Below, piece after piece: positions 1 to 64,000 of a DNA stretch of 64,000 bases. Both the position numbers and the translations under genes were made by a program. The notes below the pieces were generated by a model that saw only the letters and a program-made list of their open reading frames with translations, did not search any database and was not told the DNA's origin. Position 1 is the first letter of the stretch. The number at the start of each line of letters is the position of its first letter. This DNA comes from Acidimicrobiales bacterium (GTDB lineage: Bacteria; Actinomycetota; Acidimicrobiia; Acidimicrobiales; Bog-793). The stretch spans positions 20,075-84,074 of the forward strand of contig DATLTN010000021.1 in the NCBI GenBank assembly GCA_035533595.1, given 5' to 3'.

Positions 1-60
1 GGTGGCGCGCAGCCGAAACGACTGCTCAGGCGGTCGCCGAGGTGCGCGCGTGCAGCGTCC

Positions 61-72
61 CCAAACGTTTGG
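61..72. other. 12-bp perfect palindrome
   Basis: CCAAACGTTTGG reads the same on both strands. It stands out from the GC-rich surroundings and lies 72 bp beyond the 3' end of the ArsB/NhaD-type permease gene. It resembles a regulator half-site pair in size, but no promoter or gene that it would control is visible in the window. Its function is unknown. Confidence 0.25.
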
Positions 73-143
73 CGCTTCCCGCCGCGGGTGCGCACGAGCG
101 CACGGCGCGCCCCGCGATCGACGGCGTCGGTCGACCGCGAGCC

Positions 144-1298
144 TCAGTGCGCGCCCGAGAGAGCGAGCGCCCCGAGGGCGGTCGCGATCGCGACGGGGAC
201 CGTCGTGGCGCCGAGGCGGCAGGCCCGCGCCAGCGAGGGCCGGGCGCCCGCTCTCCGTGCGGCCCGCAGCCAGAGCAGCCACGCGAGCGAGCCGGTGAGG
301 AAGAGGTTGGGGCCGAAGTCGAGGCCCACGAGGAGCGCGATCGGGTGGCTCGGGGTCCGGGCGGCGAGGAGCGAGGCCGCGGGAAGGTTGTTCACGAGCA
401 CCGCCGCGACCGCGGCGACAGCCGCGCAGCCAACCGAGTCCAGGTGCCCTACGAACGTCGCCGGGCCGTGCCACACGCGCCCGAGCGTCCCGAGGGCGAC
501 GGCGACGCCGAAGAGGCCGATCAGGGAGGGCACCCCCACGGCGGCCACGGCGCGCCGCCAGAGCGAGCGGTCGGTGACCGTCCGCACTGCGGCCGCTCCG
601 ACCGCGACCGCCGCGACCGGCAGGGCTGGCGCGCGGAGCGCGATGACCAGCGCCGCGGCGGCGGTCACCGAGGCGAGCCCGACGCCGAGGTGGGGTCGCC
701 GCCCAGCGGTGGCGGCGCCCCCGCGGTGGCGAAGGGCGCGGCGCTCGAGCACCCCGAGGACCGCCGCGGTGGCGACGAAGCCTGCGAGCGCCGGGGCCCA
801 GGTCTCGGCGAGGAAGTGGCGGCCGTCGAGGTGGAGATGGCCAAGGACGATGAGGTTCGTGAGGTTCGAGCCGGGGAGGAAGAGCGAAGCGGCGTTCGCG
901 AGCAGCAGGCTCGCGTAGAGGTAGGCATCGCCCTGCTCGTCGCGGGCGCGGGCGGTGTAGATGAGGACCGGGGTGAGGAAGGCGACCGAGGTGTCGAGGT
1001 TGAGGAGCGCGGTGACCACGCCGACGACCGCGGCGGCACCGACGAACAGCGTCGCCGAGTGATGCGCGGCGCGGGCGAGGCGCTCGCCCACGGCCGCGAA
1101 GAGCCGGTCGTCGTCAGCGAGGACGCCGATCACGAGCAGCCCGGCGACGAGCACGAACGGCGCCCAGTCCTGCGCCACCGCCGCCGCGGCGGGGTGCGGG
1201 CGGAGGACCGCGGCCACCGCGCCGACGCCCGCCCCGACGAGGACGAGGAGGGGGGTGCTGAGGCCACGACGGGCCCGGCCGCCTTGCGACTCGCCCAT
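144..1298 (-). CDS. ArsB/NhaD-type membrane transporter (ion transporter superfamily)
   Basis: This is a 384-residue hydrophobic protein with about ten predicted membrane segments. Its layout, including an internal SNLTNL-type motif near residue 145 and a second re-entrant NNLPAA motif near residue 310, matches the ArsB/CitM/NhaD ion transporter superfamily. Members export arsenite or exchange sodium or organic anions; the substrate cannot be read from the sequence. The ATG start at 1298 is preceded by a purine-rich stretch. It is transcribed divergently from an ArsR-type regulator and a CDF metal exporter, which makes metal or metalloid export plausible. That link is inference from context. 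Confidence 0.7.
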   Translation of the reverse strand: MGESQGGRARRGLSTPLLVLVGAGVGAVAAVLRPHPAAAAVAQDWAPFVLVAGLLVIGVLADDDRLFAAVGERLARAAHHSATLFVGAAAVVGVVTALLNLDTSVAFLTPVLIYTARARDEQGDAYLYASLLLANAASLFLPGSNLTNLIVLGHLHLDGRHFLAETWAPALAGFVATAAVLGVLERRALRHRGGAATAGRRPHLGVGLASVTAAAALVIALRAPALPVAAVAVGAAAVRTVTDRSLWRRAVAAVGVPSLIGLFGVAVALGTLGRVWHGPATFVGHLDSVGCAAVAAVAAVLVNNLPAASLLAARTPSHPIALLVGLDFGPNLFLTGSLAWLLWLRAARRAGARPSLARACRLGATTVPVAIATALGALALSGAH

Positions 1299-1349
1299 CG
1301 ATTCCCGCTTCCTCCAACCCCGCCGTCAGGGCAGCGGGATGCGTAATGG

Positions 1350-1365
1350 TACAGCTACTGCTGTA
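1350..1365. promoter_or_regulatory. Probable ArsR-family operator
   Basis: TACAGC-TACT-GCTGTA is a perfect 6-bp inverted repeat with a 4-bp spacer. It sits in the 78-bp divergent region between the permease and the ArsR gene and ends 11 bp before the GTG start of the regulator. The position suits an autoregulatory operator covering a leaderless or short-leader promoter. The assignment rests on symmetry and location only. Confidence 0.45.
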
Positions 1366-1376
1366 TTGTCGGCTCC

Positions 1377-1721
1377 GTGACCGTGGAGCCCCGACTCGCC
1401 GCCCTCGCTCGGGTGGGCCGTGCGCTCGCCGACCCGACGCGCTGCCGGCTGCTCCTTGCCCTCCTCGACGGGCCCGCGCATCCGAGCGAGCTCGCCGCCC
1501 TCCTCGGCCTTACCCGAGCGAACACGAGCAATCACCTCACCCGCCTCCGCCACTCGGGACTCGTCCTCACCGAGGCGAGCGGGCGCAACGTCACCTACCG
1601 CCTCGCCGACGAGCACCTCGCGCACGCGCTCTCGGACCTCGCCGACGTCGTGCTCGCCGCCGGGCGCAGCGGGGAGATCCGAGCGGGCGCCCCCGCCCTC
1701 GTGCTGGTGCGGTCGTCGTGA
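1377..1721 (+). CDS. ArsR/SmtB-family regulator, CmtR-like
   Basis: This 114-residue winged-helix repressor closely follows mycobacterial CmtR (Cd/Pb sensor) through the recognition region, including ALADPTRCR near residue 16 and the GLTRANTSNHL helix. CmtR binds metal with Cys57, Cys61 and Cys102. Here the aligned positions are Arg56 and Ser60, and Cys23 is the only cysteine in the protein, so the known metal site is absent. The GTG start at 1377 has almost no leader. Its stop overlaps the start of the downstream CDF exporter by 4 bp, so the two are probably co-expressed and the regulator probably controls export. The inducer is unknown. Confidence 0.8.
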   Translation: MTVEPRLAALARVGRALADPTRCRLLLALLDGPAHPSELAALLGLTRANTSNHLTRLRHSGLVLTEASGRNVTYRLADEHLAHALSDLADVVLAAGRSGEIRAGAPALVLVRSS

Positions 1722-2626
1722 GCCACGGCCACGGGGGGACCGCCGCCGTCGCCCATCGCGCGCGCCTCGTGCTCGTCCTCGGGATCACCCTCGGGATCCT
1801 CGCCGCCGAGGTCGTGGGTGGGCTGCTCGCCCACTCGCTCGTCCTTCTCGCCGACGCCGGCCACGTCGCGGCCGACGCGGCGGGGATCGGCCTGTCGCTG
1901 CTCGCCATCTGGTTCGCGGGGCGCAGTCCGAGCGACACCCGCACCTTCGGGCTGCAGCGCGCGGAGATCCTCGCGGCGCTGTGGAACGCGATCCTCCTCC
2001 TCGGCATCGGGGTCTTCATCCTCATCGAGGCCGTCCGCCGCCTCGACCACCCGCAGGTGGTGAGGCCGTCGCTGATGTTCGCCTTCGGCGGGGTGGCGCT
2101 CGCCGGCAACCTCACGAGCGCGGCGCTGTTGTCGCGCGGCCAGGGCGAGAGCCTCAACCTGCGGGGCGCCTTCCTCGAGGTCCTCTCCGACCTGCTCGGC
2201 GCCGCCGCGGTGCTCGTCGCCGCCGCTGTCGTCGCGACCACCGGCTACGAGCGGGCGGACGCGCTCGCGTCGATCGTCATCGGCGCGCTCGTCGTGCCGC
2301 GCACCCTGAAGCTGCTGCGCGACGCCGCCGACATCCTGCTCGAGGCGGCCCCGAAGGATGTCGATCTCGTCAGGGTGCGCGCCCACATCCTCGAGATGAG
2401 CGGCGTCATCGACGTCCACGACCTGCACGCATGGACCGTGACGAGCGGCGTCCCGGTCCTCTCTGCGCACGTCGTCGTCGCCGATTCGGTGCTCGCCGAT
2501 GGAGGGGCGGGCCTCGTCCTCGACCGCCTCGCCGACTGCCTTGGCGCGCACTTCGACGTCGAGCACTGCACGTTCCAGCTGGAGCCCGCCTCGCACCTGG
2601 AGCACGAGCGCGCGGTGCACCGCTGA
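1718..2626 (+). CDS. Cation diffusion facilitator (CDF) metal transporter
   Basis: This 302-residue CDF transporter would exchange protons for divalent metal at the inner membrane. Six membrane segments are followed by a cytoplasmic domain containing DVHDLHAWTVTSG. The TM2 metal site is canonical (DAGHVAAD: His and Asp four apart). The TM5 site reads EVLSD, where zinc transporters of this family normally carry His in the first position, so metal selectivity may differ. The GTG start at 1718 overlaps the stop of the ArsR gene (GTGA). An in-frame extension further upstream has no family similarity and was not used. Zinc, cadmium or cobalt are all possible substrates. Confidence 0.85.
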   Translation: MSHGHGGTAAVAHRARLVLVLGITLGILAAEVVGGLLAHSLVLLADAGHVAADAAGIGLSLLAIWFAGRSPSDTRTFGLQRAEILAALWNAILLLGIGVFILIEAVRRLDHPQVVRPSLMFAFGGVALAGNLTSAALLSRGQGESLNLRGAFLEVLSDLLGAAAVLVAAAVVATTGYERADALASIVIGALVVPRTLKLLRDAADILLEAAPKDVDLVRVRAHILEMSGVIDVHDLHAWTVTSGVPVLSAHVVVADSVLADGGAGLVLDRLADCLGAHFDVEHCTFQLEPASHLEHERAVHR

Positions 2627-2647
2627 GGCCGGCTTGCAACCGGAGTT

Positions 2648-2675
2648 CTTGTTGAACATAATAATGTCCAACAAG
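2648..2675. promoter_or_regulatory. Operator-like inverted repeat upstream of the PadR gene
   Basis: A 12-bp arm starting CTTGTTGAACAT, a 4-bp spacer AATA and the complementary arm ATGTCCAACAAG form a 28-bp inverted repeat with one mismatch. The core ACAT-N4-ATGT resembles PadR-family operators, which carry ATGT/ACAT arms. It is one of the few AT-rich spots in the region and ends 20 bp before the TTG start of the PadR gene, with a GGAGG ribosome binding site between. It is very probably the autoregulatory operator. Confidence 0.65.
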
Positions 2676-2695
2676 AGTGCGGACCGGAGGATCCC

Positions 2696-3040
2696 TTGCC
2701 ACGTCATGCCGATGACCCGAAGTGGAACGATCCGGGGCTGTTGGTGCTCGGAAGCCTCGCCGACGGCGCCAAGCACGGACTCGCGATCCTCGCCGACCTC
2801 GAGGGTCTGGCCGGGACCGCCTTCGGCCCGGGGACGCTCTACGGGGTGATCGCCAGGCTCGAGTCGCGCGGGCTCATCGAGCGGCTCGACGGTGGGGACG
2901 CCCGTCGCCACCCGTACCAGCTGACGGCGCGCGGGGCCGAGGTGCTGCGCGACCAGCTCGCCTCGATGGAGCGCTTCGCCGCCCGCAGCACCGCCCGCCT
3001 GCGGGCGTCCGCGCCGAACCGCGCCTGGGGGCTCGCATGA
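2696..3040 (+). CDS. PadR-family transcriptional regulator
   Basis: This 114-residue regulator contains the PadR winged-helix signature: LLVLGSLADG near the N-terminus, GTLYGVIARLESRGLIE for the recognition helix and wing, and RHPYQLTARG before a C-terminal dimerisation helix. The TTG start at 2696 is chosen because GGAGG lies 5 bp upstream and the protein begins in the usual PadR place. The last base pairs overlap the start of the next gene (ATGA), so regulator and membrane partner form one transcript. An operator-like palindrome lies just upstream. The ligand is unknown; PadR repressors with membrane partners often control export or envelope stress. Confidence 0.85.
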   Translation: MPRHADDPKWNDPGLLVLGSLADGAKHGLAILADLEGLAGTAFGPGTLYGVIARLESRGLIERLDGGDARRHPYQLTARGAEVLRDQLASMERFAARSTARLRASAPNRAWGLA

Positions 3041-3921
3041 GCGCGACGCGCCTGCAACGGGCACTCCTCGCTGCCTACCCGGCGCGCTTTCGCGAGCGCT
3101 ACGGGCCCGAGCTGCTGCATGCCGCCGAGGAGCGGGGGCACGGTGGCCGCGCCGCGCTCGACCTCGCCCGCGGCGCCCTCTCGGCCTGGTTGCGACCGAG
3201 CGTCGGCACGGCCGAGGAGCGCCGCCGCGACCTCCTGGTGACGAGCTTCGCGATCGCCTTCCTCTCCTGGTGCGCCTCGGTGGCCGCCGCCGCGGCGTTC
3301 TCCAAGGCGGTCGACGACGAGCGGGCGCCGGGCCTCGCCTCGTGGGGCTGGGGCGGCTACTCCTTCGCACGCAGCGTCTTCGAGGTGAGCGCCGGCGTCG
3401 TCCTCCTCGTCGGGTTCGGCTACTGGCTGGCCGTGGTGCTCCCGGCGCTGCGATCTCGTGACCGGCGGGTGCTCGTCCCCGCCTGCTTCCCCGCGCCGAT
3501 CGTGGGCTGCTGGCTCGGGCTCACTGGCCTCGTCGCCTGGTACGCGCGCGCCGAGCTGCGCGGGCCGGTGCACCACCCGGGGGCGGTCGCGCTGGCGGTC
3601 CTCTGCGCCTACGCCCTCGCCACCGTGCTCGCCGTCGGTGGCTGCGGCGCGAGCGTCGTGCGCGCGCTCGACGCCGCCTCGCTCACCACGCGCCAGCTCC
3701 GTCCCGCCCTCGCGCTCGTCGTGCTCGGCGCCGGAGCCCTGCTCGCCGAGACGGTGGGCAGCGCGATCGCGCTCAGCCGCGTGCTCGCCGTCGGGGGGAT
3801 CGGACTGCGTGGCGCGGTGCTCGCCCTCTCGCCGATCCTCGTGCTGCTCGGGGCGGCCGGGATGGCGGTCGTCTCCTCGACGATGGGCGCCCGCCTCTGG
3901 CGTCCGACTGCGGGCGACTGA
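3037..3921 (+). CDS. PadR-associated integral membrane protein
   Basis: This 294-residue protein begins with a short soluble segment (LLAAYPARFRERYG) typical of permease-like proteins encoded beside PadR regulators. About six hydrophobic segments follow between residues 65 and 285. No transporter signature or catalytic motif is visible, and the substrate is unknown. The ATG at 3037 overlaps the PadR stop codon by 4 bp, which supports co-regulation. The 180 bp after its stop hold no gene that I can support. Confidence 0.6.
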   Translation: MSATRLQRALLAAYPARFRERYGPELLHAAEERGHGGRAALDLARGALSAWLRPSVGTAEERRRDLLVTSFAIAFLSWCASVAAAAAFSKAVDDERAPGLASWGWGGYSFARSVFEVSAGVVLLVGFGYWLAVVLPALRSRDRRVLVPACFPAPIVGCWLGLTGLVAWYARAELRGPVHHPGAVALAVLCAYALATVLAVGGCGASVVRALDAASLTTRQLRPALALVVLGAGALLAETVGSAIALSRVLAVGGIGLRGAVLALSPILVLLGAAGMAVVSSTMGARLWRPTAGD

Positions 3922-4101
3922 GGAAGCGCCGCTCGGAGCTGCGGCGGCCGGGCCACCGACGACGAGGGCGACCGAGGCGCGACGATGGCCGTAATCCACA
4001 AGGCGGGCCGCGGAGCCGAGGCGAAGAGCACGAGATGAGCACGACCAGCGCGAGGAAGCCTCCGTCGGGCGGGCGCCGCGGGGCGAGCGCCCAGGAGCGG
4101 C

Positions 4102-5103
4102 GTGGCTGAGCGCCGCGCAGCGCGCCAGGGAGGCGAGCCGCTGCCCACCTCGATCCAACCGATGCTCGCCGAGGCGGGTGCCTTGCCGGGAGCGGGCGAG
4201 GGGTGGGCCTACGAGTTCAAGTGGGACGGGGTGCGGGCGATCGTCTACCTCGCCGACGGCCGGGTGCGCGCCGAGAGTCGCAACGCGAAGGACCTCACCG
4301 GCTCGTTTCCCGAGCTCGGCGAGCTGCCCGACCTCCTCGGCGGGCGACGGGCGGTACTCGACGGCGAGCTCGTCTCGCTCGACGAGGAGGGGAGGCCGAG
4401 CTTCGGCCGCCTGCAGCAGCGGCTGCACCTCGGTGGCCGCCAACTGGTCGAGCGCCGTGCCGGCGAGTACCCCACCAGCCTGCTCGTCTTCGACCTCCTC
4501 TACCTCGATGGCGAGCTCCTCCTCGACGCCCCCTATGAGGAGCGGCGGGCGCGTCTCGAGGGTCTCGGGCTGAGCGCCCCGCACCTAGCCACGCCCCCCT
4601 CGGTCGCCGGCGGCGACGGCGGGGCGCTCCTCGAGGTGGCGCGTGAACGCGGCCTCGAAGGGCTCGTCGTGAAGCGACTCGGCTCGCGCTACGCGCCGGG
4701 CCGGCGGAACGGTGCGTGGCGGAAGGTGAAGATCTTCCGCACCCAGGAGGTGGTCATCGGGGGCTGGACCGAGGGGCGCGGCGAGCGAAAGGGGAGCCTC
4801 GGCGCGCTCCTCCTCGGCCTCCCCGGGCCAGAGGGGCTTGTGTACGTCGGGAAGGTGGGGACCGGATTCTCCGAGGGGGCGCGCCGGTCCCTGCTCGAGC
4901 TGCTCGCCCCGCTCGCGCGCGAGGACAGCCCGTTCACGGTGCCGTTCAGCCCCGCCGAGACGCGCCTCGCCCGCTTCGTCCGCCCGGAGCTCGTCGGCGA
5001 GGTGCAGTACGGCGAGTGGACGGGGGACGGGCACTTGCGCCACCCCTCCTGGCGCGGGCTGCGCCCCGACAAGGGGCCCGGCGAGGTCGTGCTCGAGCCC
5101 TGA
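4102..5103 (+). CDS. ATP-dependent DNA ligase (LigD ligase-domain type)
   Basis: This 333-residue ligase seals nicks using ATP through a lysine-AMP intermediate. Motif I is EFKWDGVR with the adenylated lysine at residue 40. The LVFDLLYLDG, EGLVVKR and WRKVK motifs and a C-terminal OB domain (GLVYVGKVGTGF) follow. The length matches a catalytic core plus OB fold without the polymerase or phosphoesterase domains of full LigD, so it is a stand-alone ligase. The GTG start at 4102 has AGGAG upstream. No Ku or LigD polymerase gene is in the window, so a role in end joining is open. Confidence 0.88.
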   Translation: MAERRAARQGGEPLPTSIQPMLAEAGALPGAGEGWAYEFKWDGVRAIVYLADGRVRAESRNAKDLTGSFPELGELPDLLGGRRAVLDGELVSLDEEGRPSFGRLQQRLHLGGRQLVERRAGEYPTSLLVFDLLYLDGELLLDAPYEERRARLEGLGLSAPHLATPPSVAGGDGGALLEVARERGLEGLVVKRLGSRYAPGRRNGAWRKVKIFRTQEVVIGGWTEGRGERKGSLGALLLGLPGPEGLVYVGKVGTGFSEGARRSLLELLAPLAREDSPFTVPFSPAETRLARFVRPELVGEVQYGEWTGDGHLRHPSWRGLRPDKGPGEVVLEP

Positions 5104-5468
5104 GGATGCCCCGGGCGCCCCCCCGCCCGGTCGCGCTCAGCTCCCGGTGAGGCGGTTGCGGTCGGCGGCTTCCCCGGGCGGTGCGCTCCGTGTGCAGCGG
5201 GAGGGCGGTGGCGCGCGTTGCGCCGGTCAGGGGGGCTCCCCAGCGCTTCTCCAGGGCGTCAAGCTTGCGCAGGGACTCGAAGATCGGCGCGGCGTCGCTC
5301 ATCTGCTCACTGCCGTAGGCCGACCGGGCGGCGCACCCGGGCTACGAGTAGGCCTACCGGTCGATCGCGCCGGCCAATCGCCCCCACCCAGCGTGTGGCG
5401 AGCGCGCCCCTCGGGTACGGAGGGGTCGTGCACACCTGCTCCGGAACCGCCCCGCCTGTCGTGCCTGC
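5104..5468. other. 365-bp intergenic stretch
   Basis: No gene is supported here. On the minus strand a reading frame opens at 5302 with a plausible-looking N-terminus (MSDAAPIFESLRKLDALEKR) but soon becomes arginine-rich and runs into the ligase gene. It may be a remnant or chance. No tRNA-like or terminator-like structure was recognised. Confidence 0.4.
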
Positions 5469-6146
5469 GTGAACGCGCACGGGCTGACCGTCGCGCGGCG
5501 CGGGAGCCCGAGCGACGCGCCAGCGGGGCGGCGGGTCCTCACCTCGGCGGCCCTCGGCCTCGCCGCGGGCATCGCCTGCGCGGCGCTCGCGCCCTGGCAG
5601 GTGGCGGACCTCTGCGGCTGGGACGTCGCGTCGCTCCTCTTCCTCACCCGGATCTGGTGGATCATCCGCCCGCTCGACGCCAAGGCGACCGAGAAGTGGG
5701 CCGATCGCGAGGATGCGAGCACCGCCGTCGCGGACCTCGTGGTCGTCTCGGCGGCGACCGCCTGCATCGCCGGGGCGGGCCTGACGCTGCTGCACGCCGG
5801 CAAGAGCGCGGGGGGGACCAAGGCGGCGATGATCGCCCTCGCCGCGCTGAGCGTCGTGCTCGCGTGGGCCGCGGTGCACACCGTCTTCACGCTCCGCTAC
5901 GCCCGCCTCTACTACTCCGGTGAGGACGGGGGCATCGACTTCAACGCCCGCCACGACGAAGCGCCGTGCTACCTCGACTTCGCCTACGTCGCCTTCACCG
6001 TGGGGATGACCTTCCAGGTCTCCGACACCGACATCACCGACCTCGCGGTGCGCCGCACGATCCTGCGCCACGCCCTGCTCTCGTTCGTCTTCGGGGCGAT
6101 GATCCTCGGGATGACGATCAACATCGTCGCCGGCCTGCTCGCCTGA
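5469..6146 (+). CDS. DUF1345 family membrane protein
   Basis: This 225-residue membrane protein belongs to the DUF1345 family. The family hallmark YLDFAYVAFTVGMTFQVSD is present near residue 167, followed by an LRHALLSFVFG segment. There are about five hydrophobic segments. No biochemical function is established for the family. The GTG start at 5469 is the first in-frame start before the conserved region. The gene stands alone and converges on the F420-type oxidoreductase gene. Confidence 0.8.
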   Translation: MNAHGLTVARRGSPSDAPAGRRVLTSAALGLAAGIACAALAPWQVADLCGWDVASLLFLTRIWWIIRPLDAKATEKWADREDASTAVADLVVVSAATACIAGAGLTLLHAGKSAGGTKAAMIALAALSVVLAWAAVHTVFTLRYARLYYSGEDGGIDFNARHDEAPCYLDFAYVAFTVGMTFQVSDTDITDLAVRRTILRHALLSFVFGAMILGMTINIVAGLLA

Positions 6147-6151
6147 GCGCC

Positions 6152-6196
6152 GACTCGCCCGGAGCACTGGCTCGCGCGGAGCACTGACTCGCCGGA
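6152..6196. repeat. 17-bp tandem repeat, about 2.6 copies
   Basis: GACTCGCCCGGAGCACT (6152-6168) is followed directly by GGCTCGCGCGGAGCACT (6169-6185) and a partial copy GACTCGCCGGA (6186-6196). The array fills most of the 68 bp between two convergent genes. Its short unit and position suggest slippage in a region without coding constraint; no function is apparent. Confidence 0.6.
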
Positions 6197-6214
6197 TCCA
6201 CTGCGGCGCCGCGG

Positions 6215-7170
6215 TCAGCTGATGCTGAGCTTCGGCCGCACCTCGCTCTCGAAGAAGCGCAGGAAGCCCTGCAGGTCGGGGCCGATCTGGTTGATGAAGA
6301 GCTCGTCGAAGCCCGCCTCGACAAAGCCGTTGATCGACTCGATGTAGCGGGCCGGGTCGGGGCCGCAGGGGAGCGCCTCGCCGACCATCTCCGGCGTGAC
6401 GAGCGCGGTCGCCTCGTCGAAGTGGGCCGGCATGGGCAGCTCCTGGGAGAGCTGCCCCGAGAGCGCCTCGGTCGGCCACAGGTCGTGCGCGAGCGCCACC
6501 GCGGCCTTTTCGTCGGGCCCCCAGCAGAACTTGCAGGCCCCCACCACTGGCCCCTGGCCGCCAGCCTCGCGGTAGAGCCGCACGTGCTCGGCGCTCGGCC
6601 GGGTGGTCACGAAGCCGTCGCCGACGCGCGCCGCCAGGCGGATCGCCTTCGGCCCGAAGCCCGAGACCAGCACCGGCGGCGGGGCGTCGGGGAGCGAGTA
6701 CAGCCGCGCCGCGTCGAGCGTGTAATGCTCGCCACGGTGGCTGCGGACGCCACCGCTCCACAGCGTGCGGATCACCTCCACCGCCTCCTCGAGCATCTCC
6801 GGCGCACCTGTGCGGACGGCCAGCGATCACCGAGGATGTGCTCGTTGAGCTTCTCGCCGCTGCCGACTCCGAGGCGGAAGCGCCCCTCGCAGAGCAGCTG
6901 GCAGGTGGCGGCGGCCTGCGCGATGACGGCGGGGTGGATGCGCACGGTCGGGCAGGTGACGCCGGTCGTGACGGTGAGGCGGGTGCTCCCGGCGATGGCG
7001 CCGATCACCGACCAGACGAAGGCGCTCTCCCCCTGGCGGTCGTTCCAGGGGTGGAAGTGGTCAGAGATGAACACCGAGTCGAAGCCGGCCTCCTCGACGG
7101 CGCGCGCCTGGTGGACGAGCGCCGCGGGGGAGTGCTCCTCGCTCGACAGGAAGTAACCGAGGGTGTCCAC
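6215..7170 (-). pseudogene. F420-dependent LLM-class oxidoreductase, one frameshift
   Basis: The two parts together encode a luciferase-like monooxygenase-fold oxidoreductase of the F420-G6PDH-related type. The N-terminal part (from the GTG at 7170) carries GFDSVFISDHFHPW and GSGEKLNEHILGDRWP. The C-terminal part resumes with MLEEAVEVIRTLW and runs to the normal end. One base is missing at 6800-6801, where family proteins read VRLEMLEEA. All other codons are intact, so this is either a recent mutation or a sequencing error. GGAGAG precedes the start. If functional, it would use deazaflavin F420 to reduce or oxidise an unknown substrate. It lies just downstream of the MR/MLE gene. Confidence 0.75.
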
Positions 7171-7248
7171 GTCAGCTCTCCTTCGCCTCGCCGGCCGGCT
7201 CGCTCCGCCTGGCGCGCCGGGAGCGGCGCCTCTCGCGCGATGCCTGCT

Positions 7249-8361
7249 TCAGCCGAGTCGAAACTCGTCGTCGCCGCGCAGCGCCATGCCGTGGCCGGCG
7301 ACGGAGGCGTCGGGGGTGAGGGTCCCGTCGACGACGGCGAGGGTTCCCTCGAAGAGCAGCGCCTCGAGGCGGGCGTGGTCGTGGAAGTACTCGATGTGGC
7401 GCAGGTTGGGGAGGCCCACGGCGACCGGCGCGTGCAGGCCGGGAGCGCAGTGCGCGGAGACCGCGAGGCCGTGCGCGGCGGCGAGGGCGGCGGCGCGCAG
7501 GAAGGACGTGTAGCCGCCGCAGCGCGTGACGTCGATCTGCAGGCAGTCGACCGCCCCGGCGGCGAGCATGCGCGCGAAGTAGGGCTCGTCGTAGCCGTAC
7601 TCGCCCGCCGCCACGTCGCAGGTGAGCTGGTCCCGCACCTCGCGGAGGCCCTCCAGGTCGTCTGAGGAGACGGGCTCCTCGAACCAGACGACGTCGTGCT
7701 CCTCGACGATGCGCCGGCCGACGCGCACCGCCTGCTTGCGGCTGTAGCCGCCGTTCGCGTCGACGTACAGCTCGCGGTCGCCGATCACGCTGCGGGCGAA
7801 GGCGACACGGGAGAGGTCGCGGGCGACCTTGCTCCCCCACGACTCGCCGATCTTCAGCTTCATCGCGGTGATGCCCTGCTCCATCCAGCCGGTGAGCTGC
7901 CGTCCGAAGGTCGCCTCGTCGTAGGTGGTGAAGCCGCCGCTCCCGTAGACCGGGACCGCCTCGCGGTAGCGGCCAAACAGGTTCGCCAGCGGCAGGCCGA
8001 GGAGGCGCGCCTTCAGGTCCCACAGCGCGATGTCGACCGCGGAGATCGCGCAGGAGACGATGCCGGGGCGGCCGAGGTTGCGGCAGCGACGGACCATCTG
8101 CTCGTGCAGGCCGGTGATCTCGAGCGCCTCGCCGCCGAGGACCACCTCGGCGAGCTCCTCCTCGATGAGGGTCCGGCAGGCGGCCGAGGCGTAGGTCCAA
8201 CCCGTGCCGACGGCCCCGGCCGCGCTCACCTCGACGACGACGGCGACGGTCGAGGTCCAGGCGAGGGTCCCGTCCGCTTCGGGCTGGTCGGTCGGGACGC
8301 GGTAGGCGCGGCAGTCGAGCGCCGAGACCGGCGCCTGGGCGGCACGGGAGGGGGCGCTCAC
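7249..8361 (-). CDS. Mandelate racemase/muconate lactonizing enzyme-type protein (enolase superfamily)
   Basis: This 370-residue enolase-superfamily protein has the C-terminal TIM-barrel motifs: a KxK pair (Lys168/Lys170), the metal ligand Asp201 in VDANGG, WFEEP, AAGEYGYDEP and a late catalytic HCAPGLHAP segment. These enzymes abstract a proton alpha to a carboxylate, usually from sugar acids. The substrate here is not defined. The GTG start at 8361 overlaps the stop of the upstream GH15 gene (GTGA). That coupling suggests a joint role in sugar or sugar-acid metabolism, though this is inference. Confidence 0.82.
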   Translation of the reverse strand: MSAPSRAAQAPVSALDCRAYRVPTDQPEADGTLAWTSTVAVVVEVSAAGAVGTGWTYASAACRTLIEEELAEVVLGGEALEITGLHEQMVRRCRNLGRPGIVSCAISAVDIALWDLKARLLGLPLANLFGRYREAVPVYGSGGFTTYDEATFGRQLTGWMEQGITAMKLKIGESWGSKVARDLSRVAFARSVIGDRELYVDANGGYSRKQAVRVGRRIVEEHDVVWFEEPVSSDDLEGLREVRDQLTCDVAAGEYGYDEPYFARMLAAGAVDCLQIDVTRCGGYTSFLRAAALAAAHGLAVSAHCAPGLHAPVAVGLPNLRHIEYFHDHARLEALLFEGTLAVVDGTLTPDASVAGHGMALRGDDEFRLG

Positions 8362-10166
8362 TCCTGTGGCTCCTGGGCGGCGGCCGCTTCGATGAAGAGC
8401 GCGTGCACGAAGGCCTGCGGGAGGTTGCCCCGCAGCTGGTGCTGCTCGACGTCGTACTCCTCGGAGAAGAGCCCCGAGGTGCTGCACGCGGCGCGCGCCC
8501 GCTCGAACCACCGGACGCCCTCGGGGAGCTCTCCCACGCCGATGCAGGCGAGGGACATCCAGAAGTTGCAGATGAGGAAGGAGCCCTCGTCCTCGCCGAG
8601 GCGGTGGCCAGGGAAGGAGAAGCGGTAGAGGTAGCCGTCGCTCGAGAGGTCCCGGCCGATCGCTCGGCGCGTCGCGATGCTGCGCGGATCGCTCGGGGGG
8701 AGGGCCCCGCGCACCTCGGCGAGCAACAGGGAGGCGTCGACGTGCTCGTCGTCGGGGGCCCGCTGCCAGCGCCCCGAGGGGTGCAGGCACGACGCGTTCG
8801 CCTCGTCGAGGAGGTGGTCGGCGAGGGGCAGCGCCCGTGCCGTCCAGGGCTCGTTGGTTGCCGCCGCGGCGATCGCCCGCAGGCCGGCGACGCCGATCAG
8901 CTGGCTGTGCGCCCAGCGGTTTGGCTCGATCTCCCAGAGCCCCGCCTCGTGCTCCTTCCAGCGGCTCGCGATCGCGTCGGCGGCGACCTTGGCCGCCTGC
9001 CATCCCTCGCTGTCGAGGCGCTCCTTGCGCGCCGCCTCGGCGAACAGGAGAAGGGACTCGCCGAAGATGTCGAGCTGGAACTGCTCGCGGGCGCGGTTGC
9101 CGACGACGTCGGAGCCGCCCGGGTAGCCGGCGAGCGCGAGGTGGGAGGGGGCGGGGATCGGGTCGCCGTTCGCGAGGTAGGCGGGCGAGGTGTGCTCGCC
9201 GTCCTCGAGGAGGCGCCGTGCCACCCAGCGCACCGCGCCGTCGAGCAGCTCCTCGCCCCCGGCGAGCGCGGCGCCCGCGTGGCCGACGTAGCACGTGTCG
9301 CGGATCCAGGTGTAGCGGTAGTCGTAGTTGCGCCCCGCACCGGCCCGCTCGGGGAGGGAGGTCGTCGCTCCGGCGACGGTGGCGCCGTCGGGGCCGGTCA
9401 TCCCGCGCAGGACCGCGATCGAGCGGCGGACGTCGCGCGAGGCGACCACGCCGCTTGTCGGGGCGAGCGCCTCGCGCCAGGCGGTCTCGGTGCGCCGCCA
9501 GCACTCGTCGGCGTTTGCGGGCTCGCGCTCGAGCGAGGCGGCGCTGCAGATCTCGAGGGCGAGGTCGTGGCTCTCGCCCCGCGCCAGCTCGAGGTGAAGG
9601 CGCAGTGCGCGCTCGCCGCCCGGCGCGCGCGCGGCGCGCGCTTCCGCGCCTCCGGACCAGCGGAGCGCGAGGTCCCCGTCGCGGAGCACCCAGCACTCGC
9701 CTTCTCGCCGCCACGGGGGAAGGGCCCGGCGGCCGTAGTCGCCCGACGGCGCAAGCAGGACGGTGACCGAGCCCCTCCCACGGATCGTGGAGATCCGGCG
9801 GAGGAGGATCGCCCGCTCGGCGGTCGCCGGGTAGACGAGGGCCTCCCGGCATTCGACCGTGCCGTCGGCGGCGACCCAGCGGCTCCGCCAGATAAGCGAG
9901 TCGTCCTCGTAGTAGCCGCCGGGCACAAAGCGCCCTTCCGGCTGCACCCGGTAGCAGCCGCCGGAGCCGACCAGGCCGGCGAACAGCGCCGGGTCGGACC
10001 AGCTCGGGAAGCAGAGCCAGGAGATGTCGCCGCCCGGGCTAACGAGTGCACCACGCAAGCCGTCGGCGATGAAGGCATAGGCGCGCAACTCGCTCGGGAA
10101 CTCTGCAGAGCGGGAGGCCTCGGGCGCGCGCCCGCTGATGGCGCCGTCGGTTCGTCGCGTCGCCAT
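8358..10166 (-). CDS. GH15 family glycoside hydrolase (glucoamylase/trehalase-like)
   Basis: This protein of about 602 residues has an N-terminal beta-sandwich (AYAFIADGLRGALVSPGGDISWLCFPS, written across residues 25-55) and a C-terminal (alpha/alpha)6 barrel. The barrel carries NYDYRYTWIRDT, GEHTSPAYL and YDVEQHQLRGN, typical of bacterial GH15 enzymes acting on alpha-glucosides such as trehalose or maltodextrins. No signal peptide is visible, so it is probably cytoplasmic. I chose the ATG at 10166; an in-frame GTG at 10193 would add nine residues. It is the first gene of a coupled pair with the enolase-superfamily gene and is divergent from the TPP enzyme gene. Confidence 0.85.
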   Translation of the reverse strand: MATRRTDGAISGRAPEASRSAEFPSELRAYAFIADGLRGALVSPGGDISWLCFPSWSDPALFAGLVGSGGCYRVQPEGRFVPGGYYEDDSLIWRSRWVAADGTVECREALVYPATAERAILLRRISTIRGRGSVTVLLAPSGDYGRRALPPWRREGECWVLRDGDLALRWSGGAEARAARAPGGERALRLHLELARGESHDLALEICSAASLEREPANADECWRRTETAWREALAPTSGVVASRDVRRSIAVLRGMTGPDGATVAGATTSLPERAGAGRNYDYRYTWIRDTCYVGHAGAALAGGEELLDGAVRWVARRLLEDGEHTSPAYLANGDPIPAPSHLALAGYPGGSDVVGNRAREQFQLDIFGESLLLFAEAARKERLDSEGWQAAKVAADAIASRWKEHEAGLWEIEPNRWAHSQLIGVAGLRAIAAAATNEPWTARALPLADHLLDEANASCLHPSGRWQRAPDDEHVDASLLLAEVRGALPPSDPRSIATRRAIGRDLSSDGYLYRFSFPGHRLGEDEGSFLICNFWMSLACIGVGELPEGVRWFERARAACSTSGLFSEEYDVEQHQLRGNLPQAFVHALFIEAAAAQEPQE

Positions 10167-10283
10167 GGAGCGTTGATACCCGAGCTCGGCCACCGGCTAC
10201 CAGGCGGTTAGTGCGCCGCTGCAGCGGGTAGCGGTGACCCGGGCGGCGCCGGTTTCGCGCGCCGCGCGGCGGAGGGACTCACG

Positions 10284-12047
10284 ATGGCGAAGATCGCTGC
10301 CGAGGCGTTGATCGAGCGACTCATCGACTGGGGCGTGGACACGATCTTCGGCCTCCCGGGCGACGGCATCAACGGGATCATGGAGGGCCTCCGCCGCCAT
10401 CAGGACAAGATTCGCTTCGTCCTCGTCCAGCACGAGGAGGCGGCAGCCTTCATGGCGACCGGCTACGCGAAGTCGACGGGGAGGCTCGGGGTCTGCCTCG
10501 CGACCTCCGGCCCCGGGGCCATCCACCTCCTGAACGGCCTCTACGACGCGAAGCTCGACCACCAGCCAGTGCTCGCGATCACCGGCACGCAGGAGAGCCA
10601 GATGCTCGGCACCGGCTACCAGCAGGAGGTCGCGCTCGAGAAGCTCTTCATGGACGTCGCCGAGTACGACGAGATGATCCGCGTCCCCGTGCAGGTCCCG
10701 ACGCTCGTCGACCTCGCCTGCCGGCACGCCCTCTCGCGGCGCACGGTCGCGCACCTCACCATCCCGACCGACATCCAGATCGCCGACGCGGGGGCGAACC
10801 CGTGGGAGGCCGTCGCCCCGGCGGTGATCTCCCCGACCTCCCCTGCCTTCCTTCCCCCTCCGGGCCTCCCGCGCGCAGAGGACCTCGCCGCTGCAGCGGC
10901 AGTGCTGAACGCCGGGGAGAAGGTCGTGATGCTCGTCGGAGCGGGGGCGCTGCACGCCCGCGAGGAGATCCTGAAGGTCGCCGAGCTGCTCGGAAGCCCG
11001 GTCGTGAAGACCCTCTCCGGCAAGGCGGCCGTCCCCGACGACCACCCGCTCACCCTTGGCGGCATCGGCCTCCTCGGCACGGCGCCCTCGATCGACGCGA
11101 TGGAGGGCTGCGACACGCTCTTCATGGTGGGGACGAACTTCCCGTACACGAAGTACCTCCCCGAGCCCGGCAAGTGCCGCGTCGTGCAGATCGAGGCCGA
11201 CCCGATCCGCGCCGGCAACCGCATCGCCACCGAGGTGCCGGTGGTCGGGGACGCGAGGGAGGGCCTCGCCGCGCTCGCGCCGCTGCTCCAGCGAAAGGAC
11301 GAGCGCTCCTTCCTCGAGGGGCTGCAGTCGGCGATGGGGGAGTGGAACAAGAAGATGGAGGGCCTCGAATCGATCACGCACGACCCCATCCAGCCGCAGC
11401 ACCTGATGCGCGTCATCGACCGGCTGGCGAGCGACGACGCGATCCTCGCCTCGGACTCGGGGACGATCGCCACCTGGGCGGCGCGCCACTTCGACATCCG
11501 CGGCGGGCGGCGCTTCTACCTGTCGGGGAACCTCGCCTCGATGGCGCCGGGGCTGCCGTACACGATCGCCAACCAGCTCGCCCACCCCGGCCGCCAGTGC
11601 ATCGCCTTCGTCGGCGACGGCGGCTTCGCGATGCTGATGGCCGAGCTCGCGACGGCCGCCCGCTACGAGCTGCCGGTGAAGATCATCGTCAACAACAACG
11701 GCGCCCTCGGCCAGATCCTCTGGGAGCAGCTCGTCCTCGGCTACCCCGAGTTCGGCGTCCGCTACGCACAGCGCCTCGACTTCGCGCCCTGGGCGGAGGC
11801 CTGCGGTGCGCGGGGGATCCGCGTCGACAAGTGCGATGAGCTCGAGGGCGCGATCGCCGAGGCGTTCGCCTTCCGCGGCCCCGCGCTGGTCGACGTGAGC
11901 GTCAATCCCGACGAGCCACCGATGCCGGGCAAGGTCGACTACGAACAGGCGAAGGGCTTCGTGAAGGCCTTCCTCGCCGGCCAGCCGCGCCGCGCGACGA
12001 TCGCCAGCACCCTCTTTCGCGACAAGTTCACCGGGTTCGGCTCGTGA
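10284..12047 (+). CDS. Thiamine-diphosphate-dependent enzyme (pyruvate oxidase/acetolactate synthase-like)
   Basis: This 587-residue protein has the three-domain plan of the family: PYR domain with the activating Glu in VQHEEAAAFM, a central Rossmann domain, and a PP domain with the TPP/Mg motif opening GDGGFAMLM and closing IVNNNG. It is closest in look to pyruvate oxidase/YdaP-type proteins (SGPGAIHLLNGLYDAKLDHQP, split here for length, near residues 75-95). The likely reaction is oxidative or non-oxidative decarboxylation of pyruvate or another 2-oxo acid; the electron acceptor is unknown. The ATG at 10284 is used. Its stop overlaps the next start (GTGA), opening a coupled oxidation cluster. 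Confidence 0.85.
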   Translation: MAKIAAEALIERLIDWGVDTIFGLPGDGINGIMEGLRRHQDKIRFVLVQHEEAAAFMATGYAKSTGRLGVCLATSGPGAIHLLNGLYDAKLDHQPVLAITGTQESQMLGTGYQQEVALEKLFMDVAEYDEMIRVPVQVPTLVDLACRHALSRRTVAHLTIPTDIQIADAGANPWEAVAPAVISPTSPAFLPPPGLPRAEDLAAAAAVLNAGEKVVMLVGAGALHAREEILKVAELLGSPVVKTLSGKAAVPDDHPLTLGGIGLLGTAPSIDAMEGCDTLFMVGTNFPYTKYLPEPGKCRVVQIEADPIRAGNRIATEVPVVGDAREGLAALAPLLQRKDERSFLEGLQSAMGEWNKKMEGLESITHDPIQPQHLMRVIDRLASDDAILASDSGTIATWAARHFDIRGGRRFYLSGNLASMAPGLPYTIANQLAHPGRQCIAFVGDGGFAMLMAELATAARYELPVKIIVNNNGALGQILWEQLVLGYPEFGVRYAQRLDFAPWAEACGARGIRVDKCDELEGAIAEAFAFRGPALVDVSVNPDEPPMPGKVDYEQAKGFVKAFLAGQPRRATIASTLFRDKFTGFGS

Positions 12048-12511
12048 GGCGCCTCCCCGGCCGCTCGGCCCCCGTAGGCAGGCTCGTCGGGGTGGACCGC
12101 CTCGTGCGCGACATCCGCCACGGGCGCTTCGAGCGGCTGATGTCCGGCCTCACCGCGGCCGGCGCGGCGGTGAGCGGTGTCGAGATCTGGCTCGAGCACG
12201 ACCGCGCCAGCTTCGCGAACAGAATGATGTGGATCCCCGTCGCCCTCTCTCCGGTGATGGTCGCCGCCGGGGTCGCGGGCGTCGTCTCGCACAGGGCAGC
12301 GAAGACGGTGCTGCCGCTCGTCTCGGGGGTGGTCATGCTCAACTGCGCGCAGGGCCAGTACCTGCACCTGCGCGGCATCGCCCAACGCCCTGGCGGCTGG
12401 AAGCTCGCCCGCTACAACTCCGAGGCCGGGCCGCCGCTCCTCGCACCGCTGCTCTTCGGCCTCGTCGGCGGGATGGGGCTCCTCGCGGCGATCCTCCGCC
12501 GCGAGGACTGA
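12044..12511 (+). CDS. Small integral membrane protein of the oxidation cluster
   Basis: This 155-residue protein has three or four hydrophobic segments (residues about 37-55, 65-88, 95-112 and 128-150) and no recognised domain. The GTG at 12044 overlaps the TPP-enzyme stop by 4 bp, and the next gene starts 1 bp after its stop. Its conserved placement between a TPP enzyme and a gluconate-dehydrogenase-like pair suggests a membrane anchor or partner for the neighbouring oxidoreductases. That role is inferred from position only. Confidence 0.6.
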   Translation: MRRLPGRSAPVGRLVGVDRLVRDIRHGRFERLMSGLTAAGAAVSGVEIWLEHDRASFANRMMWIPVALSPVMVAAGVAGVVSHRAAKTVLPLVSGVVMLNCAQGQYLHLRGIAQRPGGWKLARYNSEAGPPLLAPLLFGLVGGMGLLAAILRRED

Positions 12512-12512
12512 G

Positions 12513-13205
12513 GTGGGGGACCCCGGGGGCACCGAGCCGCGCTTCCCCGGCTACGACGTCCTCGCCCAGGCCAGGCAGTGGGACGACGTCACCAGGGGTG
12601 TCGTCCTCGCCCGCCTCGCACCCCACGCGGGGGCGAGCTTCTTCGCCGCCGCGGAGGAGGCGACCGCCCGCGCTCTCATGGACCGCCTCCTCGCGCAGGA
12701 CGCCGAGCCGCGGGTGCCCGTCTTCGAGATGGTCGACCAGCGCCTCGCGAGCGGCGTCGGCGACGGCTACCGCTTCGAGGACATGCCCGAGGACGGGGAG
12801 GCGTGGCGTGCCTCGCTCGCCCGCCTCGAAGAGGAGGCCGAGGAGCGCCGTGGCCTTCCCTTCCACGCCCTGCAGGTCCGCGACCAGATGGCCGTGATCG
12901 ACGACCTGCAGCGCCTCGGCAAGCAGCGGTGGCGGGGGCTGCGCGCCGATCACCTCCTCGAGCTGTGGCTCCGCTACTGCTGCGAGGCCTTCTACTCCCA
13001 CCCTGCGGCGTGGAACGAGATCGGCTTCGGCGGCCCCGCCTACCCCCGCGGCTACGTGAGCCTCGGCTTTGACCACCGCGAGCGTTGGGAGGTGGCAGAG
13101 CACGACGCCCTCGACCCGGTCCCCTGGGGCGAGCGCGCCGAGGCCGCCCGCCGCCGCCACGAAGCCGCCGGCGCGGGCGACGGGGACGCGGGCGGCGCGG
13201 CGTGA
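12513..13205 (+). CDS. Gluconate 2-dehydrogenase subunit 3-like protein
   Basis: This 230-residue protein matches the small-subunit family of membrane-bound GMC dehydrogenases (gluconate 2-dehydrogenase subunit 3). The signature YSHPAAWNEIGFGGPAYPRG lies near residue 165. This subunit assists folding or export of the flavin subunit, and the flavin-type GMC gene follows immediately with a 4-bp overlap. No Tat signal is visible here, unlike many subunit 3 proteins. The GTG start at 12513 directly follows the upstream stop. Confidence 0.82.
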   Translation: MGDPGGTEPRFPGYDVLAQARQWDDVTRGVVLARLAPHAGASFFAAAEEATARALMDRLLAQDAEPRVPVFEMVDQRLASGVGDGYRFEDMPEDGEAWRASLARLEEEAEERRGLPFHALQVRDQMAVIDDLQRLGKQRWRGLRADHLLELWLRYCCEAFYSHPAAWNEIGFGGPAYPRGYVSLGFDHRERWEVAEHDALDPVPWGERAEAARRRHEAAGAGDGDAGGAA

Positions 13206-14866
13206 GGGGCCGGCACGGCAGCGGCGGGGTACGCGCCCGCAACGCCTCGGCGTGGCTGCTCCCGAACGACGGCCGCCGCGAGGAGCCGCGGCTGCGCGAG
13301 CAGATGCACCGCTTCGAGCACTCCGAGGAGGTCGACGCGGTGATCGTCGGCTGCGGTGCCGGCGGGGGCGTCCTCACCCAGCGGCTGGCGCGCCGGGGCT
13401 GGAAGGTGGTCACCCTCGAGGCGGGGCCCTTCTGGGAGCCCGACCGGGACTTCGTGAGCGACGAGTCCGCCTCGCAGCACCTCTACTGGACCGAGCCGCG
13501 GGTGATCGCCGGCGAGGACCCGGTGGCCCTCGGCGCCAACAACTCCGGCCACGGGGTGGGCGGGTCGATGGTCCACTTCGCGGGCTACGTCCCGCGCTTT
13601 CACCCTTCGGACTTCTCGACCTACACCGACGACGGGGTCGGCGCCGACTGGCCGCTCTCCTACGAGGACCTCCGCCCCTACTACGAGGACCTCGAGGCCG
13701 AGCTGCCCGTCGCCGGGCAGGACTGGCCCTGGGGGGTGCCGCACCGCTACCCGCAGTCCCCGCACCCGCTGAGCGGGAACGGCCTCGCCTTCCTGCGGGG
13801 CTGCGAGCGCGCCGGGATCGAAGCGCGCATCGGCCCGGTGGCGATCACCAACGGCCGCTTCGGCAACCGCCCGCACTGCATCTACCGGGGCTTCTGCCTG
13901 CAGGGCTGCAAGGTGAACGCCAAGGCCTCGCCGCTCATCACCCACGTCCCCGACGCCCTCGCGCACGGCGCGGAGATCCGCGCCGACGCGATGGTGAGCC
14001 GCATCGAGCTCGACGCCGCCGGCCGCGCGAGCGGGGTCGTCTACTTCCACGGGGGGGTGGAGCACCGTCAGCGGGCGCGCCTCGTCGTCGTCGCCGGCTA
14101 CTCCATCGAGACGCCGCGGCTGCTGCTCAACTCGGCCTGCGCGGCCTTTCCCGACGGCCTCTGCAACGACCACGATCTCGTCGGCCGCTACGTGATGGTG
14201 CAGGGGGCGCCGCAGACCGCGGGGCGCTACGAGGAGGAGGTGCGCGCCTACAAGGCGCCGCCGCCCGAGGTCTCCTCGGAGGCCTTCTACGAGACCGACC
14301 CCGACAAGCCCTACAAGCGGGGCTTCTCCCTGCAGTGCGTCTCGCCGCTGCCGATCGTCTTCGCCGGGCACGTCACCGCCCAGGGCCACTGGGGTGAGGT
14401 GCTGCGCGAGTACCTGCGCGACTACGTGCACTGGGCGACCTTCGGCGCGCTCTGCGAGTTCCTCCCGCTTCCGGAGAACCGCGTCACCCTCGCCGAGGAG
14501 ACCGACCGCCACGGCCTCCCGGTCGCCCGTTTCTCCTACTCGATGTGCGACAACGACCGGGCGCTCGTCGTCGAGGCGACGCGGGTGATGACCGAGATGC
14601 ACGAGGCGGCCGGGGCCGAGGAGGCGATCACCATCAACCGCTACGCCCACCTCATCGGGGGCTGCCGGATGGGCGCCGACGCCCGCTCGGGGGTGGTGGA
14701 CGGCGACCTGCGGAGCTTCGCTGTCCCCAACCTCTACATCGTCGACGGCAGCGTCTGCCCGACCCAGGGAAGCGCCAACCCGGCGCTCACGATCATGGCG
14801 CTCGCGGCGCGCGCCGCCGACCACCTCGCCGACGGCGCGGGTGAGCGCGAAGCGCGGCGCGGGTAA
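13202..14866 (+). CDS. GMC-family oxidoreductase (gluconate dehydrogenase large-subunit-like)
   Basis: This 554-residue FAD enzyme has the dinucleotide motif GCGAGGGVL near residue 52, an EAGP segment closing the Rossmann fold, a substrate domain with GFCLQGCKVNAKAS, and a C-terminal GMC motif (HLIGGCRMG and GSANPALTIMALAARAAD). It would oxidise an alcohol or sugar. It pairs with the subunit 3-like protein upstream, as in membrane-bound sugar dehydrogenases, but no cytochrome c subunit is encoded nearby, so the electron acceptor is unclear. The GTG at 13202 overlaps the upstream stop; the in-frame upstream extension is arginine-rich shadow sequence. Confidence 0.85.
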   Translation: MRGRHGSGGVRARNASAWLLPNDGRREEPRLREQMHRFEHSEEVDAVIVGCGAGGGVLTQRLARRGWKVVTLEAGPFWEPDRDFVSDESASQHLYWTEPRVIAGEDPVALGANNSGHGVGGSMVHFAGYVPRFHPSDFSTYTDDGVGADWPLSYEDLRPYYEDLEAELPVAGQDWPWGVPHRYPQSPHPLSGNGLAFLRGCERAGIEARIGPVAITNGRFGNRPHCIYRGFCLQGCKVNAKASPLITHVPDALAHGAEIRADAMVSRIELDAAGRASGVVYFHGGVEHRQRARLVVVAGYSIETPRLLLNSACAAFPDGLCNDHDLVGRYVMVQGAPQTAGRYEEEVRAYKAPPPEVSSEAFYETDPDKPYKRGFSLQCVSPLPIVFAGHVTAQGHWGEVLREYLRDYVHWATFGALCEFLPLPENRVTLAEETDRHGLPVARFSYSMCDNDRALVVEATRVMTEMHEAAGAEEAITINRYAHLIGGCRMGADARSGVVDGDLRSFAVPNLYIVDGSVCPTQGSANPALTIMALAARAADHLADGAGEREARRG

Positions 14867-14876
14867 GGAGGGACCG

Positions 14877-15884
14877 ATGAGCCAAGGCGAGGTCGTCGTC
14901 GTGACCGGCGCGAGCGGAGGGATCGGGCGGGCCACCGCCGAGGCCTTCGCGCGACGCGGCGCGCGCGTCGCGCTGCTGGCGCGTGGGGACGCGGGCCTGG
15001 ACAGCGCCGCCGCGGCCGTCGAGGCCCTCGGCGGCGAGGCCTTCCCCTACCGCGTGGACGTCGCCGACGCGGATGCCGTCGAGGCGGCCGCGGACGCCGT
15101 CGAGGAGGCACTCGGCCCGATGGACGTGTGGGTCAACGACGCCTTCGTCTCGGTCTTCTCCCCCTTCTCCTCGATCACCGCCGCGGAGTTCCGGCGGGTG
15201 ACCGAGGTGAGCTACCTCGGCTTCGTGCACGGCACGATGGCGGCGCTGCGACGGATGCGCCCGCGCGACGCGGGCGCCATCGTGCAGGTCGGCTCGGCCC
15301 TCGCCGAGCGCTCGATCCCGCTGCAGTCGGCCTACTGCGGCGCGAAGCACGCGATCAACGGCTTCACCGAGAGCCTGCGCTGCGAGCTCCTCCACGACAA
15401 GAGCAACGTCCACGTCACGATCGTGCAGATGCCCGCGGTGAACACGCCGCAGTTCTCCTGGGTCCGCTCGCGCCTGCCGCGCTCCCCGCAGCCGGTGCCG
15501 CCGATCTACCAGCCCGAGGTCGCGGCGCGCGCCGTCGTCTATGCCGCCGACCACCCCGAGCGCAAGGCGTACTGGGTCGGGGGGAGCACCGTCGCCACCC
15601 TCCTCGGCCAGCGCATCGCCCCCCGCCTCCTCGACCGCTACCTGGCGCGCACCGGCTACGACGCGCAGCAGACCGACGAGACGGCGCCCGAGCACCCCGA
15701 CAATCTCTTCCGCCCCGGCGACGACGCCGAGGGCGGCGACCACGGCTCGCACGGCACCTTCGACGGTCGCGCGCACGGCCACAGCGCCGCGCAGTGGCTC
15801 TCGCAGCACCCCCGGCAGGTGATCGCGGTCGGCACCGCGCTGTCGGGGGCGGCGCTCGGCGCGCTCCGCCGACGGGGAGGCTGA
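14877..15884 (+). CDS. Short-chain dehydrogenase/reductase with C-terminal extension
   Basis: This 335-residue SDR has the cofactor motif TGASGGIG (residues about 10-17), the catalytic Ser in GSALAER and the YCGAKH (YxxxK) motif. About 90 residues beyond the usual SDR core form a His- and Gly-rich segment (HGSHGTFDGRAHGHS) and a final hydrophobic helix that may anchor it to the membrane. AAGGAGG precedes the ATG at 14877 by a short spacer. It is the last gene of the oxidation cluster, 10 bp after the GMC gene, so a shared substrate pathway is plausible. Confidence 0.85.
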   Translation: MSQGEVVVVTGASGGIGRATAEAFARRGARVALLARGDAGLDSAAAAVEALGGEAFPYRVDVADADAVEAAADAVEEALGPMDVWVNDAFVSVFSPFSSITAAEFRRVTEVSYLGFVHGTMAALRRMRPRDAGAIVQVGSALAERSIPLQSAYCGAKHAINGFTESLRCELLHDKSNVHVTIVQMPAVNTPQFSWVRSRLPRSPQPVPPIYQPEVAARAVVYAADHPERKAYWVGGSTVATLLGQRIAPRLLDRYLARTGYDAQQTDETAPEHPDNLFRPGDDAEGGDHGSHGTFDGRAHGHSAAQWLSQHPRQVIAVGTALSGAALGALRRRGG

Positions 15885-15950
15885 GCCCGCACCGCGAATG
15901 GCCCGGGCCACCCCCCTGCCCGCCCGGGGGGCGCGGAGCTAGCGTGCGGC

Positions 15951-17216
15951 ATGGCCGACCGGGCGATCTCATCGCGTTTCGTGAAGCTCGCGACGGGTGC
16001 CCCCGCCGCCCTCTACGAGCCGGAGCGCCCCGGCGACGAGGCGCACGTCGCGTTCATGTTCATGCACCCTGACAGCGGCTTCATCAGCCATCTCGGCTGC
16101 AGCGAGCTGGCGGGGCGCGGCTACCGCGCCCTCGGGGTGAACGGCCGCTTCACCAACATGCCCGGCCCGACCGGCGGCCCGTACGTGTACCACGAGGTGA
16201 TCCCCGACGTCGCCGCCGGCGTGGCGTACCTGCGCGCCCTCCCCGGCGTCGACACGGTCGTCCTCGCCGGCCACAGCGGCGGCGGCCCGCTCTTCTCGGC
16301 CTACCAGAACCTCGCCGAGCACGGCGCGGTGGCCTTCCAGCGCGAGGGGCTGCTCACCAAGGGCCCGGACAGCCTCGCGGGGCTGCCGCCGGCCGACGCC
16401 CTGGTGCTCATGGACGCGCACGTCGGCTACGGCGCGCACGCGCTGCTGATGCTCGACGCCTCGATCGTGGACGAGGCCGAGCCGGCGAGGCGGGACCCCG
16501 ACCTCGACATGTTCGAGGCCCGCAACGGCTACACCGCGGAGGGTGCCGACTACAGCGCCTCCTTCGTCGCCACCTTCAACGCCGCGCAGGCGGCGCGCAT
16601 GGCGCGCCTCGTCCGCCACGCGGAGGAGCGGGTGGCGGCGATCGACGCCGGACGGGGGAACTACCCCGACGACGAGCCGATGGTCATCCCCGGCCTCGGG
16701 ACGCGCATCTGGAGCCCCGACACCTCGCTGCTCGCACGCACCGTCGGGGAATGGAAGCTGCTGAAGGGCGACGGGAGCCAGTCGGTGCAGGTCGTGCCGT
16801 CGCTGCGGCCCCCCTCGGGCAAGCCGATCGACCACCGCGGCTACGGCGGCGCGCTCGTGACCTCGGTCCGCCGCTTCCTCGCCACCCACGCGATCCGCAC
16901 GCTGCCCGACTACGCGATCACCGCTGACGAGCTGACCGGGATCGACTGGGCCTCGAGCTACACGAGCGCACCGGCGAACCTCGAGGGCGTGTCGGTGCCC
17001 CTCCTCTCGCTCGTGATGTCGGCGCACTACTTCCTCGTCCCGAACGAGGTGAACTTCGCGCACGCGGCGAGCGCCGACAAGGAGATGGCGATGGTCGAGG
17101 GCGCGGTCCACGGCATGACCCCCTGCAGCGCAGTCGAGAAGACGCCCGGCGAGTTCGGCGACACGGTGAGGACGACCTTCGACTACGTCGCGGGCTGGGC
17201 CGCGGCCCGCTACTGA
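15951..17216 (+). CDS. Alpha/beta-hydrolase fold protein
   Basis: This 421-residue protein has a nucleophile elbow GHSGGG (serine near residue 106) and a late His in EGAVHGMTP near residue 390, consistent with a Ser-His hydrolase. It is longer than a typical esterase because of a helical insertion of about 150 residues between strands. The substrate is unknown; the following VOC and MaoC-like genes suggest catabolism of an organic acid or aromatic, but that is speculative. The start is the ATG at 15951. Confidence 0.7.
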   Translation: MADRAISSRFVKLATGAPAALYEPERPGDEAHVAFMFMHPDSGFISHLGCSELAGRGYRALGVNGRFTNMPGPTGGPYVYHEVIPDVAAGVAYLRALPGVDTVVLAGHSGGGPLFSAYQNLAEHGAVAFQREGLLTKGPDSLAGLPPADALVLMDAHVGYGAHALLMLDASIVDEAEPARRDPDLDMFEARNGYTAEGADYSASFVATFNAAQAARMARLVRHAEERVAAIDAGRGNYPDDEPMVIPGLGTRIWSPDTSLLARTVGEWKLLKGDGSQSVQVVPSLRPPSGKPIDHRGYGGALVTSVRRFLATHAIRTLPDYAITADELTGIDWASSYTSAPANLEGVSVPLLSLVMSAHYFLVPNEVNFAHAASADKEMAMVEGAVHGMTPCSAVEKTPGEFGDTVRTTFDYVAGWAAARY

Positions 17217-17226
17217 GGGCGCGGCC

Positions 17227-17649
17227 GTGACCGGAGGAGCAGGCGCCCCCGACGCGTCGCCACTCACGTTGTCGGTGATGCTCGCCGTCCCCGACGCGGC
17301 GGCGGCGGCCGCCTGGTACGAGGGGGCGCTCGGCGCGGTGCGGCTGTGGGACCTCGGCTCGGTGGTCGGCCTCGAGCTCGCCGGCGCCGCCTTCTTCCTC
17401 CACGAGGCGACCGGGGAGGCCTTCGAGGCGCCCGCCGCGCTTGGCGCGACGACGGCGCGCGTCGAGGTCTTCACCGACGACCCCGACGCGCTCATCGCCC
17501 GCGCCGTCGCCGCGGGGGCGACCGCCTCGCCGGGGGCTCCCCGCGACCACGAACTCGCGTGGGGGACCCACCGCCAGGGGGGCTTCATCGACCCCGCGGG
17601 GCACGTCTGGTCCGTGGGCGACCGCTCACCGCTCGCGCCCCACCCCTGA
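17227..17649 (+). CDS. VOC/glyoxalase-family protein
   Basis: This 140-residue vicinal-oxygen-chelate protein carries the paired beta-alpha-beta-beta-beta modules (VPDAAAAAAWYEGALGA, then AGATASPGAPRDHELAWG and GGFIDPAGHVWSV). It resembles PhnB/bleomycin-resistance-like proteins. The enzymatic activity cannot be told from sequence. The GTG at 17227 lies 10 bp after the hydrolase stop, so the two probably share a transcript. Confidence 0.75.
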   Translation: MTGGAGAPDASPLTLSVMLAVPDAAAAAAWYEGALGAVRLWDLGSVVGLELAGAAFFLHEATGEAFEAPAALGATTARVEVFTDDPDALIARAVAAGATASPGAPRDHELAWGTHRQGGFIDPAGHVWSVGDRSPLAPHP

Positions 17650-17720
17650 AACGCCGTCGGGCCCGCGCGCCGGCACCGCCGAATGCCACAGTGGAGGCGG
17701 GCGGACGAAGGAGGAGCACG

Positions 17721-17991
17721 ATGATCGGTGTCTGCATCCGGCCGCCGGAGATGACCGAAAAGCAGTACCACGCGGTCAACGCGCAGATCGGCGAGGCCGG
17801 CGTTGACCGGACGGACTGCCTGGTCCACACCTGCTTCTCAGAGGGCGACCAGCTCGCGATCTTCGACGCCTGGGAGAGCGAAGGGGCCTTCCCGGGCCTT
17901 CGGCGAGAAGCGCGCCCCGATCCTCGCCGCCGTGGGCCTGCCGGGGCTCGATCCGATGATCGTCTCGATGATCGACCTGCAGCTCGCCTGA
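17721..17991 (+). pseudogene. Small hypothetical protein, one frameshift
   Basis: The two frames together give a protein of about 89 residues: MIGVCIRPPEMTEKQYHAVN at the start, SEGDQLAIFDAWES in the middle, then after one extra base in the run TTCCCGGG (about 17897-17904) GEKRAPILAAVGLPGLD and a natural stop. The intact form looks like a small dimeric alpha/beta-barrel protein of the kind that accompanies monooxygenase or hydrolase genes. A GAAGGAGGAG ribosome binding site precedes the ATG. Sequencing error or recent mutation are equally possible. Confidence 0.55.
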
Positions 17992-18009
17992 GGGGCTGAG
18001 AGAACGACG

Positions 18010-18405
18010 ATGGGGCGTACGGTCACCGAGGAGGATGTCGCGCGCTTCGCGGAGCTCTCCGGCGACCACCACCGCCTGCACGTCGACGCGGCCTTCGCGG
18101 CGGGCACGCGCTACGGGCGGCCGATCGCGCACGGCCTGCTCACCGCGGCGCTCGCGAGCGGCCTCCTCTACGCGGGCGGCGTGATCACCGACGATGTCGA
18201 CGCGCTCGTCGAGGTGAAGCTGCAGTTCCTCGCGCCGGTCGTCCCCGGCGACGAGCTCGCCGACGAGACGCACCTCGTCGAGTCCCGCCCGACGCGCAAC
18301 GGCGGGCGCCTCGAGCGCTACGAGAGCCTGCTCAGCACCGGCGGGGAGCGCCCCGTGCTGCGCGCCGAGTGGCTGCTGCTCCGCCGCGAGCCGGAGGGCG
18401 CGTGA
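18010..18405 (+). CDS. MaoC-like enoyl-CoA hydratase/dehydratase
   Basis: This 131-residue single hot-dog protein has the MaoC pattern: FAELSGDHHRLHVD near residue 15 (Asp and His of the hydratase site) and the RPIAHGLLTA helix. Such proteins hydrate 2-enoyl-CoA thioesters. The acyl-CoA synthetase gene starts 28 bp downstream, which supports a role in acyl-CoA metabolism. The ATG at 18010 is used. Confidence 0.82.
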   Translation: MGRTVTEEDVARFAELSGDHHRLHVDAAFAAGTRYGRPIAHGLLTAALASGLLYAGGVITDDVDALVEVKLQFLAPVVPGDELADETHLVESRPTRNGGRLERYESLLSTGGERPVLRAEWLLLRREPEGA

Positions 18406-18433
18406 GGCGCCCCCAGCGACCGGAGCGCCGCGC

Positions 18434-20122
18434 ATGGAGCTGACCGCCGCGGCGGCGCGCTTCCGCGAGGCGCGCGACCTGCTCCTCGAGCACCGCTCCG
18501 ACCCGCTGACCGCGCGGCGGCGCTTCTCCTGGCCCGAGCTCGACGAGTTCAACTGGGCGCTCGAGTGGTTCGACGCCGTCGGTCGGGAGAGCGACCGCCC
18601 GGCGCTGCGCATCGTCGCCGAGGACGGCAGCGAGACACAGCGCAGCTACGCCGAGATGACCGCGGCGAGCAACCGCGTCGCGAACTTCCTGCGCGCCGAG
18701 GGGGTGGGGCGCGGTGACGTGCTCCTCCTCATGCTCGGCAACGAGCTCGAGCTCTGGGAGACGATCCTCGCGGCGATGAAGCTCGGCGCGACCCTCGTCC
18801 CGACGAGCACGCTCTGCACCCCGACGGACCTCGCCGACAGGGTGGCGCGCGGCGGCGCCACGCACGTCGTCGCGGGCGCCGCGAGCGCCGAGAAGTTCGC
18901 TGACATCGGCGGCTTCAAGGGGATCGCGGTCGGTGACGAGGTCGCCGGCTGGGCGCCCTACGGCGGGGCCGCCGCCGCGGCCAGCGAGTTCGCCCCCGAC
19001 GGGGTGACCCACGCCGGCGACCCGTTGCTCTACTACTTCACCTCCGGGACGACGGCCAAGCCCAAGCTCGTCGAGCACACCTACGCCTCGTATCCGGTCG
19101 GCCACCTCTCGACGCTCTACTGGGTCGGCCTCCGCCCCGGCGACGCGCACCTCAATGTCTCCTCGCCGGGCTGGGCCAAGCACGCGTGGAGCAGCGTCTT
19201 CGCGCCCTGGAACGCCGAGGCGACCGTCGTCGTCTTCAACTACGCGCGCTTCGAGGCGCGCCGCCTGCTCGAGGCGCTGGGCCGCGTCGGGGTGTCGACC
19301 TTCTGCGCGCCGCCGACGGTCTGGCGGATGCTCATCCAAGAGGAGCTCGCCGCCTTCCCGGTGCAGGTTCGCGAGGCGGTGAGCGCCGGCGAGCCGCTCA
19401 ACCCCGAGGTGATCGAAGCGGTGGCGCGCGCCTGGGGGATCACCGTGCGCGACGGCTTCGGCCAGACCGAGACGACCGCGGTGATCGGCAACCCGCCCGG
19501 CGTGGCCCTGCAGCTCGGCTCGATGGGCCGGCCGCTCCCGGGCTACGACGTCGTGCTCCTCGACCCCGCCGACGGGCGCGAGGGCGACGAGGGCGAGATC
19601 TGCATCACCGCAGAGCCCCGCCCCCTCGGCCTGATGGTCGGCTACCGCGACGGGGAGGGGGCGCCGCTCGTCCCGGCGGACCGCTTCCACCACACCGGCG
19701 ACGTGGCGCGACGCGACGCCGAGGGCTACATCACCTACATCGGCCGAGCCGACGACGTCTTCAAGGCCTCCGACTACCGGATCAGCCCCTTCGAGCTCGA
19801 GAGCGTGCTCATCGAGCACGAAGCCGTCGCCGAGGCGGCGGTCGTCCCCGCCCCCGACCCGGTGCGCCTCGCCCTCCCGAAGGCCTACGTCACCCTCGCC
19901 GCGGGCCACGAGCCCTCGGCCGAGACGGCCCGCTCGATCCTCGCCCACTGCCGCGCCGTGCTCCCGCCCTACAAACGGGTGCGGCGGCTCGAGTTCGCCG
20001 AGCTGCCGAAGACGATCTCCGGCAAGATCCGGCGCGTCGAGCTGCGCGAGGCCGAGCGCGCCCGCTCGGCGCGCGGCGCGGCCGAGTTCTACGAGGAGGA
20101 CTTTCCCGACCTCGCCCACTGA
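18434..20122 (+). CDS. Acyl-CoA synthetase (AMP-forming, medium-chain type)
   Basis: This 562-residue ANL-superfamily enzyme has the P-loop YYFTSGTTAKPK, the A5 motif DGFGQTETT, the A7 motif TGDVARRDAEGY, the hinge GRADDVFKASDYR and the C-terminal catalytic lysine in KTISGKIRR. The overall pattern is that of medium-chain acyl-CoA/propionyl-CoA-type synthetases. It activates a carboxylate with ATP and CoA; chain length is not decidable here. It follows the MaoC-like hydratase. Its 3' end overlaps the convergent membrane-protein gene by 34 bp. Confidence 0.88.
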   Translation: MELTAAAARFREARDLLLEHRSDPLTARRRFSWPELDEFNWALEWFDAVGRESDRPALRIVAEDGSETQRSYAEMTAASNRVANFLRAEGVGRGDVLLLMLGNELELWETILAAMKLGATLVPTSTLCTPTDLADRVARGGATHVVAGAASAEKFADIGGFKGIAVGDEVAGWAPYGGAAAAASEFAPDGVTHAGDPLLYYFTSGTTAKPKLVEHTYASYPVGHLSTLYWVGLRPGDAHLNVSSPGWAKHAWSSVFAPWNAEATVVVFNYARFEARRLLEALGRVGVSTFCAPPTVWRMLIQEELAAFPVQVREAVSAGEPLNPEVIEAVARAWGITVRDGFGQTETTAVIGNPPGVALQLGSMGRPLPGYDVVLLDPADGREGDEGEICITAEPRPLGLMVGYRDGEGAPLVPADRFHHTGDVARRDAEGYITYIGRADDVFKASDYRISPFELESVLIEHEAVAEAAVVPAPDPVRLALPKAYVTLAAGHEPSAETARSILAHCRAVLPPYKRVRRLEFAELPKTISGKIRRVELREAERARSARGAAEFYEEDFPDLAH

Positions 20123-21837
20123 CCCGCGCCGCGGTCGGCGGTGTCGCCGAGGCCCCACAAGATGTTGAGCGGGCTCGTCCTCGGCGCCGGCGGGAGGGCG
20201 ACCGAGAAGGGGTGGCTCCAGGTGAGGACGCGGAAGCTGCCGACCACCCAGGTGCGGGCGGGGCGGCCGTAGGTGGCGGCCGCCGAGCGGGCGTCGACGC
20301 CGTGCCACGGGCGCGAGGTGTCGTAGACGAGGAACTGGAAGCCGCCCGGCGCGTACCAGTCGGCCGAGGACTGGCGGTCGAAGCGCTCGATCCGGCGCGC
20401 CGCACCGGTCGTCACGGGGCGGACGGCCACCTTCCCACCGGTGTCGACGGTGACGAGCGAGGCGCTCCAGTAGTCGCCGACACCGTTGGTGAGGCCGTGC
20501 GCACCGAGGAAGCGGGCAAGAGGGGCCTCGGACTGGAGGGGGGAGGGGTTGGTCAGCGCGACCGCGAACTCGGCGGCGAAGGCCGCCGCGAAGGCGAGGC
20601 CGAGCGCCGCGAGGGTCCTCCCGAGGAGGTCGTTGCGGAGGCCGGCGACGAGTCGCCCCGCGGCGCGCGCCGCGAGCACGACGCCGAAGACCACCCCCGG
20701 CGTGAGGTACTTCGCGTACTCGGCGTGGCCGTTCGGCGAGCCCCAGACGAAGAGCACGAGGTCGCCCACGATGCCGAGGAGGAGGAGGTCCTCGAGGCGC
20801 CACGAGGCGACCTCCGCGGTGTCCCCGCCCGTGCCGAAGGCGGCGCCGCGCAGGAGCGAGTAGAGCGCGGCGAGCACGCCGGCGAGGACGACCACGAGCC
20901 CCGCGACGTGCGCCGCCTGGAAGGCCCCGGCGCCCTCGGGGAAGCCGTTCAGGGGGACCTTGCCGACGCCGAGCAGCGCCGGCACCCGGTTGGCGAGGTG
21001 GCCGACGTTCGCGACCACCTGCTGGTGGCGCACCACGATGTTGCGGTTCACGAGGTCGAAGGTGCCGATCGCCTGGAAGATCGCCCGCACGGCGAGCGCG
21101 AGGCCGACCGCCGAGAGGCCGGCGGCCGCGGCCGAGAGGCCGGCGGTGACGCGGCGCCGCCGCAACGAGGCGACCACTCCCGCGACGAGGCAGGGCACGA
21201 CCCCGAAGGCGAGCGTGAGCAGGTCGCCGAGGAGGGCGGCGGAGAGCAGCACGACGGCGAGGGCGAAGGACCAGTCCCAGCGGCCGCGGGCGAGCAGGCG
21301 GAAGGCGACCAGGCAGTAGAGGGCGGTGCCGACGTGCCAGGGTCCCTGCAGGAGGTAGTACGAGAGGTCGGGGCTCGGGAAGGCGAGGAGCGCGACCACC
21401 ACCCCGCCGGCGACGGCGGCCGGCAGGCCACGCCTCCCCTCGCGGGCGAGGAGCAGCGCGGTCGCGACGACGAGCACGGTCAAGAGGGCGGGGACGAAGT
21501 GCAAGAGGTCGACCCGCACGCCGACGATCCGCACCACGAGGGCGTAGAACGCGGCGTCGACCCCCCAGAAGGAGTCGAGGGAGAGCGCCCAACCGTGCAG
21601 GCCGACGTTGCCGTGCGCGATCGAGCTCCCCTCGAGGAGCGCCGTCGCGCCGTCGGGGGTCACCGAGAGCAGGCGGTTCGAGCTCAGGTCGAGCAGGTAG
21701 AGCAGGACGAGCGCGCCCGCGCCTCCGGCCGCCGCCTGCCAATGACGAACGACGCGTCGGTGTGCGGTGGCCGGGGCAGGCGGCGGGTCGTCGACTGCGG
21801 CATGGTCGTCGAGTGTGCGCAGGATCTCGTCCGTCAT
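20089..21837 (-). CDS. Large polytopic membrane protein
   Basis: This 582-residue protein has a short cytoplasmic N-terminus, about ten to twelve hydrophobic segments between residues 40 and 440, and a soluble C-terminal domain of roughly 130 residues. An acidic motif follows the first membrane segment (SLDSFWGVDA), and the layout resembles membrane-bound glycosyltransferases of the GT-C type. No family signature is certain. The unknown role may concern surface glycan assembly. It is transcribed from the ATG at 21837 and overlaps the acyl-CoA synthetase gene tail to tail. Confidence 0.55.
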   Translation of the reverse strand: MTDEILRTLDDHAAVDDPPPAPATAHRRVVRHWQAAAGGAGALVLLYLLDLSSNRLLSVTPDGATALLEGSSIAHGNVGLHGWALSLDSFWGVDAAFYALVVRIVGVRVDLLHFVPALLTVLVVATALLLAREGRRGLPAAVAGGVVVALLAFPSPDLSYYLLQGPWHVGTALYCLVAFRLLARGRWDWSFALAVVLLSAALLGDLLTLAFGVVPCLVAGVVASLRRRRVTAGLSAAAAGLSAVGLALAVRAIFQAIGTFDLVNRNIVVRHQQVVANVGHLANRVPALLGVGKVPLNGFPEGAGAFQAAHVAGLVVVLAGVLAALYSLLRGAAFGTGGDTAEVASWRLEDLLLLGIVGDLVLFVWGSPNGHAEYAKYLTPGVVFGVVLAARAAGRLVAGLRNDLLGRTLAALGLAFAAAFAAEFAVALTNPSPLQSEAPLARFLGAHGLTNGVGDYWSASLVTVDTGGKVAVRPVTTGAARRIERFDRQSSADWYAPGGFQFLVYDTSRPWHGVDARSAAATYGRPARTWVVGSFRVLTWSHPFSVALPPAPRTSPLNILWGLGDTADRGAGQWARSGKSSS

Positions 21838-21969
21838 CGGTGGCCCCCCGCCGGCGGCGGCTGCCGGGGCGCCGTCGGGGCCCGGTGACCCGATCCGCCC
21901 GCGCGGGGCGGGGGTTTGGCTATGGCGCCCGGCATGCTACCGGAGCACCCGCCGACCTCGAAGGGGCCG

Positions 21970-22503
21970 TCAGGTCAGCTCCTCGGCGAGGAGATCCATC
22001 AGCACGCTGTCGTGCCAGCTGCCGTCGTTGCCCCGCTCGGCCGCCCTCCGCAGACCGACGCGCCGGAAGCCGACCTTGCGGTAGCAGGCGATCGCCGCGA
22101 GGTTGTCGGCAGCCGGGTCGATCTCCAGGCGGTGGAAGCCGTGCTCGTCGACGAGATGGCGCGCCACCGTGCGCACGGCGTCGGCTCCGAGGCCGCGGTT
22201 GTGGAGGTCGGGGTCGAGGTAGAGGTCGAGGGTCGCGCAGCGGTAGTCCGGCTCCTCCTCCGCGGACCACTGGATCCAGCCGGCGACCGCGTCGTCCACC
22301 TCGATGACGTAGGCGGTCGCGCCGGGCTCGGCGAGGTCCTCGTGCACCGCGGCGACGAGGTCGTGGCCGCCCCGCCAGTAGGTGAAGACTTCGGGGCGGG
22401 CGCGGATCTCGGCGAGGCGCGCGACATCGGACGGCCGCGGCGGCCGCAGGCGGACCCGCTCGCCGCGGAGCTCGCCCTCAGGGCGCGTGCGCGGCGGCGT
22501 CAT
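21970..22503 (-). CDS. GNAT family N-acetyltransferase (RimJ/RimL type)
   Basis: This 177-residue GNAT protein has the acetyl-CoA binding loop NRGLGADAVRTVARH and the late AIACYRKVGFRRVG motif typical of RimJ/RimL-like acetyltransferases. The substrate is unknown; family members acetylate ribosomal N-termini, aminoglycosides or small metabolites. I chose the ATG at 22503 because family similarity starts soon after it; an in-frame extension to 22581 is proline/arginine-rich. It is divergent from mscL. Confidence 0.82.
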   Translation of the reverse strand: MTPPRTRPEGELRGERVRLRPPRPSDVARLAEIRARPEVFTYWRGGHDLVAAVHEDLAEPGATAYVIEVDDAVAGWIQWSAEEEPDYRCATLDLYLDPDLHNRGLGADAVRTVARHLVDEHGFHRLEIDPAADNLAAIACYRKVGFRRVGLRRAAERGNDGSWHDSVLMDLLAEELT

Positions 22504-22634
22504 CTCAGGCCGCCGCTCGGGGGAGGGCCGCCGCGTCGGCGCCGCCCTGCGCGCCGGGCGACGGTGTGGAATTTCCGGCACGGGCGCGCTGCGATTGCGA
22601 CAATTCGGTCCTGGTCGTCGTCGGGGAGGTCGTG

Positions 22635-23042
22635 ATGCTGAAGGGCTTCAGGGAATTCATCATGCGGGGCAACGTCATCGACCTCGCGATCGCGGTCGTG
22701 ATCGGCACGGCGTTCGCCGCCCTCGTGAAGGCGCTCGTCTCCGACCTCCTCACCCCGTTGATCGCCGCGATCACCGGCAGCCCGAACTTCGGGTCGCTGC
22801 ACTTCACGCTGCACCACAGCACCTTCTTGTACGGCGACGTCGTGAACGCCCTGATCACCTTCGTGGCGGTGGCGATCGTTGTCTACTTCTTCGTCGTCTT
22901 CCCGATGAACAAGCTCGCCGAACGCCGGGCGCGGGGCAAGGTGGAGGTGACCGAGCTCCCTCCGGACATCGCGCTGCTCACCGAGATCCGCGACCTGCTG
23001 GCCGCAGGCGACGACGGAGGTCCGAAGCCCGCGCTGCCGTAG
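22635..23042 (+). CDS. mscL: Large-conductance mechanosensitive channel
   Basis: This 135-residue protein is MscL, the pentameric membrane valve that opens on hypo-osmotic shock. It shows the N-terminal amphipathic helix (MLKGFREFIMRGNV), TM1 with VIGTAFAALVKALVSDLLTP, a short periplasmic loop, TM2 (FVAVAIVVYFFVVFP) and a C-terminal charged helix. The ATG at 22635 fits the family N-terminus and has GGGGAGG five bases upstream. An in-frame upstream extension was rejected. Confidence 0.95.
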   Translation: MLKGFREFIMRGNVIDLAIAVVIGTAFAALVKALVSDLLTPLIAAITGSPNFGSLHFTLHHSTFLYGDVVNALITFVAVAIVVYFFVVFPMNKLAERRARGKVEVTELPPDIALLTEIRDLLAAGDDGGPKPALP

Positions 23043-23120
23043 CGAGCGGCCGCGTCGCCGCGGGCACGGCGACGAGGACGCCCTCGTCCACGGGCTGATC
23101 CTGCACCGGTCGCCCGCGCC

Positions 23121-23272
23121 TCAGGTGTCGCGGTCCTCGACCTCCTCGGCGTAGACGCTTGGCGTACTCGTCGAGGACCTGCTCGCAACGGGCGATCGCC
23201 TTCACGGCGTCGAGGCCGCGGGCCCCGAAGACGTCGCGCGCTGATCTTGTCGAACCAGCTCTTCAGCTTCAC
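23121..23272 (-). pseudogene. Remnant of a small hypothetical gene, two frameshifts
   Basis: Reading across two one-base shifts gives a peptide of about 50 residues: KLKSWFDKIS, then ARDVFGARGLDAVKAIARC and EQVLDEYAKR, then VYAEEVEDRDT and a stop. The fragments use codons typical of genuine genes here, and they join in order on one strand. The GTG at 23272 is the likely start. No family is recognised. It is head-to-head with a broken ArsR gene. Confidence 0.35.
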
Positions 23273-23282
23273 GAGGTCGACT

Positions 23283-23595
23283 CGTTCTCCTCGAGCTCGG
23301 TGACGCGGCCGAGCACTTCACCGCCGACCCGACCCGGCGGGCGCTGCTCGACGAGCTCTTCCTGCGCGACGGGCAGAGCCTGAGCGAGCTCGAAGCGCGC
23401 TGAGAGATGACCCGCTTCGGCGTGATGAAGCACCTGGAGGTGCTGGAGGAAGCGGGCCTTCTCGTCACCCGTCGAAGAGGGCGGGAGAAGTTGCACTTCC
23501 TCAACCCGGTCCCGATCCGCCTCGTCCACGACCGCTGGGTGAGCAAGTACGCCGAGGCCTGGGCGGCGGCGCTCGGCGAGATGAAGACACGATAG
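23283..23595 (+). pseudogene. ArsR-family regulator, in-frame stop and shortened N-terminus
   Basis: The sequence reads as an ArsR regulator of the kind paired with SRPBCC proteins: TADPTRRALLDELFLRDG, SLSELEAR, then TGA at 23401-23403, then EMTRFGVMKHLEVLEEAGL and NPVPIRLVHDRWVSKYAEAW. Relatives have a leucine codon at the stop and two more residues (ALADP) at the N-terminus. A stop plus a short deletion suggests true decay more than random error, although the downstream part could be translated from the ATG at 23407 as a 62-residue fragment. Confidence 0.6.
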
Positions 23596-23604
23596 GAGCA
23601 GACG

Positions 23605-24052
23605 ATGGAGAAGGTGTTCGAGATCTACGTAAGACGACGCCGGAGCGCCTGTGGGAGGCGATCACCGACGCCGAGGCCCGCAGCAAGTACCAGTTCGGCA
23701 TCGAGGTGCACTCGGACTGGGAGCCCGGCTCGCGCTACGAGCTCGACCACGCCAAGGCACCCGGGCCCCTCGCGGAAGGGGAGGAACCTCGAGGTCGACC
23801 CTCCCCGGCGGCTGGTGCAGTCCTACACGGCGTGCTCGAGCGACGACGTCCTCGCCGCGGGCACTTCGCGGGTCACCTGGGAGATCGAGCCGGTGGGGGA
23901 CTCGTGCTGTCTCACCGTGACCCACGACGAGCTGCCCGAGGGGGCGAACCCCGAGCTCTACGGGGGCCTGGCCGATGATCCTCTCGGGGCTGAAGACCTG
24001 GCTCGAGACGGGCGAGCTGCTCACCACCCCCGGCTCGCGCCTCAACGGCTGA
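23605..24052 (+). pseudogene. SRPBCC/AHSA1-family protein, three frameshifts
   Basis: Across three shifts this encodes an SRPBCC-domain protein of about 149 residues. Segments in order are MEKVFEIYV (23605), KTTPERLWEAITDAEAR and YQFGIEVHSDWEPGSRYELD, NLEVDPPRRLVQSYTACSSD with EPVGDSCCLTVTHDELPEG, and WPMILSGLKTWLETGELLT to the stop at 24052. Breaks lie near 23630, 23787 and 23971. The upstream ArsR is broken too, so the pair is probably inactive unless the sequence carries clustered indel errors. The family binds hydrophobic ligands. Confidence 0.65.
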
Positions 24053-24178
24053 CAGAGCTCCCCGTGGACCCGAGCGCGCGGCCTGCCGGCGGCCCGCCCA
24101 GGGGGCTCGCCGGCCCCCGAGCCGCAGGCGGCGCCCGGTCGTGGGCACTACCGTCGCCCGGAGACGGAGGAGGGCGCG

Positions 24179-24640
24179 ATGGGGTCGGTGAGCGACACGC
24201 CGGTGAGCGATGCCTTGGCGAGCTCGCTGGCGATCCCGTGGGTCGAGCAGGCGCCGGGCGTCTACTTCAAGCCGTTGCGGCTCTCGCCGGCGGCGGGGAC
24301 GTGGGCCAACCTGCTGCGGGTCGAGGCGGCGGGCCGCGTCAGCCGACACCGCCACCTCGGCTCCGTGCAGGCCTGGGTGCTCTCTGGAAGCTGGCGCTAC
24401 CTCGAGCACGACTGGGTCGCCCGGCCGGGGGACTACGTCTTCGAAGGGGCCGGTGACGTGCACACGCTCGTCGTCGAGGCCGGCGAGCCGATGGAGACGC
24501 TGTTCGTCATCGACGGCCCCTACGAGTACGTGAACGACGCCGGTGAGGTCACCGGGGTGGAGAGCGCCGCCAGCAAGCTCGCGTCGTACCGCGCCCACTG
24601 CGAGGCAGCGGGGATCCCGCTCGCGCCGATCGTCTACTGA
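24179..24640 (+). CDS. Cupin-domain protein (2,4'-dihydroxyacetophenone dioxygenase-like)
   Basis: This 153-residue single-domain cupin has SRHRHLGSVQAWVLSGSW as the first metal-binding motif (His-x-His and a downstream acidic/Gln position) and the second motif GDVHTLVVEAG. The pattern fits the 2,4'-dihydroxyacetophenone dioxygenase-like cupin group. A substrate is not established, and members of this group are often annotated only by similarity. GGAGGAG precedes the ATG at 24179. It converges on the truncated DoxX gene. Confidence 0.78.
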   Translation: MGSVSDTPVSDALASSLAIPWVEQAPGVYFKPLRLSPAAGTWANLLRVEAAGRVSRHRHLGSVQAWVLSGSWRYLEHDWVARPGDYVFEGAGDVHTLVVEAGEPMETLFVIDGPYEYVNDAGEVTGVESAASKLASYRAHCEAAGIPLAPIVY

Positions 24641-24653
24641 AGCCCCGGCGGCC

Positions 24654-25001
24654 TCACGCGGCCGGGCGGAAGCCGGTCTCGCGCTGCGGCACTCGGCGCG
24701 AGACGAACACCCAGTGGAGCAGGCGGTCGAGGGCGATCCGCCCCGGGCCCTGGATCGCGATGACGAAGGCGGCGCCGAGGAGGGCGAGGTTGAGCTCGTA
24801 GCCGCTGCCGGCGGCGCTCGAGACGATGCCGTTGTTCCAGGCGACCGTCACCATCGCGACCACCATGTCGCCGACGAGGCCGGCGGCGGCGAGGCGGCTC
24901 AACAGCCCGAGGCCGACCGCCACCCCGCCGAAGCACTCGGTGAAGCCGTTCAGCACAGCGTCGCACCGGCCAGCGGGCTGGCTCGACTCCATTCGCTTCA
25001 C
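24654..25001 (-). pseudogene. DoxX-family membrane protein, N-terminally truncated
   Basis: The 115 residues cover only the C-terminal two thirds of a DoxX protein: GFTECFGGVAVGLGLLSRL, then GLVGDMVVAMVTVAWNN and YELNLALLGAAF with GPGRIALDRLL. The first membrane helix and about 50 N-terminal residues are missing; the sequence upstream of about 24985 is unrelated and has a lower GC feel. The ATG at 25001 is therefore probably accidental. The break coincides with the edge of the 25-27.7 kb block, which suggests that an insertion or rearrangement cut the gene. Confidence 0.6.
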
Positions 25002-25031
25002 TGCCGGACACGGCTCACTCGCTCGCCGTTG

Positions 25032-25952
25032 TCAGCCATGTGCCGCCATCTCGTACCACAACCCGCCGTTCAGATTGACGTTGTTGCCGTTCGCCTCCCC
25101 AGGAGAGGAATCACCGACATAGGTGTAGAGCAGATGGTGGTCGAAGCTGACCTGGCTTGCACCATCCGTGCGACGGATCGTGCCGAGCACACCGGTCACG
25201 CCCGGGCCAGCGATCGGCTTGCCGGTCACCGGCGGCCAGTACGCGGCGCAGGTCCCGTAGCAGACCGACTTGCTCGGCGTGTCAGGGGCGAACCAGTACA
25301 GCGTGAATCCCTTCGAGTTGGTGAGCACGGAAACGCCGTGAACGTTCGCCGTCTTCAGCAGGGCCGTCGACGAGTGGACCGTCGAACCCGGCCTGGTCGC
25401 CGCGAGTGAGAGCCCCAACAGCGCCGCGGCCAAGGCCGAGGACGCGCCCGCAGCCCAGCGAGCCGCCGGAACCGCGGCGAGCAACCTGTCGGTCCGATGC
25501 CTACCGGCGAGCGCCGTCCGGTTCGGCGGGCGCAGCAACGGGGGGGTCAGGAGTGCCGCGGCAAGCGCCGTGAAGGCGGCCACCTCGACGACCCCGGCGA
25601 CGATCCCGGCGGTGGTGCGGAGCTCGCGAAAGCCGAAGAGCCCGAACCGCAAGGACAACAGGTACCCCCCGAGAGTCGCCACGGCGAAGCCGGCGCCGAC
25701 CGCTGACACCAGCGCACGCCGCGACCCAAGCACGAGTGCACCGAGACCGAACGCCACGATCACCTGCAGCAGGAACAGCCAGCCGATCGTCGGGATCGTC
25801 CGATAACCGGTGACGTACAGGTCGAGGTGGATCGCCCCAGTCGCGACCAGCAGGCTTGCTCCGATGCACCGCAGCACGAGCTTCTCGTGAGTGCGGGGGG
25901 TCTCCCGGCCGCCCTCCTCCGGGGCGACGGGCGCTGGCGCCTCGGCGTTCAC
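25032..25952 (-). CDS. Four-helix membrane protein fused to a PF03640-type repeat domain
   Basis: This 306-residue protein has four hydrophobic segments in the first 145 residues, a further segment near residue 175, and an extracytoplasmic C-terminal domain of about 115 residues. That domain has the secreted-repeat pattern: LTNSKGFTLYWFAPDTP, CYGTCAAYWPPV, GTIRRTDGASQVSFDHHLLY and DSSPGEANGNN. PF03640 proteins are secreted or lipoproteins of unknown function. The gene overlaps the upstream hydroxylase gene by 4 bp and forms a unit with it and a second PF03640-type protein. Confidence 0.75.
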   Translation of the reverse strand: MNAEAPAPVAPEEGGRETPRTHEKLVLRCIGASLLVATGAIHLDLYVTGYRTIPTIGWLFLLQVIVAFGLGALVLGSRRALVSAVGAGFAVATLGGYLLSLRFGLFGFRELRTTAGIVAGVVEVAAFTALAAALLTPPLLRPPNRTALAGRHRTDRLLAAVPAARWAAGASSALAAALLGLSLAATRPGSTVHSSTALLKTANVHGVSVLTNSKGFTLYWFAPDTPSKSVCYGTCAAYWPPVTGKPIAGPGVTGVLGTIRRTDGASQVSFDHHLLYTYVGDSSPGEANGNNVNLNGGLWYEMAAHG

Positions 25953-27121
25953 CGTGGGGCCGTGCCGTCACCGGCAAAACGCTGCCCACGGCGACGTCTG
26001 ATGGTTCTGAGCGTGCCGAGGCAGGCTGCGGCGGGACTGCGGCGATGCGGCGACCACAGTGGCGCGTGCGCCGTCGCGGCCACCTCGCGCGAGCGAACAG
26101 AAAGAAGCGCAGTGCGGTCGGTCATCGGGCGGAATGGGCCGAGGAGCTGGGCCGCAAAGACCGAGAGGTGCCGTGGCCGTGCGCCGGCCTGTTCCACAAT
26201 GAGTGGCCGACCCGGTAGCCCGGTATCGGTCCTGATGGTCTCGGGTGTGGGGAACACCGCACGGTGGAACATCTGGTCCCAGATCGTCAGCGCGAAGCCG
26301 AGATTGACGTCTTGCGGTCCATCGAGCTTGTGGTGCAGGCGGTGGAAGTTTGGGCTGACGAAGATCCGCCCGAGCGGCCCGAACCCGAGGTTGGTGTTCG
26401 AGTGCGCGAAGGCGACGACCCCTCCGTAGACGACGAGCAACCCCGTCGTGAGCGCGCCGTTGGCGACGAGGACGATGCCGGGGAGCAGCGCGATGAGGTA
26501 CGAGACGTGGATCAGCGGGTGGGTGCGGAAGACGGTCAAGACGTTCAGGTCCTCCTGGGAGTGGTGGACCTCGTGGAAGCGCCAGAGCATGCGGACACGA
26601 TGGTTGGCGAGGTGCGCGAACCAGTTGCACCCGTCCATCAGCACGAAGATCGCGCCGATCGCGGCCCAGCGCGGGACCGCGCCGATCCGGGGCAGGACGA
26701 TCCACGGGATGGCCCTGCGGGCGACCTCGGAGAAGGTGAGGGTGAGCGCGCTCACGAGCGGCACCGTGAGCGTCGCGTTCAGGAGCGTGAAGAGGATGTC
26801 CTGACGATGGCCGCGGGCGAGCAGCGGCCGCCGTTGCGCCGGGCGCACCCTCTCGACGACGAGGAAGACCGCGATGATCACGAGCGTCACGGGCCCGATC
26901 ACCACGACGCGCAGATCGGTCATCGATGCGGTGAAGTCGGCGCCACCCCAGCGGTTGGCCCATCCGATGCCGACGAGGACGCCGGCGAGAGCCACGATCG
27001 AGCACGCCGGTAGGTAGACCCGCGACGCCAGCGCGTGCGCGAGCCCGCTCGCCCTCCCCCTGACTCGCTCCGTCGGCAGCGGTGCGAGTGAGCGAACGGG
27101 CTCGACGACGACAGACGTCAT
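25949..27121 (-). CDS. Sterol desaturase/fatty acid hydroxylase family protein
   Basis: This 390-residue membrane di-iron enzyme has about five hydrophobic segments and the full set of histidine motifs: HLANH near residue 178, HEVHHS near residue 193 and NFHRLHHK near residue 268. Such enzymes hydroxylate or desaturate lipids at the membrane. The target lipid is unknown; it is flanked by two PF03640-type proteins. The last 80 residues are arginine-rich and lack family similarity, and may be an unusual tail. The ATG is at 27121, and the stop overlaps the next gene (ATGA). Confidence 0.82.
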   Translation of the reverse strand: MTSVVVEPVRSLAPLPTERVRGRASGLAHALASRVYLPACSIVALAGVLVGIGWANRWGGADFTASMTDLRVVVIGPVTLVIIAVFLVVERVRPAQRRPLLARGHRQDILFTLLNATLTVPLVSALTLTFSEVARRAIPWIVLPRIGAVPRWAAIGAIFVLMDGCNWFAHLANHRVRMLWRFHEVHHSQEDLNVLTVFRTHPLIHVSYLIALLPGIVLVANGALTTGLLVVYGGVVAFAHSNTNLGFGPLGRIFVSPNFHRLHHKLDGPQDVNLGFALTIWDQMFHRAVFPTPETIRTDTGLPGRPLIVEQAGARPRHLSVFAAQLLGPFRPMTDRTALLSVRSREVAATAHAPLWSPHRRSPAAACLGTLRTIRRRRGQRFAGDGTAPR

Positions 27122-27149
27122 GACTACCTCATCCTCTCCGGAGCGGGGG

Positions 27150-27707
27150 CTAGAACGCGACCCCGCCGGTTCCGGTGTTCGTGCCGGTACCAGAGCCAGA
27201 GCCAGAGCCAGAACCCGAGCCGGAGGTCGCCGCCTTGACGGTCACGACATCGGACCAGGTCCCCCAGGTGTCGGCCACATTTCCGTGCACCTGTCCGGCA
27301 GCGGTGTCGCCGGAGAACCAGTAGAGCCGCTTACCCGCATAGGTGACCTGCAAGACGCCGCGCGCGAGCTTCACCGTGCCGAGTTTCGCAGCACTCACCC
27401 CCGTGCCAGCGACCGCCTTCGTGGCTCCCTTCGGCAGCGTGACCGCCGGCCAGATCTTCAGACAGGAAGCCGTGCAGGCGACCTTGTTCGCCTTCAGGGT
27501 GTAGAGCGTCTTGCCGCTCACGAGCAGCGTGCCGCGCGTCTTGTTCTTCACCGTCGAGATGACGACGCTCTTCGTCGTGTGCGTCGTCGCCGCAGCGGCC
27601 GCACCCGCAGCAGACGCCGAAAGCCCACCAGCGGCGAACAGTGCAGCGGCGACACGCCCTGCGGGCACCCGATGGGCTGTCGATCGGTCGTGGTTCATGT
27701 GCTGCAT
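27150..27707 (-). CDS. Secreted PF03640-type repeat protein with Gly/Ser tail
   Basis: This 185-residue protein has a signal peptide (basic start, hydrophobic residues about 18-40 ending in AAAAA) and two PF03640-type repeats: SGKTLYTLKANKVACTASCL with KIWPAV, and AGKRLYWFSGDTAAGQVHG. It ends in a GSGSGSGSG tail followed by a Thr/Gly-rich end, as if linking the domain to a surface. Its two cysteines sit in the repeat motif CxxxC. Function is unknown. It is upstream of the hydroxylase gene on the same strand and may be the first gene of the unit. Confidence 0.7.
   Translation of the reverse strand: MQHMNHDRSTAHRVPAGRVAAALFAAGGLSASAAGAAAAATTHTTKSVVISTVKNKTRGTLLVSGKTLYTLKANKVACTASCLKIWPAVTLPKGATKAVAGTGVSAAKLGTVKLARGVLQVTYAGKRLYWFSGDTAAGQVHGNVADTWGTWSDVVTVKAATSGSGSGSGSGSGTGTNTGTGGVAF
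27191..27220. repeat. 6-bp tandem repeat in the Gly/Ser tail
   Basis: Five near-identical hexamers (CAGAGC three times, CAGAAC, CCGAGC) encode the alternating Gly-Ser tail of the secreted protein. Such arrays change length by slippage, so the tail length may vary between strains. Confidence 0.7.
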
Positions 27708-28112
27708 CTCGTTGCTCTCCTCGGGTCGTCTTGCCGGTCACCGTTGGTACGGGCGGCCACTGTCGGGGGATCACCGCGGCGGTGAGGGCCGTGCGGTGTC
27801 CAGCAGTGAATCTGCGCCACCGGTTCCGGCGAAGGCTCGCCGCGGGACGGTTTGACCGAGCGGCTCCAGCAGGCGCGCGCTCCGCGAGGTCGCCTGACGG
27901 CTGGGGCCGGGAGGCTCGGGACCGTCGAGGGTGGAAGCTGGCGTGGCTCCCGGCAGGAGCCCGTCGCGGGGCGAGAGGGGGCTGACGGCGCCCGCACCCG
28001 CCGGGGCGCCGGGCCACCTCACCGGCCGCCCCTCATCTGGGGCTGTCGATCCGGGAGCGCCTTGCATAGAGTGCGGCCGGATAACCGATCCGCTGAACAA
28101 GGGACGACGACC
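27708..28112. other. 405-bp intergenic region
   Basis: No gene is supported in this divergent region between the secreted PF03640-type protein and the dienelactone hydrolase. It must hold promoters for both directions. I see no clear palindrome or transcript-like structure. The reading frames present are arginine- and proline-rich shadows. Confidence 0.4.
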
Positions 28113-28877
28113 GTGTGGAATTCCTTCAAGACCGACGGGATCGCCGGCGTGGACGCCGAGATCACGACCTACAAGGCCGGTGACGGCGACGAGATCCATG
28201 CCTACGTCGCGCGACCGAAGACCGAGGGCCCGCGCCCGGGCATCGTGCTCATCCACCACATGCCGGGATGGGACGAGTTCTACCAGGAGTTCGCCGAGCG
28301 CCTCGCCCGCCACGGCTACGACGTGATCTGCCCCGACCTCTACTGCCGCTACGGCCACGGCACCCCCGACGACGTCACGGCGCTCGTGCGCGCCGAGGGC
28401 GGCCCCCGCGATGCGAGCGTGATCGCGGACTGCGCGGCGGCGCTCGAGTGGCTGAAGGCACAGCCGGAGAGCAACGGCAAGGTCGGCGTCATCGGCTCGT
28501 GCTCGGGCGGGCGCCACGCCTTCCTCGTCGCGACGAACGTGCCGGGCTTCGACGCCGTCGTCGAGCTGTGGGGCGGCAACATCATCATGGCGCCCGAAGC
28601 GCTGACCGAGTTCCGCCCGGTGGCGCCGATCGACTACACCGAGAAGCTCAACATCCCGCTCCTCGGCCTGTTCGGCAACGACGACAAGTCACCCTCGCCC
28701 GAGCAGGTGGACGCGCACGAGGCGGAGCTGAAGCGCCTCGGCAAGGACTACGAGTTCCACCGCTACGACGGCGCCGGCCACGGCTTCTTCTACCACCACG
28801 CGCCGAACTACCGGCAGGAGCAGGCGATGGACGGGTGGAGCAAGGTCTTCCGCTTCTTCGACGACAACCTCCGCTGA
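28113..28877 (+). CDS. Dienelactone hydrolase family protein
   Basis: This 254-residue alpha/beta-hydrolase of the DLH family has the cysteine nucleophile in GSCSGG (Cys130), an Asp in GNDDK near residue 190 and the His in GAGHGFF near residue 222. In aromatic degradation these enzymes open 4-carboxymethylenebutenolide, but many homologues act on other esters. The GTG at 28113 fits the family N-terminus. The next gene starts 11 bp after its stop. Confidence 0.85.
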   Translation: MWNSFKTDGIAGVDAEITTYKAGDGDEIHAYVARPKTEGPRPGIVLIHHMPGWDEFYQEFAERLARHGYDVICPDLYCRYGHGTPDDVTALVRAEGGPRDASVIADCAAALEWLKAQPESNGKVGVIGSCSGGRHAFLVATNVPGFDAVVELWGGNIIMAPEALTEFRPVAPIDYTEKLNIPLLGLFGNDDKSPSPEQVDAHEAELKRLGKDYEFHRYDGAGHGFFYHHAPNYRQEQAMDGWSKVFRFFDDNLR

Positions 28878-28888
28878 GCAGGGCCGCC

Positions 28889-29149
28889 ATGTGCACGATG
28901 ATCGCGGTCACACGGACGGTGCGCGGCGCCGGTAAGGGCGCCGACGACTGGTTCCCGGTCACCCAGGCGACGGTCGGCTACGACCACGCCACCCACTCCG
29001 CGGACGAGCATGCGTTGCTGCTCGACTTCGCCAACTACGAGCTCGGAACGGGGGCGCGCGTCGCCCTCGAGCTCGACCTCGAGTCGGGGCGTGCGCTGAT
29101 CGCGCAGCTGCAGTCGGCGATCGAGCAGGCCGAGCTGAGCGGGGTCTGA
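28889..29149 (+). CDS. Small conserved protein (DUF6295-like)
   Basis: This 86-residue protein begins MCTMIAVTRTV and carries the conserved core GADDWFPVTQATVGYDHATH followed by HALLLDFANYEL. The pattern matches a small actinobacterial family with no assigned function; the family name is my recollection. It probably shares a transcript with the dienelactone hydrolase. Its stop codon lies inside a perfect inverted repeat that ends transcription from both sides. Confidence 0.7.
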   Translation: MCTMIAVTRTVRGAGKGADDWFPVTQATVGYDHATHSADEHALLLDFANYELGTGARVALELDLESGRALIAQLQSAIEQAELSGV

Positions 29150-29159
29150 CCCCGCTCAG
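29135..29159. terminator. Bidirectional terminator overlapping both stop codons
   Basis: CTGAGCGGGGTC-T-GACCCCGCTCAG is a perfect inverted repeat of 12-bp arms. A realistic hairpin has a 10-bp GC-rich stem and a TCTGA loop. It contains the TGA of the upstream plus-strand gene (29147-29149) and the stop of the convergent glycerate kinase gene (29156-29158). There is no U-tract, which is common for GC-rich actinobacterial hairpins. Confidence 0.6.
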
Positions 29160-30142
29160 CGAGCGAGCGCCTCGGCGACGGTCTCGCGCACGAGCGCGAG
29201 CGGCTCGGCGCGGGCGCGGCGCTCGCCGTAACGGTCGGTGAGCGAGCGCACGTCGACCCGAGCCGCGGCGGCAGGGTCGGCCTCGCCGGCGACCACGAGG
29301 AGCGGCACCCCGTGGCGCTCGGCGAGCGCGGCCACGCCGCCCACCACCTTGCCGGTGAACGAGGCGGCGTCGAGGCGCCCTTCGCCGGTCACGACGAGCT
29401 CGCTCGCGGCGACGGCCTCCTCGAGGCCGAGGTGCTCGGCGACCACCGTGAAGCCGGAGCGGAGCTGCGCGCCGAGGGCGGCGAGGCCACCGGCGAGGCC
29501 ACCGGCAGCGCCGCTGAAGGGGCGGGCCGCGAGCTCCACGCCGAACTCCTCCCGGTAGGCGACGGCGAGCGCCTCGAGGCGAGCGCTGAGCGCCGCGACC
29601 TGCGCGGGGTGGGCGCCCTTCTGGGGTCCGAACAGGCGCGCCGCCTCGGTGAAGGCGCTCTCCACGTCGCAGGCGACCTCGACGGCGATCCCGAGCTCGC
29701 CGAAGGGCCGCCGCCCGAGCGCGTCGAGGGCGCCGGCGCCGCCGTCGGTCGTCGCCGAGCCGCCCACCCCGACGAGGAGGTGTCGCGCGCCGGCGGCGAC
29801 CGCCTCGAGGATCAGCTCGCCCGTGCCGCGCGTCGTCGCCGCGAGCGGGTCGTTGGCCGCCGCCCCACCGGCGGCAGCGAGGCCCGAGGCCTCGGCCATC
29901 TCGATCACCGCCAGCGGCCCGTCGAGCCTCCAGCGGGCGGCGACTGGTCGCCCGAGCGGCCCGGTCACGGTGCTCGTCCGGTTCGCGCCGCCGAAGGCCT
30001 CGAGCGTCCCCTCGCCACCGTCGGCGAGGGGGAGCGCGCGCCCCTCACGCCCCGCTGCGCGCGCCCCGGCGACGATCGCGCCGGCGATCGCCGCGGCCGC
30101 CGCGGTGCCCTTGAACTTGTCGGGCGCGGCGAGCACCGTCAC
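29156..30142 (-). CDS. Glycerate kinase
   Basis: This 328-residue enzyme of the type I glycerate kinase family (PF02595) phosphorylates glycerate, feeding it into glycolysis. It opens with VTVLAAPDKFKGT and contains a Gly-rich VGVGGSATTDGGAG segment, GAAGGLAGGL and a C-terminal VTGEGRLDAASFTGK. I chose the GTG at 30142, where the family N-terminus begins; in-frame ATGs at 30214 and 30229 would add arginine-rich residues. It converges on the DUF6295-like gene. Confidence 0.87.
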   Translation of the reverse strand: MTVLAAPDKFKGTAAAAAIAGAIVAGARAAGREGRALPLADGGEGTLEAFGGANRTSTVTGPLGRPVAARWRLDGPLAVIEMAEASGLAAAGGAAANDPLAATTRGTGELILEAVAAGARHLLVGVGGSATTDGGAGALDALGRRPFGELGIAVEVACDVESAFTEAARLFGPQKGAHPAQVAALSARLEALAVAYREEFGVELAARPFSGAAGGLAGGLAALGAQLRSGFTVVAEHLGLEEAVAASELVVTGEGRLDAASFTGKVVGGVAALAERHGVPLLVVAGEADPAAAARVDVRSLTDRYGERRARAEPLALVRETVAEALAR

Positions 30143-30320
30143 GGCCGCCGCCCGTCGGCCCCGCTCGCCGAGCGGCCGGCATCGGGTGGCCGCAGCGCGA
30201 GAGGCATCCCCCATCATCCTCCGCGCCACCGGGGGAGGCCTCTCAGCCGGCGTTCAGCCGGCTGTCAGCGCAACGCCCGTCGGCGCGGCGACGATGGTCC
30301 GCATGCGAGAGGAGCACGCG

Positions 30321-31016
30321 ATGGGGGCTGTCGGGCCGGAGGCAAGGATCCTCGTCGTCGACGACGAACCCTCGATCGTCGATTCGGTGGCGACGGTGCT
30401 GCGTTACGAGGGCTTCGAGGTGGAGGTCGCGAGCTCCGGGCGCGCCGCGCTCGCCAAGGCCCAGAGCGAGGCCTTCGACCTCATCGTCCTCGACGTGATG
30501 CTCCCCGACCTCGACGGTCTCGAGGTGACGCGGCGGCTGCGTGGCGACGGCCTCGACGTGCCGGTGCTCTTCCTCACGGCCAAGGCCGAGGTCGAGGACC
30601 GCATCGCCGGGCTCAGCATCGGCGGTGACGACTACGTCGCGAAGCCCTTCTCGCTCCTCGAGATCGTCGCCCGCGCACGCGCGATCCTCCGCCGGCGGAG
30701 CGGCCCGGAGGAGGACCGTCGCCTGCGCTTCGCCGATCTCGTGATGGACGAGGAGAGCCACGAGGTGTGGCGCGCGGCGATGCCCGTGCAGCTCACCGCG
30801 ACCGAGTTCAACCTGCTGCGCCTCTTCCTCCTCAACCCCCGGCGGGTGCTCTCCAAGGACCAGATCGTCGATCACGTCTGGCACTACGACTTCGGTGGCA
30901 ACCTGAACATCGTCGAGACCTACGTCCGCTATCTGCGCCGCAAGCTGGACGCCCTCGGCCCCCCGCTGATCCACACCATCCGACTCGTCGGGTACGTGAT
31001 GCGCGAGGCGCAGTGA
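30321..31016 (+). CDS. OmpR/PhoB-family response regulator
   Basis: This 231-residue regulator has a receiver domain with the acidic pair in VVDDE, the phosphoacceptor Asp58 in VLDVM, the conserved Lys in AKPF, and a C-terminal winged helix (LTATEFNLLRLF and VDHVWHYDFGGN). It is of the TrcR/PrrA-like actinobacterial type. The ATG at 30321 is chosen over in-frame ATGs at 30294 and 30303 because GAGAGGAG lies just upstream. Its stop overlaps the kinase start (GTGA). The signal is unknown. Confidence 0.9.
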   Translation: MGAVGPEARILVVDDEPSIVDSVATVLRYEGFEVEVASSGRAALAKAQSEAFDLIVLDVMLPDLDGLEVTRRLRGDGLDVPVLFLTAKAEVEDRIAGLSIGGDDYVAKPFSLLEIVARARAILRRRSGPEEDRRLRFADLVMDEESHEVWRAAMPVQLTATEFNLLRLFLLNPRRVLSKDQIVDHVWHYDFGGNLNIVETYVRYLRRKLDALGPPLIHTIRLVGYVMREAQ

Positions 31017-32521
31017 TCCGGGCGCTCTCGCTCCGGGCCCGCCTCCTCCTCGCCGTCGCAGCGGTGACCCTCGTCGCCCTCGTCCTCGCCGACGTCGCCG
31101 TCTACGCCTCACTCCGCAGCTACCTCGTCCACCAGGTCGACGACGCCCTCGTGCACGCGAACGCCCCGATCGCGAGGGCCCTCGCGCGCGGCCGCCCGGG
31201 CCCGGGGCCGGACCAGCCCCCGCTGGGGGTCAACCGCCCACCGGGGGGCGCCCGGGCGGGCCAGCTCTGCGAGCTGGCGCTCAACGCCGCGCCCGGCCAG
31301 TTCATCGAGGTGCTGACAGCGCGTGGCAGCGTCGCCGGCGGCGGTGCCGACCGCTGCTCGGCCCACCAGCCCGGCGGCTCGGTGAGCGCCAGCCCGCTGC
31401 TCCCCGCCAACCTCGTGACGAGGGCGCGCGCCCTGCCCGGCGGCGGGGCGGGCCTGTTGTTCAGCGCGCCCCCGTCGGCCGGCAACGGCCCCTCGTTCCG
31501 GGTGCGCGTCTCGCCGCTGCCGGACGGCGGCGCGCTCGTCGTCGCCGCGCCGCTCGGCGACCTCGGCGACACCCTCTCCCAGCTGCTGTGGGTCGAGATC
31601 GCGGTGACCGCGGGCGCCCTCCTCACGGCCGCGCTCCTCGGCCTGTGGTCGGTGCGTGTCGGCCTGCGGCCGCTGCGGGACATGGAGCGAACCGCCGAGG
31701 CGATCGCGGTGGGCGACCTCATGCACCGGGTGCCGAACAGCAACCCTCGCAGCGAGGTCGGCCACGTCGCCTCGGCACTCAACGTGATGCTCGGGCGCAT
31801 CGAGGAGACGGTCGACGAGCTCCGTGCGTCCGAGCACCGCCTGCGTCGCTTCGTCGGCGACGCCTCCCACGAGCTGCGCACGCCGATCGCCGCGGTCGCC
31901 GCCTACGCGGAGCTGTTCGGGCGCGGCGCCTCGTCGCGCCCCGAGGACCTCGAGCGGGTGATGGGCGGCATCGCGAAGGAGTCGGCGCGCATGGCCAAGC
32001 TCGTCGAGGACCTCCTCACGCTCGCGCGCTTCGACGAGCACCACCTCCTCGGCCCCGAGCCGGTCGAGCTCGTCGGCCTCGCCGTCGAGGCGGCCGAGAC
32101 GGCCCGCACGGTCGGCTCCGAGTGGCCGGTCGCCGTCGTCGCCGACGGGCCGGTCGAGGCGCTCGGCGACCGCGCCGCCCTGCGGCGCGTGATCGACAAC
32201 CTCCTCGCCAACGTGCGCGCGCACACGCCACCGGGGACCGCGGCGACGCTCACCGTGCGTCGGGTGGGAGCCGAAGCGGTGATCGGGGTCGCCGACGATG
32301 GGCCGGGGATCAGCCCGGAGGAGGCACCGCTTGTCTTCGAGCGCTTCTTCCGCGCCGACCCTTCGCGCTCGCGGACCACGGGGGGCGCCGGTCTCGGCCT
32401 TGCGATCGTCGCCTCGATCGTCGCCGCGCACGGGGGGCGCGCCGTTGCCGCAGCCCGCGCCGAAGGGGGCACCCTCGTCGAGGTCACCCTCCCGGTGCTC
32501 GACGAGGAGCCGCTCGAGTAG
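31013..32521 (+). CDS. Sensor histidine kinase
   Basis: This 502-residue kinase has a first membrane helix (residues about 8-30), an extracytoplasmic sensor domain of about 150 residues with several Pro/Gly-rich stretches and two cysteines, a second helix near residue 200, a HAMP domain, a HisKA dimerisation domain with His286 in DASHELRTP and a catalytic ATPase domain (DNLLANVRAHTP, DDGPGI, GGAGLGLAIV). It is coupled to the response regulator by a 4-bp overlap. The ligand of the sensor domain is not recognisable. Confidence 0.9.
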   Translation: MIRALSLRARLLLAVAAVTLVALVLADVAVYASLRSYLVHQVDDALVHANAPIARALARGRPGPGPDQPPLGVNRPPGGARAGQLCELALNAAPGQFIEVLTARGSVAGGGADRCSAHQPGGSVSASPLLPANLVTRARALPGGGAGLLFSAPPSAGNGPSFRVRVSPLPDGGALVVAAPLGDLGDTLSQLLWVEIAVTAGALLTAALLGLWSVRVGLRPLRDMERTAEAIAVGDLMHRVPNSNPRSEVGHVASALNVMLGRIEETVDELRASEHRLRRFVGDASHELRTPIAAVAAYAELFGRGASSRPEDLERVMGGIAKESARMAKLVEDLLTLARFDEHHLLGPEPVELVGLAVEAAETARTVGSEWPVAVVADGPVEALGDRAALRRVIDNLLANVRAHTPPGTAATLTVRRVGAEAVIGVADDGPGISPEEAPLVFERFFRADPSRSRTTGGAGLGLAIVASIVAAHGGRAVAAARAEGGTLVEVTLPVLDEEPLE

Positions 32522-32641
32522 TTCGCGGCGACCTCGGACGGGGCGTCCCGCCCGGTGGTGCGGCCCGCTCGCAGGCGCCGGGGCCGGGTCGTGGCGCAGC
32601 GTCCGGCGGCCCCGTAGGTTCGCGTGCGTGCGGGAGCGACG

Positions 32642-33460
32642 ATGGCGGTGACCGAGCTCCGCCCACGACGGCCGGGGGAGATCCTCGACACCGCCCTCCG
32701 CCTCTGCCGGAGCCGCTACCTCACCCTGATGGGCGTCGTGGCGCTCATCGTCGTGCCGCTGCAGCTCTTCTCCGCCCTCCTGCAGCTCTCGGTGGACCCC
32801 GCCCGGCACGGCACGACCGTCCACGGGTGGGGCGCGCTCGCCGCCTCCCTCGGCCCCTCGGTCCTCGGCGGCCTCGCCGCGCAGCTGGCGAGCGCAGCCT
32901 GTCTGAAGCCGGTCGCGGCCGGCTTCCTCGACGAGGAGGTCTCCTGGCAGGACGCGCTCGAGTTCGCGTGGAGCCGCACCGGCGATCTGCTGCGGGTGAT
33001 CGTCGTCGTCTACGTCGTGTCGACGATCGGCCTCATCGTCGTGCTTCCCGGCATCTACCTGTGGATCTCCTGGCTCGTGGTGCTCCCGGTGGTCCTCCTC
33101 GAGGGCGGGGCCGGCCTCACGCCGCTGCGCCGCTCACACGAGCTCGTGCGCGGCCGCTGGTGGCCGACCTTCGGCACCTACCTGCTCGCCACGGTCGCGC
33201 TCGGGATCATCACCGCCTTCGTGAGCGGCATCCTGCTGCGGGTGACGGGCGAGGCGAACGCCGTATACACCGCCAAGGTGCTGCTCTCGACGATCGTCGG
33301 CTCGATCACCGGCGTGCTGACGATGCCCTTCCTCGCCTCGGTGATCGTCGTCATCTACTTCGACCTGCGGACGCGCAAGGAGGGCTTCGACCTGCGCGGC
33401 CTCGCCGCCCTCCTCGGTGTCGCCCTCATCCGGGAGCGCCCCGCCGAGCCGCCGTGGTGA
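32642..33460 (+). CDS. Multi-pass membrane protein
   Basis: This 272-residue protein has six hydrophobic segments and the layout of the glycerophosphodiesterase membrane-domain/DUF975-like family: an N-terminal RPGEILDTALRLCRSRY segment, a central LPVVLLEGGAGLTPLRRSHEL stretch (across residues 155-175) and a GRWWPTFGTYLL helix. The function is unknown; relatives are linked to membrane stress or transport. It follows the two-component system by 120 bp and could be one of its targets. The ATG at 32642 is used rather than the GTG at 32624. Confidence 0.68.
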   Translation: MAVTELRPRRPGEILDTALRLCRSRYLTLMGVVALIVVPLQLFSALLQLSVDPARHGTTVHGWGALAASLGPSVLGGLAAQLASAACLKPVAAGFLDEEVSWQDALEFAWSRTGDLLRVIVVVYVVSTIGLIVVLPGIYLWISWLVVLPVVLLEGGAGLTPLRRSHELVRGRWWPTFGTYLLATVALGIITAFVSGILLRVTGEANAVYTAKVLLSTIVGSITGVLTMPFLASVIVVIYFDLRTRKEGFDLRGLAALLGVALIRERPAEPPW

Positions 33461-33484
33461 ACTGCGGCCTGTCCGCGCCGGCCC

Positions 33485-34237
33485 TCAGCCGCGGCCGATG
33501 AAGGGCATCTCGGTCGCCATCACCGTGAGGAACTGCACGTTCGCCCCGAGCGGGAGGCCCGCCATGTAGGAGATCGCCGCGCCGACGTGCGCGACGTCGA
33601 AGGTCGCCTCGACGCGCACCGAGCCGTCGGCCTGGGCGATGCCGCCGGCCATGCGCGCCGTCATCTCCGTCGCCGCGTTGCCGATGTCGATCTGGCCGCA
33701 GGCGATGTGGTAGCGGCGGCCGTCGAGCGAGGTCGAGCGCGTGAGGCCGGTGATCGCGTGCTTGGTCGCCGTGTAGGGGGCGGAGTGCGGTCGCGGGACG
33801 TGGGCCGAGATCGAGCCGTTGTTGATGATCCGGCCACCCTGCGGCTGCTGGTCGCGCATGATCCGGAAGGCGTGCTGGGTGCAGAGGAAGGCCCCCGTGA
33901 GGTTGGTGGCGACGACCGCCGACCACTGCTCGTAGGTGAGCTCCTCGAGGGGGACGGCCGGCGCGCCGATGCCGGCGTTGTTGAAGAGCAGGTCGAGGCG
34001 GCCGAAGTTGGCCGTCGTGGCGGCGAACAGCGCCGCCACCTGCTCGGGGTCGCCGACGTCGCAGGGGTGCGCGAGCGCCGCGGCGCCGCCGAGCGCGGCG
34101 GCGCACTCCTCGAGCGGCTCGAGGCGTCGGCCGGCGAGCACGAGGGCGTAGCCGTCGGCTGCGAGCGCCTCTGCGGCGGCGCGGCCGACGCCGGAGCCAG
34201 CGCCGGTGACGAGGGCGACGCGCCCCGCTGCGGCCAC
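33485..34237 (-). CDS. Short-chain dehydrogenase/reductase
   Basis: This 250-residue classical SDR has TGAGSGVG for NAD(P), the NNAG motif, the catalytic Ser in NGSISAH, and YTATK as the YxxxK pair. The substrate is unknown. The GTG at 34237 gives a normal-length N-terminus. It lies 27 bp downstream of the methyltransferase gene, and the two probably form an operon. Confidence 0.85.
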
Positions 34238-34264
34238 CTCAGCCCCGACTGCCCGCGGCGCGGC

Positions 34265-34987
34265 TCACGCCGGCCGCCGCCCGCCGTAGATCACGTAGTC
34301 GAGGTGTTTCCAGTAGACGTCGACGGCCTCGAAGCCGGCCTCGCGCAGGTAGCCGAGCTGGGGCTCGAGCGGGATCATGTAGCGGACGTGGTTCTCGTGG
34401 CGGGCCTGCGCCTCGGGGCTGAGGTGCCGGGCCTTCTCCGCCGCCTCGGGGTCCTGGCGCTCGTTGGCCCGCTGCCAGGCCGCGTCGACGACGGGGTCGT
34501 CAGAGGTCACGGGGTCGTAGTTGAGGTACCAGCCGCCGGGGGCGAGGCGGGCGAAGAGCTCGGCGAAGAGGCTGGCCTTGCGCTCGTCGGAGAGGTGGTG
34601 GACGCACTGCGAGGTGACCACCGCGTCGAGAGCGGTGGGGATCTCCTCGGGCCAGGGCGCGCCGCCCATGTCGAACTCGACGTAGCGGGCGCGCTCACCG
34701 AAGCGCGCCATCGCCTCGGTGCCCGCGGCGATCATCGGCGGCGAGTACTCCCCGAGCACGGCGTGCGCGTGCGGGTAGCACTCGAGGAGCACCTGCGCGG
34801 CAGCGCCCATCCCGGCCCCGAGGTCGAGGAAGGTGAAGTCCTCGTCCTCGCGATAGGGGAGGAGCTGGGCCATCAGCTCCCACTGCGCACGGCGACGCGC
34901 CTCGCGGTCGCCCACCTGGGCGGCCCAGTTCGCGACGACGGCGTCGGACTTCCAGAGATCGGCGTTGGTGTCTTCACCCTCGGTCAT
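34265..34987 (-). CDS. Class I SAM-dependent methyltransferase
   Basis: This 240-residue methyltransferase has motif I FLDLGAGMGAAA near residue 55, an acidic strand-2 end (GEYSPPMI), TSQCVHHL at motif IV and a C-terminal part containing LDYVIYGG. It resembles CmoA/UbiE-like proteins, but the acceptor is unknown. The ATG at 34987 is divergent from the ferredoxin start at 35067, with 79 bp between for both promoters. Confidence 0.8.
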   Translation of the reverse strand: MTEGEDTNADLWKSDAVVANWAAQVGDREARRRAQWELMAQLLPYREDEDFTFLDLGAGMGAAAQVLLECYPHAHAVLGEYSPPMIAAGTEAMARFGERARYVEFDMGGAPWPEEIPTALDAVVTSQCVHHLSDERKASLFAELFARLAPGGWYLNYDPVTSDDPVVDAAWQRANERQDPEAAEKARHLSPEAQARHENHVRYMIPLEPQLGYLREAGFEAVDVYWKHLDYVIYGGRRPA

Positions 34988-35066
34988 CCCCGAGTTCTAC
35001 ACCGAGTCGGGTGCTCCTCCCCGCTCGCGCTCGGTACCGTGGGCGGGTGCGGGGGAGGCGACGACG

Positions 35067-35351
35067 GTGAGCATCCCCGACGCCGCGCCCTTCTCGGTCG
35101 AGCTGGCCCGGAGCGGCCTCGTCCTCGAGGTGCCCGCACACCGCACGCTCCTCTCGGTGATCCGCGACGTGCTGCCGGACGCCCCCTCGTCGTGCGGGAT
35201 GGGCACCTGCGGGAGCTGTGCCACCCGCGTCCTCGCCGGCCTCCCTGACCACCGGGACGGCGTCCTCTCGCCCGAGGAGCGGGCACTGGGCCAGGTGATG
35301 ATGGTCTGCGTCGGGCGGGCCCGCTCCGAGCGCCTCGTCCTCGACCTCTGA
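35067..35351 (+). CDS. Plant-type [2Fe-2S] ferredoxin
   Basis: This 94-residue ferredoxin has the Cys43-x4-Cys48-x2-Cys51 cluster motif (CGMGTCGSC) and the fourth ligand Cys81 (MMVCVGR). It matches the C-terminal ferredoxin domain of phthalate-dioxygenase-reductase-like proteins but stands alone. It would pass single electrons to an oxygenase or reductase; the partner is not adjacent. GGGGGAGG precedes the GTG start at 35067. An in-frame extension to 34965 was rejected. Confidence 0.85.
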   Translation: MSIPDAAPFSVELARSGLVLEVPAHRTLLSVIRDVLPDAPSSCGMGTCGSCATRVLAGLPDHRDGVLSPEERALGQVMMVCVGRARSERLVLDL

Positions 35352-35436
35352 CGGCTGGCCCGGGGGCCGCTCGGCCCCGCGCCACCGCCCGTGGCACGAT
35401 GCAGGCGAGGGCCCCCTTCGGCGAACGAGGTGAACG

Positions 35437-37065
35437 ATGGCGAGCAGCGGGCTCCGGGAACGCCCGGCGTGGCGTGCGCTCGAGCAGCACCACCGCCAGA
35501 TAGCGGGCCGCCATCTGCGCGAGCTCTTCGCCGAGGACCCGGGACGGGGCGAGCGCCTCACCGCCACGGCCGCCGGGCTGTATCTCGACTACTCGAAGAA
35601 CCGCGTCACCGACGAGACCCTAGGGCTGCTCCTCGCGCTCGCCGAGGAGTGCGGCGTCGCCGAGCGCCGGGAGGCGATGTTCCGTGGCGAGCGGATCAAC
35701 GTCTCCGAGCACCGCTCCGTGCTGCACGTCGCGCTGCGCATGCCCGAAGGGGCGAGCCTCGTCGTCGACGGCGTGGACGTCGTCCACGAGGTCCACGAGG
35801 TCCTCGGCCGCATGGCCCGCTTCGCCGCCTCGGTGCGCGCCGGTGAGTGGAAGGGATTCACCGGAAGGCCGATCCGCAACCTCGTGAACGTCGGCATCGG
35901 CGGCTCTGACCTCGGCCCGGTGATGGCCTACGAGGCCCTCCGCCACTACTCGGCGCGCGAGCTCACCTTCCGCTTCGTCTCCAACGTCGACGCCACGGAT
36001 TTCGTCGAGGCGACGCGCGACCTCGATCCCGCGGAGACCCTCTTCATCATCTCCTCGAAGACCTTCACCACCCTCGAGACCCTCACCAACGCCCGCTCGG
36101 CGCGCGACTGGGTCGTCGGCGCGCTCGGCGACGAACACGCGGTGGCCTCCCACTTCGTCGCGCTCTCGACGAACACCGAGGGCGTCACCGCCTTCGGCAT
36201 CGACGCGGCGAACATGTTCGGCTTCTGGGACTGGGTCGGCGGGCGCTACTCCATGGACTCGGCGATCGGCCTCTCGACGATGGTCGCCATCGGCACCGAG
36301 CACTTCCGCGAGCTGCTCGCCGGCTTTCACGAGATGGACGAGCACTTCCGCAGCGCCCCGGCGGCCGAGAACCTGCCGGTGCTCCTCGGCCTGCTGGCGG
36401 TCTGGTACGGCGACTTCTTCGGTGCCCAGACCCAGGGGGTGATGCCCTACGAGCAGTACCTGAAGCGCTTCCCCGCCTACCTCCAGCAGCTGGCGATGGA
36501 GTCCAACGGCAAGCACGTCACGCTGAGCGGAGAGCCGGTCGAGGGCGAGACAGGCGCCGTCTACTGGGGGGAGCCCGGCACCAACGGGCAGCACAGCTTC
36601 TACCAACTGATCCACCAGGGGACCAAGCTCATCCCCGTCGACCTGATCGGCTTCGCGAACAGCCTGAACCCGCTCGGCGAGCACCAGGACATCCTCCAGT
36701 CGAACGTCTTCGCGCAGGCCGAGGCGCTCGCCTTCGGGCGCACCGAGGAGGAGGTGCGCGCCGACGGCACCCCTGACGCGGTCGTCCCCCACAAGGTGAT
36801 GGAGGGCAACCGGCCGACCAACGTGCTGCTCGCCGAGCGCCTCACGCCGCGCCTGCTCGGCGCGCTCGTCGCCCTCTACGAGCACAGCGTCTTCGTCCAG
36901 GGGACGATCTTCGGCGTGGACTCCTTCGACCAGTGGGGGGTCGAGCTCGGGAAGGTGCTCGCGGCGCGCATCATCCCCGAGCTCACCGCCGTCGACGAGC
37001 CCCCGCTCGCCCACGACTCGTCGACCAACGCGCTGATCCGCCGCTACCGCGCCCTCAAGGACTGA
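35437..37065 (+). CDS. pgi: Glucose-6-phosphate isomerase
   Basis: This 542-residue enzyme interconverts glucose 6-phosphate and fructose 6-phosphate in the cytoplasm. It has the family motifs [32 protein letters not shown] (catalytic Glu) and [15 protein letters not shown], and the length is usual for the bacterial PGI family. The ATG at 35437 matches the normal start. The 6-phosphogluconate dehydrogenase gene follows 51 bp later, which couples two hexose-phosphate steps; the zwf gene that would link them is not in the window. Confidence 0.96.
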
Positions 37066-37116
37066 CCCGCACCGGGCCCCACCTGGGGCTCGCGACCGAG
37101 CAAGAGGAGACCCACG

Positions 37117-38148
37117 ATGGCAACCGACCACCCAATGCAGCTCGGCATGATCGGCCTCGGGCGGATGGGGGCCAACCTCGTCCGTCGGCTGCTGCGTGAC
37201 GGCCACCGCTGCGTCGTCTACGACGTGAACGCCGCCGCGGTGAAGGAGCTCGCCGGAGAGGGGGCGGTCGGCACCTCGAGCCTCGCCGAGTTCGTCGCCG
37301 CGCTGGAGACGCCGCGTGCCGTCTGGGTGATGCTCCCCGCGGCGATCGTGCAGCGCACCGTTGACGAGCTGCAGGGGCTGATGGCGGCCGACGACGTGAT
37401 CATCGACGGCGGCAACTCCTACTACCGCGACGACATCGCCCGCGCCGCGCAGCTGCTCCCGACGGGCATCCACTACGTCGACTGCGGGACGAGCGGTGGC
37501 GTGTGGGGTCTCGAGCGCGGCTACTGCCTGATGATCGGCGGCGAGGAGGCCGTCGTCACGCGCCTCGACCCGCTCTTCAGGACGATCGCCCCGGGCGTGG
37601 GGAGCGCGGAGCCGACGCCGAGCCGCACGCGCACCGACGGCACCGCTCCCGACGGCTACCTCCGCTGCGGTCCGGCCGGCGCCGGCCACTTCGTGAAGAT
37701 GGTCCACAACGGGATCGAGTACGGGATGATGGCCGCGATCGCCGAGGGCCTCTCGGTGATCCGCCACGCCGACATCGGCCTCTCGAGCCGCGAGGCCGAC
37801 GCGGAGACGGCACCGCTGCGCGACCCCGAGGCCTACCGCTACGAGATCGACGTCGCCGAGGTGGCCGAGGTGTGGCGGCGCGGCTCGGTGGTCGGCTCCT
37901 GGCTCGTCGACCTCATCGCCGACGCCTTCGCCAAGTCGCCGCAGCTCGACGACTTCGCCGGGCGCGTCTCGGACTCGGGCGAGGGGCGCTGGACCGTGCA
38001 GGCGGCGGTCGAGACGGGCGTCCCCGCGTCGGTGATCACCGCCGCCCTCTACCAGCGCTTCGAGTCACAGGGGAGCGGCGACTTCACCGACAAGATCCTC
38101 TCCGCGATGCGCGCCGAGTTCGGCGGCCACGTCGAGAAGAAGGCCTGA
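37117..38148 (+). CDS. gnd: 6-phosphogluconate dehydrogenase, short form (decarboxylating)
   Basis: This 343-residue enzyme oxidises 6-phosphogluconate to ribulose 5-phosphate with CO2 release. It has GLGRMGANLVRRL for the dinucleotide, VIIDGGNSYYRDD, the CGTSGGVWGLERG segment and catalytic Lys/Asn in HFVKMVHNGIEYG. It lacks the roughly 130-residue C-terminal extension of the 470-residue form and so matches the short class, often NAD-linked. GAGGAG precedes the ATG at 37117. It is adjacent to pgi on the same strand. Confidence 0.93.
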   Translation: MATDHPMQLGMIGLGRMGANLVRRLLRDGHRCVVYDVNAAAVKELAGEGAVGTSSLAEFVAALETPRAVWVMLPAAIVQRTVDELQGLMAADDVIIDGGNSYYRDDIARAAQLLPTGIHYVDCGTSGGVWGLERGYCLMIGGEEAVVTRLDPLFRTIAPGVGSAEPTPSRTRTDGTAPDGYLRCGPAGAGHFVKMVHNGIEYGMMAAIAEGLSVIRHADIGLSSREADAETAPLRDPEAYRYEIDVAEVAEVWRRGSVVGSWLVDLIADAFAKSPQLDDFAGRVSDSGEGRWTVQAAVETGVPASVITAALYQRFESQGSGDFTDKILSAMRAEFGGHVEKKA

Positions 38149-38228
38149 CTCCGCCACTGGGCGAGCGCGGCCTCCCAGGTGGGTCCGACGATCGATCGCT
38201 CGCCGGCGGCCCTTCGCCGTCGCGCTGC

Positions 38229-38681
38229 TCAGTGGGCGAGGTGGACGAGGTCGACGACGAGCAGGCTCGTCACGAGCGCCATCACCGCGAGGTAGACGGC
38301 GGTCATCGGCCGCCGGTAGCGGTGGTCGGCGAGCCAGAAGCGGCGCACGCCGATCACGTCGAAGACGAGCGCGACGAGCGAGAGCGGGACTCCGATCCAG
38401 GGGCCGGCACCGGTCGCGAGGCCGAGGGCCGGGCTCACCACCGGGAGGAAGACGTAGGTCAGCAGGCAGCGCAGCCCCGAGAGCACCATCCCGGTGCTGA
38501 AGGTCCGGTAGACGGCCTCGCCGCGCACCCGGCGCCGTACCTCGGGGACGCGCAGCAGCCGGCGCATCGCCGCGTCGAAGCCGTCCTCGTGGGCCCAGCG
38601 GGCGCCCCGGCCCGTCGCGAGCGGGGCCGGCGCCATACCGCTCGTCGAGGTGCTCACCGCGAAAAGCATCCCCCATGGCAC
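38229..38681 (-). CDS. Small membrane protein of unknown function
   Basis: This protein of up to 150 residues has a soluble N-terminal third (MRRLLRVPEVRRRV) and three or four hydrophobic segments between residues 65 and 148. I recognise no family. The GTG at 38681 and the ATG at 38669 are both possible starts; no clear ribosome binding site separates them. It converges on gnd, and its 5' end faces the AIM24 gene. Confidence 0.55.
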   Translation of the reverse strand: MPWGMLFAVSTSTSGMAPAPLATGRGARWAHEDGFDAAMRRLLRVPEVRRRVRGEAVYRTFSTGMVLSGLRCLLTYVFLPVVSPALGLATGAGPWIGVPLSLVALVFDVIGVRRFWLADHRYRRPMTAVYLAVMALVTSLLVVDLVHLAH

Positions 38682-38797
38682 CCGCCTCCGCCAGCCGGGG
38701 CGGGCGGCGCAGCCCCTTGCTACCCCGGGTGGCGTTCTGTTGGAATCAGGGTCGAGCCCGAGGTGGGGCGTGCGGCCCCGCCCGGAGGGAGGCAGTC

Positions 38798-39556
38798 GTG
38801 AACGCAGAGATCAAAGGGACGACCCTGCCGGTGCTCGAGGTCACCCTCGACGCCGGCGAAGAGGTGATCTCCACCCACGGCGAGCTCTCGTGGATGACGA
38901 CGAACATCGAGATGAGCCAGACGGCGAACACCGGTGGCGGCGGCGGCCTGATGGCCGGGCTGAAGCGGATGGCGGGCGGCGGGGGGCTCTTCCTCACCCG
39001 CTACCGCTCGACGGGCGGGCAGGGCTCGGTGAGCTTCGCGGCGAAGATGCCGGGGCGGATCTTCCCCGTCGAGATCAACGCGCAGGGCGGCTACCTGGTG
39101 CACCGCCACGGGTGGCTCTGCGGGACCTCGGGGATCACCCCGACGGTCGGGCTGCAGCAGAGCTTCCGCGGCGGGCTGTGGGGCGGGGACGGCTTCGTGC
39201 TCGAGCGCCTCGAGGGCAACGGCACCGCCTGGGTCGAGCTCGCCGGCGAGATCATCAGCTACGACCTCGCCGCCGGACAGTCCCTCCTCGTCCACCCCGG
39301 CCACGTCGGCGTCTTCCAGGACTCGGTCTCGTTCCAGATCACGCGTGTCCCGGGGATCGCCAACAAGCTCTTCGGCGGCGACGGCTATCACCTCGTCGCC
39401 CTCACCGGCCCTGGGACGATCTGGCTGCAGAGCATGCCGCTGCCGATCCTCGCGCACTCCCTCTCGCCCTACCTCGGTGGCGAGGTCGGGACGGACGCGG
39501 CCGTCGGCGGTGGCCTCGGCGGGATCATCGGCGGGGTGCTCGGCCGCAACGTGTGA
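38798..39556 (+). CDS. AIM24 family protein
   Basis: This 252-residue beta-rich protein belongs to the TIGR00266/AIM24 family. It has AGEEVISTHGELSWM, the Gly-rich loop near residue 48, GYLVHRHGWLC and a final glycine-rich tail (GGGLGGIIGGVLG). Relatives occur in bacteria and mitochondria; a biochemical role is not established in bacteria. GGAGGGAGG precedes the GTG at 38798. No partner gene is obvious. Confidence 0.87.
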   Translation: MNAEIKGTTLPVLEVTLDAGEEVISTHGELSWMTTNIEMSQTANTGGGGGLMAGLKRMAGGGGLFLTRYRSTGGQGSVSFAAKMPGRIFPVEINAQGGYLVHRHGWLCGTSGITPTVGLQQSFRGGLWGGDGFVLERLEGNGTAWVELAGEIISYDLAAGQSLLVHPGHVGVFQDSVSFQITRVPGIANKLFGGDGYHLVALTGPGTIWLQSMPLPILAHSLSPYLGGEVGTDAAVGGGLGGIIGGVLGRNV

Positions 39557-39835
39557 CCGCGTCACGCCGGCGCAGCCCTCCCGCCCTTTCGGGCAGACCT
39601 CGTCACGGGGTCTCACGCGACCTCGTGCAAGGACGCGCCCTCTCGGCACCGGGGGAGTGCGTCGTCTGCCACTGAAGGTCATCGTCATGCCGCGAAATGG
39701 CGAGAAAATGCCGTAGCAAGGTAATTAACGCGCCGCACATACATTCAGGAGGAAGTGGGAAACGGGCAGTTGGACGGTGCTCCCGCAGCGGCCCCAGAGA
39801 GGGCGCCGCGGGGGTGACCGAGCGAGGGGGCCCCA
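39557..39835. other. 279-bp intergenic region with a less GC-rich core
   Basis: No gene is supported. The middle part (about 39695-39750) is noticeably less GC-rich than its surroundings and contains TAATTAACGC and AGGAGGAAG, so it probably carries promoter elements for the genes to its right. I could not fix a -10/-35 pair. Confidence 0.35.
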
Positions 39836-40096
39836 ATGTCACATGTCTTCGTCCTCCCCGAAGCGGGGCGCCCCCACACCCCGACGCTGCGGCCGGCCGT
39901 CCATCGCCGGGCCCTGCTCGTCGCCGCGGCGATCGCCGCCGGTGCCGCGGTCTTCGGCAGCTACAACCTCGAGCACCGTGCCCTCCCGGTGCCGCAGAGC
40001 AGTTGTGGCCACGTCGTCGGCGCCTTCGGCCCGTACGGCATCGCCGACGGCGGCGGGCAGACGGCGAGCGGCCCCGGCTGCACCGCGGCGCCGTAG
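39836..40096 (+). CDS. Possible small membrane or secreted protein
   Basis: An 86-residue frame begins MSHVFVLPEAGR and contains one clear hydrophobic segment (LLVAAAIAAGAAVFGSYNL) followed by a short tail with two cysteines. The organisation, basic then hydrophobic then small tail, would suit an anchored or exported peptide. There is no family match and no strong ribosome binding site, so it may be chance. Confidence 0.3.
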   Translation: MSHVFVLPEAGRPHTPTLRPAVHRRALLVAAAIAAGAAVFGSYNLEHRALPVPQSSCGHVVGAFGPYGIADGGGQTASGPGCTAAP

Positions 40097-40144
40097 TCCG
40101 CGCGGGCGTCGACACCTCCACCACTGGTGGGGCATACTCCGGGG

Positions 40145-41212
40145 ATGGCCGGACTCCGCTGCATGATGATGCGGGGTGGGACCTCCAAGGGCGCCTACTT
40201 CCTGGCGGAGGACCTCCCCGATGACCCTGACGTCCGCGACGACCTGCTGCTCAGGCTGATGGGGTCCCCAGACCCCCGCCAGATCGATGGCATCGGCGGC
40301 GCGCACCCCCTCACGAGCAAGGTCGCGGTGATCAGCAAGTCGCCCGACGCCGAGGCGGACATCGACTACCTCTTCCTCCAGACCGGCGTCGACGAGGCCT
40401 TCGTCACCGATCAGCAGAACTGCGGCAACATCCTCGCCGGCGTCGCCCCCTTCGCCCTCGAGCGCGGCCTGCTCTCGTTCTCGGACGGTGAGGCGCAGGT
40501 GCGCATCCGCATGCTGAACACCGACTCGATCGCGACGGCGACCTTCCCGGTGCGCGACGGCGAGCCGGTCTACGATGGTGACGCGGCGATCGCCGGGGTC
40601 CCCGGCACCGCAGCGGAGATCCGCATCGACTTCGAGGCCACCGCCGGTGCGAGCTGCGGCGCGCTGCTGCCCACCGGCAACGTCGTCGACAAGTTCAGTG
40701 GCATCGCGGTGACCTGCATCGACAACGGCATGCCGGTGATCGTGATGCGCGCCGAGGACGTCGGGATCACCGGCTACGAGGCCCCCGTCGAGCTCGAGGC
40801 GAACGCCCCGCTGCGCAAGCTCCTCGAGCAGATCCGCCTCGAGGCGGGGCCGCTCATGAACCTCGGCGACGTGGCGAAGACCTCGGTCCCCAAGCTCACG
40901 ATGGTCGCGCCGGCGGTCGAGGGCGGCTCGTTCAGCACGCGCACCTTCATCCCCCACCGCTGCCACGACGCAATTGGCGTCCTCGGCGCGGTCTCGGTCG
41001 CCACCGCGGCCTTCATGGCAGAGTCGCCGGCGGCGAGCGTGCTCACCCCCGGCGACCACGGCGGGGTGCTCGTCGTCGAGCACCCGACCGGCACCTTCGA
41101 CGTCGCCATCGAGCTCGACGCGAGCGGGCCGGTGCCCGTCGTCACCCGCTCGGGGATCCTGCGCACCGCCCGAAAGCTCTTCGACGGCGCCGTCTTCCCT
41201 CGCGAGTACTGA
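40145..41212 (+). CDS. 4-oxalomesaconate tautomerase-like protein (PrpF/GalD/LigU family)
   Basis: This 355-residue protein of the PrpF family opens with the diagnostic MMMRGGTSKGAYF. DQQNCGNILAGVAPFA and GNVVDKFSGI follow, each near a cysteine-lined active site. GalD/LigU members isomerise 4-oxalomesaconate between keto and enol or double-bond forms in gallate or protocatechuate 4,5-cleavage. The LigI-like lactonase gene starts 1 bp after its stop, which supports this role over 2-methylaconitate isomerisation. I chose the ATG at 40145 because it fits the family N-terminus. Confidence 0.82.
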   Translation: MAGLRCMMMRGGTSKGAYFLAEDLPDDPDVRDDLLLRLMGSPDPRQIDGIGGAHPLTSKVAVISKSPDAEADIDYLFLQTGVDEAFVTDQQNCGNILAGVAPFALERGLLSFSDGEAQVRIRMLNTDSIATATFPVRDGEPVYDGDAAIAGVPGTAAEIRIDFEATAGASCGALLPTGNVVDKFSGIAVTCIDNGMPVIVMRAEDVGITGYEAPVELEANAPLRKLLEQIRLEAGPLMNLGDVAKTSVPKLTMVAPAVEGGSFSTRTFIPHRCHDAIGVLGAVSVATAAFMAESPAASVLTPGDHGGVLVVEHPTGTFDVAIELDASGPVPVVTRSGILRTARKLFDGAVFPREY

Positions 41213-41213
41213 G

Positions 41214-42098
41214 ATGACCGCCGAGCTCGAGCGCACCATCCCGCCGCCCCACCCGGACCCGCACGCCCCGCGCACCTTCACCCCGCCGCCCGGCGCCTGT
41301 GACGCGCACTGTCACATCTTCGGCCCCGCGGCGCGCTTCCCCTTCTCCGACGACCGCGCCTACACGCCGCCCGACTCGGGCCTCGAGGACTTCGAGCGAC
41401 TGCAGGAGCGCCTCGGCCTCTCGCGCGCCGTCTTCGTGCAGGCGAGCTGCCACGGCCTCGACAACGCGGCGATGGTCGACGCGCTGCGCCGCGGCAAGGG
41501 CCGCTACGCGGGGGTCGCGATGGTCGACGAATCCTTCACCGACGCGCAGCTCGCCGAGCTGCACGAGGCGGGGGTGCGCGGCACCCGGTTCAACTTCGTC
41601 GCCCACCTCGGCGGGGCGCCGGAGATGGACGAGTTCTGGCGCATCGTCGAGCGGGTCGCGAAGTTCGACTGGCACGTCGTGCTGCACTTCGACGCGAAGG
41701 ACCTGCCGCAGTACGCGGCGATGCTCGACGCGATGCCCGTCCCCTACCTGATCGACCACATGGCCCGTGTCGACGCGAGCAAGGGCCTCGAGCAGGAGCC
41801 CTTCCAGTACCTGCTCGAGCTGCTGAAGGACGAGCGGGCGTGGGTGAAGATCTCCGGTGCGGAGCGCATCACCAAGGACGGGGTCCCCCCCTACGACGAC
41901 GTCGTCCCCTACGTGCAGGCGCTCATCGCGGCGGCGCCCGAGCGCACGCTGTGGGGCACCGACTGGCCGCACCCGAACGTGCGCGCCGTGCCCGACGACG
42001 GCGACCTCGTCGACCTGCTCACGAGCTTCGCGCCCGACGAGGAGGCGCGGAACCGCATCCTCGTCGAGAACCCGACCCGCCTCTACGACTTCTCGTAG
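41214..42098 (+). CDS. ligI: 2-pyrone-4,6-dicarboxylate hydrolase-like amidohydrolase (LigI)
   Basis: This 294-residue amidohydrolase-superfamily TIM barrel has the first metal motif DAHCHIFGP, then QASCHGLDNAAM, GVRGTRFNFV, LIDHMARVD, WVKISGAERI and WGTDWPHPN (final Asp). The set matches LigI, which hydrolyses 2-pyrone-4,6-dicarboxylate to 4-oxalomesaconate. Together with the upstream tautomerase it would supply and isomerise 4-oxalomesaconate. The ring-cleaving dioxygenase, hydratase and aldolase of the pathway are not in the window. Confidence 0.87.
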   Translation: MTAELERTIPPPHPDPHAPRTFTPPPGACDAHCHIFGPAARFPFSDDRAYTPPDSGLEDFERLQERLGLSRAVFVQASCHGLDNAAMVDALRRGKGRYAGVAMVDESFTDAQLAELHEAGVRGTRFNFVAHLGGAPEMDEFWRIVERVAKFDWHVVLHFDAKDLPQYAAMLDAMPVPYLIDHMARVDASKGLEQEPFQYLLELLKDERAWVKISGAERITKDGVPPYDDVVPYVQALIAAAPERTLWGTDWPHPNVRAVPDDGDLVDLLTSFAPDEEARNRILVENPTRLYDFS

Positions 42099-42112
42099 CC
42101 GCCGCGGCGGCT
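42097..42112. terminator. GC palindrome after ligI
   Basis: AGCCGCCGCGGCGGCT is a 16-bp perfect palindrome starting at the last bases of the ligI stop codon, in the 52 bp between two convergent genes. It could form a short GC hairpin that ends transcription. Chance palindromes are likely at this base composition, so the call is weak. Confidence 0.3.
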
Positions 42113-42150
42113 GGTGCCGTCGGTCCGGGCTGCTCTCGGCGCGCGGCCGG

Positions 42151-42534
42151 CTACTGGGTGCGCTGACGCTCCGGCGTGATCTTCAGGATCACCCGCTCGG
42201 ACTGGATCGCGTTCTGGTAGGGGTGACCGAGGTACTTCTCGGAGAGCTCGTCGATGTGGCGGCGGGCCGCCTCGCCGCGCACGACCTCGGTCACCCTGCC
42301 GCGCACCTCCGCGTAGTGGTACGGGTTGGCGGCGTCGACGATCGTCACCGTGGCGCGCGGGTCGTGCTCGATGTTGTGGAACTTCTGCCGGTGCAGCTCG
42401 GTGTTGATGAGGACGTCGTCGTCGTCGGCGTGCACCCACATCACCTGGGACTGCGGCTGGCCGCTCGGGAGCAGCGTCGTGAGGACGGCAAAGTTCTTGC
42501 CCTGGGCGAGTGCGCGGACCGCTTCGTCGAGCAT
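42151..42534 (-). CDS. Pyridoxamine 5'-phosphate oxidase-like flavin/F420-binding protein
   Basis: This 127-residue split-barrel protein begins MLDEAVRALAQGKNFAVLTT and contains a central VMWVHADDDDVLINTE and RQKFHNIEHDPRATV. It matches the TIGR03618-like actinobacterial PPOX group, in which many members bind F420 and reduce small molecules. The substrate is unknown. The ATG at 42534 gives the family-length protein; the longer frame upstream is shadow of the LivF fragment. Confidence 0.82.
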   Translation of the reverse strand: MLDEAVRALAQGKNFAVLTTLLPSGQPQSQVMWVHADDDDVLINTELHRQKFHNIEHDPRATVTIVDAANPYHYAEVRGRVTEVVRGEAARRHIDELSEKYLGHPYQNAIQSERVILKITPERQRTQ

Positions 42535-42565
42535 GGGCCAGACGCTAACAAGCGGGCCGGGGGCG

Positions 42566-42955
42566 GTGCCCCGCGAGGAGCTCGACCGCATCTTCTCGCT
42601 CTTCCCGGTGCTCGCCGAGCGCCGCAAGCAGGACGGCGGGACCCTGTCGGGCGGCGAGCAGCAGATGCTCGCCATCGGGCGGTCGCTCATGAGCAAGCCG
42701 CAGCTCCTGCTCCTCGATGAGCCGTCGATGGGGCTCGCCCCGCTCATCGTGCAGCGGATCTTCGCGATCATCGAGGAGATCCGTGCCGCGGGGACGACGA
42801 TCCTCCTCGTCGAGCAGAACGCCGCCCAGGCGCTGCGCCTCGCGGACCGCGCCTACGTCCTCGAGACGGGGTCGATCGTGATGCAGGGGGAGGCCTCGGC
42901 GCTCCTCGCCGACGAGCGGGTGCGCGCCGCCTACCTCGGTGAGGGCGCGGCCTGA
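42566..42955 (+). pseudogene. C-terminal fragment of a branched-chain amino acid ABC transporter ATPase (LivF type)
   Basis: The 129 residues match only the second half of LivF: FSLFPVLAERRKQDGG, the ABC signature LSGGEQQMLAIGRSLM, Walker B LLLLDEPSMGLAP, the switch region LLVEQNAAQAL and the terminal YLGEG. Walker A and the N-terminal 100 residues are absent, and no other Liv gene is adjacent, so it cannot bind ATP normally. The join to unrelated sequence lies near 42560, just upstream of the divergent PPOX gene. It is a remnant of a deleted operon. Confidence 0.75.
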
Positions 42956-42963
42956 GCCTTGGT

Positions 42964-43662
42964 TCAGCGGGCCCAGCGCGGGACGTGGCGCCAGGCGGCG
43001 GCGAGCTCCGCGCGCCGCAGGTCGAGCTCGGGCACGGCGGCCGAGAGCAGCGCCCAGAAGCGGGGCGAGTGGTTCAGCTCCTCGAGGTGGCAGAGCTCGT
43101 GGAGGAGCACCGTGGCGACGAGCGGCGGCGGCAGGAAGGCGAGGTTGCGGTTGAGGCTCACCCGCCCCGTGGCGGAGCAGCTCGCCCAGCGGGTGCGCTG
43201 CGCGCGCACGCTCACCGCCTGCACCTCGGCGCCGCGCGCCGCGGCGAGCGCAGCGAGCTCGGCGGCGAGGCCGACGCGGGCGCGGCGCGTCACGAAGCGC
43301 CGGAGCGCCTCGGCCGCGCCCTCCTCGTCCGGCGCGGCGACCCGCACGCGCCCCTCGCGGAGCGCGGCGCGGGCGGTGCTGCCCGCCGGGAGGTACTCGA
43401 CGGCGTAGGACTCTCCGAGGCCGGGCAGCGCGAGGTGGTGGGGGAGGGCCTCCTCCTCGTCCGCGATCCCGACGCGCTCGAGGGCACGGGCGATCCACGC
43501 GGCGCGCGCCGCGAGCAGCTCGGGGAGGCGGGAGCGGTCAAAGCGCCGGGGGACGACGACGACGAGGCCCTCGCGGGGACGGACCTGCAGACGGACGTGG
43601 CGCGCCCGGTCGCTCACCCGCAGCCGGTAGGGGGGCGGGCCGACCGCCCCGGAGAGGTCCAT
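42964..43662 (-). CDS. YgjP/DUF45-type metal-dependent hydrolase
   Basis: This 232-residue protein of the M48-like YgjP family has the metalloprotease core TRWASCSATGRVSLN, then LHELCHLEELNHS (HExxH variant HELCH plus a third His) and FWALLSAAVP. It is probably a zinc peptidase or metalloprotein of unknown substrate. The ATG at 43662 is used; the reading frame extends upstream but without family similarity. Its 3' end abuts the LivF remnant. Confidence 0.8.
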   Translation of the reverse strand: MDLSGAVGPPPYRLRVSDRARHVRLQVRPREGLVVVVPRRFDRSRLPELLAARAAWIARALERVGIADEEEALPHHLALPGLGESYAVEYLPAGSTARAALREGRVRVAAPDEEGAAEALRRFVTRRARVGLAAELAALAAARGAEVQAVSVRAQRTRWASCSATGRVSLNRNLAFLPPPLVATVLLHELCHLEELNHSPRFWALLSAAVPELDLRRAELAAAWRHVPRWAR

Positions 43663-43761
43663 GGGCCACGGTAGAGCGGCTGGGCGCTCTCGTCGGGGCA
43701 GCGCGATGGCGGCGGTGCCGCCGGCGCGCCAGAGTGGGTCACCGCAACGAGGAGGTCTCCC

Positions 43762-44295
43762 ATGCCAGCGATCTCGAGCCTCGGCCACGTGGGGCTGTAC
43801 TGCAGCGACCTCAGCGCGCAGATCGAGTTCTACACCGGGCTCCTCGGGCTCACCAAGACCGACGAGGACCTGGAGAACGGCCTCGTCTTCCTCTCCGCGC
43901 AGCCCGAGGAGGAGCACCACGAGCTGCTCCTCGTCGCCGGGCGCAACGCCGGGCGCGAGGCGCGCGTCGTGCAGCAGATCTCGTTCCGCTGCGGCTCGCT
44001 CGAGGACGTCACCGGCTACTACCGGCGCTTCGTGGAGCACGAGGTGCCGCTCGACATGGTCGTCTCGCACGGCAACGCCGTCGGCGTCTACTTCTTCGAC
44101 CCCGAGGGCAACCGCTGCGAGGTCTACTGGCAGACGGGCTTGTCCGCCCGCCAGCCCTACGTGCAGGCGGTCGACCTCGACGACGACCCGGCGGCGATCG
44201 TCGCCGCCATCGAGGCCTCGGTCGTCCGCTACGGCGAGACCGGGATCGTCGACCGAGAGGTCCTCGCCCGCCAGGACATCGGGAGAGCCCCCTGA
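43762..44295 (+). CDS. VOC-family protein, extradiol dioxygenase-like
   Basis: This 177-residue protein resembles a single type I extradiol dioxygenase module: SLGHVGLYCSDLSAQIEFYTG with the first His, EEEHHELLLVAGRN with the second, and CEVYW with the Glu ligand. These three positions form the iron site of BphC-like enzymes, so ring cleavage is possible, but many relatives are not dioxygenases. AGGAGG precedes the ATG at 43762. The stop overlaps the probable CTG start of the next gene. Confidence 0.75.
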   Translation: MPAISSLGHVGLYCSDLSAQIEFYTGLLGLTKTDEDLENGLVFLSAQPEEEHHELLLVAGRNAGREARVVQQISFRCGSLEDVTGYYRRFVEHEVPLDMVVSHGNAVGVYFFDPEGNRCEVYWQTGLSARQPYVQAVDLDDDPAAIVAAIEASVVRYGETGIVDREVLARQDIGRAP

Positions 44296-44870
44296 GCCGC
44301 AGCGCCTCGCCCCGCCCGCGGCCGAGCCGGGAGGAGCTCGCCGCCGCGGTCGGTGCCTGCGTCCCCGACGTCCTCGCCCCCGGCCTCGACGTCGTCTTCT
44401 GCGGGATCAACCCGGGCCTGTACTCCGGAGCGGTCGGCCACCACTTTGCCCGCCCGGGGAACCGCTTCTGGCCGGTCCTCCACCGCTCGGGCTTCACCGA
44501 GCGGGAGTGGCTGCCCGAAGAGGACCTCCACCTCCCCACGGTCGGCCTCGGGATCACCAACATCGTCGACCGGGTGAGCGCCCGCGCCGACGAGCTCTCC
44601 CGCGCCGAGCTGCGGGCGGGCGCCGCGGCGCTCGCCGACAAGCTCGACGCGCTCGCGCCGGCGGTGGTCGCCGTCCTCGGCATCGGCGCCTACAACGCCG
44701 CCTTCGGCGCGCACGCGGCGATCGGCGAGCAGCCCGAGCGCCTCGGCCCCGCCCGCCTGTGGGTGCTCCCCAACCCGAGCGGACTGCAGGCCCGCTACCA
44801 ACTCCCCGAGCTGGCCGAGATTTTCTCCGCCCTGCGGGCGGCGGCGCGCCCCGCGGCCGGGAGCCGCTGA
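44292..44870 (+). CDS. mug: G/U mismatch-specific DNA glycosylase (Mug family), probable CTG start
   Basis: This protein of about 192 residues removes uracil or related bases mispaired with guanine. It has the Mug catalytic motif GINPG (Asn), HHFARPGNRFWPVLH and the C-terminal VLPNPSGL. No ATG, GTG or TTG occurs in frame between the last part of the upstream VOC gene and the GINPG motif. The CTG at 44292 overlaps the VOC stop codon (CTGA), in the same arrangement as the ATGA/GTGA couplings elsewhere in the window, so I take it as the start. Confidence 0.78.
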   Translation: MSRSASPRPRPSREELAAAVGACVPDVLAPGLDVVFCGINPGLYSGAVGHHFARPGNRFWPVLHRSGFTEREWLPEEDLHLPTVGLGITNIVDRVSARADELSRAELRAGAAALADKLDALAPAVVAVLGIGAYNAAFGAHAAIGEQPERLGPARLWVLPNPSGLQARYQLPELAEIFSALRAAARPAAGSR

Positions 44871-44896
44871 CTACCGTCTCGTCCCGAGGAGGAGAG

Positions 44897-45667
44897 ATGG
44901 CCTGGTCGGCACCGCTGTATCGCGTCTACGAGCGCCGCATCGCCGGTCACCTCGGTCGCGACGTGCTGCCCCGCCACATCGGCGTGATCCTTGACGGCCA
45001 CCGGCGCTACGCGCGCGCCGAGGGGCTCCTCGAGTACCGCGAGAGCTACGAGATCGGGATGGCCAAGCTGAGCGAGTTCCTCGGCTGGTGCGCGCAGCTG
45101 CAGGCCCCGGCGGTGACCGCCTGGGTGCTGTCGATCGACAACCTCACTCGCCCCGCCGACGAGCTCGAGCCCTACTTCGCCGTCCTCATCGACCTCCTGC
45201 AGCACCTCCCCGAGCTCGGGCGGCGCCTCGGCTTCTCCCTGCAGATCATCGGCAGCCTCGACCTCCTGCCCCGCCACCTCGCCGCGGCGGCCAAGGAGGC
45301 CGAGCAGCGGTGCGCGCCGGGGGGCTGGCACTTCAACCTCGCCCTCGGCTACGGAGGCCGCCAGGAGATCGTCGACGCCTGCCGCTCGCTCGTCACCGAG
45401 CTCAGCGCGACCGGCCTCTCCGGCGAGGCGCTCGCCGAGGGGATCGACGCCGCGGCGCTCTCGGCCCACCTCTACACCGCCGACCTCCCCGACCCCGACC
45501 TCGTGATCCGCACGAGCGGCGAGGCCCGCCTCTCGGGCTTCTTGCTCTGGCAGTCGGCCTACGCGGAGTGCGTCTTCGTCGACCCCTACTGGCCGGCCTT
45601 CCGCAAGGTCGACTTCCTGCGGGCGCTCCGTGACTACGCGCGCCGGGAGCGCCGATTCGGGCAGTGA
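44897..45667 (+). CDS. Short-chain cis-prenyltransferase (Rv1086-like)
   Basis: This 256-residue cis-prenyltransferase closely follows mycobacterial Rv1086, which makes (2Z,6E)-farnesyl diphosphate for decaprenyl phosphate. Shared features are LYRVYERR at the N-terminus, DLVIRTSGEARLSGFLLWQS, and LGYGGRQEIVDA. The catalytic P-loop reads ILDGHRRYARAEG; relatives have DGNRRWAR, so the Asn and Trp are replaced by His and Tyr while the Asp is kept. AGGAGGAG precedes the ATG at 44897. The dprE2/dprE1 genes, users of the lipid carrier, are about 1.3 kb away. Confidence 0.87.
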   Translation: MAWSAPLYRVYERRIAGHLGRDVLPRHIGVILDGHRRYARAEGLLEYRESYEIGMAKLSEFLGWCAQLQAPAVTAWVLSIDNLTRPADELEPYFAVLIDLLQHLPELGRRLGFSLQIIGSLDLLPRHLAAAAKEAEQRCAPGGWHFNLALGYGGRQEIVDACRSLVTELSATGLSGEALAEGIDAAALSAHLYTADLPDPDLVIRTSGEARLSGFLLWQSAYAECVFVDPYWPAFRKVDFLRALRDYARRERRFGQ

Positions 45668-45766
45668 GCGACCGGCGCCCGGGCCGCGCCGGGGGCGCGC
45701 GCCCCGGCGACCGAGCGCCGCGGAACGTGTCACCCGCGCGCCGCGGCGCGCAGAGAGACGGAGGAC

Positions 45767-46951
45767 ATGCACAACGACGGGCGGGCGGGCGCGGTGAGAG
45801 GCCTCCTCGCGCGCCCCGGCGGCAACCTGCTCGTGCTGCGCGCCTTCCTCGGCGTCACCTTCACCTTCGCCGGGCTGCAGAAGCTCGCGAACCCGAACTT
45901 CTTCCGCCGCCACGCGCCGGGCTCGTTCTTCGCGCAGCTGCAGGGCTCGATCACGACGAGCCCGCTGCACCACCTGCTCGACCCGGCGCTGCACGCCCCG
46001 ACGGTCGTCGCGGTGGTGATCTCGGCCGGGGAGATCGCCGTCGGCCTCGGCACCCTCGCCGGCCTCTTCGGCCGCCTTGCGGCGCTCGGCGGGATGCTGC
46101 TCGCGCTCAGCTTCTTCCTCACGGTGAGCTTCAACGACAGCCCCTACTACTACGGCGCCGACATCGTCTTCCTCTTCGCCTGGACGCCGCTCGCGCTCGG
46201 TGGCCCCGGGGAGCTCTCCCTCGACGCGCTGCTCGCGCGCCGCGCCGCGACCGGACAGGTGGCCGCGCACCGCGGCCGGCCGGCGGTCGAGCGCCGCGCC
46301 TTTCTGCAGCGCGCCGGGGCGACCGCGGGCCTCGCCGCCCTCGCGGCGGTGGTGGGAGGTCTCGACGCCCTCCTCGGGCGCCACTTCGCATCCGCCGGGC
46401 GCGCCTCGACGATCGGGACCCTCCCGAGCGACCCCTCGACGACGACCCCGGCGGTCGCTCCGACGACCACGAGCGCGCCACCGACCACGACGACCGGCGG
46501 CCCGACGGACACCACCGCCGCCCCGACGACCACGTCGCGGGCGCCGACCACGACGACCGGCGGCCCGACGGATACCACCGCCGCCCCGACGACCACGTCG
46601 CGGGCGCCGACCACGACGACCGGCGGCGGGCGGGCGCCGAAGGGGACGGCGATCGGCAAGGCGAGCGACGTCCCCGTCAGGGGCGCGGCGAGCTTCACCG
46701 ACCCGGCACAGCAGATCCCCGCCTACGTGGTGCAACCCTTGGCCGGCAGCTACGTCGCCTTCTCCGCGGTGTGCACGCACGCCGGCTGCACGGTGAACTT
46801 CGAGCGCTCGACCGAGCAGTTCGCTTGCCCCTGCCACGGTTCGGTCTACGACGCGCGCACCGGGGCTGTCGTGAACGGCCCCTCCACGAGCCCCCTCCCC
46901 TCGATCCCGATCGCCCTCGGCCCGGACGGCGAGCTCTACGTCGACGGCTGA
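45767..46951 (+). CDS. DoxX membrane domain fused to a Tat-type signal and a Rieske [2Fe-2S] domain
   Basis: The 394 residues show three parts. Residues 20-165 are a DoxX-type four-helix membrane domain (VTFTFAGLQKLANPNFF). Residues 175-200 look like a Tat signal (ERRAFLQRAGATAGLAAL). After a Thr/Pro/Gly linker with 21-residue repeats (about 220-290) comes a Rieske domain with ligands Cys336-x-His338 and Cys354-x2-His357 and the extra cysteines 341 and 356 of a disulfide. The Rieske cluster would lie outside the membrane and pass electrons to or from the DoxX part or a quinol. The cytochrome partner is unknown. Confidence 0.8.
   Translation: MHNDGRAGAVRGLLARPGGNLLVLRAFLGVTFTFAGLQKLANPNFFRRHAPGSFFAQLQGSITTSPLHHLLDPALHAPTVVAVVISAGEIAVGLGTLAGLFGRLAALGGMLLALSFFLTVSFNDSPYYYGADIVFLFAWTPLALGGPGELSLDALLARRAATGQVAAHRGRPAVERRAFLQRAGATAGLAALAAVVGGLDALLGRHFASAGRASTIGTLPSDPSTTTPAVAPTTTSAPPTTTTGGPTDTTAAPTTTSRAPTTTTGGPTDTTAAPTTTSRAPTTTTGGGRAPKGTAIGKASDVPVRGAASFTDPAQQIPAYVVQPLAGSYVAFSAVCTHAGCTVNFERSTEQFACPCHGSVYDARTGAVVNGPSTSPLPSIPIALGPDGELYVDG
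46481..46626. repeat. 63-bp tandem repeat coding the DoxX-Rieske linker
   Basis: Units start at 46481 (CCGACCACGACGACCGGCGG) and 46544, and a partial unit starts at 46607. The two full copies differ at one base (GGACACC/GGATACC). They encode PTTTTGGPTDTTAAP plus TTTSRA. The near identity shows recent duplication, so linker length may vary between strains. Confidence 0.8.
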
Positions 46952-46957
46952 CCGGGC

Positions 46958-47719
46958 CTAGAAGGGGAGCCTCCGCCAGAGCGGGCGGGGGAGCAGCCGC
47001 AGCAACGCGAACAGCGGCGCGAGGGCCTTCGGGGTGGTGACGACGCTGCGGCCACCCTCGAGCGCGGCGACGATGTCGGCGGTGACCCGCCCCGCCGTCG
47101 CGGAGAGCGGCGCCTTGGCCATCCCAGCGGTCATCTTCGTCTCCACGAAGCCCGGCCGCACGAGCACGAGCCGCACCCCGCTCCCGTGCAGCGCGTCGCC
47201 GAGGCCCTGCGCGAAGCCGTCGAGGCCCGCCTTGGAGGCGCCGTAGGGGAAGTTCGAGCGGCGGACGCGCAGCCCCGCGACCGAGGAGTAGACGAGGATC
47301 ACGCCGCTCCCCTGGGCGCGCAGCACCTTGGCGAAGGCGATCATCGCCGCCGCGGGCCCGACGAAGTTCGTCTCCAGCTGCTCGGCGACGCCGGCGGCGT
47401 CGAGGCGGTCGAGGTCGGCGTGGCCGAGGAGGCCGGCGGCGACGACGACGAGGTCGATCGTCCCGAGGCGCTCGGCGGCGAGGGCGGCGAGCGCGTCGGC
47501 GGCCGCGCCCTCGCGGGCGTCGAAGTGCGCCGTCGTCACCTCCCTCACCCCGGCGGCGCGCACCTCCTCGGCGACGGCGCCGAGCGCCTGCTCGTCGCGC
47601 CCGCAGAGCAGCACCGCCTCCAGGCGGCGGGCCGCGAGGGCGGTGAGCAGCGAGCGGGCGAGGTCCGAGCCCCCGCCGAGCACGACGGCGCGCTGGGGCA
47701 TTCCGGTGGCGTCGATCAC
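46958..47719 (-). CDS. dprE2: Decaprenylphospho-beta-D-erythro-pentofuranosid-2-ulose 2-reductase
   Basis: This 253-residue SDR completes the epimerisation of decaprenylphosphoryl ribose to arabinose by reducing the 2-keto intermediate. It begins VIDATGMPQRAVVLGGGSD, aligned with the mycobacterial DprE2 start, and has SSVAGLRVRRSNFPYGASK with the Tyr and Lys pair, LVRPGFVETKM and RPLWRRLPF at the end. The GTG at 47719 overlaps the dprE1 stop (GTGA) and gives nearly the same length as the mycobacterial enzyme. The product is the arabinose donor for cell-wall arabinan. Confidence 0.9.
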   Translation of the reverse strand: MIDATGMPQRAVVLGGGSDLARSLLTALAARRLEAVLLCGRDEQALGAVAEEVRAAGVREVTTAHFDAREGAAADALAALAAERLGTIDLVVVAAGLLGHADLDRLDAAGVAEQLETNFVGPAAAMIAFAKVLRAQGSGVILVYSSVAGLRVRRSNFPYGASKAGLDGFAQGLGDALHGSGVRLVLVRPGFVETKMTAGMAKAPLSATAGRVTADIVAALEGGRSVVTTPKALAPLFALLRLLPRPLWRRLPF

Positions 47720-49113
47720 GATGGTGCTCCTGTTCGGTCGTGGCGCAGCGAGAGCCGCGAGGAGAGGTCGGAGACGAAGTGGCCGCCCGGGTCGAGGCGA
47801 GCGGCCGCCTCGCGCCACTCGCCGAGGCGGGGGTACATCGCGGCGAAGCGCCCGGGGGAGAGCCGGCCGTCCTTCGCGAGGTAGACGCGGCCGCCGGCGG
47901 CGAGGACGAGCTCGTCGAGGAGGTCGAGGGCGTGCGCGAGCCCCGGGCGCCCGAGGGCGAGGTCGAGGGCGAGGGTCCAGCCGGGCTCGGGGAACGAGAG
48001 CGGGGCGGGGTCGGCGGGGCCGAAGCGCTTCAGCACCGCGAGGTAGACGGCCTGGTGCTCGCGCTGCAGCGTCTCGATCACCCGCGCGACGACCGCCGCG
48101 GCCGCGAAGGGCACGACGAGCTGGTACTGGGTGAAGCCGTGCGGCCCGTAGAGGAGGTTCCAGTCGGCGAGGCCGTCGAGGGGGTAGAAGAAGCTCGCGA
48201 TCGTCTGGATCTCCGCCTCGGCGTGGCGCGCCGCCTTGCGATACCAGAGGGCGTTGAGGGCGCGGCCCGAGAGGGCGTTCACCGCCGAGAGCGGTGGCGC
48301 GAAGGGGACGGCGAACGGGCGGCGCGGCTCGTAGGCGAGGGGCGCCTCGGCACGCGGCCCGGAGAGCTCGCTCGCGAGCGCGTGCTCGCCCCGGGTGAGG
48401 ACGGAGCGGCCGAGCGACGAGCCCCGCGCCAGGCAGTCGACCCAGGCGACGCTGTAGCGGTAGCGGTCGTCCCCCTCGGTGAGGAGCGCCATCGCCGCCT
48501 CGAGGTCCGCGGCGCGGTCGGTGTCGACGCGCATGTAGGCGCTCTCGACGCGGATCATCTCCATCTCGACCTCGGTGACGACGCCAGTGAGGCCCATCCC
48601 GCCGACGGTCGCCCAGAAGGCCTCGCCGTCCTCGTCGGGGGTGAGGCGCCGCGGCCCTGTCGCGCCGACGAGCTCGAGCGCGCGCAGGTGCGTGCCGAAG
48701 CTCTGCTCGCGGTGGTGGTTCTTCCCGTGCACGTCGGCCGCGACCGCGCCACCGAGGCTCACGTGCCGGGTGCCGGGGGTCACCGGCACGAAGAGCCCGG
48801 CCGGCAGGCTCTCGCGGAGGAGGGCGTCGAGGGAGAGGCCCGCCTCGGCGCGCACCGTGGCGGCCGCGGCGTCGAGCGCGAGCAGGCGGTCGAGCGCGCC
48901 GGTGTCGAGCACCGCGCCCCCCGCCGAGCAGGCGGCGTCGCCGTAGGCGCGACCGAGGCCGCGGGCGAGGATCGGCCTGCCCGCGGCCGCCAGCCCGGCG
49001 ACGAGCTCGACGAGCTCGGCGCGGCTCGCGGGGCGGCGCAGCTCGGCCGCGGTCCCCTGCCCGCCCCCGAAGCCGGTGAGCAGGACGCGCCCGCCGGTCT
49101 CAGCCGGCGGCAA
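47716..49113 (-). CDS. dprE1: Decaprenylphosphoryl-beta-D-ribose 2-oxidase
   Basis: This 465-residue FAD oxidase of the VAO family oxidises decaprenylphosphoryl ribose. FAD motifs are ARGLGRAYGDAACSAGG and HGKNHHREQSFGTH; substrate-side motifs include KRFGPADPAPLSFPEPGW and the conserved Lys in YLAKDGR. Aligned on the GW-x-x-C-x-D block, the residue matching mycobacterial Cys387, the covalent target of benzothiazinones, is Ala382. The TTG at 49113 is the likely start and overlaps the upstream gene by 14 bp. It is coupled to dprE2. Confidence 0.9.
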   Translation of the reverse strand: MPPAETGGRVLLTGFGGGQGTAAELRRPASRAELVELVAGLAAAGRPILARGLGRAYGDAACSAGGAVLDTGALDRLLALDAAAATVRAEAGLSLDALLRESLPAGLFVPVTPGTRHVSLGGAVAADVHGKNHHREQSFGTHLRALELVGATGPRRLTPDEDGEAFWATVGGMGLTGVVTEVEMEMIRVESAYMRVDTDRAADLEAAMALLTEGDDRYRYSVAWVDCLARGSSLGRSVLTRGEHALASELSGPRAEAPLAYEPRRPFAVPFAPPLSAVNALSGRALNALWYRKAARHAEAEIQTIASFFYPLDGLADWNLLYGPHGFTQYQLVVPFAAAAVVARVIETLQREHQAVYLAVLKRFGPADPAPLSFPEPGWTLALDLALGRPGLAHALDLLDELVLAAGGRVYLAKDGRLSPGRFAAMYPRLGEWREAAARLDPGGHFVSDLSSRLSLRHDRTGAPS

Positions 49114-50404
49114 GGGGGGCCTTCGGCGCGGCGGCGGCGTCGATGCTCATCGTGAAGAAGTCGCGGTTCCAGTTCGACTGGAAGTAGCGGCCGGCGCCGC
49201 CGTCCATCGAGGCGAGGAGGTCGCTGCCGTTCGCCGGGGTCGCGAGGCTGGCCCCAGTCGGGGGCGCGTAGGTCGAGAAGTTCACCCAGTAGACGTTGAT
49301 GTCGAGCTCCATCGCCCGCACCGCACCGGCGGCGACGAGCAGGTTGGCGAGGGTGACGATATCGAGGCCGGGGCCGCCGACGTAGACGAGGGCGCCGTCA
49401 GAGGTGACGCCCACCCCCGAGCGCCAGACATCGATCGAGTTGCCGAGGGTGAAGCCCCACTTCGCCTGGTCGTTGTTGTCGATGCCGGGCGCCGGCGCGC
49501 CGTGGTCGACGAGCAGGTCGAGGTTCTGGCGCACGGCGGCCACCTGCGCCGACATCCCCACCTCCTCGCCCCAGGAGCCGATCTGCACCGCGCCGTCCTT
49601 GTCGATGACGAAGGAGGCCGCGCCGTCACGCAGCGGCACCACCGCCCGACCGTCGGTGAAGTAGCCGCCCTGGGCCTGGTTCATACGGAAGCCGGCGTTG
49701 AAGGCGGCGTCGAGCGTCGCCGCGGCGGCGGCCGGCACCGGGACGCGGTTCGCGTAGGGGCCGCCCCCGGGGATGGAGGTGCCGGGATAGAGCGCGGCGC
49801 GCAGCAGCTTGGTGTCCATCCACGCCACCCCCGCTACGAGGCTCGTGTGCACCGGGTCGGGGCGGAGGAAGGCCTCGTAGATCGCGGGGACCCCCGCGAC
49901 GAGGCGGCCGGCGGGGTGCCACAGGCCCTCGCCGGCGAGGGCAGGCGAGTCGATCGGGGTGATCGGCGCCGGTTCGGGGAGGTGCCAGGCGACTGGCTGC
50001 ACCGGGGCCGCGGCGGGGGTCGCCGGGATCGCGCCGCGCGCCGGCCGGCCGCCGAGGGGCGGCGGGTGGTGGCGGTACCAGTAGTTCTCGACCCCGTCGA
50101 CGAGGCCGCCGCCGCCGTGCTCGCGGGCCCACTCGGCGAGGCGGGCGCCGGCGAAGGGACCGAGCGCCGGGTTGCGCAGGGCCGCGCCCGCGGAGACGGC
50201 CACCGGAGCGAGCGCGAGGAGCAGCACGCAGCTGAGGGTGCGCAGCGGGTGGCGGGTGAGCGCGAAGCGCCACCCGAGGCGCCGTCGCCGTCGTCGCTCC
50301 CGCCGCGACTCGGGGCCGATCTCCTCGCGGCGGGGGCCCCCGGGGCCGACCCCGAGCGGGCGCGCGCCGCGACGACGCCCGCCCCGCTCCCGTGCTCGTC
50401 CCAC
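49100..50404 (-). CDS. Membrane-anchored phosphodiester glycosidase-like protein
   Basis: This protein of about 434 residues has a basic N-terminus, one transmembrane helix (TLSCVLLLALAPVAVSAGAAL) and a large extracytoplasmic domain. That domain resembles the phosphodiester glycosidase (NAGPA/PF09992) family, with GGYFTDGRAVVPLRDGAASF and GPGLDIVTLANLLVAAGA leading to AMELDINVYWVNF. It may act on phosphate-linked sugars of the envelope, in keeping with the coupled dprE1/dprE2 genes downstream. The GTG at 50404 is a choice among several in-frame starts. Confidence 0.65.
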   Translation of the reverse strand: MGRARERGGRRRGARPLGVGPGGPRREEIGPESRRERRRRRRLGWRFALTRHPLRTLSCVLLLALAPVAVSAGAALRNPALGPFAGARLAEWAREHGGGGLVDGVENYWYRHHPPPLGGRPARGAIPATPAAAPVQPVAWHLPEPAPITPIDSPALAGEGLWHPAGRLVAGVPAIYEAFLRPDPVHTSLVAGVAWMDTKLLRAALYPGTSIPGGGPYANRVPVPAAAAATLDAAFNAGFRMNQAQGGYFTDGRAVVPLRDGAASFVIDKDGAVQIGSWGEEVGMSAQVAAVRQNLDLLVDHGAPAPGIDNNDQAKWGFTLGNSIDVWRSGVGVTSDGALVYVGGPGLDIVTLANLLVAAGAVRAMELDINVYWVNFSTYAPPTGASLATPANGSDLLASMDGGAGRYFQSNWNRDFFTMSIDAAAAPKAPLAAG

Positions 50405-50539
50405 CTCGCCCTCCGGCGGGGGCGCTCGCCAGCCCCCGCTCCAGCGCAGAGAGGTTAATCGCCTGCCGACCTGGTGATCTCCACCCCGGGAGGGGGCGCC
50501 GCCATTGGTAGCGTCGGGAGCGGGCGAAGGAGGTGGCCG

Positions 50540-51805
50540 ATGGACTCGGGGGCTCTCGGAGCGGGTTCCTTCGCGGCGGGCGACCTCGCGGCCCACGAGC
50601 GGGTCGAGCTCGCCGGCCACATCATCGACTCGCTGATCCTCGCGAAGGTGCTCGACCTGATCCTCGCCGCCGGCGCGGACTACCTCGACCTCGAGGTGCA
50701 GGTGGGCCGCTCCTCGAGGGACCTCAGCCGCGCCACCTTCACCGTCGCGGCCCGCGACGAGGCGGCGCTCGCGGGGCTCTTGGAGGAGCTGCACGTGCAC
50801 GGCGTGAACCGCGCCGAGCTCGGCGACGTCGAGCTCGCACCGGCGCCGGCGGACGGCATCCTCCCGGCCGGCTTCTACTCGACGACCAACCTCGCGACCT
50901 CGGTGCACGCCGCCGGCCACTGGGTGGAGGTGGGGAACCCCGAGATGGACTGCGCGCTCGTCGTCGACAAGGGGCGGGCCCGCACCCTCCCGATGCACCG
51001 CGTGCGCGCCGGCCAGCCTGTCGCCGTCGGCCACCGGGGGATCCGCGTGCTCGCGCCGACGCCGCCGCGGGGCAACGCGAGCTTCGAGTTCATGAACTCC
51101 GACGTTTCCTCGGAGAAGCCGAAGGCGCTGCTCGTCGCGGAGGTCGCCTGCCAGCTGGCGGCGACGAAGCGGGCCGGCGGCCGGCTGCTCTTCGTCTGCG
51201 GCCCGGCGGTGATCCACACCGGCGCCGGTCCCGACCTGGAGCGGCTGGTGCGCGGCGGCTTCGTCGACCTGCTCTTCGCCGGCAACGGCTTTGCAACCCA
51301 CGACATCGAGTCGAACGTGCTCGGCACCTCGCTCGGCTACTCGCTCGGTGGCGGCTTCGCGACCGAGGGCGGCCACGCCAACCACCTGCGGGTGATCAAC
51401 GAGGTCCGCCGCGCCGGCTCGATCGCCGCCGCGGTGGAGAGCGGCTACCTGAGCAGCGGCGTGATGGCGACCTGCGTCGAGCTCGGCATCCCCTTCGTCC
51501 TCGCCGGGTCGCTGCGCGACGACGGCCCCCTCCCCGACGTGCTGCGCGACGTGGTGGCCGCCGCCGACGCGATGCGCGAGCAGATCGCCGGCGTCGGTGC
51601 GGCGGTGATGCTCGCCTCCACGCTGCACGCCATCGCGACCGGCAACATCCTCCCCGCCTCGGTCCTCACCTACTGCGTCGACATCAACCACGCGGTCGTC
51701 ACCAAGCTCGCCGACCGGGGGAGCCACCAGGCGCTCGGGATCGTCACCGACGTCGGCCTGTTCCTGCGCGACCTCGCGGACGAGCTGGTGCCGACGGCGC
51801 GATGA
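50540..51805 (+). CDS. Ornithine cyclodeaminase, archaeal/AgrE C-terminal type (TIGR00300 family)
   Basis: This 421-residue protein has the LOR/SDH-like region (EVQVGRSSRDLSRATF), then GFYSTTNLATSVH and a dinucleotide-binding part with GGRLLFVCGPAVIHTGAGP, LFAGNGFATHDIESN and GNILPASVLTYC. This is the ornithine cyclodeaminase form seen in archaea and as the C-terminal half of cyanobacterial AgrE/ArgZ. It would convert ornithine to proline and ammonia with NAD. AAGGAGG precedes the ATG at 50540. The arginine dihydrolase-like gene follows with a 4-bp overlap. Confidence 0.82.
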   Translation: MDSGALGAGSFAAGDLAAHERVELAGHIIDSLILAKVLDLILAAGADYLDLEVQVGRSSRDLSRATFTVAARDEAALAGLLEELHVHGVNRAELGDVELAPAPADGILPAGFYSTTNLATSVHAAGHWVEVGNPEMDCALVVDKGRARTLPMHRVRAGQPVAVGHRGIRVLAPTPPRGNASFEFMNSDVSSEKPKALLVAEVACQLAATKRAGGRLLFVCGPAVIHTGAGPDLERLVRGGFVDLLFAGNGFATHDIESNVLGTSLGYSLGGGFATEGGHANHLRVINEVRRAGSIAAAVESGYLSSGVMATCVELGIPFVLAGSLRDDGPLPDVLRDVVAAADAMREQIAGVGAAVMLASTLHAIATGNILPASVLTYCVDINHAVVTKLADRGSHQALGIVTDVGLFLRDLADELVPTAR

Positions 51806-52665
51806 GCCCGCTCGGGTGGGGCCACCGCTTCCTCATGTGCCCGCCCCGCTTCTTCGGGGTGCTCTACGAGATCAACCCCTGGATGCACACCGCGGTGCAG
51901 GCCGACCCGGCGCGCGCCGCCGAGCAGTGGGAGAGCCTCGCCGCGGCGCTGCGCGCCGTGGGGGCGAGCATCGAGGTGCAGCCTCCCGTCGACGGCCTCC
52001 CCGACCTCGTCTTCACCGCCAACGCGGGGGTGGTGAGCGGGCGCCGCTTCGTGCCGGCGCACTTCCGCCACCCCGAGCGCCAGGGGGAGACCGCCGTCGA
52101 CGCCGCGTGGTTCGGCGAGCGGGGCTACCAGGTCCTCTCGCTCCCCGTCGAGCTGCGCCACGAGGGCGCGGGGGACGCGCTCCCCTTCGGCGAGGTCCTC
52201 CTCTCGGGCTACCGGAGCCGCTCCGACATCGCCTCCCACGCCGAGCTCGCCCGCCTCCTCGGGGTGGCCGTCCGCTCGGTCGAGCTCGTCGAGCCCCGCC
52301 TCTACCACCTCGACCTCGTCTTCTGCCCCCTCGACGAGCGCCACGCGCTCGTCGCGCCGCTCGGCCTCGACCGCTACGGGGCGAAGGTCGTCGAGGGGCT
52401 CGTGCCCGAGCCGATCCTGCTCACCGACGAGGAGGCGCTCGCTTTTTGCGCGAACTCCGTAGTCGTCGGCGACCGCATCGTGATGGCGCACTGCACGCCG
52501 CGCCTCGAGACGCTGCTCGGCGGCATCGGCCTCGAGGTCGTGACCGTCGACGTCGGCGAGTTCCTGAAGGCCGGCGGCGGCGCGCGCTGCCTCACCCTCG
52601 CCCTCGACGTCACTCTCGGCAGCGGAGCGGGCGGAGCGGACGCGGGCCGGGCGCGGCCTGGTTAG
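51802..52665 (+). CDS. Arginine dihydrolase-like guanidine-modifying enzyme
   Basis: This 287-residue pentein-fold enzyme aligns with the catalytic domain of cyanobacterial arginine dihydrolase (ArgZ/AgrE). Asn25 (EINPWM), Asn74 (FTANAG), His169 (LYHLD) and Cys263 (GGGARCLTL) fall at the places of the ArgZ residues Asn22, Asn71, His168 and Cys264. Such an enzyme turns arginine into ornithine, CO2 and two ammonia. A DDAH-like activity cannot be excluded. ATG at 51802 overlaps the OCD stop (ATGA). In cyanobacteria the same two activities are fused in the opposite order. Confidence 0.8.
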   Translation: MSPLGWGHRFLMCPPRFFGVLYEINPWMHTAVQADPARAAEQWESLAAALRAVGASIEVQPPVDGLPDLVFTANAGVVSGRRFVPAHFRHPERQGETAVDAAWFGERGYQVLSLPVELRHEGAGDALPFGEVLLSGYRSRSDIASHAELARLLGVAVRSVELVEPRLYHLDLVFCPLDERHALVAPLGLDRYGAKVVEGLVPEPILLTDEEALAFCANSVVVGDRIVMAHCTPRLETLLGGIGLEVVTVDVGEFLKAGGGARCLTLALDVTLGSGAGGADAGRARPG

Positions 52666-52674
52666 CGTCGGGCC

Positions 52675-53523
52675 ATGTCGACAGACGCGCCGCTCGCCCC
52701 CTCGAGCGCAGAGCTCAACGGTGTCCGCATCGGCTATCTCGACGTCGGCGAGGGCCCCCCGATCGTCTGGTGCCACGAGTACTTCGGTGACTACCGCAGC
52801 TGGGCGCCCCAGCTCTCGGCCTTCTCGCGTAACTACCGCAACGTCGTCTACAGCGCCCGTGGCTACCCCGCCTCGTCTGTCCCCGAGGAGGCGGGCGGCT
52901 ACTCCCAGCAGCTGATGATCGACGACCTGCTCGGTCTCCTCGACCACCTCGCCATCGAGCGGGCCGTCGTCGCCGGCCTCTCGATGGGCGGGAACGTGGC
53001 GCTCAACTTCGGCCTCCAGCACCCCGAGCGCTGCCTCGGCCTCGTGATCGCCGGCTGCGGCTCGGGGAGCTCGGACCGCGAGCGCTTCGAGCAGAAGGCA
53101 CAGGCGATGCTCGCCGTCATCGAGAACGAGGGGATGGCGGGCCTGCACCGCTTCATGGAGGGCGACCCGACGCGCCTCCCGCTGAAAGAGAAGGACCCCG
53201 CCGGCTGGGCCGAGCTCGGCCGCCGCCTCGCCGACCGCTCGCCGTCGGCCGCCGCCCACATCTACCGCGAGGTGCAGCTGAAGCGACCGGGGATCCTCAC
53301 CCTCGGCGAGCAGCTGGAGGCGACCGAGGTGCCGGCGCTCGTGCTCTTCGGCGACGGCGACGACGGCTGCGTCGAGCCGGGGCTGTTCATGTGGCGCCAC
53401 CTCCCCGACGCCCGCCTCGCCGTCCTCCCGGCAAGCGGCCACTGCGTCAACCTCGAGGAGCCCGAGCTGTTCAACGCCCTCGTGCGCGGCTTCCTCGACT
53501 CACTCGGGCTCGCGCGCCCCTGA
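52675..53523 (+). CDS. Alpha/beta hydrolase
   Basis: This 282-residue hydrolase has the oxyanion HEYFGDYRSW near the N-terminus, the nucleophile elbow GLSMGG (Ser near residue 104), an Asp-containing FGDGDDGCVEP and a late His in ASGHCVNLEEP. It belongs to the broad esterase/lactonase group. The substrate is unknown. The ATG at 52675 lies 9 bp after the arginine dihydrolase stop, so it may be part of that operon, although a functional link is not evident. Confidence 0.75.
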   Translation: MSTDAPLAPSSAELNGVRIGYLDVGEGPPIVWCHEYFGDYRSWAPQLSAFSRNYRNVVYSARGYPASSVPEEAGGYSQQLMIDDLLGLLDHLAIERAVVAGLSMGGNVALNFGLQHPERCLGLVIAGCGSGSSDRERFEQKAQAMLAVIENEGMAGLHRFMEGDPTRLPLKEKDPAGWAELGRRLADRSPSAAAHIYREVQLKRPGILTLGEQLEATEVPALVLFGDGDDGCVEPGLFMWRHLPDARLAVLPASGHCVNLEEPELFNALVRGFLDSLGLARP

Positions 53524-53575
53524 GCGCCGGTCGCGGCCACTGGCGGAGGGCCGCCGATTCGGGGAGGATCTGGCG

Positions 53576-54013
53576 ATGAGCGACGAGCACCCCGTGCAGC
53601 TGAGCAGCGGCCTCCCCGAGACGGTGCTGCCCGCCGTCCCCGACGAGTGGCGCGAGGCGCTCGAGCGCGCGCTCGCCGCCGAGGCCTCGCTCCGGCGCGC
53701 CGAGGTCGCCCTCGTCTGCGCGGAGCACCCCGGCTATCTCGACGCCTGGGCGGCCCTCTCGGACCTCGCTCGTGACGAGACCGAGGCCTACGCCTACGCC
53801 CGCGTCGGCTACCACCGCGGCCTCGACACGCTGCGCGGCGCGGGTTGGCACGGGACCGGCTACGTGCGCTGGTCGCACGAGGAGAACCGCGGCTTCCTCG
53901 CGGCGCTGAACGCGCTGCGCAAGGCCGCGGGGGCGATCGGCGAGGAAGAGGAGGAGGAGCGCTGCGCGCTCTTCCTCGTGCAGCTCGACCCCGACTGGGG
54001 CCGCCGCTTCTGA
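53576..54013 (+). CDS. DUF3151 family protein
   Basis: This 145-residue protein has the DUF3151 pattern: a Leu-rich acidic N-terminus, YAYARVGYHRGLDTLRGAGW and RWSHEENRGFLAAL near the end. The family is small and largely actinobacterial with no known function. GGGGAGGA precedes the ATG at 53576. It converges on the MFS transporter gene, with a hairpin between them. Confidence 0.85.
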   Translation: MSDEHPVQLSSGLPETVLPAVPDEWREALERALAAEASLRRAEVALVCAEHPGYLDAWAALSDLARDETEAYAYARVGYHRGLDTLRGAGWHGTGYVRWSHEENRGFLAALNALRKAAGAIGEEEEEERCALFLVQLDPDWGRRF

Positions 54014-54032
54014 GGAGCGCTCAGCGCGCTCC
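54014..54032. terminator. Bidirectional hairpin between DUF3151 and MFS genes
   Basis: GGAGCGC-TCAGC-GCGCTCC forms a 7-bp stem and a 5-base loop directly after the DUF3151 stop codon and overlapping the MFS stop. It sits in a 7-bp gap between convergent genes, the natural place for a shared terminator. Confidence 0.45.
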
Positions 54033-55667
54033 GGCCTGCAGCGGCGCCCGACCCCCGGGCGCGCTGTCGTCGGGGTGCCCGTCGCCGTCGCCCACCTCGA
54101 CCTCGGTGAGCGCGGCGCGCGCCGCGTCGCGCACGTAGGCGGCGGAGCGCAGCGGAATCTCGCGCACGCGCAGCAGGATCGGCAGCGTCACGAGCGCGAC
54201 CGGCCCGGCGACGAGGAAGACGGCGTGCAGCGAGAGGGCGAAGGCGTCGATCAGCCCGCCGCGCAGCGCGTGCGGCAGGGCGCGGATCGCGGCGGGGCTG
54301 AGCGCGATGCGGCTCGCGCTGAGGTGCAGGCGTGCCGCCGCGGCGCGCGGCACGACGAGCGGGAAGTAGTGGGTGAGGCGGGCCGTGAGCACCGAGCCGA
54401 AGAGCGCCACGCCGAAGGAGCCCCCCATGTTGCGGAAGAACATGTTCGAGGAGGTCGCCGTGCCGAGGTCCTCGCGCTGCACCGAGTTCTGCAGCCCGAT
54501 CATCATCACCGGGACGATCATCCCCATCCCGGTCCCGAGGATGACCATGTACGCGGCGACGAGCAGCTCGGGGGTGTGCTCGTTCATCGTCGAGAGCAGG
54601 AGCAGCCCCGTCGGCATGAGACAGGCCCCGACGACGGGGTAGCGCTTGTAGCGCCCGGTGCGCGAGACGAGGCGGCCGACGACGATCCCCGCGATCGTGG
54701 AGGAGAAGGACTGCGGCATGAGCAGCAGCCCCGAGAGGGTCGGGCGGATGCCCGTCACGGTCTGCAGGAACAGCGGCAGGTAGGCGGTGGTACCGAACAT
54801 CGCCATCGCCACCAGGAACCCGGTGGCGTTCATCTGCCGGAAGGTGGGGTTGCGGAACAGCCGGAGCGGCAGGATCGGCTCCGGCGCGCGCTGCTCCTGG
54901 CGGACGAAGAGCGCGATCAGCGCGACCGCCCCGAAGAGCAGGCCGATGATCGTCGGCGAGAGCCAGCCGTCCTCGCCGCCGCCCCAGACCGTGACGAGCA
55001 GCACCGAGCTGATCCCCCCGACGAGGAGCGCCGCGCCCGCCCAGTCGATGCGGTGCGGGACGCGCGTGAAGTCGAGATTCAACACGACGCTCGTCACGAT
55101 GAGGGCGACTGCGCCGATCGGCAGGTTCACGTAGAAGCACCAGCGCCACGAGAGATGCTCGGTGATGAGGCCGCCGACCGCCGGCCCGGAGATGCTCGCG
55201 AACGACCAGACGCTCATCGTGTAGCCCTGGTAGCGGCCCCGTTCGCGGGGGGAGAGGACGTCGCCGATGATCGACATCGCCCCCGAGATGATCCCGCCGG
55301 AGCCGATCCCCTGCAGGCCGCGAAAGACGATGAGCTCGTTCATCGAGTGCGCGAAGCCGCAGAGCGCCGAACCGGCGAGGAAGAGCACGATCGCCGTCTG
55401 GTAGACGGTCTTTCGGCCGTAGAGGTCGCTGAACTTCCCCCAGATCGGTGTGGTCACCGTCGAGGCGAGGAGGTAGGCGGTGATCACCCAGGAGAGGTGG
55501 CTGAGGCCGCCGAGGTCGCCAGCGATGGTCGGCAGCGCCGTGGCGACGATCGTCTGGTCCATCGCCGCGAGGAGCATGCCGAGCATCACCCCGGTGAAGA
55601 TCACCTGGATCTGGCGGTGCGAGAAGGCGTTGTGCTCGCCCTCGACGACGGCGGCCGCTTCGCTCAC
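54021..55667 (-). CDS. DHA2-family MFS drug exporter (EmrB/QacA type)
   Basis: This 548-residue transporter has fourteen hydrophobic segments and the drug:proton antiporter pattern: LAAMDQTIVATALPTI in helix 1, GKFSDLYGRK in the first loop and RGLQGIGSGGI, with a cytosolic acidic tail. The substrate is unknown. The GTG at 55667 overlaps the MarR stop (GTGA), so exporter and regulator are co-transcribed. The arrangement points to repression relieved by the exported compound. Confidence 0.87.
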   Translation of the reverse strand: MSEAAAVVEGEHNAFSHRQIQVIFTGVMLGMLLAAMDQTIVATALPTIAGDLGGLSHLSWVITAYLLASTVTTPIWGKFSDLYGRKTVYQTAIVLFLAGSALCGFAHSMNELIVFRGLQGIGSGGIISGAMSIIGDVLSPRERGRYQGYTMSVWSFASISGPAVGGLITEHLSWRWCFYVNLPIGAVALIVTSVVLNLDFTRVPHRIDWAGAALLVGGISSVLLVTVWGGGEDGWLSPTIIGLLFGAVALIALFVRQEQRAPEPILPLRLFRNPTFRQMNATGFLVAMAMFGTTAYLPLFLQTVTGIRPTLSGLLLMPQSFSSTIAGIVVGRLVSRTGRYKRYPVVGACLMPTGLLLLSTMNEHTPELLVAAYMVILGTGMGMIVPVMMIGLQNSVQREDLGTATSSNMFFRNMGGSFGVALFGSVLTARLTHYFPLVVPRAAAARLHLSASRIALSPAAIRALPHALRGGLIDAFALSLHAVFLVAGPVALVTLPILLRVREIPLRSAAYVRDAARAALTEVEVGDGDGHPDDSAPGGRAPLQAGAR

Positions 55668-56200
55668 GTCGCCTCCTCGAGCTCGAGGCCGGCGCGCTCC
55701 CCGAGGCTCTCGGCGAGGCGCTCGAGGAGGGAGGCGAGCGCAGCGACGTCGACGGCTTCCCAGCCTGCGAGGTAGCCGAAGAGCGCCTCCTCGCGCGCCG
55801 AACGCGCCGCTGTGAGGAGCGCGCTCCCCGCGGGGGAGAGGGCGAGGCGGCGCACGCGCTGGTCCACGTCGTCGCGGCGGGCGACGACGAGGCCGGCCCG
55901 CTCGAGGGAGCCCACCTGGCGGCTCGTCGTCGAGACGTCGACCGAGAGGAGTGCGGCGAGCTCGGTGAGCCGGCAGTCCGGGCGCTCCGCGAGCAGGAGC
56001 AGGGTGGCGTAGGCGGCGGGGTCGAGCGGCAGGGCGCCGACGCCGGCGAGGGCGGGGCGGTGGAGGCGCGGGCGGGTGAGGCGGACGACGCGCGTGAGCG
56101 CCCGCTGGAGGCGGGGGACCGCCTCGTCGGCAGCGAAGTCCCTGCTCGCAGGGGGTCCCAGCGCCTTCCCCCGCGGGAGCGGGAGGGGGTGGGAAGGCAT
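55664..56200 (-). CDS. MarR-family transcriptional regulator
   Basis: This 178-residue regulator has the MarR winged-helix core (CRLTELAALLSVDVSTTSRQ, VGSLERAGLV, RRDDVDQRVRRLALS). An N-terminal extension of about 35 residues precedes it. The ATG at 56200 is close to an AT-rich segment that holds promoter and operator. It is the first gene of an operon with the MFS exporter and probably represses both. Confidence 0.85.
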   Translation of the reverse strand: MPSHPLPLPRGKALGPPASRDFAADEAVPRLQRALTRVVRLTRPRLHRPALAGVGALPLDPAAYATLLLLAERPDCRLTELAALLSVDVSTTSRQVGSLERAGLVVARRDDVDQRVRRLALSPAGSALLTAARSAREEALFGYLAGWEAVDVAALASLLERLAESLGERAGLELEEAT

Positions 56201-56283
56201 AAGCTGAAAACCTAATCAGTCTTTTGTTGTGCTGTGCAAACATCTTTTGGCGCCCCGACGGCGGCGCGGACCGGAGGACGGCC
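56201..56283. promoter_or_regulatory. AT-rich divergent promoter region with MarR-type operator
   Basis: This 83-bp gap between the divergent MarR and aldo/keto reductase genes is far richer in A and T than the surroundings. TTTGTTGTGCTGTGCAAA (56223-56240) has TTTG/CAAA ends and partial inner symmetry, resembling a MarR operator. On the minus strand TTGCAC is followed at roughly promoter spacing by GATTAG, a plausible -35/-10 pair for marR. The operator could control both directions. Confidence 0.5.
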
Positions 56284-57213
56284 ATGGACACGAGGAGCAT
56301 CGGCGCACTGCAGGTTTCGGTGGTCGGGATCGGCTGCAACAACTTCGGCGGGCGCATCGACGACGTCCGCACCGCGGAGGTCGTGCAGGCGGCGCTCGAC
56401 GCCGGGATCAACTTCTTCGACACCGCCGACGTCTACGGCGGGACCAAGAGCGAGGAGTTCCTCGGCCGCGCGCTCGGCGCCCGCCGTGACGAGGCGGTGA
56501 TCGCCAGCAAGTTCGGCTCGGAGATCGACCCAGAGCACAAGGGGGCTCGTCCCGACTACGTGAAGCGCGCCTGTGAGGACAGCCTCCGCCGCCTCGGCAC
56601 CGACCGCATCGACCTCTACCAGCTGCACCGCGCCGACCCCGAGACGCCGATCGCCGAGACCCTCGGCGCGCTGAACGAGCTCGTCGCGGAGGGCAAGGTC
56701 CTCGAGATCGGCTGCTCGAACTTCGACGCCGCGATGCTCGCCGACGCGGAGGGCGAGGTGCAGCCCGGCGCGGCTGGCTTCGTGAGCGTGCAGAACCACT
56801 ACTCGCTCCTCGAGCGCGCCGACGCCGCCGAGGTCCTCCCCTTCTGCGAGAAGGCCGGCGTCGCCTACCTCCCGTACTTCCCGCTCGCGAACGGCCTGCT
56901 GACCGGCAAGTACCGCCGCGGCGCCGAGCTCCCCGAGGGGGCGCGCATCACCGGCATGGCCGAGGAGCGCCGCCAGCGGGTCGCCAACGAGAAGAACATG
57001 GAGATCGTCGAGCAGCTGATTGCCTTCGCCGAGTCCAAGGGCCACACCGTTCTCGACCTCGCCTTCGCGAGTCTGCTCGCCGAGCCGGAGATCGCCTCGG
57101 TGATCGCCGGTGCCACCTCGGGCGAACAGGTGCGCGCCAACGCCGCCACCGCTTCGTGGCGCCTCAGCGAGGACGACGTCGCGGCGATCGACGCCATCGC
57201 GCCGCGGCCCTGA
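56284..57213 (+). CDS. Aldo/keto reductase
   Basis: This 309-residue NADPH-dependent (alpha/beta)8 reductase has the catalytic set Asp and Tyr in FDTADVYGG, Lys in ASKFG and His in QLHRAD, plus GCSNFDAAML and a C-terminal ASVIAGATS that binds NADPH. It probably reduces an aldehyde or ketone. The ATG at 56284 lies in front of the family N-terminus. It faces the MarR gene across a shared promoter region, so it may respond to the same compound. Confidence 0.9.
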   Translation: MDTRSIGALQVSVVGIGCNNFGGRIDDVRTAEVVQAALDAGINFFDTADVYGGTKSEEFLGRALGARRDEAVIASKFGSEIDPEHKGARPDYVKRACEDSLRRLGTDRIDLYQLHRADPETPIAETLGALNELVAEGKVLEIGCSNFDAAMLADAEGEVQPGAAGFVSVQNHYSLLERADAAEVLPFCEKAGVAYLPYFPLANGLLTGKYRRGAELPEGARITGMAEERRQRVANEKNMEIVEQLIAFAESKGHTVLDLAFASLLAEPEIASVIAGATSGEQVRANAATASWRLSEDDVAAIDAIAPRP

Positions 57214-57253
57214 GCGCGGCCGGGCGCGCCGCGAGCGACCGTAGTCTCACGCG

Positions 57254-57916
57254 ATGCGCTACCTCCTCGCGAAGAAGTTGACGATGGTGGAGCCCGGCGC
57301 GGCGCTCCCCGGCCGGCCGGAGCCGATCATGGACCCCGGGCGCCACTTCGTGCTCGGGACGCCGATCGGCCCCCCCTATCCCGATGGCGCCGAGACGGCG
57401 CAGTTCGCGCTCGGCTGCTTCTGGGGCGCCGAGCGCGCCTTCTGGGGGATCGAGGGCGTGATCACGACGGCCGTCGGCTATGCCGGGGGCTACACCGAGA
57501 ACCCCACCTACGAGGAGGTCTGCAGCGGGCGGACCGGCCACACCGAGAGCGTGCTCGTCGCCTTCGACCCCGCGAAGGTCTCTTACGCCGACCTCCTGCA
57601 GGCGTTCTTCGAGCACCACGACCCGACGCAGTTCATGCGCCAGGGCAACGACATCGGGACCCAGTACCGCTCGGCGATCTTCACCACGACACCCGCGCAG
57701 GCAGAGCTCGCGGCCGCCGCGGCCAGTGCCTACGGCGAGCGCCTCGCCGCCGCCGGCTTCGGCGAGCTGGCGACCGAGATCACCCCCGCGGGGCCCTTCT
57801 ACTTCGCCGAGGACTACCACCAGCAGTACCTGGCGAAGAACCCCGACGGCTACTGCGGCCTCGGAGGTACCGGCGTCTCGTGCCCGGTCGGCCTCTTCAG
57901 CACCGAGCGCGCCTGA
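57254..57916 (+). CDS. msrA: Peptide-methionine (S)-S-oxide reductase
   Basis: This 220-residue MsrA reduces methionine S-sulfoxide in proteins. It has the catalytic Cys55 in [45 protein letters not shown] and the recycling cysteines near the C-terminus ([13 protein letters not shown]). About 40 residues precede the usual core ([12 protein letters not shown] and on). The ATG at 57254 lies 40 bp after the aldo/keto reductase gene, so both may form an oxidative-stress unit. Confidence 0.95.
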
Positions 57917-57947
57917 GCGGAGGCCGGCCCGTCGTGAGGGCACGCAG

Positions 57948-58364
57948 CTGAGCGACCCCGACGACCTCGACTGGCTGCTCGGGGCGCTCGACGCGCGCCG
58001 CCGCCCCGGCCGCTTCGTCTTCGCGAGCGTCGCCGACGCGGCCACCGCCGCGCCGCTCTCTGACGGTTCGGTGGTGGCGATGGTGCGCGAGGAGGAGGGG
58101 ACGACGCTCGTCCTCGAGGAGGCCGCGGCGCAGGCGCTCGGCCTCGTCGGCGGGCCGCCGTTCGCGATGCTCTCGCTCGGCGTGCACTCGCCCGTCGACT
58201 CGGTCGGCCTCACCGCCGCGCTCGCCACCGTCCTCGCGACGCGGGGGATCGCCTGCAATGTCGTCGCCGGCGCCTACCACGACCACCTCTTCGTGCCGGT
58301 CGAGCGCGCCGACGAGGCGCTCGCGGTGCTGTCGGGGATCGGCGGGGCAGCGCGCGAGCCCTGA
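57948..58364 (+). CDS. ACT-domain protein (DUF2241-like), probable CTG start
   Basis: This protein of about 138 residues begins [20 protein letters not shown] and continues [27 protein letters not shown] and [19 protein letters not shown], the pattern of the DUF2241/ACT family that binds small effectors. There is no ATG, GTG or TTG upstream of the family N-terminus in this frame; the CTG at 57948 sits at the expected place and has GAGGG upstream. The next in-frame GTG would delete about 43 residues of the conserved core. Confidence 0.68.
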
Positions 58365-58374
58365 GCGGCGTCCC

Positions 58375-58452
58375 TCAGCCGGGGAAGGTGTCGAGGCCGC
58401 TCGCGAGCATGTGGTGCTCCTCCAAGAAGCCGGCGATGCGCTCCGCGGGAAG
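58375..58452 (-). pseudogene. Possible N-terminal remnant of a PPOX-type gene
   Basis: On the minus strand the end of a frame reads AERIAGFLEEHHMLASG then a stop after LDTFPG. The first part looks like the N-terminal helix and strand of pyridoxamine-phosphate-oxidase-like proteins (GFLEEHHxLxLAT), here followed by a stop instead of the rest of the domain. It fills part of the 161-bp gap between two plus-strand genes. Chance similarity is possible. Confidence 0.25.
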
Positions 58453-58525
58453 CGGCGGGGACGGCCCTGGCGCCGGGCGGGCCCTCCTTCCGAGCCCCGC
58501 GGCGGGGCTCTGGGATGATGCGCAG

Positions 58526-59653
58526 GTGCGGCAGCTGTGCTTCTCCGTCGGCCTCGCCCTCTTCGTCGCCACCTGGGCGAGCCTGCTCGCGACCTTCGTG
58601 CTGCCGCGCGGCCGTTCGGCCTTCCTGCGGCCGACGGGTGCGCTGCTGTGGCGGGTGCACTGGCTCTTCGTCCAGCTGGCGCGACCGCTGCGCAGCTACG
58701 AGGCCAAGGACGGCCTGCTCGCGATCGCCGGCCCGGCGGCGATCCTCATCCAGCTCGCCGCCTTCCTGGCGAGCTTCCTGCTCGGCCTCGCGCTGATGCT
58801 CACGCCGTGGAGCGCGAGCTTCCTGCACGCGCTGCGCTCGGCGGCGGCGTCGCTGTTCAGCGTCGGCCTGGCGCGCACGATCGGCCGCTCCAACGACGGC
58901 CTCGTCGTGCTCGCGGCGGCCACCGGGGCGATCACGATCGCGCTGCAGATCGGCTACCTGCCGGCGATCTACCAGTCCTTCGCGCGCCGTGAGTCGCTCG
59001 TCACCCTCACCGAGAGCCGCGCCGGGATCCCCGCCTGGGGGCCGGAGGTGCTCCTCCGACACCAGCTCGTCTCGACCATCGACGCGCTCGGTGACTTCTA
59101 CGCCTCCTTCGAGCTGTGGGCCGCGGACCTCGCGGAGAGCCACAGCACCTACCCGGTGCTCCTTCTCTTCCGCTCGCCGGTGGCCGGCTACTCCTGGCTC
59201 CTCTCGCTCCTCGCGGTGCTCGACGCCGCGGCGCTGCAGCTCGCGCTCTTCCCCTCGACCGCCCCGTCCGAGGCGCGCCTCTGCCTGCGGATGGGCTTCT
59301 CCGCGCTGCGGCGGATCGCGAAGACGCTGCGCTGGCAGTTCAACCACGACCCCGACCCCGCCGGCCCCCTGCAGCTCGACTACGCGGCCTTCGCCTCGGC
59401 GGCCGAGCAGCTCGTCGCCGCGGGCTACGTCATCGAGCGCCCCGTCGAGGAGGCCTGGCCGCACTTCCGCGGCTGGCGGGTGAACTACGAGGACCTCGCC
59501 TACCGCCTCGCCGACCTCCTCGTCGCCCCGCACGTCCCCTGGTCGGGGACGCGGCGCTACCTCCCCGCCGCGGTCGTCCTCCCCGACCGGCCACCGCACC
59601 GCAACCCCGACGGCCGGACCTTCTCGGACATGCACTTCAAGAAGGCGCCGTGA
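58526..59653 (+). CDS. Integral membrane protein of unknown function
   Basis: This 375-residue protein has two N-terminal hydrophobic segments, two more near residues 65-90 and 115-150, and a soluble C-terminal region of about 150 residues rich in Arg and Asp/Glu. FELWAADLAESHSTYPVLLLF near residue 200 and NYEDLAYRLADLLVAPH near the end look conserved in style, but I recognise no family. The GTG at 58526 is chosen at the start of the first hydrophobic segment. Its stop overlaps the next start (GTGA). Confidence 0.6.
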   Translation: MRQLCFSVGLALFVATWASLLATFVLPRGRSAFLRPTGALLWRVHWLFVQLARPLRSYEAKDGLLAIAGPAAILIQLAAFLASFLLGLALMLTPWSASFLHALRSAAASLFSVGLARTIGRSNDGLVVLAAATGAITIALQIGYLPAIYQSFARRESLVTLTESRAGIPAWGPEVLLRHQLVSTIDALGDFYASFELWAADLAESHSTYPVLLLFRSPVAGYSWLLSLLAVLDAAALQLALFPSTAPSEARLCLRMGFSALRRIAKTLRWQFNHDPDPAGPLQLDYAAFASAAEQLVAAGYVIERPVEEAWPHFRGWRVNYEDLAYRLADLLVAPHVPWSGTRRYLPAAVVLPDRPPHRNPDGRTFSDMHFKKAP

Positions 59654-60357
59654 ACGAGGTCGCCCGCGTCCTCGTCGTCACCGCCCACCCCGACGACGTC
59701 GACTTCGGCGCCGCGGGGACGGTCGCCCGCTGGCGCGAGGTGGGGGTCGAGGTCGCCTACCTCGTCTGCACCGACGGGGAGGCCGGCGGCTCGGACCGGG
59801 CGCTCGGACGGGCCGAGCTCGCGGCGGTCCGCCGCGAGGAGCAGCGCCGCGCCGCGGCGGCGGTGGGGGTCGAGACCGTCGAGTTCCTCGGCCGCCCCGA
59901 CGGCTCGCTCGCCGCCGACCTCGAGCTGCGCCGTGAGATCGCGGCCGCGATCCGCCGCCACCGCCCGGACCGCGTCCTCTGTCAGAGCCCCGAGCGGGAC
60001 TACACCCGCCTGCCGGCGAGCCACCCCGACCACCTCGCGGCCGGCGCGGCCGCCGTCGCCGCGGTCTACCCCGATGCCCGCAACCCCTTCGCCTTCCCCG
60101 AGCTGCTCGCCGCCGGCCTCGAGCCGCACGCCGTCGGCGAGCTCTGGCTGATGGCGCACCCGCTCGCCAACCATCACGTCGACGTCACCGAGCACCTCGA
60201 GGCCAAGCTCGCCGCGCTGCACTGCCACGAGAGCCAGCTCCCCGACCCCGCGGCGATGGACGAGCGGATCCGCTCGTCCACGGCGCGCAACGCCGAGCAG
60301 GCGGGGATGGCGGCGGGGCGTCACGCCGAGGCCTTCTTCGTCACCACCTTGGGCTGA
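59650..60357 (+). CDS. PIG-L family N-deacetylase
   Basis: This 235-residue zinc deacetylase has the metal motif TAHPDDVDFGAAGT near the N-terminus, CTDGEAGGSD and the catalytic ASHPDHLAAG. The family includes MshB and Mca of mycothiol metabolism and GlcNAc-PI deacetylases; this protein is shorter than MshB, and its exact substrate is open. The GTG at 59650 overlaps the upstream membrane-protein stop by 4 bp. A MarC-family gene follows 7 bp downstream. Confidence 0.85.
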   Translation: MNEVARVLVVTAHPDDVDFGAAGTVARWREVGVEVAYLVCTDGEAGGSDRALGRAELAAVRREEQRRAAAAVGVETVEFLGRPDGSLAADLELRREIAAAIRRHRPDRVLCQSPERDYTRLPASHPDHLAAGAAAVAAVYPDARNPFAFPELLAAGLEPHAVGELWLMAHPLANHHVDVTEHLEAKLAALHCHESQLPDPAAMDERIRSSTARNAEQAGMAAGRHAEAFFVTTLG

Positions 60358-60364
60358 GGTCACC

Positions 60365-60976
60365 GTGACCGCCTTCCACACCAAGCTCTTCTTCCAGGTC
60401 TTCGTCACCCTGCTCGTGATCATGGACCCGCTCGGGACCGTCCCCGTCTTCCTCGCCCTCACTGCGGAGCGCACCTCCGCCGCGCGGCGGCGCCTCGCCG
60501 CCGAGGCGGTGGCCGTCGCCGGCGGCGTGATCGCGGTCTTCGCCCTCTTCGGCCAGCAGATCCTCGACTACCTCGGCATCACCGTCCCCGCGGTGCAGGG
60601 CGCCGGCGGCCTGCTCCTGCTGCTCGTCGCCCTCGAGCTCCTGCGCGGCGGCGCGAGCGAGCACACCGAGGTCGAGGAGGTGAGCATCGCCCTCGTGCCG
60701 ATCGGCACGCCGCTCATCGCCGGCCCGGGCGCGATCGCGGCGACGATCGTCTTCGTCCGCCAGGCGCACGGCGTGCACGACGCGGTCGCGATCGCCGCCG
60801 CCCTCGTCGCGGTGCTCGTCGTGCTCTACGTCGCGCTGCGCTTCTCGACGGTGCTCTTGAAGGCGCTGCGCCCGGGCGGGATCCACCTGCTCACCCGGAT
60901 CTTCGGCCTGCTGCTGTCGGCGATCGCGGTGCAGCTCGTGGCCGAGTCGATCCGCGGCTTCGTCCAGGCCCACTGA
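60365..60976 (+). CDS. MarC-family integral membrane protein
   Basis: This 203-residue protein has six hydrophobic segments and the MarC signatures LLVIMDPLGTVPVFLALT near residue 15 and VPIGTPLIAGPGAIAATIV near residue 115. The family is widespread, and its function remains uncertain despite the name. The GTG at 60365 lies close to the PIG-L gene, suggesting co-transcription. It converges on ctaB across 27 bp that include the GCGGGCCCGC palindrome at 60981-60990. Confidence 0.87.
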   Translation: MTAFHTKLFFQVFVTLLVIMDPLGTVPVFLALTAERTSAARRRLAAEAVAVAGGVIAVFALFGQQILDYLGITVPAVQGAGGLLLLLVALELLRGGASEHTEVEEVSIALVPIGTPLIAGPGAIAATIVFVRQAHGVHDAVAIAAALVAVLVVLYVALRFSTVLLKALRPGGIHLLTRIFGLLLSAIAVQLVAESIRGFVQAH

Positions 60977-61003
60977 CGCGGCGGGCCCGCGCCGGGCGGT
61001 GGA

Positions 61004-61924
61004 TCAGGGGTGGCGGATGAGGGCGTCGAGGCCCATCGCGACGAAGAGCACCGTGAGGTAGGTGATCGAGTAGCCGAACATCCCCATCGCCGCCTTCGGG
61101 GTCGCGTCCTGACGGAGCGAGAGCGCCTTCCAGAAGAAGGCGCCCCCCGCGACGACCGCCACGGCCCCGTAGAGCCAGCCCATGTGGGCGACCGGGACGA
61201 GGGCGAGCGAGCAGAGCCAGAGCGCGAGGGTGTAGCCGCAGATCTGGCGGACGACCGAGGGCAGCTCGGCGACGACGGGGAGCATCGGCACGTTGGCGCT
61301 CGCGTAGTCCTCGCGGTAGCGCACGGCGAGCGCCCAGAAGTGCGGCGGCGTCCACAAGAAGATGATCCCGAACATCACCACCGGCGCGAGCGCGAGGTGG
61401 TCGGTGACGGCGCTCCAGCCGACGAGCACCGGCATCGCCCCCGCCGCGCCCCCGATCACGATGTTCTGGCGAGAAGAGCGCTTCAGCCACATCGTGTAGA
61501 CGAGGACGTAGAAGGCGGTCGCGCCGAGCGCGAGCACCCCCGAGAGGACGTTCACCGTCGTCGCGAACACGACGAAGGCGCAGAGCTCGAGCGCGATCGC
61601 GAACACGAGCGCGGCACGCGGCGTCACTTCGCCGGTGACGAGGGGGCGCCGCTTGGTGCGGTTCATCACCGCGTCGATGTCGCGGTCGTAGACCATGTTC
61701 ATCGCGTTCGCGCCGCCCGCCGCGAGCGTGCCGCCGACGAGGGTCTCGAGGACGAGGCGGGCGGAGGGGACGCGCACCGCGGCGACGAACATCGTCGGCA
61801 CGGTGGTGATGAGCAGGAGCTCGATGATGCGCGGCTTGGTCAGCGCGACGTAGGCACGCACCTTCGCGCCGAGGTCGACGCGCGTCGCCATCCGGCCGAC
61901 CGGCCCGAGGGCGTTGGCGTCCAC
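61004..61924 (-). CDS. ctaB: Protoheme IX farnesyltransferase
   Basis: This membrane prenyltransferase of up to 306 residues converts heme b to heme o for terminal oxidases. It has the allylic diphosphate motif NAMNMVYDRDIDAVM followed by RTKRRPLVTGE, a second acidic loop region after LWTPPHFWALA, and about nine hydrophobic segments. The GTG at 61924 gives the longest form; an ATG at 61891 would also keep the whole domain. It starts 9 bp after the MurT-GatD stop and is probably co-transcribed with it. Confidence 0.92.
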   Translation of the reverse strand: MDANALGPVGRMATRVDLGAKVRAYVALTKPRIIELLLITTVPTMFVAAVRVPSARLVLETLVGGTLAAGGANAMNMVYDRDIDAVMNRTKRRPLVTGEVTPRAALVFAIALELCAFVVFATTVNVLSGVLALGATAFYVLVYTMWLKRSSRQNIVIGGAAGAMPVLVGWSAVTDHLALAPVVMFGIIFLWTPPHFWALAVRYREDYASANVPMLPVVAELPSVVRQICGYTLALWLCSLALVPVAHMGWLYGAVAVVAGGAFFWKALSLRQDATPKAAMGMFGYSITYLTVLFVAMGLDALIRHP

Positions 61925-61933
61925 GACCCGAGA

Positions 61934-63976
61934 CTACCGCCCGTGCGCGCGGCCACTTTTCTGCGCGCCGCGGCCCCGCCGCCCGAGCGCCGCGAAGCGC
62001 TCGGCGCGCAGCGCCTCCTCCTCGGCGTCGTCGAGGGGTGCGAGCACCCCACCGGTCGCGAGGGCGAGGAGGGCGTCGGCGAGCGCCGGGTTGCGCGCCA
62101 GGGCGGGTCCGTGCAGATAGCTGCCGAGCACCTTGTCCTGCCACGCGCCGTCCACGCCGGAGGCGCCGTTGCCGGTCCCGTGCCCGACGACGCCGAGCGG
62201 CCGCACCCCTTCGCCGAGGGTCGTGTGGCCGGCGTGGTTCTCGAAGCCGGTGAGGCGCACGGCCACCCCGCCGAGGTCGGCCTCGGTGGCGAGCTCGCCG
62301 ACGGCGCGGGTGGTGCCGCGCTCGGTGACGACGTCGAGGAGGCCGACGCCGGTGACCGGAGCGCCGTCCGCGCCGGGGAAGGAGTGCCCAAGGATCTGGA
62401 AGCCCGCACAGACGGCGAAGACCGCTGCGCCCGCCTCGACCGCGCTCGCGAGCGCCCCGGAGCGCAACGCTGCGGCGGCCTGGGCCTGCGGGCCGTCCTC
62501 GCCGCCGCCGAGGAGGTAGAGCTCGCCACGCGGCAGCGGCTCCCCGGCGGGGGCGAGGAGCAGCTCGACGTCGAGGCCCCGCCACAGCGCCCGGTCGGCG
62601 AGCACCTGGCCGTTCCCGCCGTCCCCGTAGGTGCCGAGCAGCTCGGGATGGACGACCACCACCCGGACGGCGGAATCGCGCGTCGCACCGTGCGCGACGA
62701 CGGGCCGCGCCGCGACGAGCGGCGCCGACGCGGCGGCGCGCCGCGATGGACCGGCGAGCAGCCGGCGCAGCTCCTGGAAGGCCGTGTAGTTGCCGACGTA
62801 GTCGGCGCGCCCGGCGCCGAGGGCGGCGAGCGCGGCGGCCTGGTCGTGCAGCGTGCGGTGCGCGACGCCGGCGTGCAGCAGGCGGAGCGCGAGGTCGCGC
62901 GCCCGCTCCCCAGTCGCCACCACTTCGCGCCCGGCGAGCAGCTCGAAGGGGACGTCGTACAGCCAGGACGGGTCGTGGCCGTCGGCGTCGCGGGCGTTGA
63001 TGCCGATCACGACCGGGCCCTCCCCGGCGGTGAGCAGCTCGAGCAGCTCGGCCCATCCGGCGGGGTTCTTCGCGAGCAGCAGCCGGAGGTCGACGTCGCC
63101 TGAGCGGTGACGGGCGAAGCGTCCGGCGACCTCCTCGACGCCGCCGATCGCCGCGAGCGCGTCGTCGAGCGCGACGCCGAGGCACTCCGCGGCGACCGCG
63201 GCGACGGCCGCGTTGGCCTGGTTGAAGCGGCCCGGGAGGGCGACCGCGAGGCGATGGGTGCTCCCGTCCGAGAGCACGAGCGCGTCGTCGACGAGCGTCG
63301 CGTACGGCTCGGGGCGCCTGAAGCCGCAGGCACAGCTCCACGAGCCGTCCTCGGCGAAGACCACGGTGCCGCCGCAGTGCGGGCAGTGGCGGGCGTCGAG
63401 CCGCCAGCGACCCCCGACCGAGACGAAGCGCCTCTTCGCCGCGACCTCGGCGGCGAAGACGACGAGCGGGTCGTCGGCGTTCGCCACCACGAGCGCCTCG
63501 GAGCCGGCGAGCGCCTCCCGCCAGCGCCCGGCGAGCATGCGCACCTCGTTCGTGCGGTCGAGCTGGTCACGGCTCAGGTTGAGGAGCGCGATCACCTGTG
63601 GGGCGAGTGCCGCGGCGACCGCAGGCAGGTGGCCCTCGTCGACCTCGAGCGCGGCGAGGGGGGCGGGGTGGCTCGCGAGCGCACTCACGATGCCGGCGGC
63701 CATGTTCGCCCCCGCGAGCGAGGAGGCGACCACAGCGCTGCCGCCGAGCGCCTCGACGAGGAGGCGCGTCGTCGTCGTCTTGCCGTTGGTGCCGCTCACG
63801 AGGGCGATCCGCCGGCCGGCGCCGAGGCGGGAGAGGAGGCGGGGCTCGAGCGCGAGCCCGAGGTGGCCGCCGACGGTCGATCCGCCGCCGATCCCGGCGC
63901 GTCGGGAGAGCGCGCCCCCGAGCAGCACCGCGCGGCGCGCCGCGGCGGCGCGCCGTGGAAGACGGGCGGCCGGCAC
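61934..63976 (-). CDS. Fused MurT-GatD lipid II isoglutaminyl synthase
   Basis: This single 680-residue frame contains both subunits of the enzyme that amidates D-glutamate in lipid II. Residues 1 to about 407 are MurT: Mur-ligase P-loop SGTNGKTTTT (Lys66), SRDQLDRTNEVRML, a zinc ribbon with Cys198, Cys201, Cys215 and Cys217, and the DUF1727 part (AKNPAGWAELLELL, ADGHDPSWLYD). After a linker of about 30 residues, residues 437-650 are GatD: VVHPELLGTYGDGGNG, nucleophile Cys523 in VCAGFQILG and His622 in SYLHGP. In staphylococci these are separate proteins of similar combined length. The GTG at 63976 fits the MurT start. Confidence 0.9.
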   Translation of the reverse strand: MPAARLPRRAAAARRAVLLGGALSRRAGIGGGSTVGGHLGLALEPRLLSRLGAGRRIALVSGTNGKTTTTRLLVEALGGSAVVASSLAGANMAAGIVSALASHPAPLAALEVDEGHLPAVAAALAPQVIALLNLSRDQLDRTNEVRMLAGRWREALAGSEALVVANADDPLVVFAAEVAAKRRFVSVGGRWRLDARHCPHCGGTVVFAEDGSWSCACGFRRPEPYATLVDDALVLSDGSTHRLAVALPGRFNQANAAVAAVAAECLGVALDDALAAIGGVEEVAGRFARHRSGDVDLRLLLAKNPAGWAELLELLTAGEGPVVIGINARDADGHDPSWLYDVPFELLAGREVVATGERARDLALRLLHAGVAHRTLHDQAAALAALGAGRADYVGNYTAFQELRRLLAGPSRRAAASAPLVAARPVVAHGATRDSAVRVVVVHPELLGTYGDGGNGQVLADRALWRGLDVELLLAPAGEPLPRGELYLLGGGEDGPQAQAAAALRSGALASAVEAGAAVFAVCAGFQILGHSFPGADGAPVTGVGLLDVVTERGTTRAVGELATEADLGGVAVRLTGFENHAGHTTLGEGVRPLGVVGHGTGNGASGVDGAWQDKVLGSYLHGPALARNPALADALLALATGGVLAPLDDAEEEALRAERFAALGRRGRGAQKSGRAHGR

Positions 63977-64000
63977 CGCGGTCCCCGCTCGATCGCTCGA

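Follow-up and report, generated by a model that had tools for sequence, protein, structure and literature searches.

The window (the whole stretch of DNA analysed, 64,000 nucleotides from an Acidimicrobiales bacterium) carries near its right-hand end a gene that joins the two subunits of a predicted peptidoglycan-amidating enzyme. On the minus strand, a frame opens with GTG at position 63976 and runs to a stop at 61934 without any internal stop, encoding 680 residues in the order MurT ligase, 28-residue linker, GatD glutaminase. The gene, its parts and its downstream neighbour are as follows:

61934..63976, minus strand: fused murT-gatD gene, a single open frame of 680 codons plus stop, with an uncertain GTG start
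62753..63976, minus strand: MurT half, residues 1-408, with the Mur ligase middle domain, zinc ribbon and MurT C-terminal domain
62669..62752, minus strand: linker, residues about 409-436, rich in Ala, Arg and Pro and the shortest among 45 fused sequences compared
61937..62668, minus strand: GatD half, residues 437-680, a class I glutamine amidotransferase
61004..61924, minus strand: ctaB-like downstream neighbour, which adjoins the fused gene and is not part of the enzyme

Three Pfam domains are found in this frame above their gathering cut-offs, namely Mur_ligase_M at residues 60-263 (40.6 bits, cut-off 24), MurT_C at residues 301-387 (66.1 bits, cut-off 25) and GATase_3 at residues 438-629 (101.7 bits, cut-off 27). 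Among proteins of known structure, the best matches are S. aureus MurT (437 aa) and GatD (251 and 243 aa); residues 23-373 in the N-terminal part align with MurT (E 9.5e-39), and residues 445-651 in the C-terminal part with GatD (E 1.3e-25). An earlier note on this DNA had described one uninterrupted frame with complete versions of both proteins, an Ala/Arg-rich linker at about residues 408-436 and a length equal to the sum of the two separate proteins; all of this was borne out, the linker being placed here at about residues 409-436. The usual MurT/GatD heterodimer consists of two separate polypeptides, and because the window gene is one open frame its product is classed as the fused form rather than the two-protein form. 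Scores against the narrow NCBIfam equivalog models stay below the cut-offs (NF045635, isoglutsynth_MurT, 113.5 bits against 800; NF045636, isoglutsynth_GatD, 92.7 bits against 400), and membership of either is not claimed.

Contig C21 (84,074 bases) stops at window position 64000, and only 24 bases precede the GTG, so that the true start and N-terminus of the fused gene are uncertain and the contig gives no access to its promoter. The N-terminus of the protein lines up with those of its relatives in the alignment, and the MurT-GatD junction, at a distance of 1.2 kb from the contig end, is supported by independent genomes. On the downstream side, the ctaB-like gene presumably encodes heme O synthase. 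Of the 19 family genomes that have a locus, the window's among them, 15 have such a gene near it; the gene was not found in the available flanks of G267, G268, G247 and G277.

The residues expected of both enzymes are present at the following positions:

63776..63793, minus strand: P-loop GTNGKT, residues 62-67, with Lys66 (kept in 64 of 64 fused loci)
63326..63385, minus strand: Cys4 zinc ribbon, Cys198, Cys201, Cys215 and Cys217 (all four in 60 of 64 fused loci)
62972..62974, minus strand: Asp335, candidate third glutaminase-triad residue from the MurT half, conserved and aligned with S. aureus MurT Asp349
62621..62629, minus strand: GatD-half residues Tyr450 and Asp452, identified from the TYGD motif
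62408..62410, minus strand: Cys523, glutaminase nucleophile, assigned by alignment
62111..62113, minus strand: His622 in the HGP motif, glutaminase triad, assigned by alignment

The earlier note had numbered Lys66, Cys523 and His622 correctly, and the four zinc cysteines that it mentioned were all located. The protein thus has the Cys nucleophile and the His of a class I glutaminase, and its Glu111 aligns with S. aureus Glu108. Two assignments of the third triad residue have been made for the two-protein enzymes. In the available part of PMC6113224, MurT Asp349 is proposed to complete the triad with GatD Cys94 and His189, which would then be shared by two proteins; the same part describes the HGP motif and a Cys4 zinc ribbon insertion in a subset of members. 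The available part of PMC6085368 instead assigns the triad to GatD Asp32 with Cys107 and His206. Both alternatives occur in the window protein, as Asp335 in the MurT half and Asp452 in the GatD half; by motif, Tyr450 and Asp452 are the equivalents of S. pneumoniae GatD Tyr30 (the gate) and Asp32 (the alternative triad residue). If the proposal in PMC6113224 is right, the fusion puts the whole triad on one chain. Asp, Cys, His and Asp occupy the triad places in 54 of the 64 fused loci; four loci are cut short there, and six belong to the branch with a dead GatD (see below). As a minor variation, the third zinc-ribbon cysteine (Cys215, 63332-63334) is Ser in 4 of the 64 fused loci and in several proteins of alignment A1, which comprises 37 of the 120 protein matches described below; the other three cysteines stay in both sets.

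By sequence and by predicted fold, each half resembles its counterpart in the MurT/GatD enzymes of S. aureus, S. pneumoniae and S. pyogenes (PDB 6gs2, 6h5e, 7q8e, 6fqb, 9sq9 and 9sqj), a likeness that concerns the halves taken singly. The equivalents of the P-loop, zinc ribbon, Cys/His and Asp residues of these enzymes are kept. The three known enzymes are heterodimers of two proteins, whereas the window encodes one chain with its 28-residue linker. This chain is very probably a single-chain lipid II isoglutaminyl synthase. For this prediction, the joined frame, the active-site residues with their conservation and the predicted fold come from the present analysis; the substrate, the reaction, the ammonia path and the persistence of an uncleaved chain are taken over from the two-protein enzymes. 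The GatD half would hydrolyse glutamine with Cys523 and His622, aided by either Asp335 of the MurT half or its own Asp452, and the ammonia would cross the built-in interface to the MurT half. There, the D-Glu carboxyl of lipid II would be activated (phosphorylated) with ATP and then amidated to D-isoglutamine. The fusion would fix the two halves at 1:1 and would hold the shared active site together, and an enforced 1:1 stoichiometry with ammonia transfer in cis is a reasonable expectation for such a chain. The fused form would represent a natural single-chain version of an enzyme that is studied as an antibacterial target, and for structural work and assays it could supply the two halves 1:1 without co-expression.

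The earlier note had called for a database search for single-chain MurT-GatD in related genomes, and this gave a clear answer. The protein search returned 7022 matches, and all 120 of those listed are fused proteins with the three domains (lengths 629-834); the named organisms among them are Acidimicrobiales, Acidimicrobiaceae or Actinomycetota MAGs. The idea that the fusion is a unique event is therefore rejected. Among the 35 genomes of the window's family, 27 have some match and 17 carry the whole fusion. One further genome (G248) has the fusion broken over two contigs, another (G257) has a GatD fragment, eight have only weak Mur-ligase-type matches and eight have nothing. A stop codon and new start between the domains in close relatives, which the earlier note had named as the arrangement that would count against it, was seen in none of the 35 (frames checked), although it is the rule in distant relatives, as described below. 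In a second family (f23), 13 of 17 genomes have the whole fusion, and in G429 the fused frame runs into a contig end; none of the 17 showed a split pair, with G591, G563 and G510 left unclassified.

The MurT/GatD match is absent from 16 of the 35 genomes of the window's family (G252-G256, G262, G173, G266, G269-G271, G273, G274, G276, G278 and G279), some of which are at 90% completeness or more. The gene seems to have been lost, or to be dispensable, in part of this family.

Outside these two families, the split form is common. In a sample of the order (397 genomes), the other fusions among the classified loci are G304 (family f78), G334, G406 and G427 (f75), G316 (f90) and G502 (f16). In a sample of the class (247 genomes, with calls made from frame sizes and the first 30 loci by script), only G000 and G244 have a fused pair among the matches listed, and the fusion is therefore rejected as a class-wide trait. 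Several loci, including those of G212, G460 and G763, gave a single long match and yet have a stop between the halves, and were rejected as fusions. A set of 80 named loci, mostly from Actinomycetota, consists of 78 split loci, one fusion (L127, Atopobiaceae) and one MurT without GatD on its stretch; this set is a sample in which records near the window's genome may be absent and other phyla are represented by few loci. The GatD frame starts before the MurT stop in 63 of the 78 split loci listed, so a small frame change could join the two. The two-protein enzymes of Streptomyces and Mycobacterium illustrate the relationship: their MurT shares 43-49% identity with the MurT half of the window protein and their GatD 46-52% with its GatD half, and their genes are adjacent and in the same order as the halves in the window, but a stop and a new start separate them.

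Fusions also occur in the Coriobacteria. A search of a phylum sample (246 genomes) with the L127 protein found 12 loci, of which five are fused (G678, G737, G668, G766 and G657) and seven split. When the GatD part of L127 was used as the query against proteins, all 120 listed of 1354 matches had MurT_C and GATase_3, and 114 of the 120 had all three domains; the names among them include Thermophilibacter, Olsenella, Paratractidigestivibacter and Collinsella. Some of the fused Coriobacteria proteins bear the UniRef label 'Multifunctional fusion protein'. In these genera, the fused protein has the same domain order and catalytic residues as in the window, and it differs in its sequence, which shares 33-36% identity with the window protein (in six rows), and in lying elsewhere on the tree. 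Based on this low identity and separate position, the Coriobacteria fusion was most likely joined independently of the window's clade.

Two trees bear on how often the state has changed between split and fused; both were quick searches with SH-aLRT support only. After L101, L135, L152 and L161 were dropped as short, 139 rows were kept, and the first tree was built from 100 of these MurT+GatD rows. It groups 30 fused Acidimicrobiia rows in a single clade (SH-aLRT 99) and requires three state changes, where a change may be a join or a separation. The second tree, to which Coriobacteria and more Acidimicrobiia were added, has 143 rows, 48 of them fused, taken from 214 classified rows. Eight loci were excluded by name (L152, L161, L154, L211, L101, L135, L212 and L219), and the rest of the exclusions were mostly additional split loci with names, loci from f16, and intact Collinsella loci resembling those retained; the long rows L209 and L210 are placed with little certainty. 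This tree retains the same 30-row clade (99) and requires nine state changes, of which well-supported branches impose at least seven. The Coriobacteria are one clear case of separate fusion. G502 is another, being the sole fusion found in f16, where 32 genomes were searched and 23 others are split. Thus, one Acidimicrobiia clade has the fusion as a fixed trait, and joined genes turn up again in other lineages.

One might suspect that the open frame is an assembly or sequencing artefact, in which the stop and start of two normal genes were lost by error, since the gene lies at a contig end and two genes are the usual state in more distant relatives (78 of the 80 named loci listed). However, the same open fusion is present in the 17 family and 13 f23 genomes, no split pair was found in either family, and all 120 listed protein matches are fused. 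The existence of independent genomes with different linkers rules this explanation out, and its probability is negligible. The linkers themselves raise the question of whether the fused product is a precursor that is cut after translation, with the usual heterodimer as the working form. Between fixed points 404 and 440 (window numbering), 35 to 108 residues are found in 45 fused sequences, with the window having the fewest (35), and the L158 linker contains a tandem PEARPVPVA-type repeat. Long and variable linkers would suit a cleaved precursor, and there is a possible parallel in a mycobacterial fused molybdopterin synthase, which in one study reportedly requires cleavage for activity. Against this, no conserved cleavage motif stood out when the linker was inspected by eye, and the fused state persists over the 30-row clade, though this is compatible with cleavage. 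Post-translational cleavage is accordingly considered unlikely. The linker is probably a simple tether, since it differs greatly in length and sequence among proteins that retain both active sites.

It is also conceivable that the D-Glu of lipid II is not the target of the chain, which might instead amidate, for example, a different carboxyl group of peptidoglycan or one of a cofactor. The substrate is not readable from sequence, the scores fall below the narrow NCBIfam equivalog cut-offs, and the Coriobacteriaceae branch without glutaminase residues indicates that the pair can change. On the other hand, among solved structures both halves score best against MurT/GatD enzymes, and the Asp335 motif and zinc ribbon are kept, which makes a different target distinctly unlikely. 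The reading of the window protein as a single-chain lipid II isoglutaminyl synthase is preferred over all three; the points that weigh against it are the equivalog scores below cut-off, the uncertain N-terminus and the absence of the pair from 16 of the 35 family genomes.

The earlier note was aware of no described natural fusion, and here it was mistaken. According to the available part of PMC3267633 (2012), the murT and gatD ORFs are merged into one in rare cases in Actinobacteria, and the legend of its Figure S1 refers to three merged cases, unnamed there. This disposes of the possibility that the fusion type is not in print. The merged ORFs of that report have the same architecture and come from the same phylum as the window gene, whose actinobacterial affiliation is taken from the organism names (Acidimicrobiales) attached to some of its best protein matches. 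The window gene thus belongs to an already described fusion type, and what is added here is the scale and pattern of the fusion: merging appears rare (three cases) in the available part of PMC3267633, whereas it is found here to be fixed in one clade and recurrent elsewhere. The fusion is unmentioned in the available parts of PMC6085368 (including its section on distribution), PMC11915815, PMC6113224, PMC3266927, PMC8210147 and PMC10484409. No published account of how widespread the fusion is, of its repeated appearance or of the branch with a dead glutaminase was found among the titles, abstract openings and passages searched, which included few subscription papers.

That branch consists of Coriobacteriaceae of the Collinsella type (L215:1939-4128, L216, L217 and L223-L234), in which the GatD homologue lacks the catalytic Cys and His. 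This is the case in all 15 loci and in 32 of 32 proteins, whether the dead partner is separate from MurT or fused to it. The GatD fold is predicted to be kept, and no intact-type MurT/GatD match was found in the 15 genomes. According to the available part of PMC6085368, S. aureus GatD is required even when ammonia is supplied directly, and the present branch, where GatD has lost its catalytic residues both as a fused and as a separate partner, opens a non-catalytic role of GatD to direct testing. We tentatively suggest, as a possibility that is rather less than probable, that MurT-GatD joining has been repeatedly favoured in Actinomycetota, because the glutaminase site needs a MurT residue and a single chain completes it alone. 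After loss of the glutaminase in the Collinsella branch, GatD might then have become an obligate scaffold, with MurT working on free ammonia or another donor.

Two oddities were noted among the loci compared. L161, L152 and P0071 have long, sometimes tandem-repeat insertions at one site of the GatD half, near window residues 567-572. In five of the dead-type pairs (L229, L230, L231, L233 and L234), the usual gene order is reversed, with the GatD-like gene upstream of MurT.
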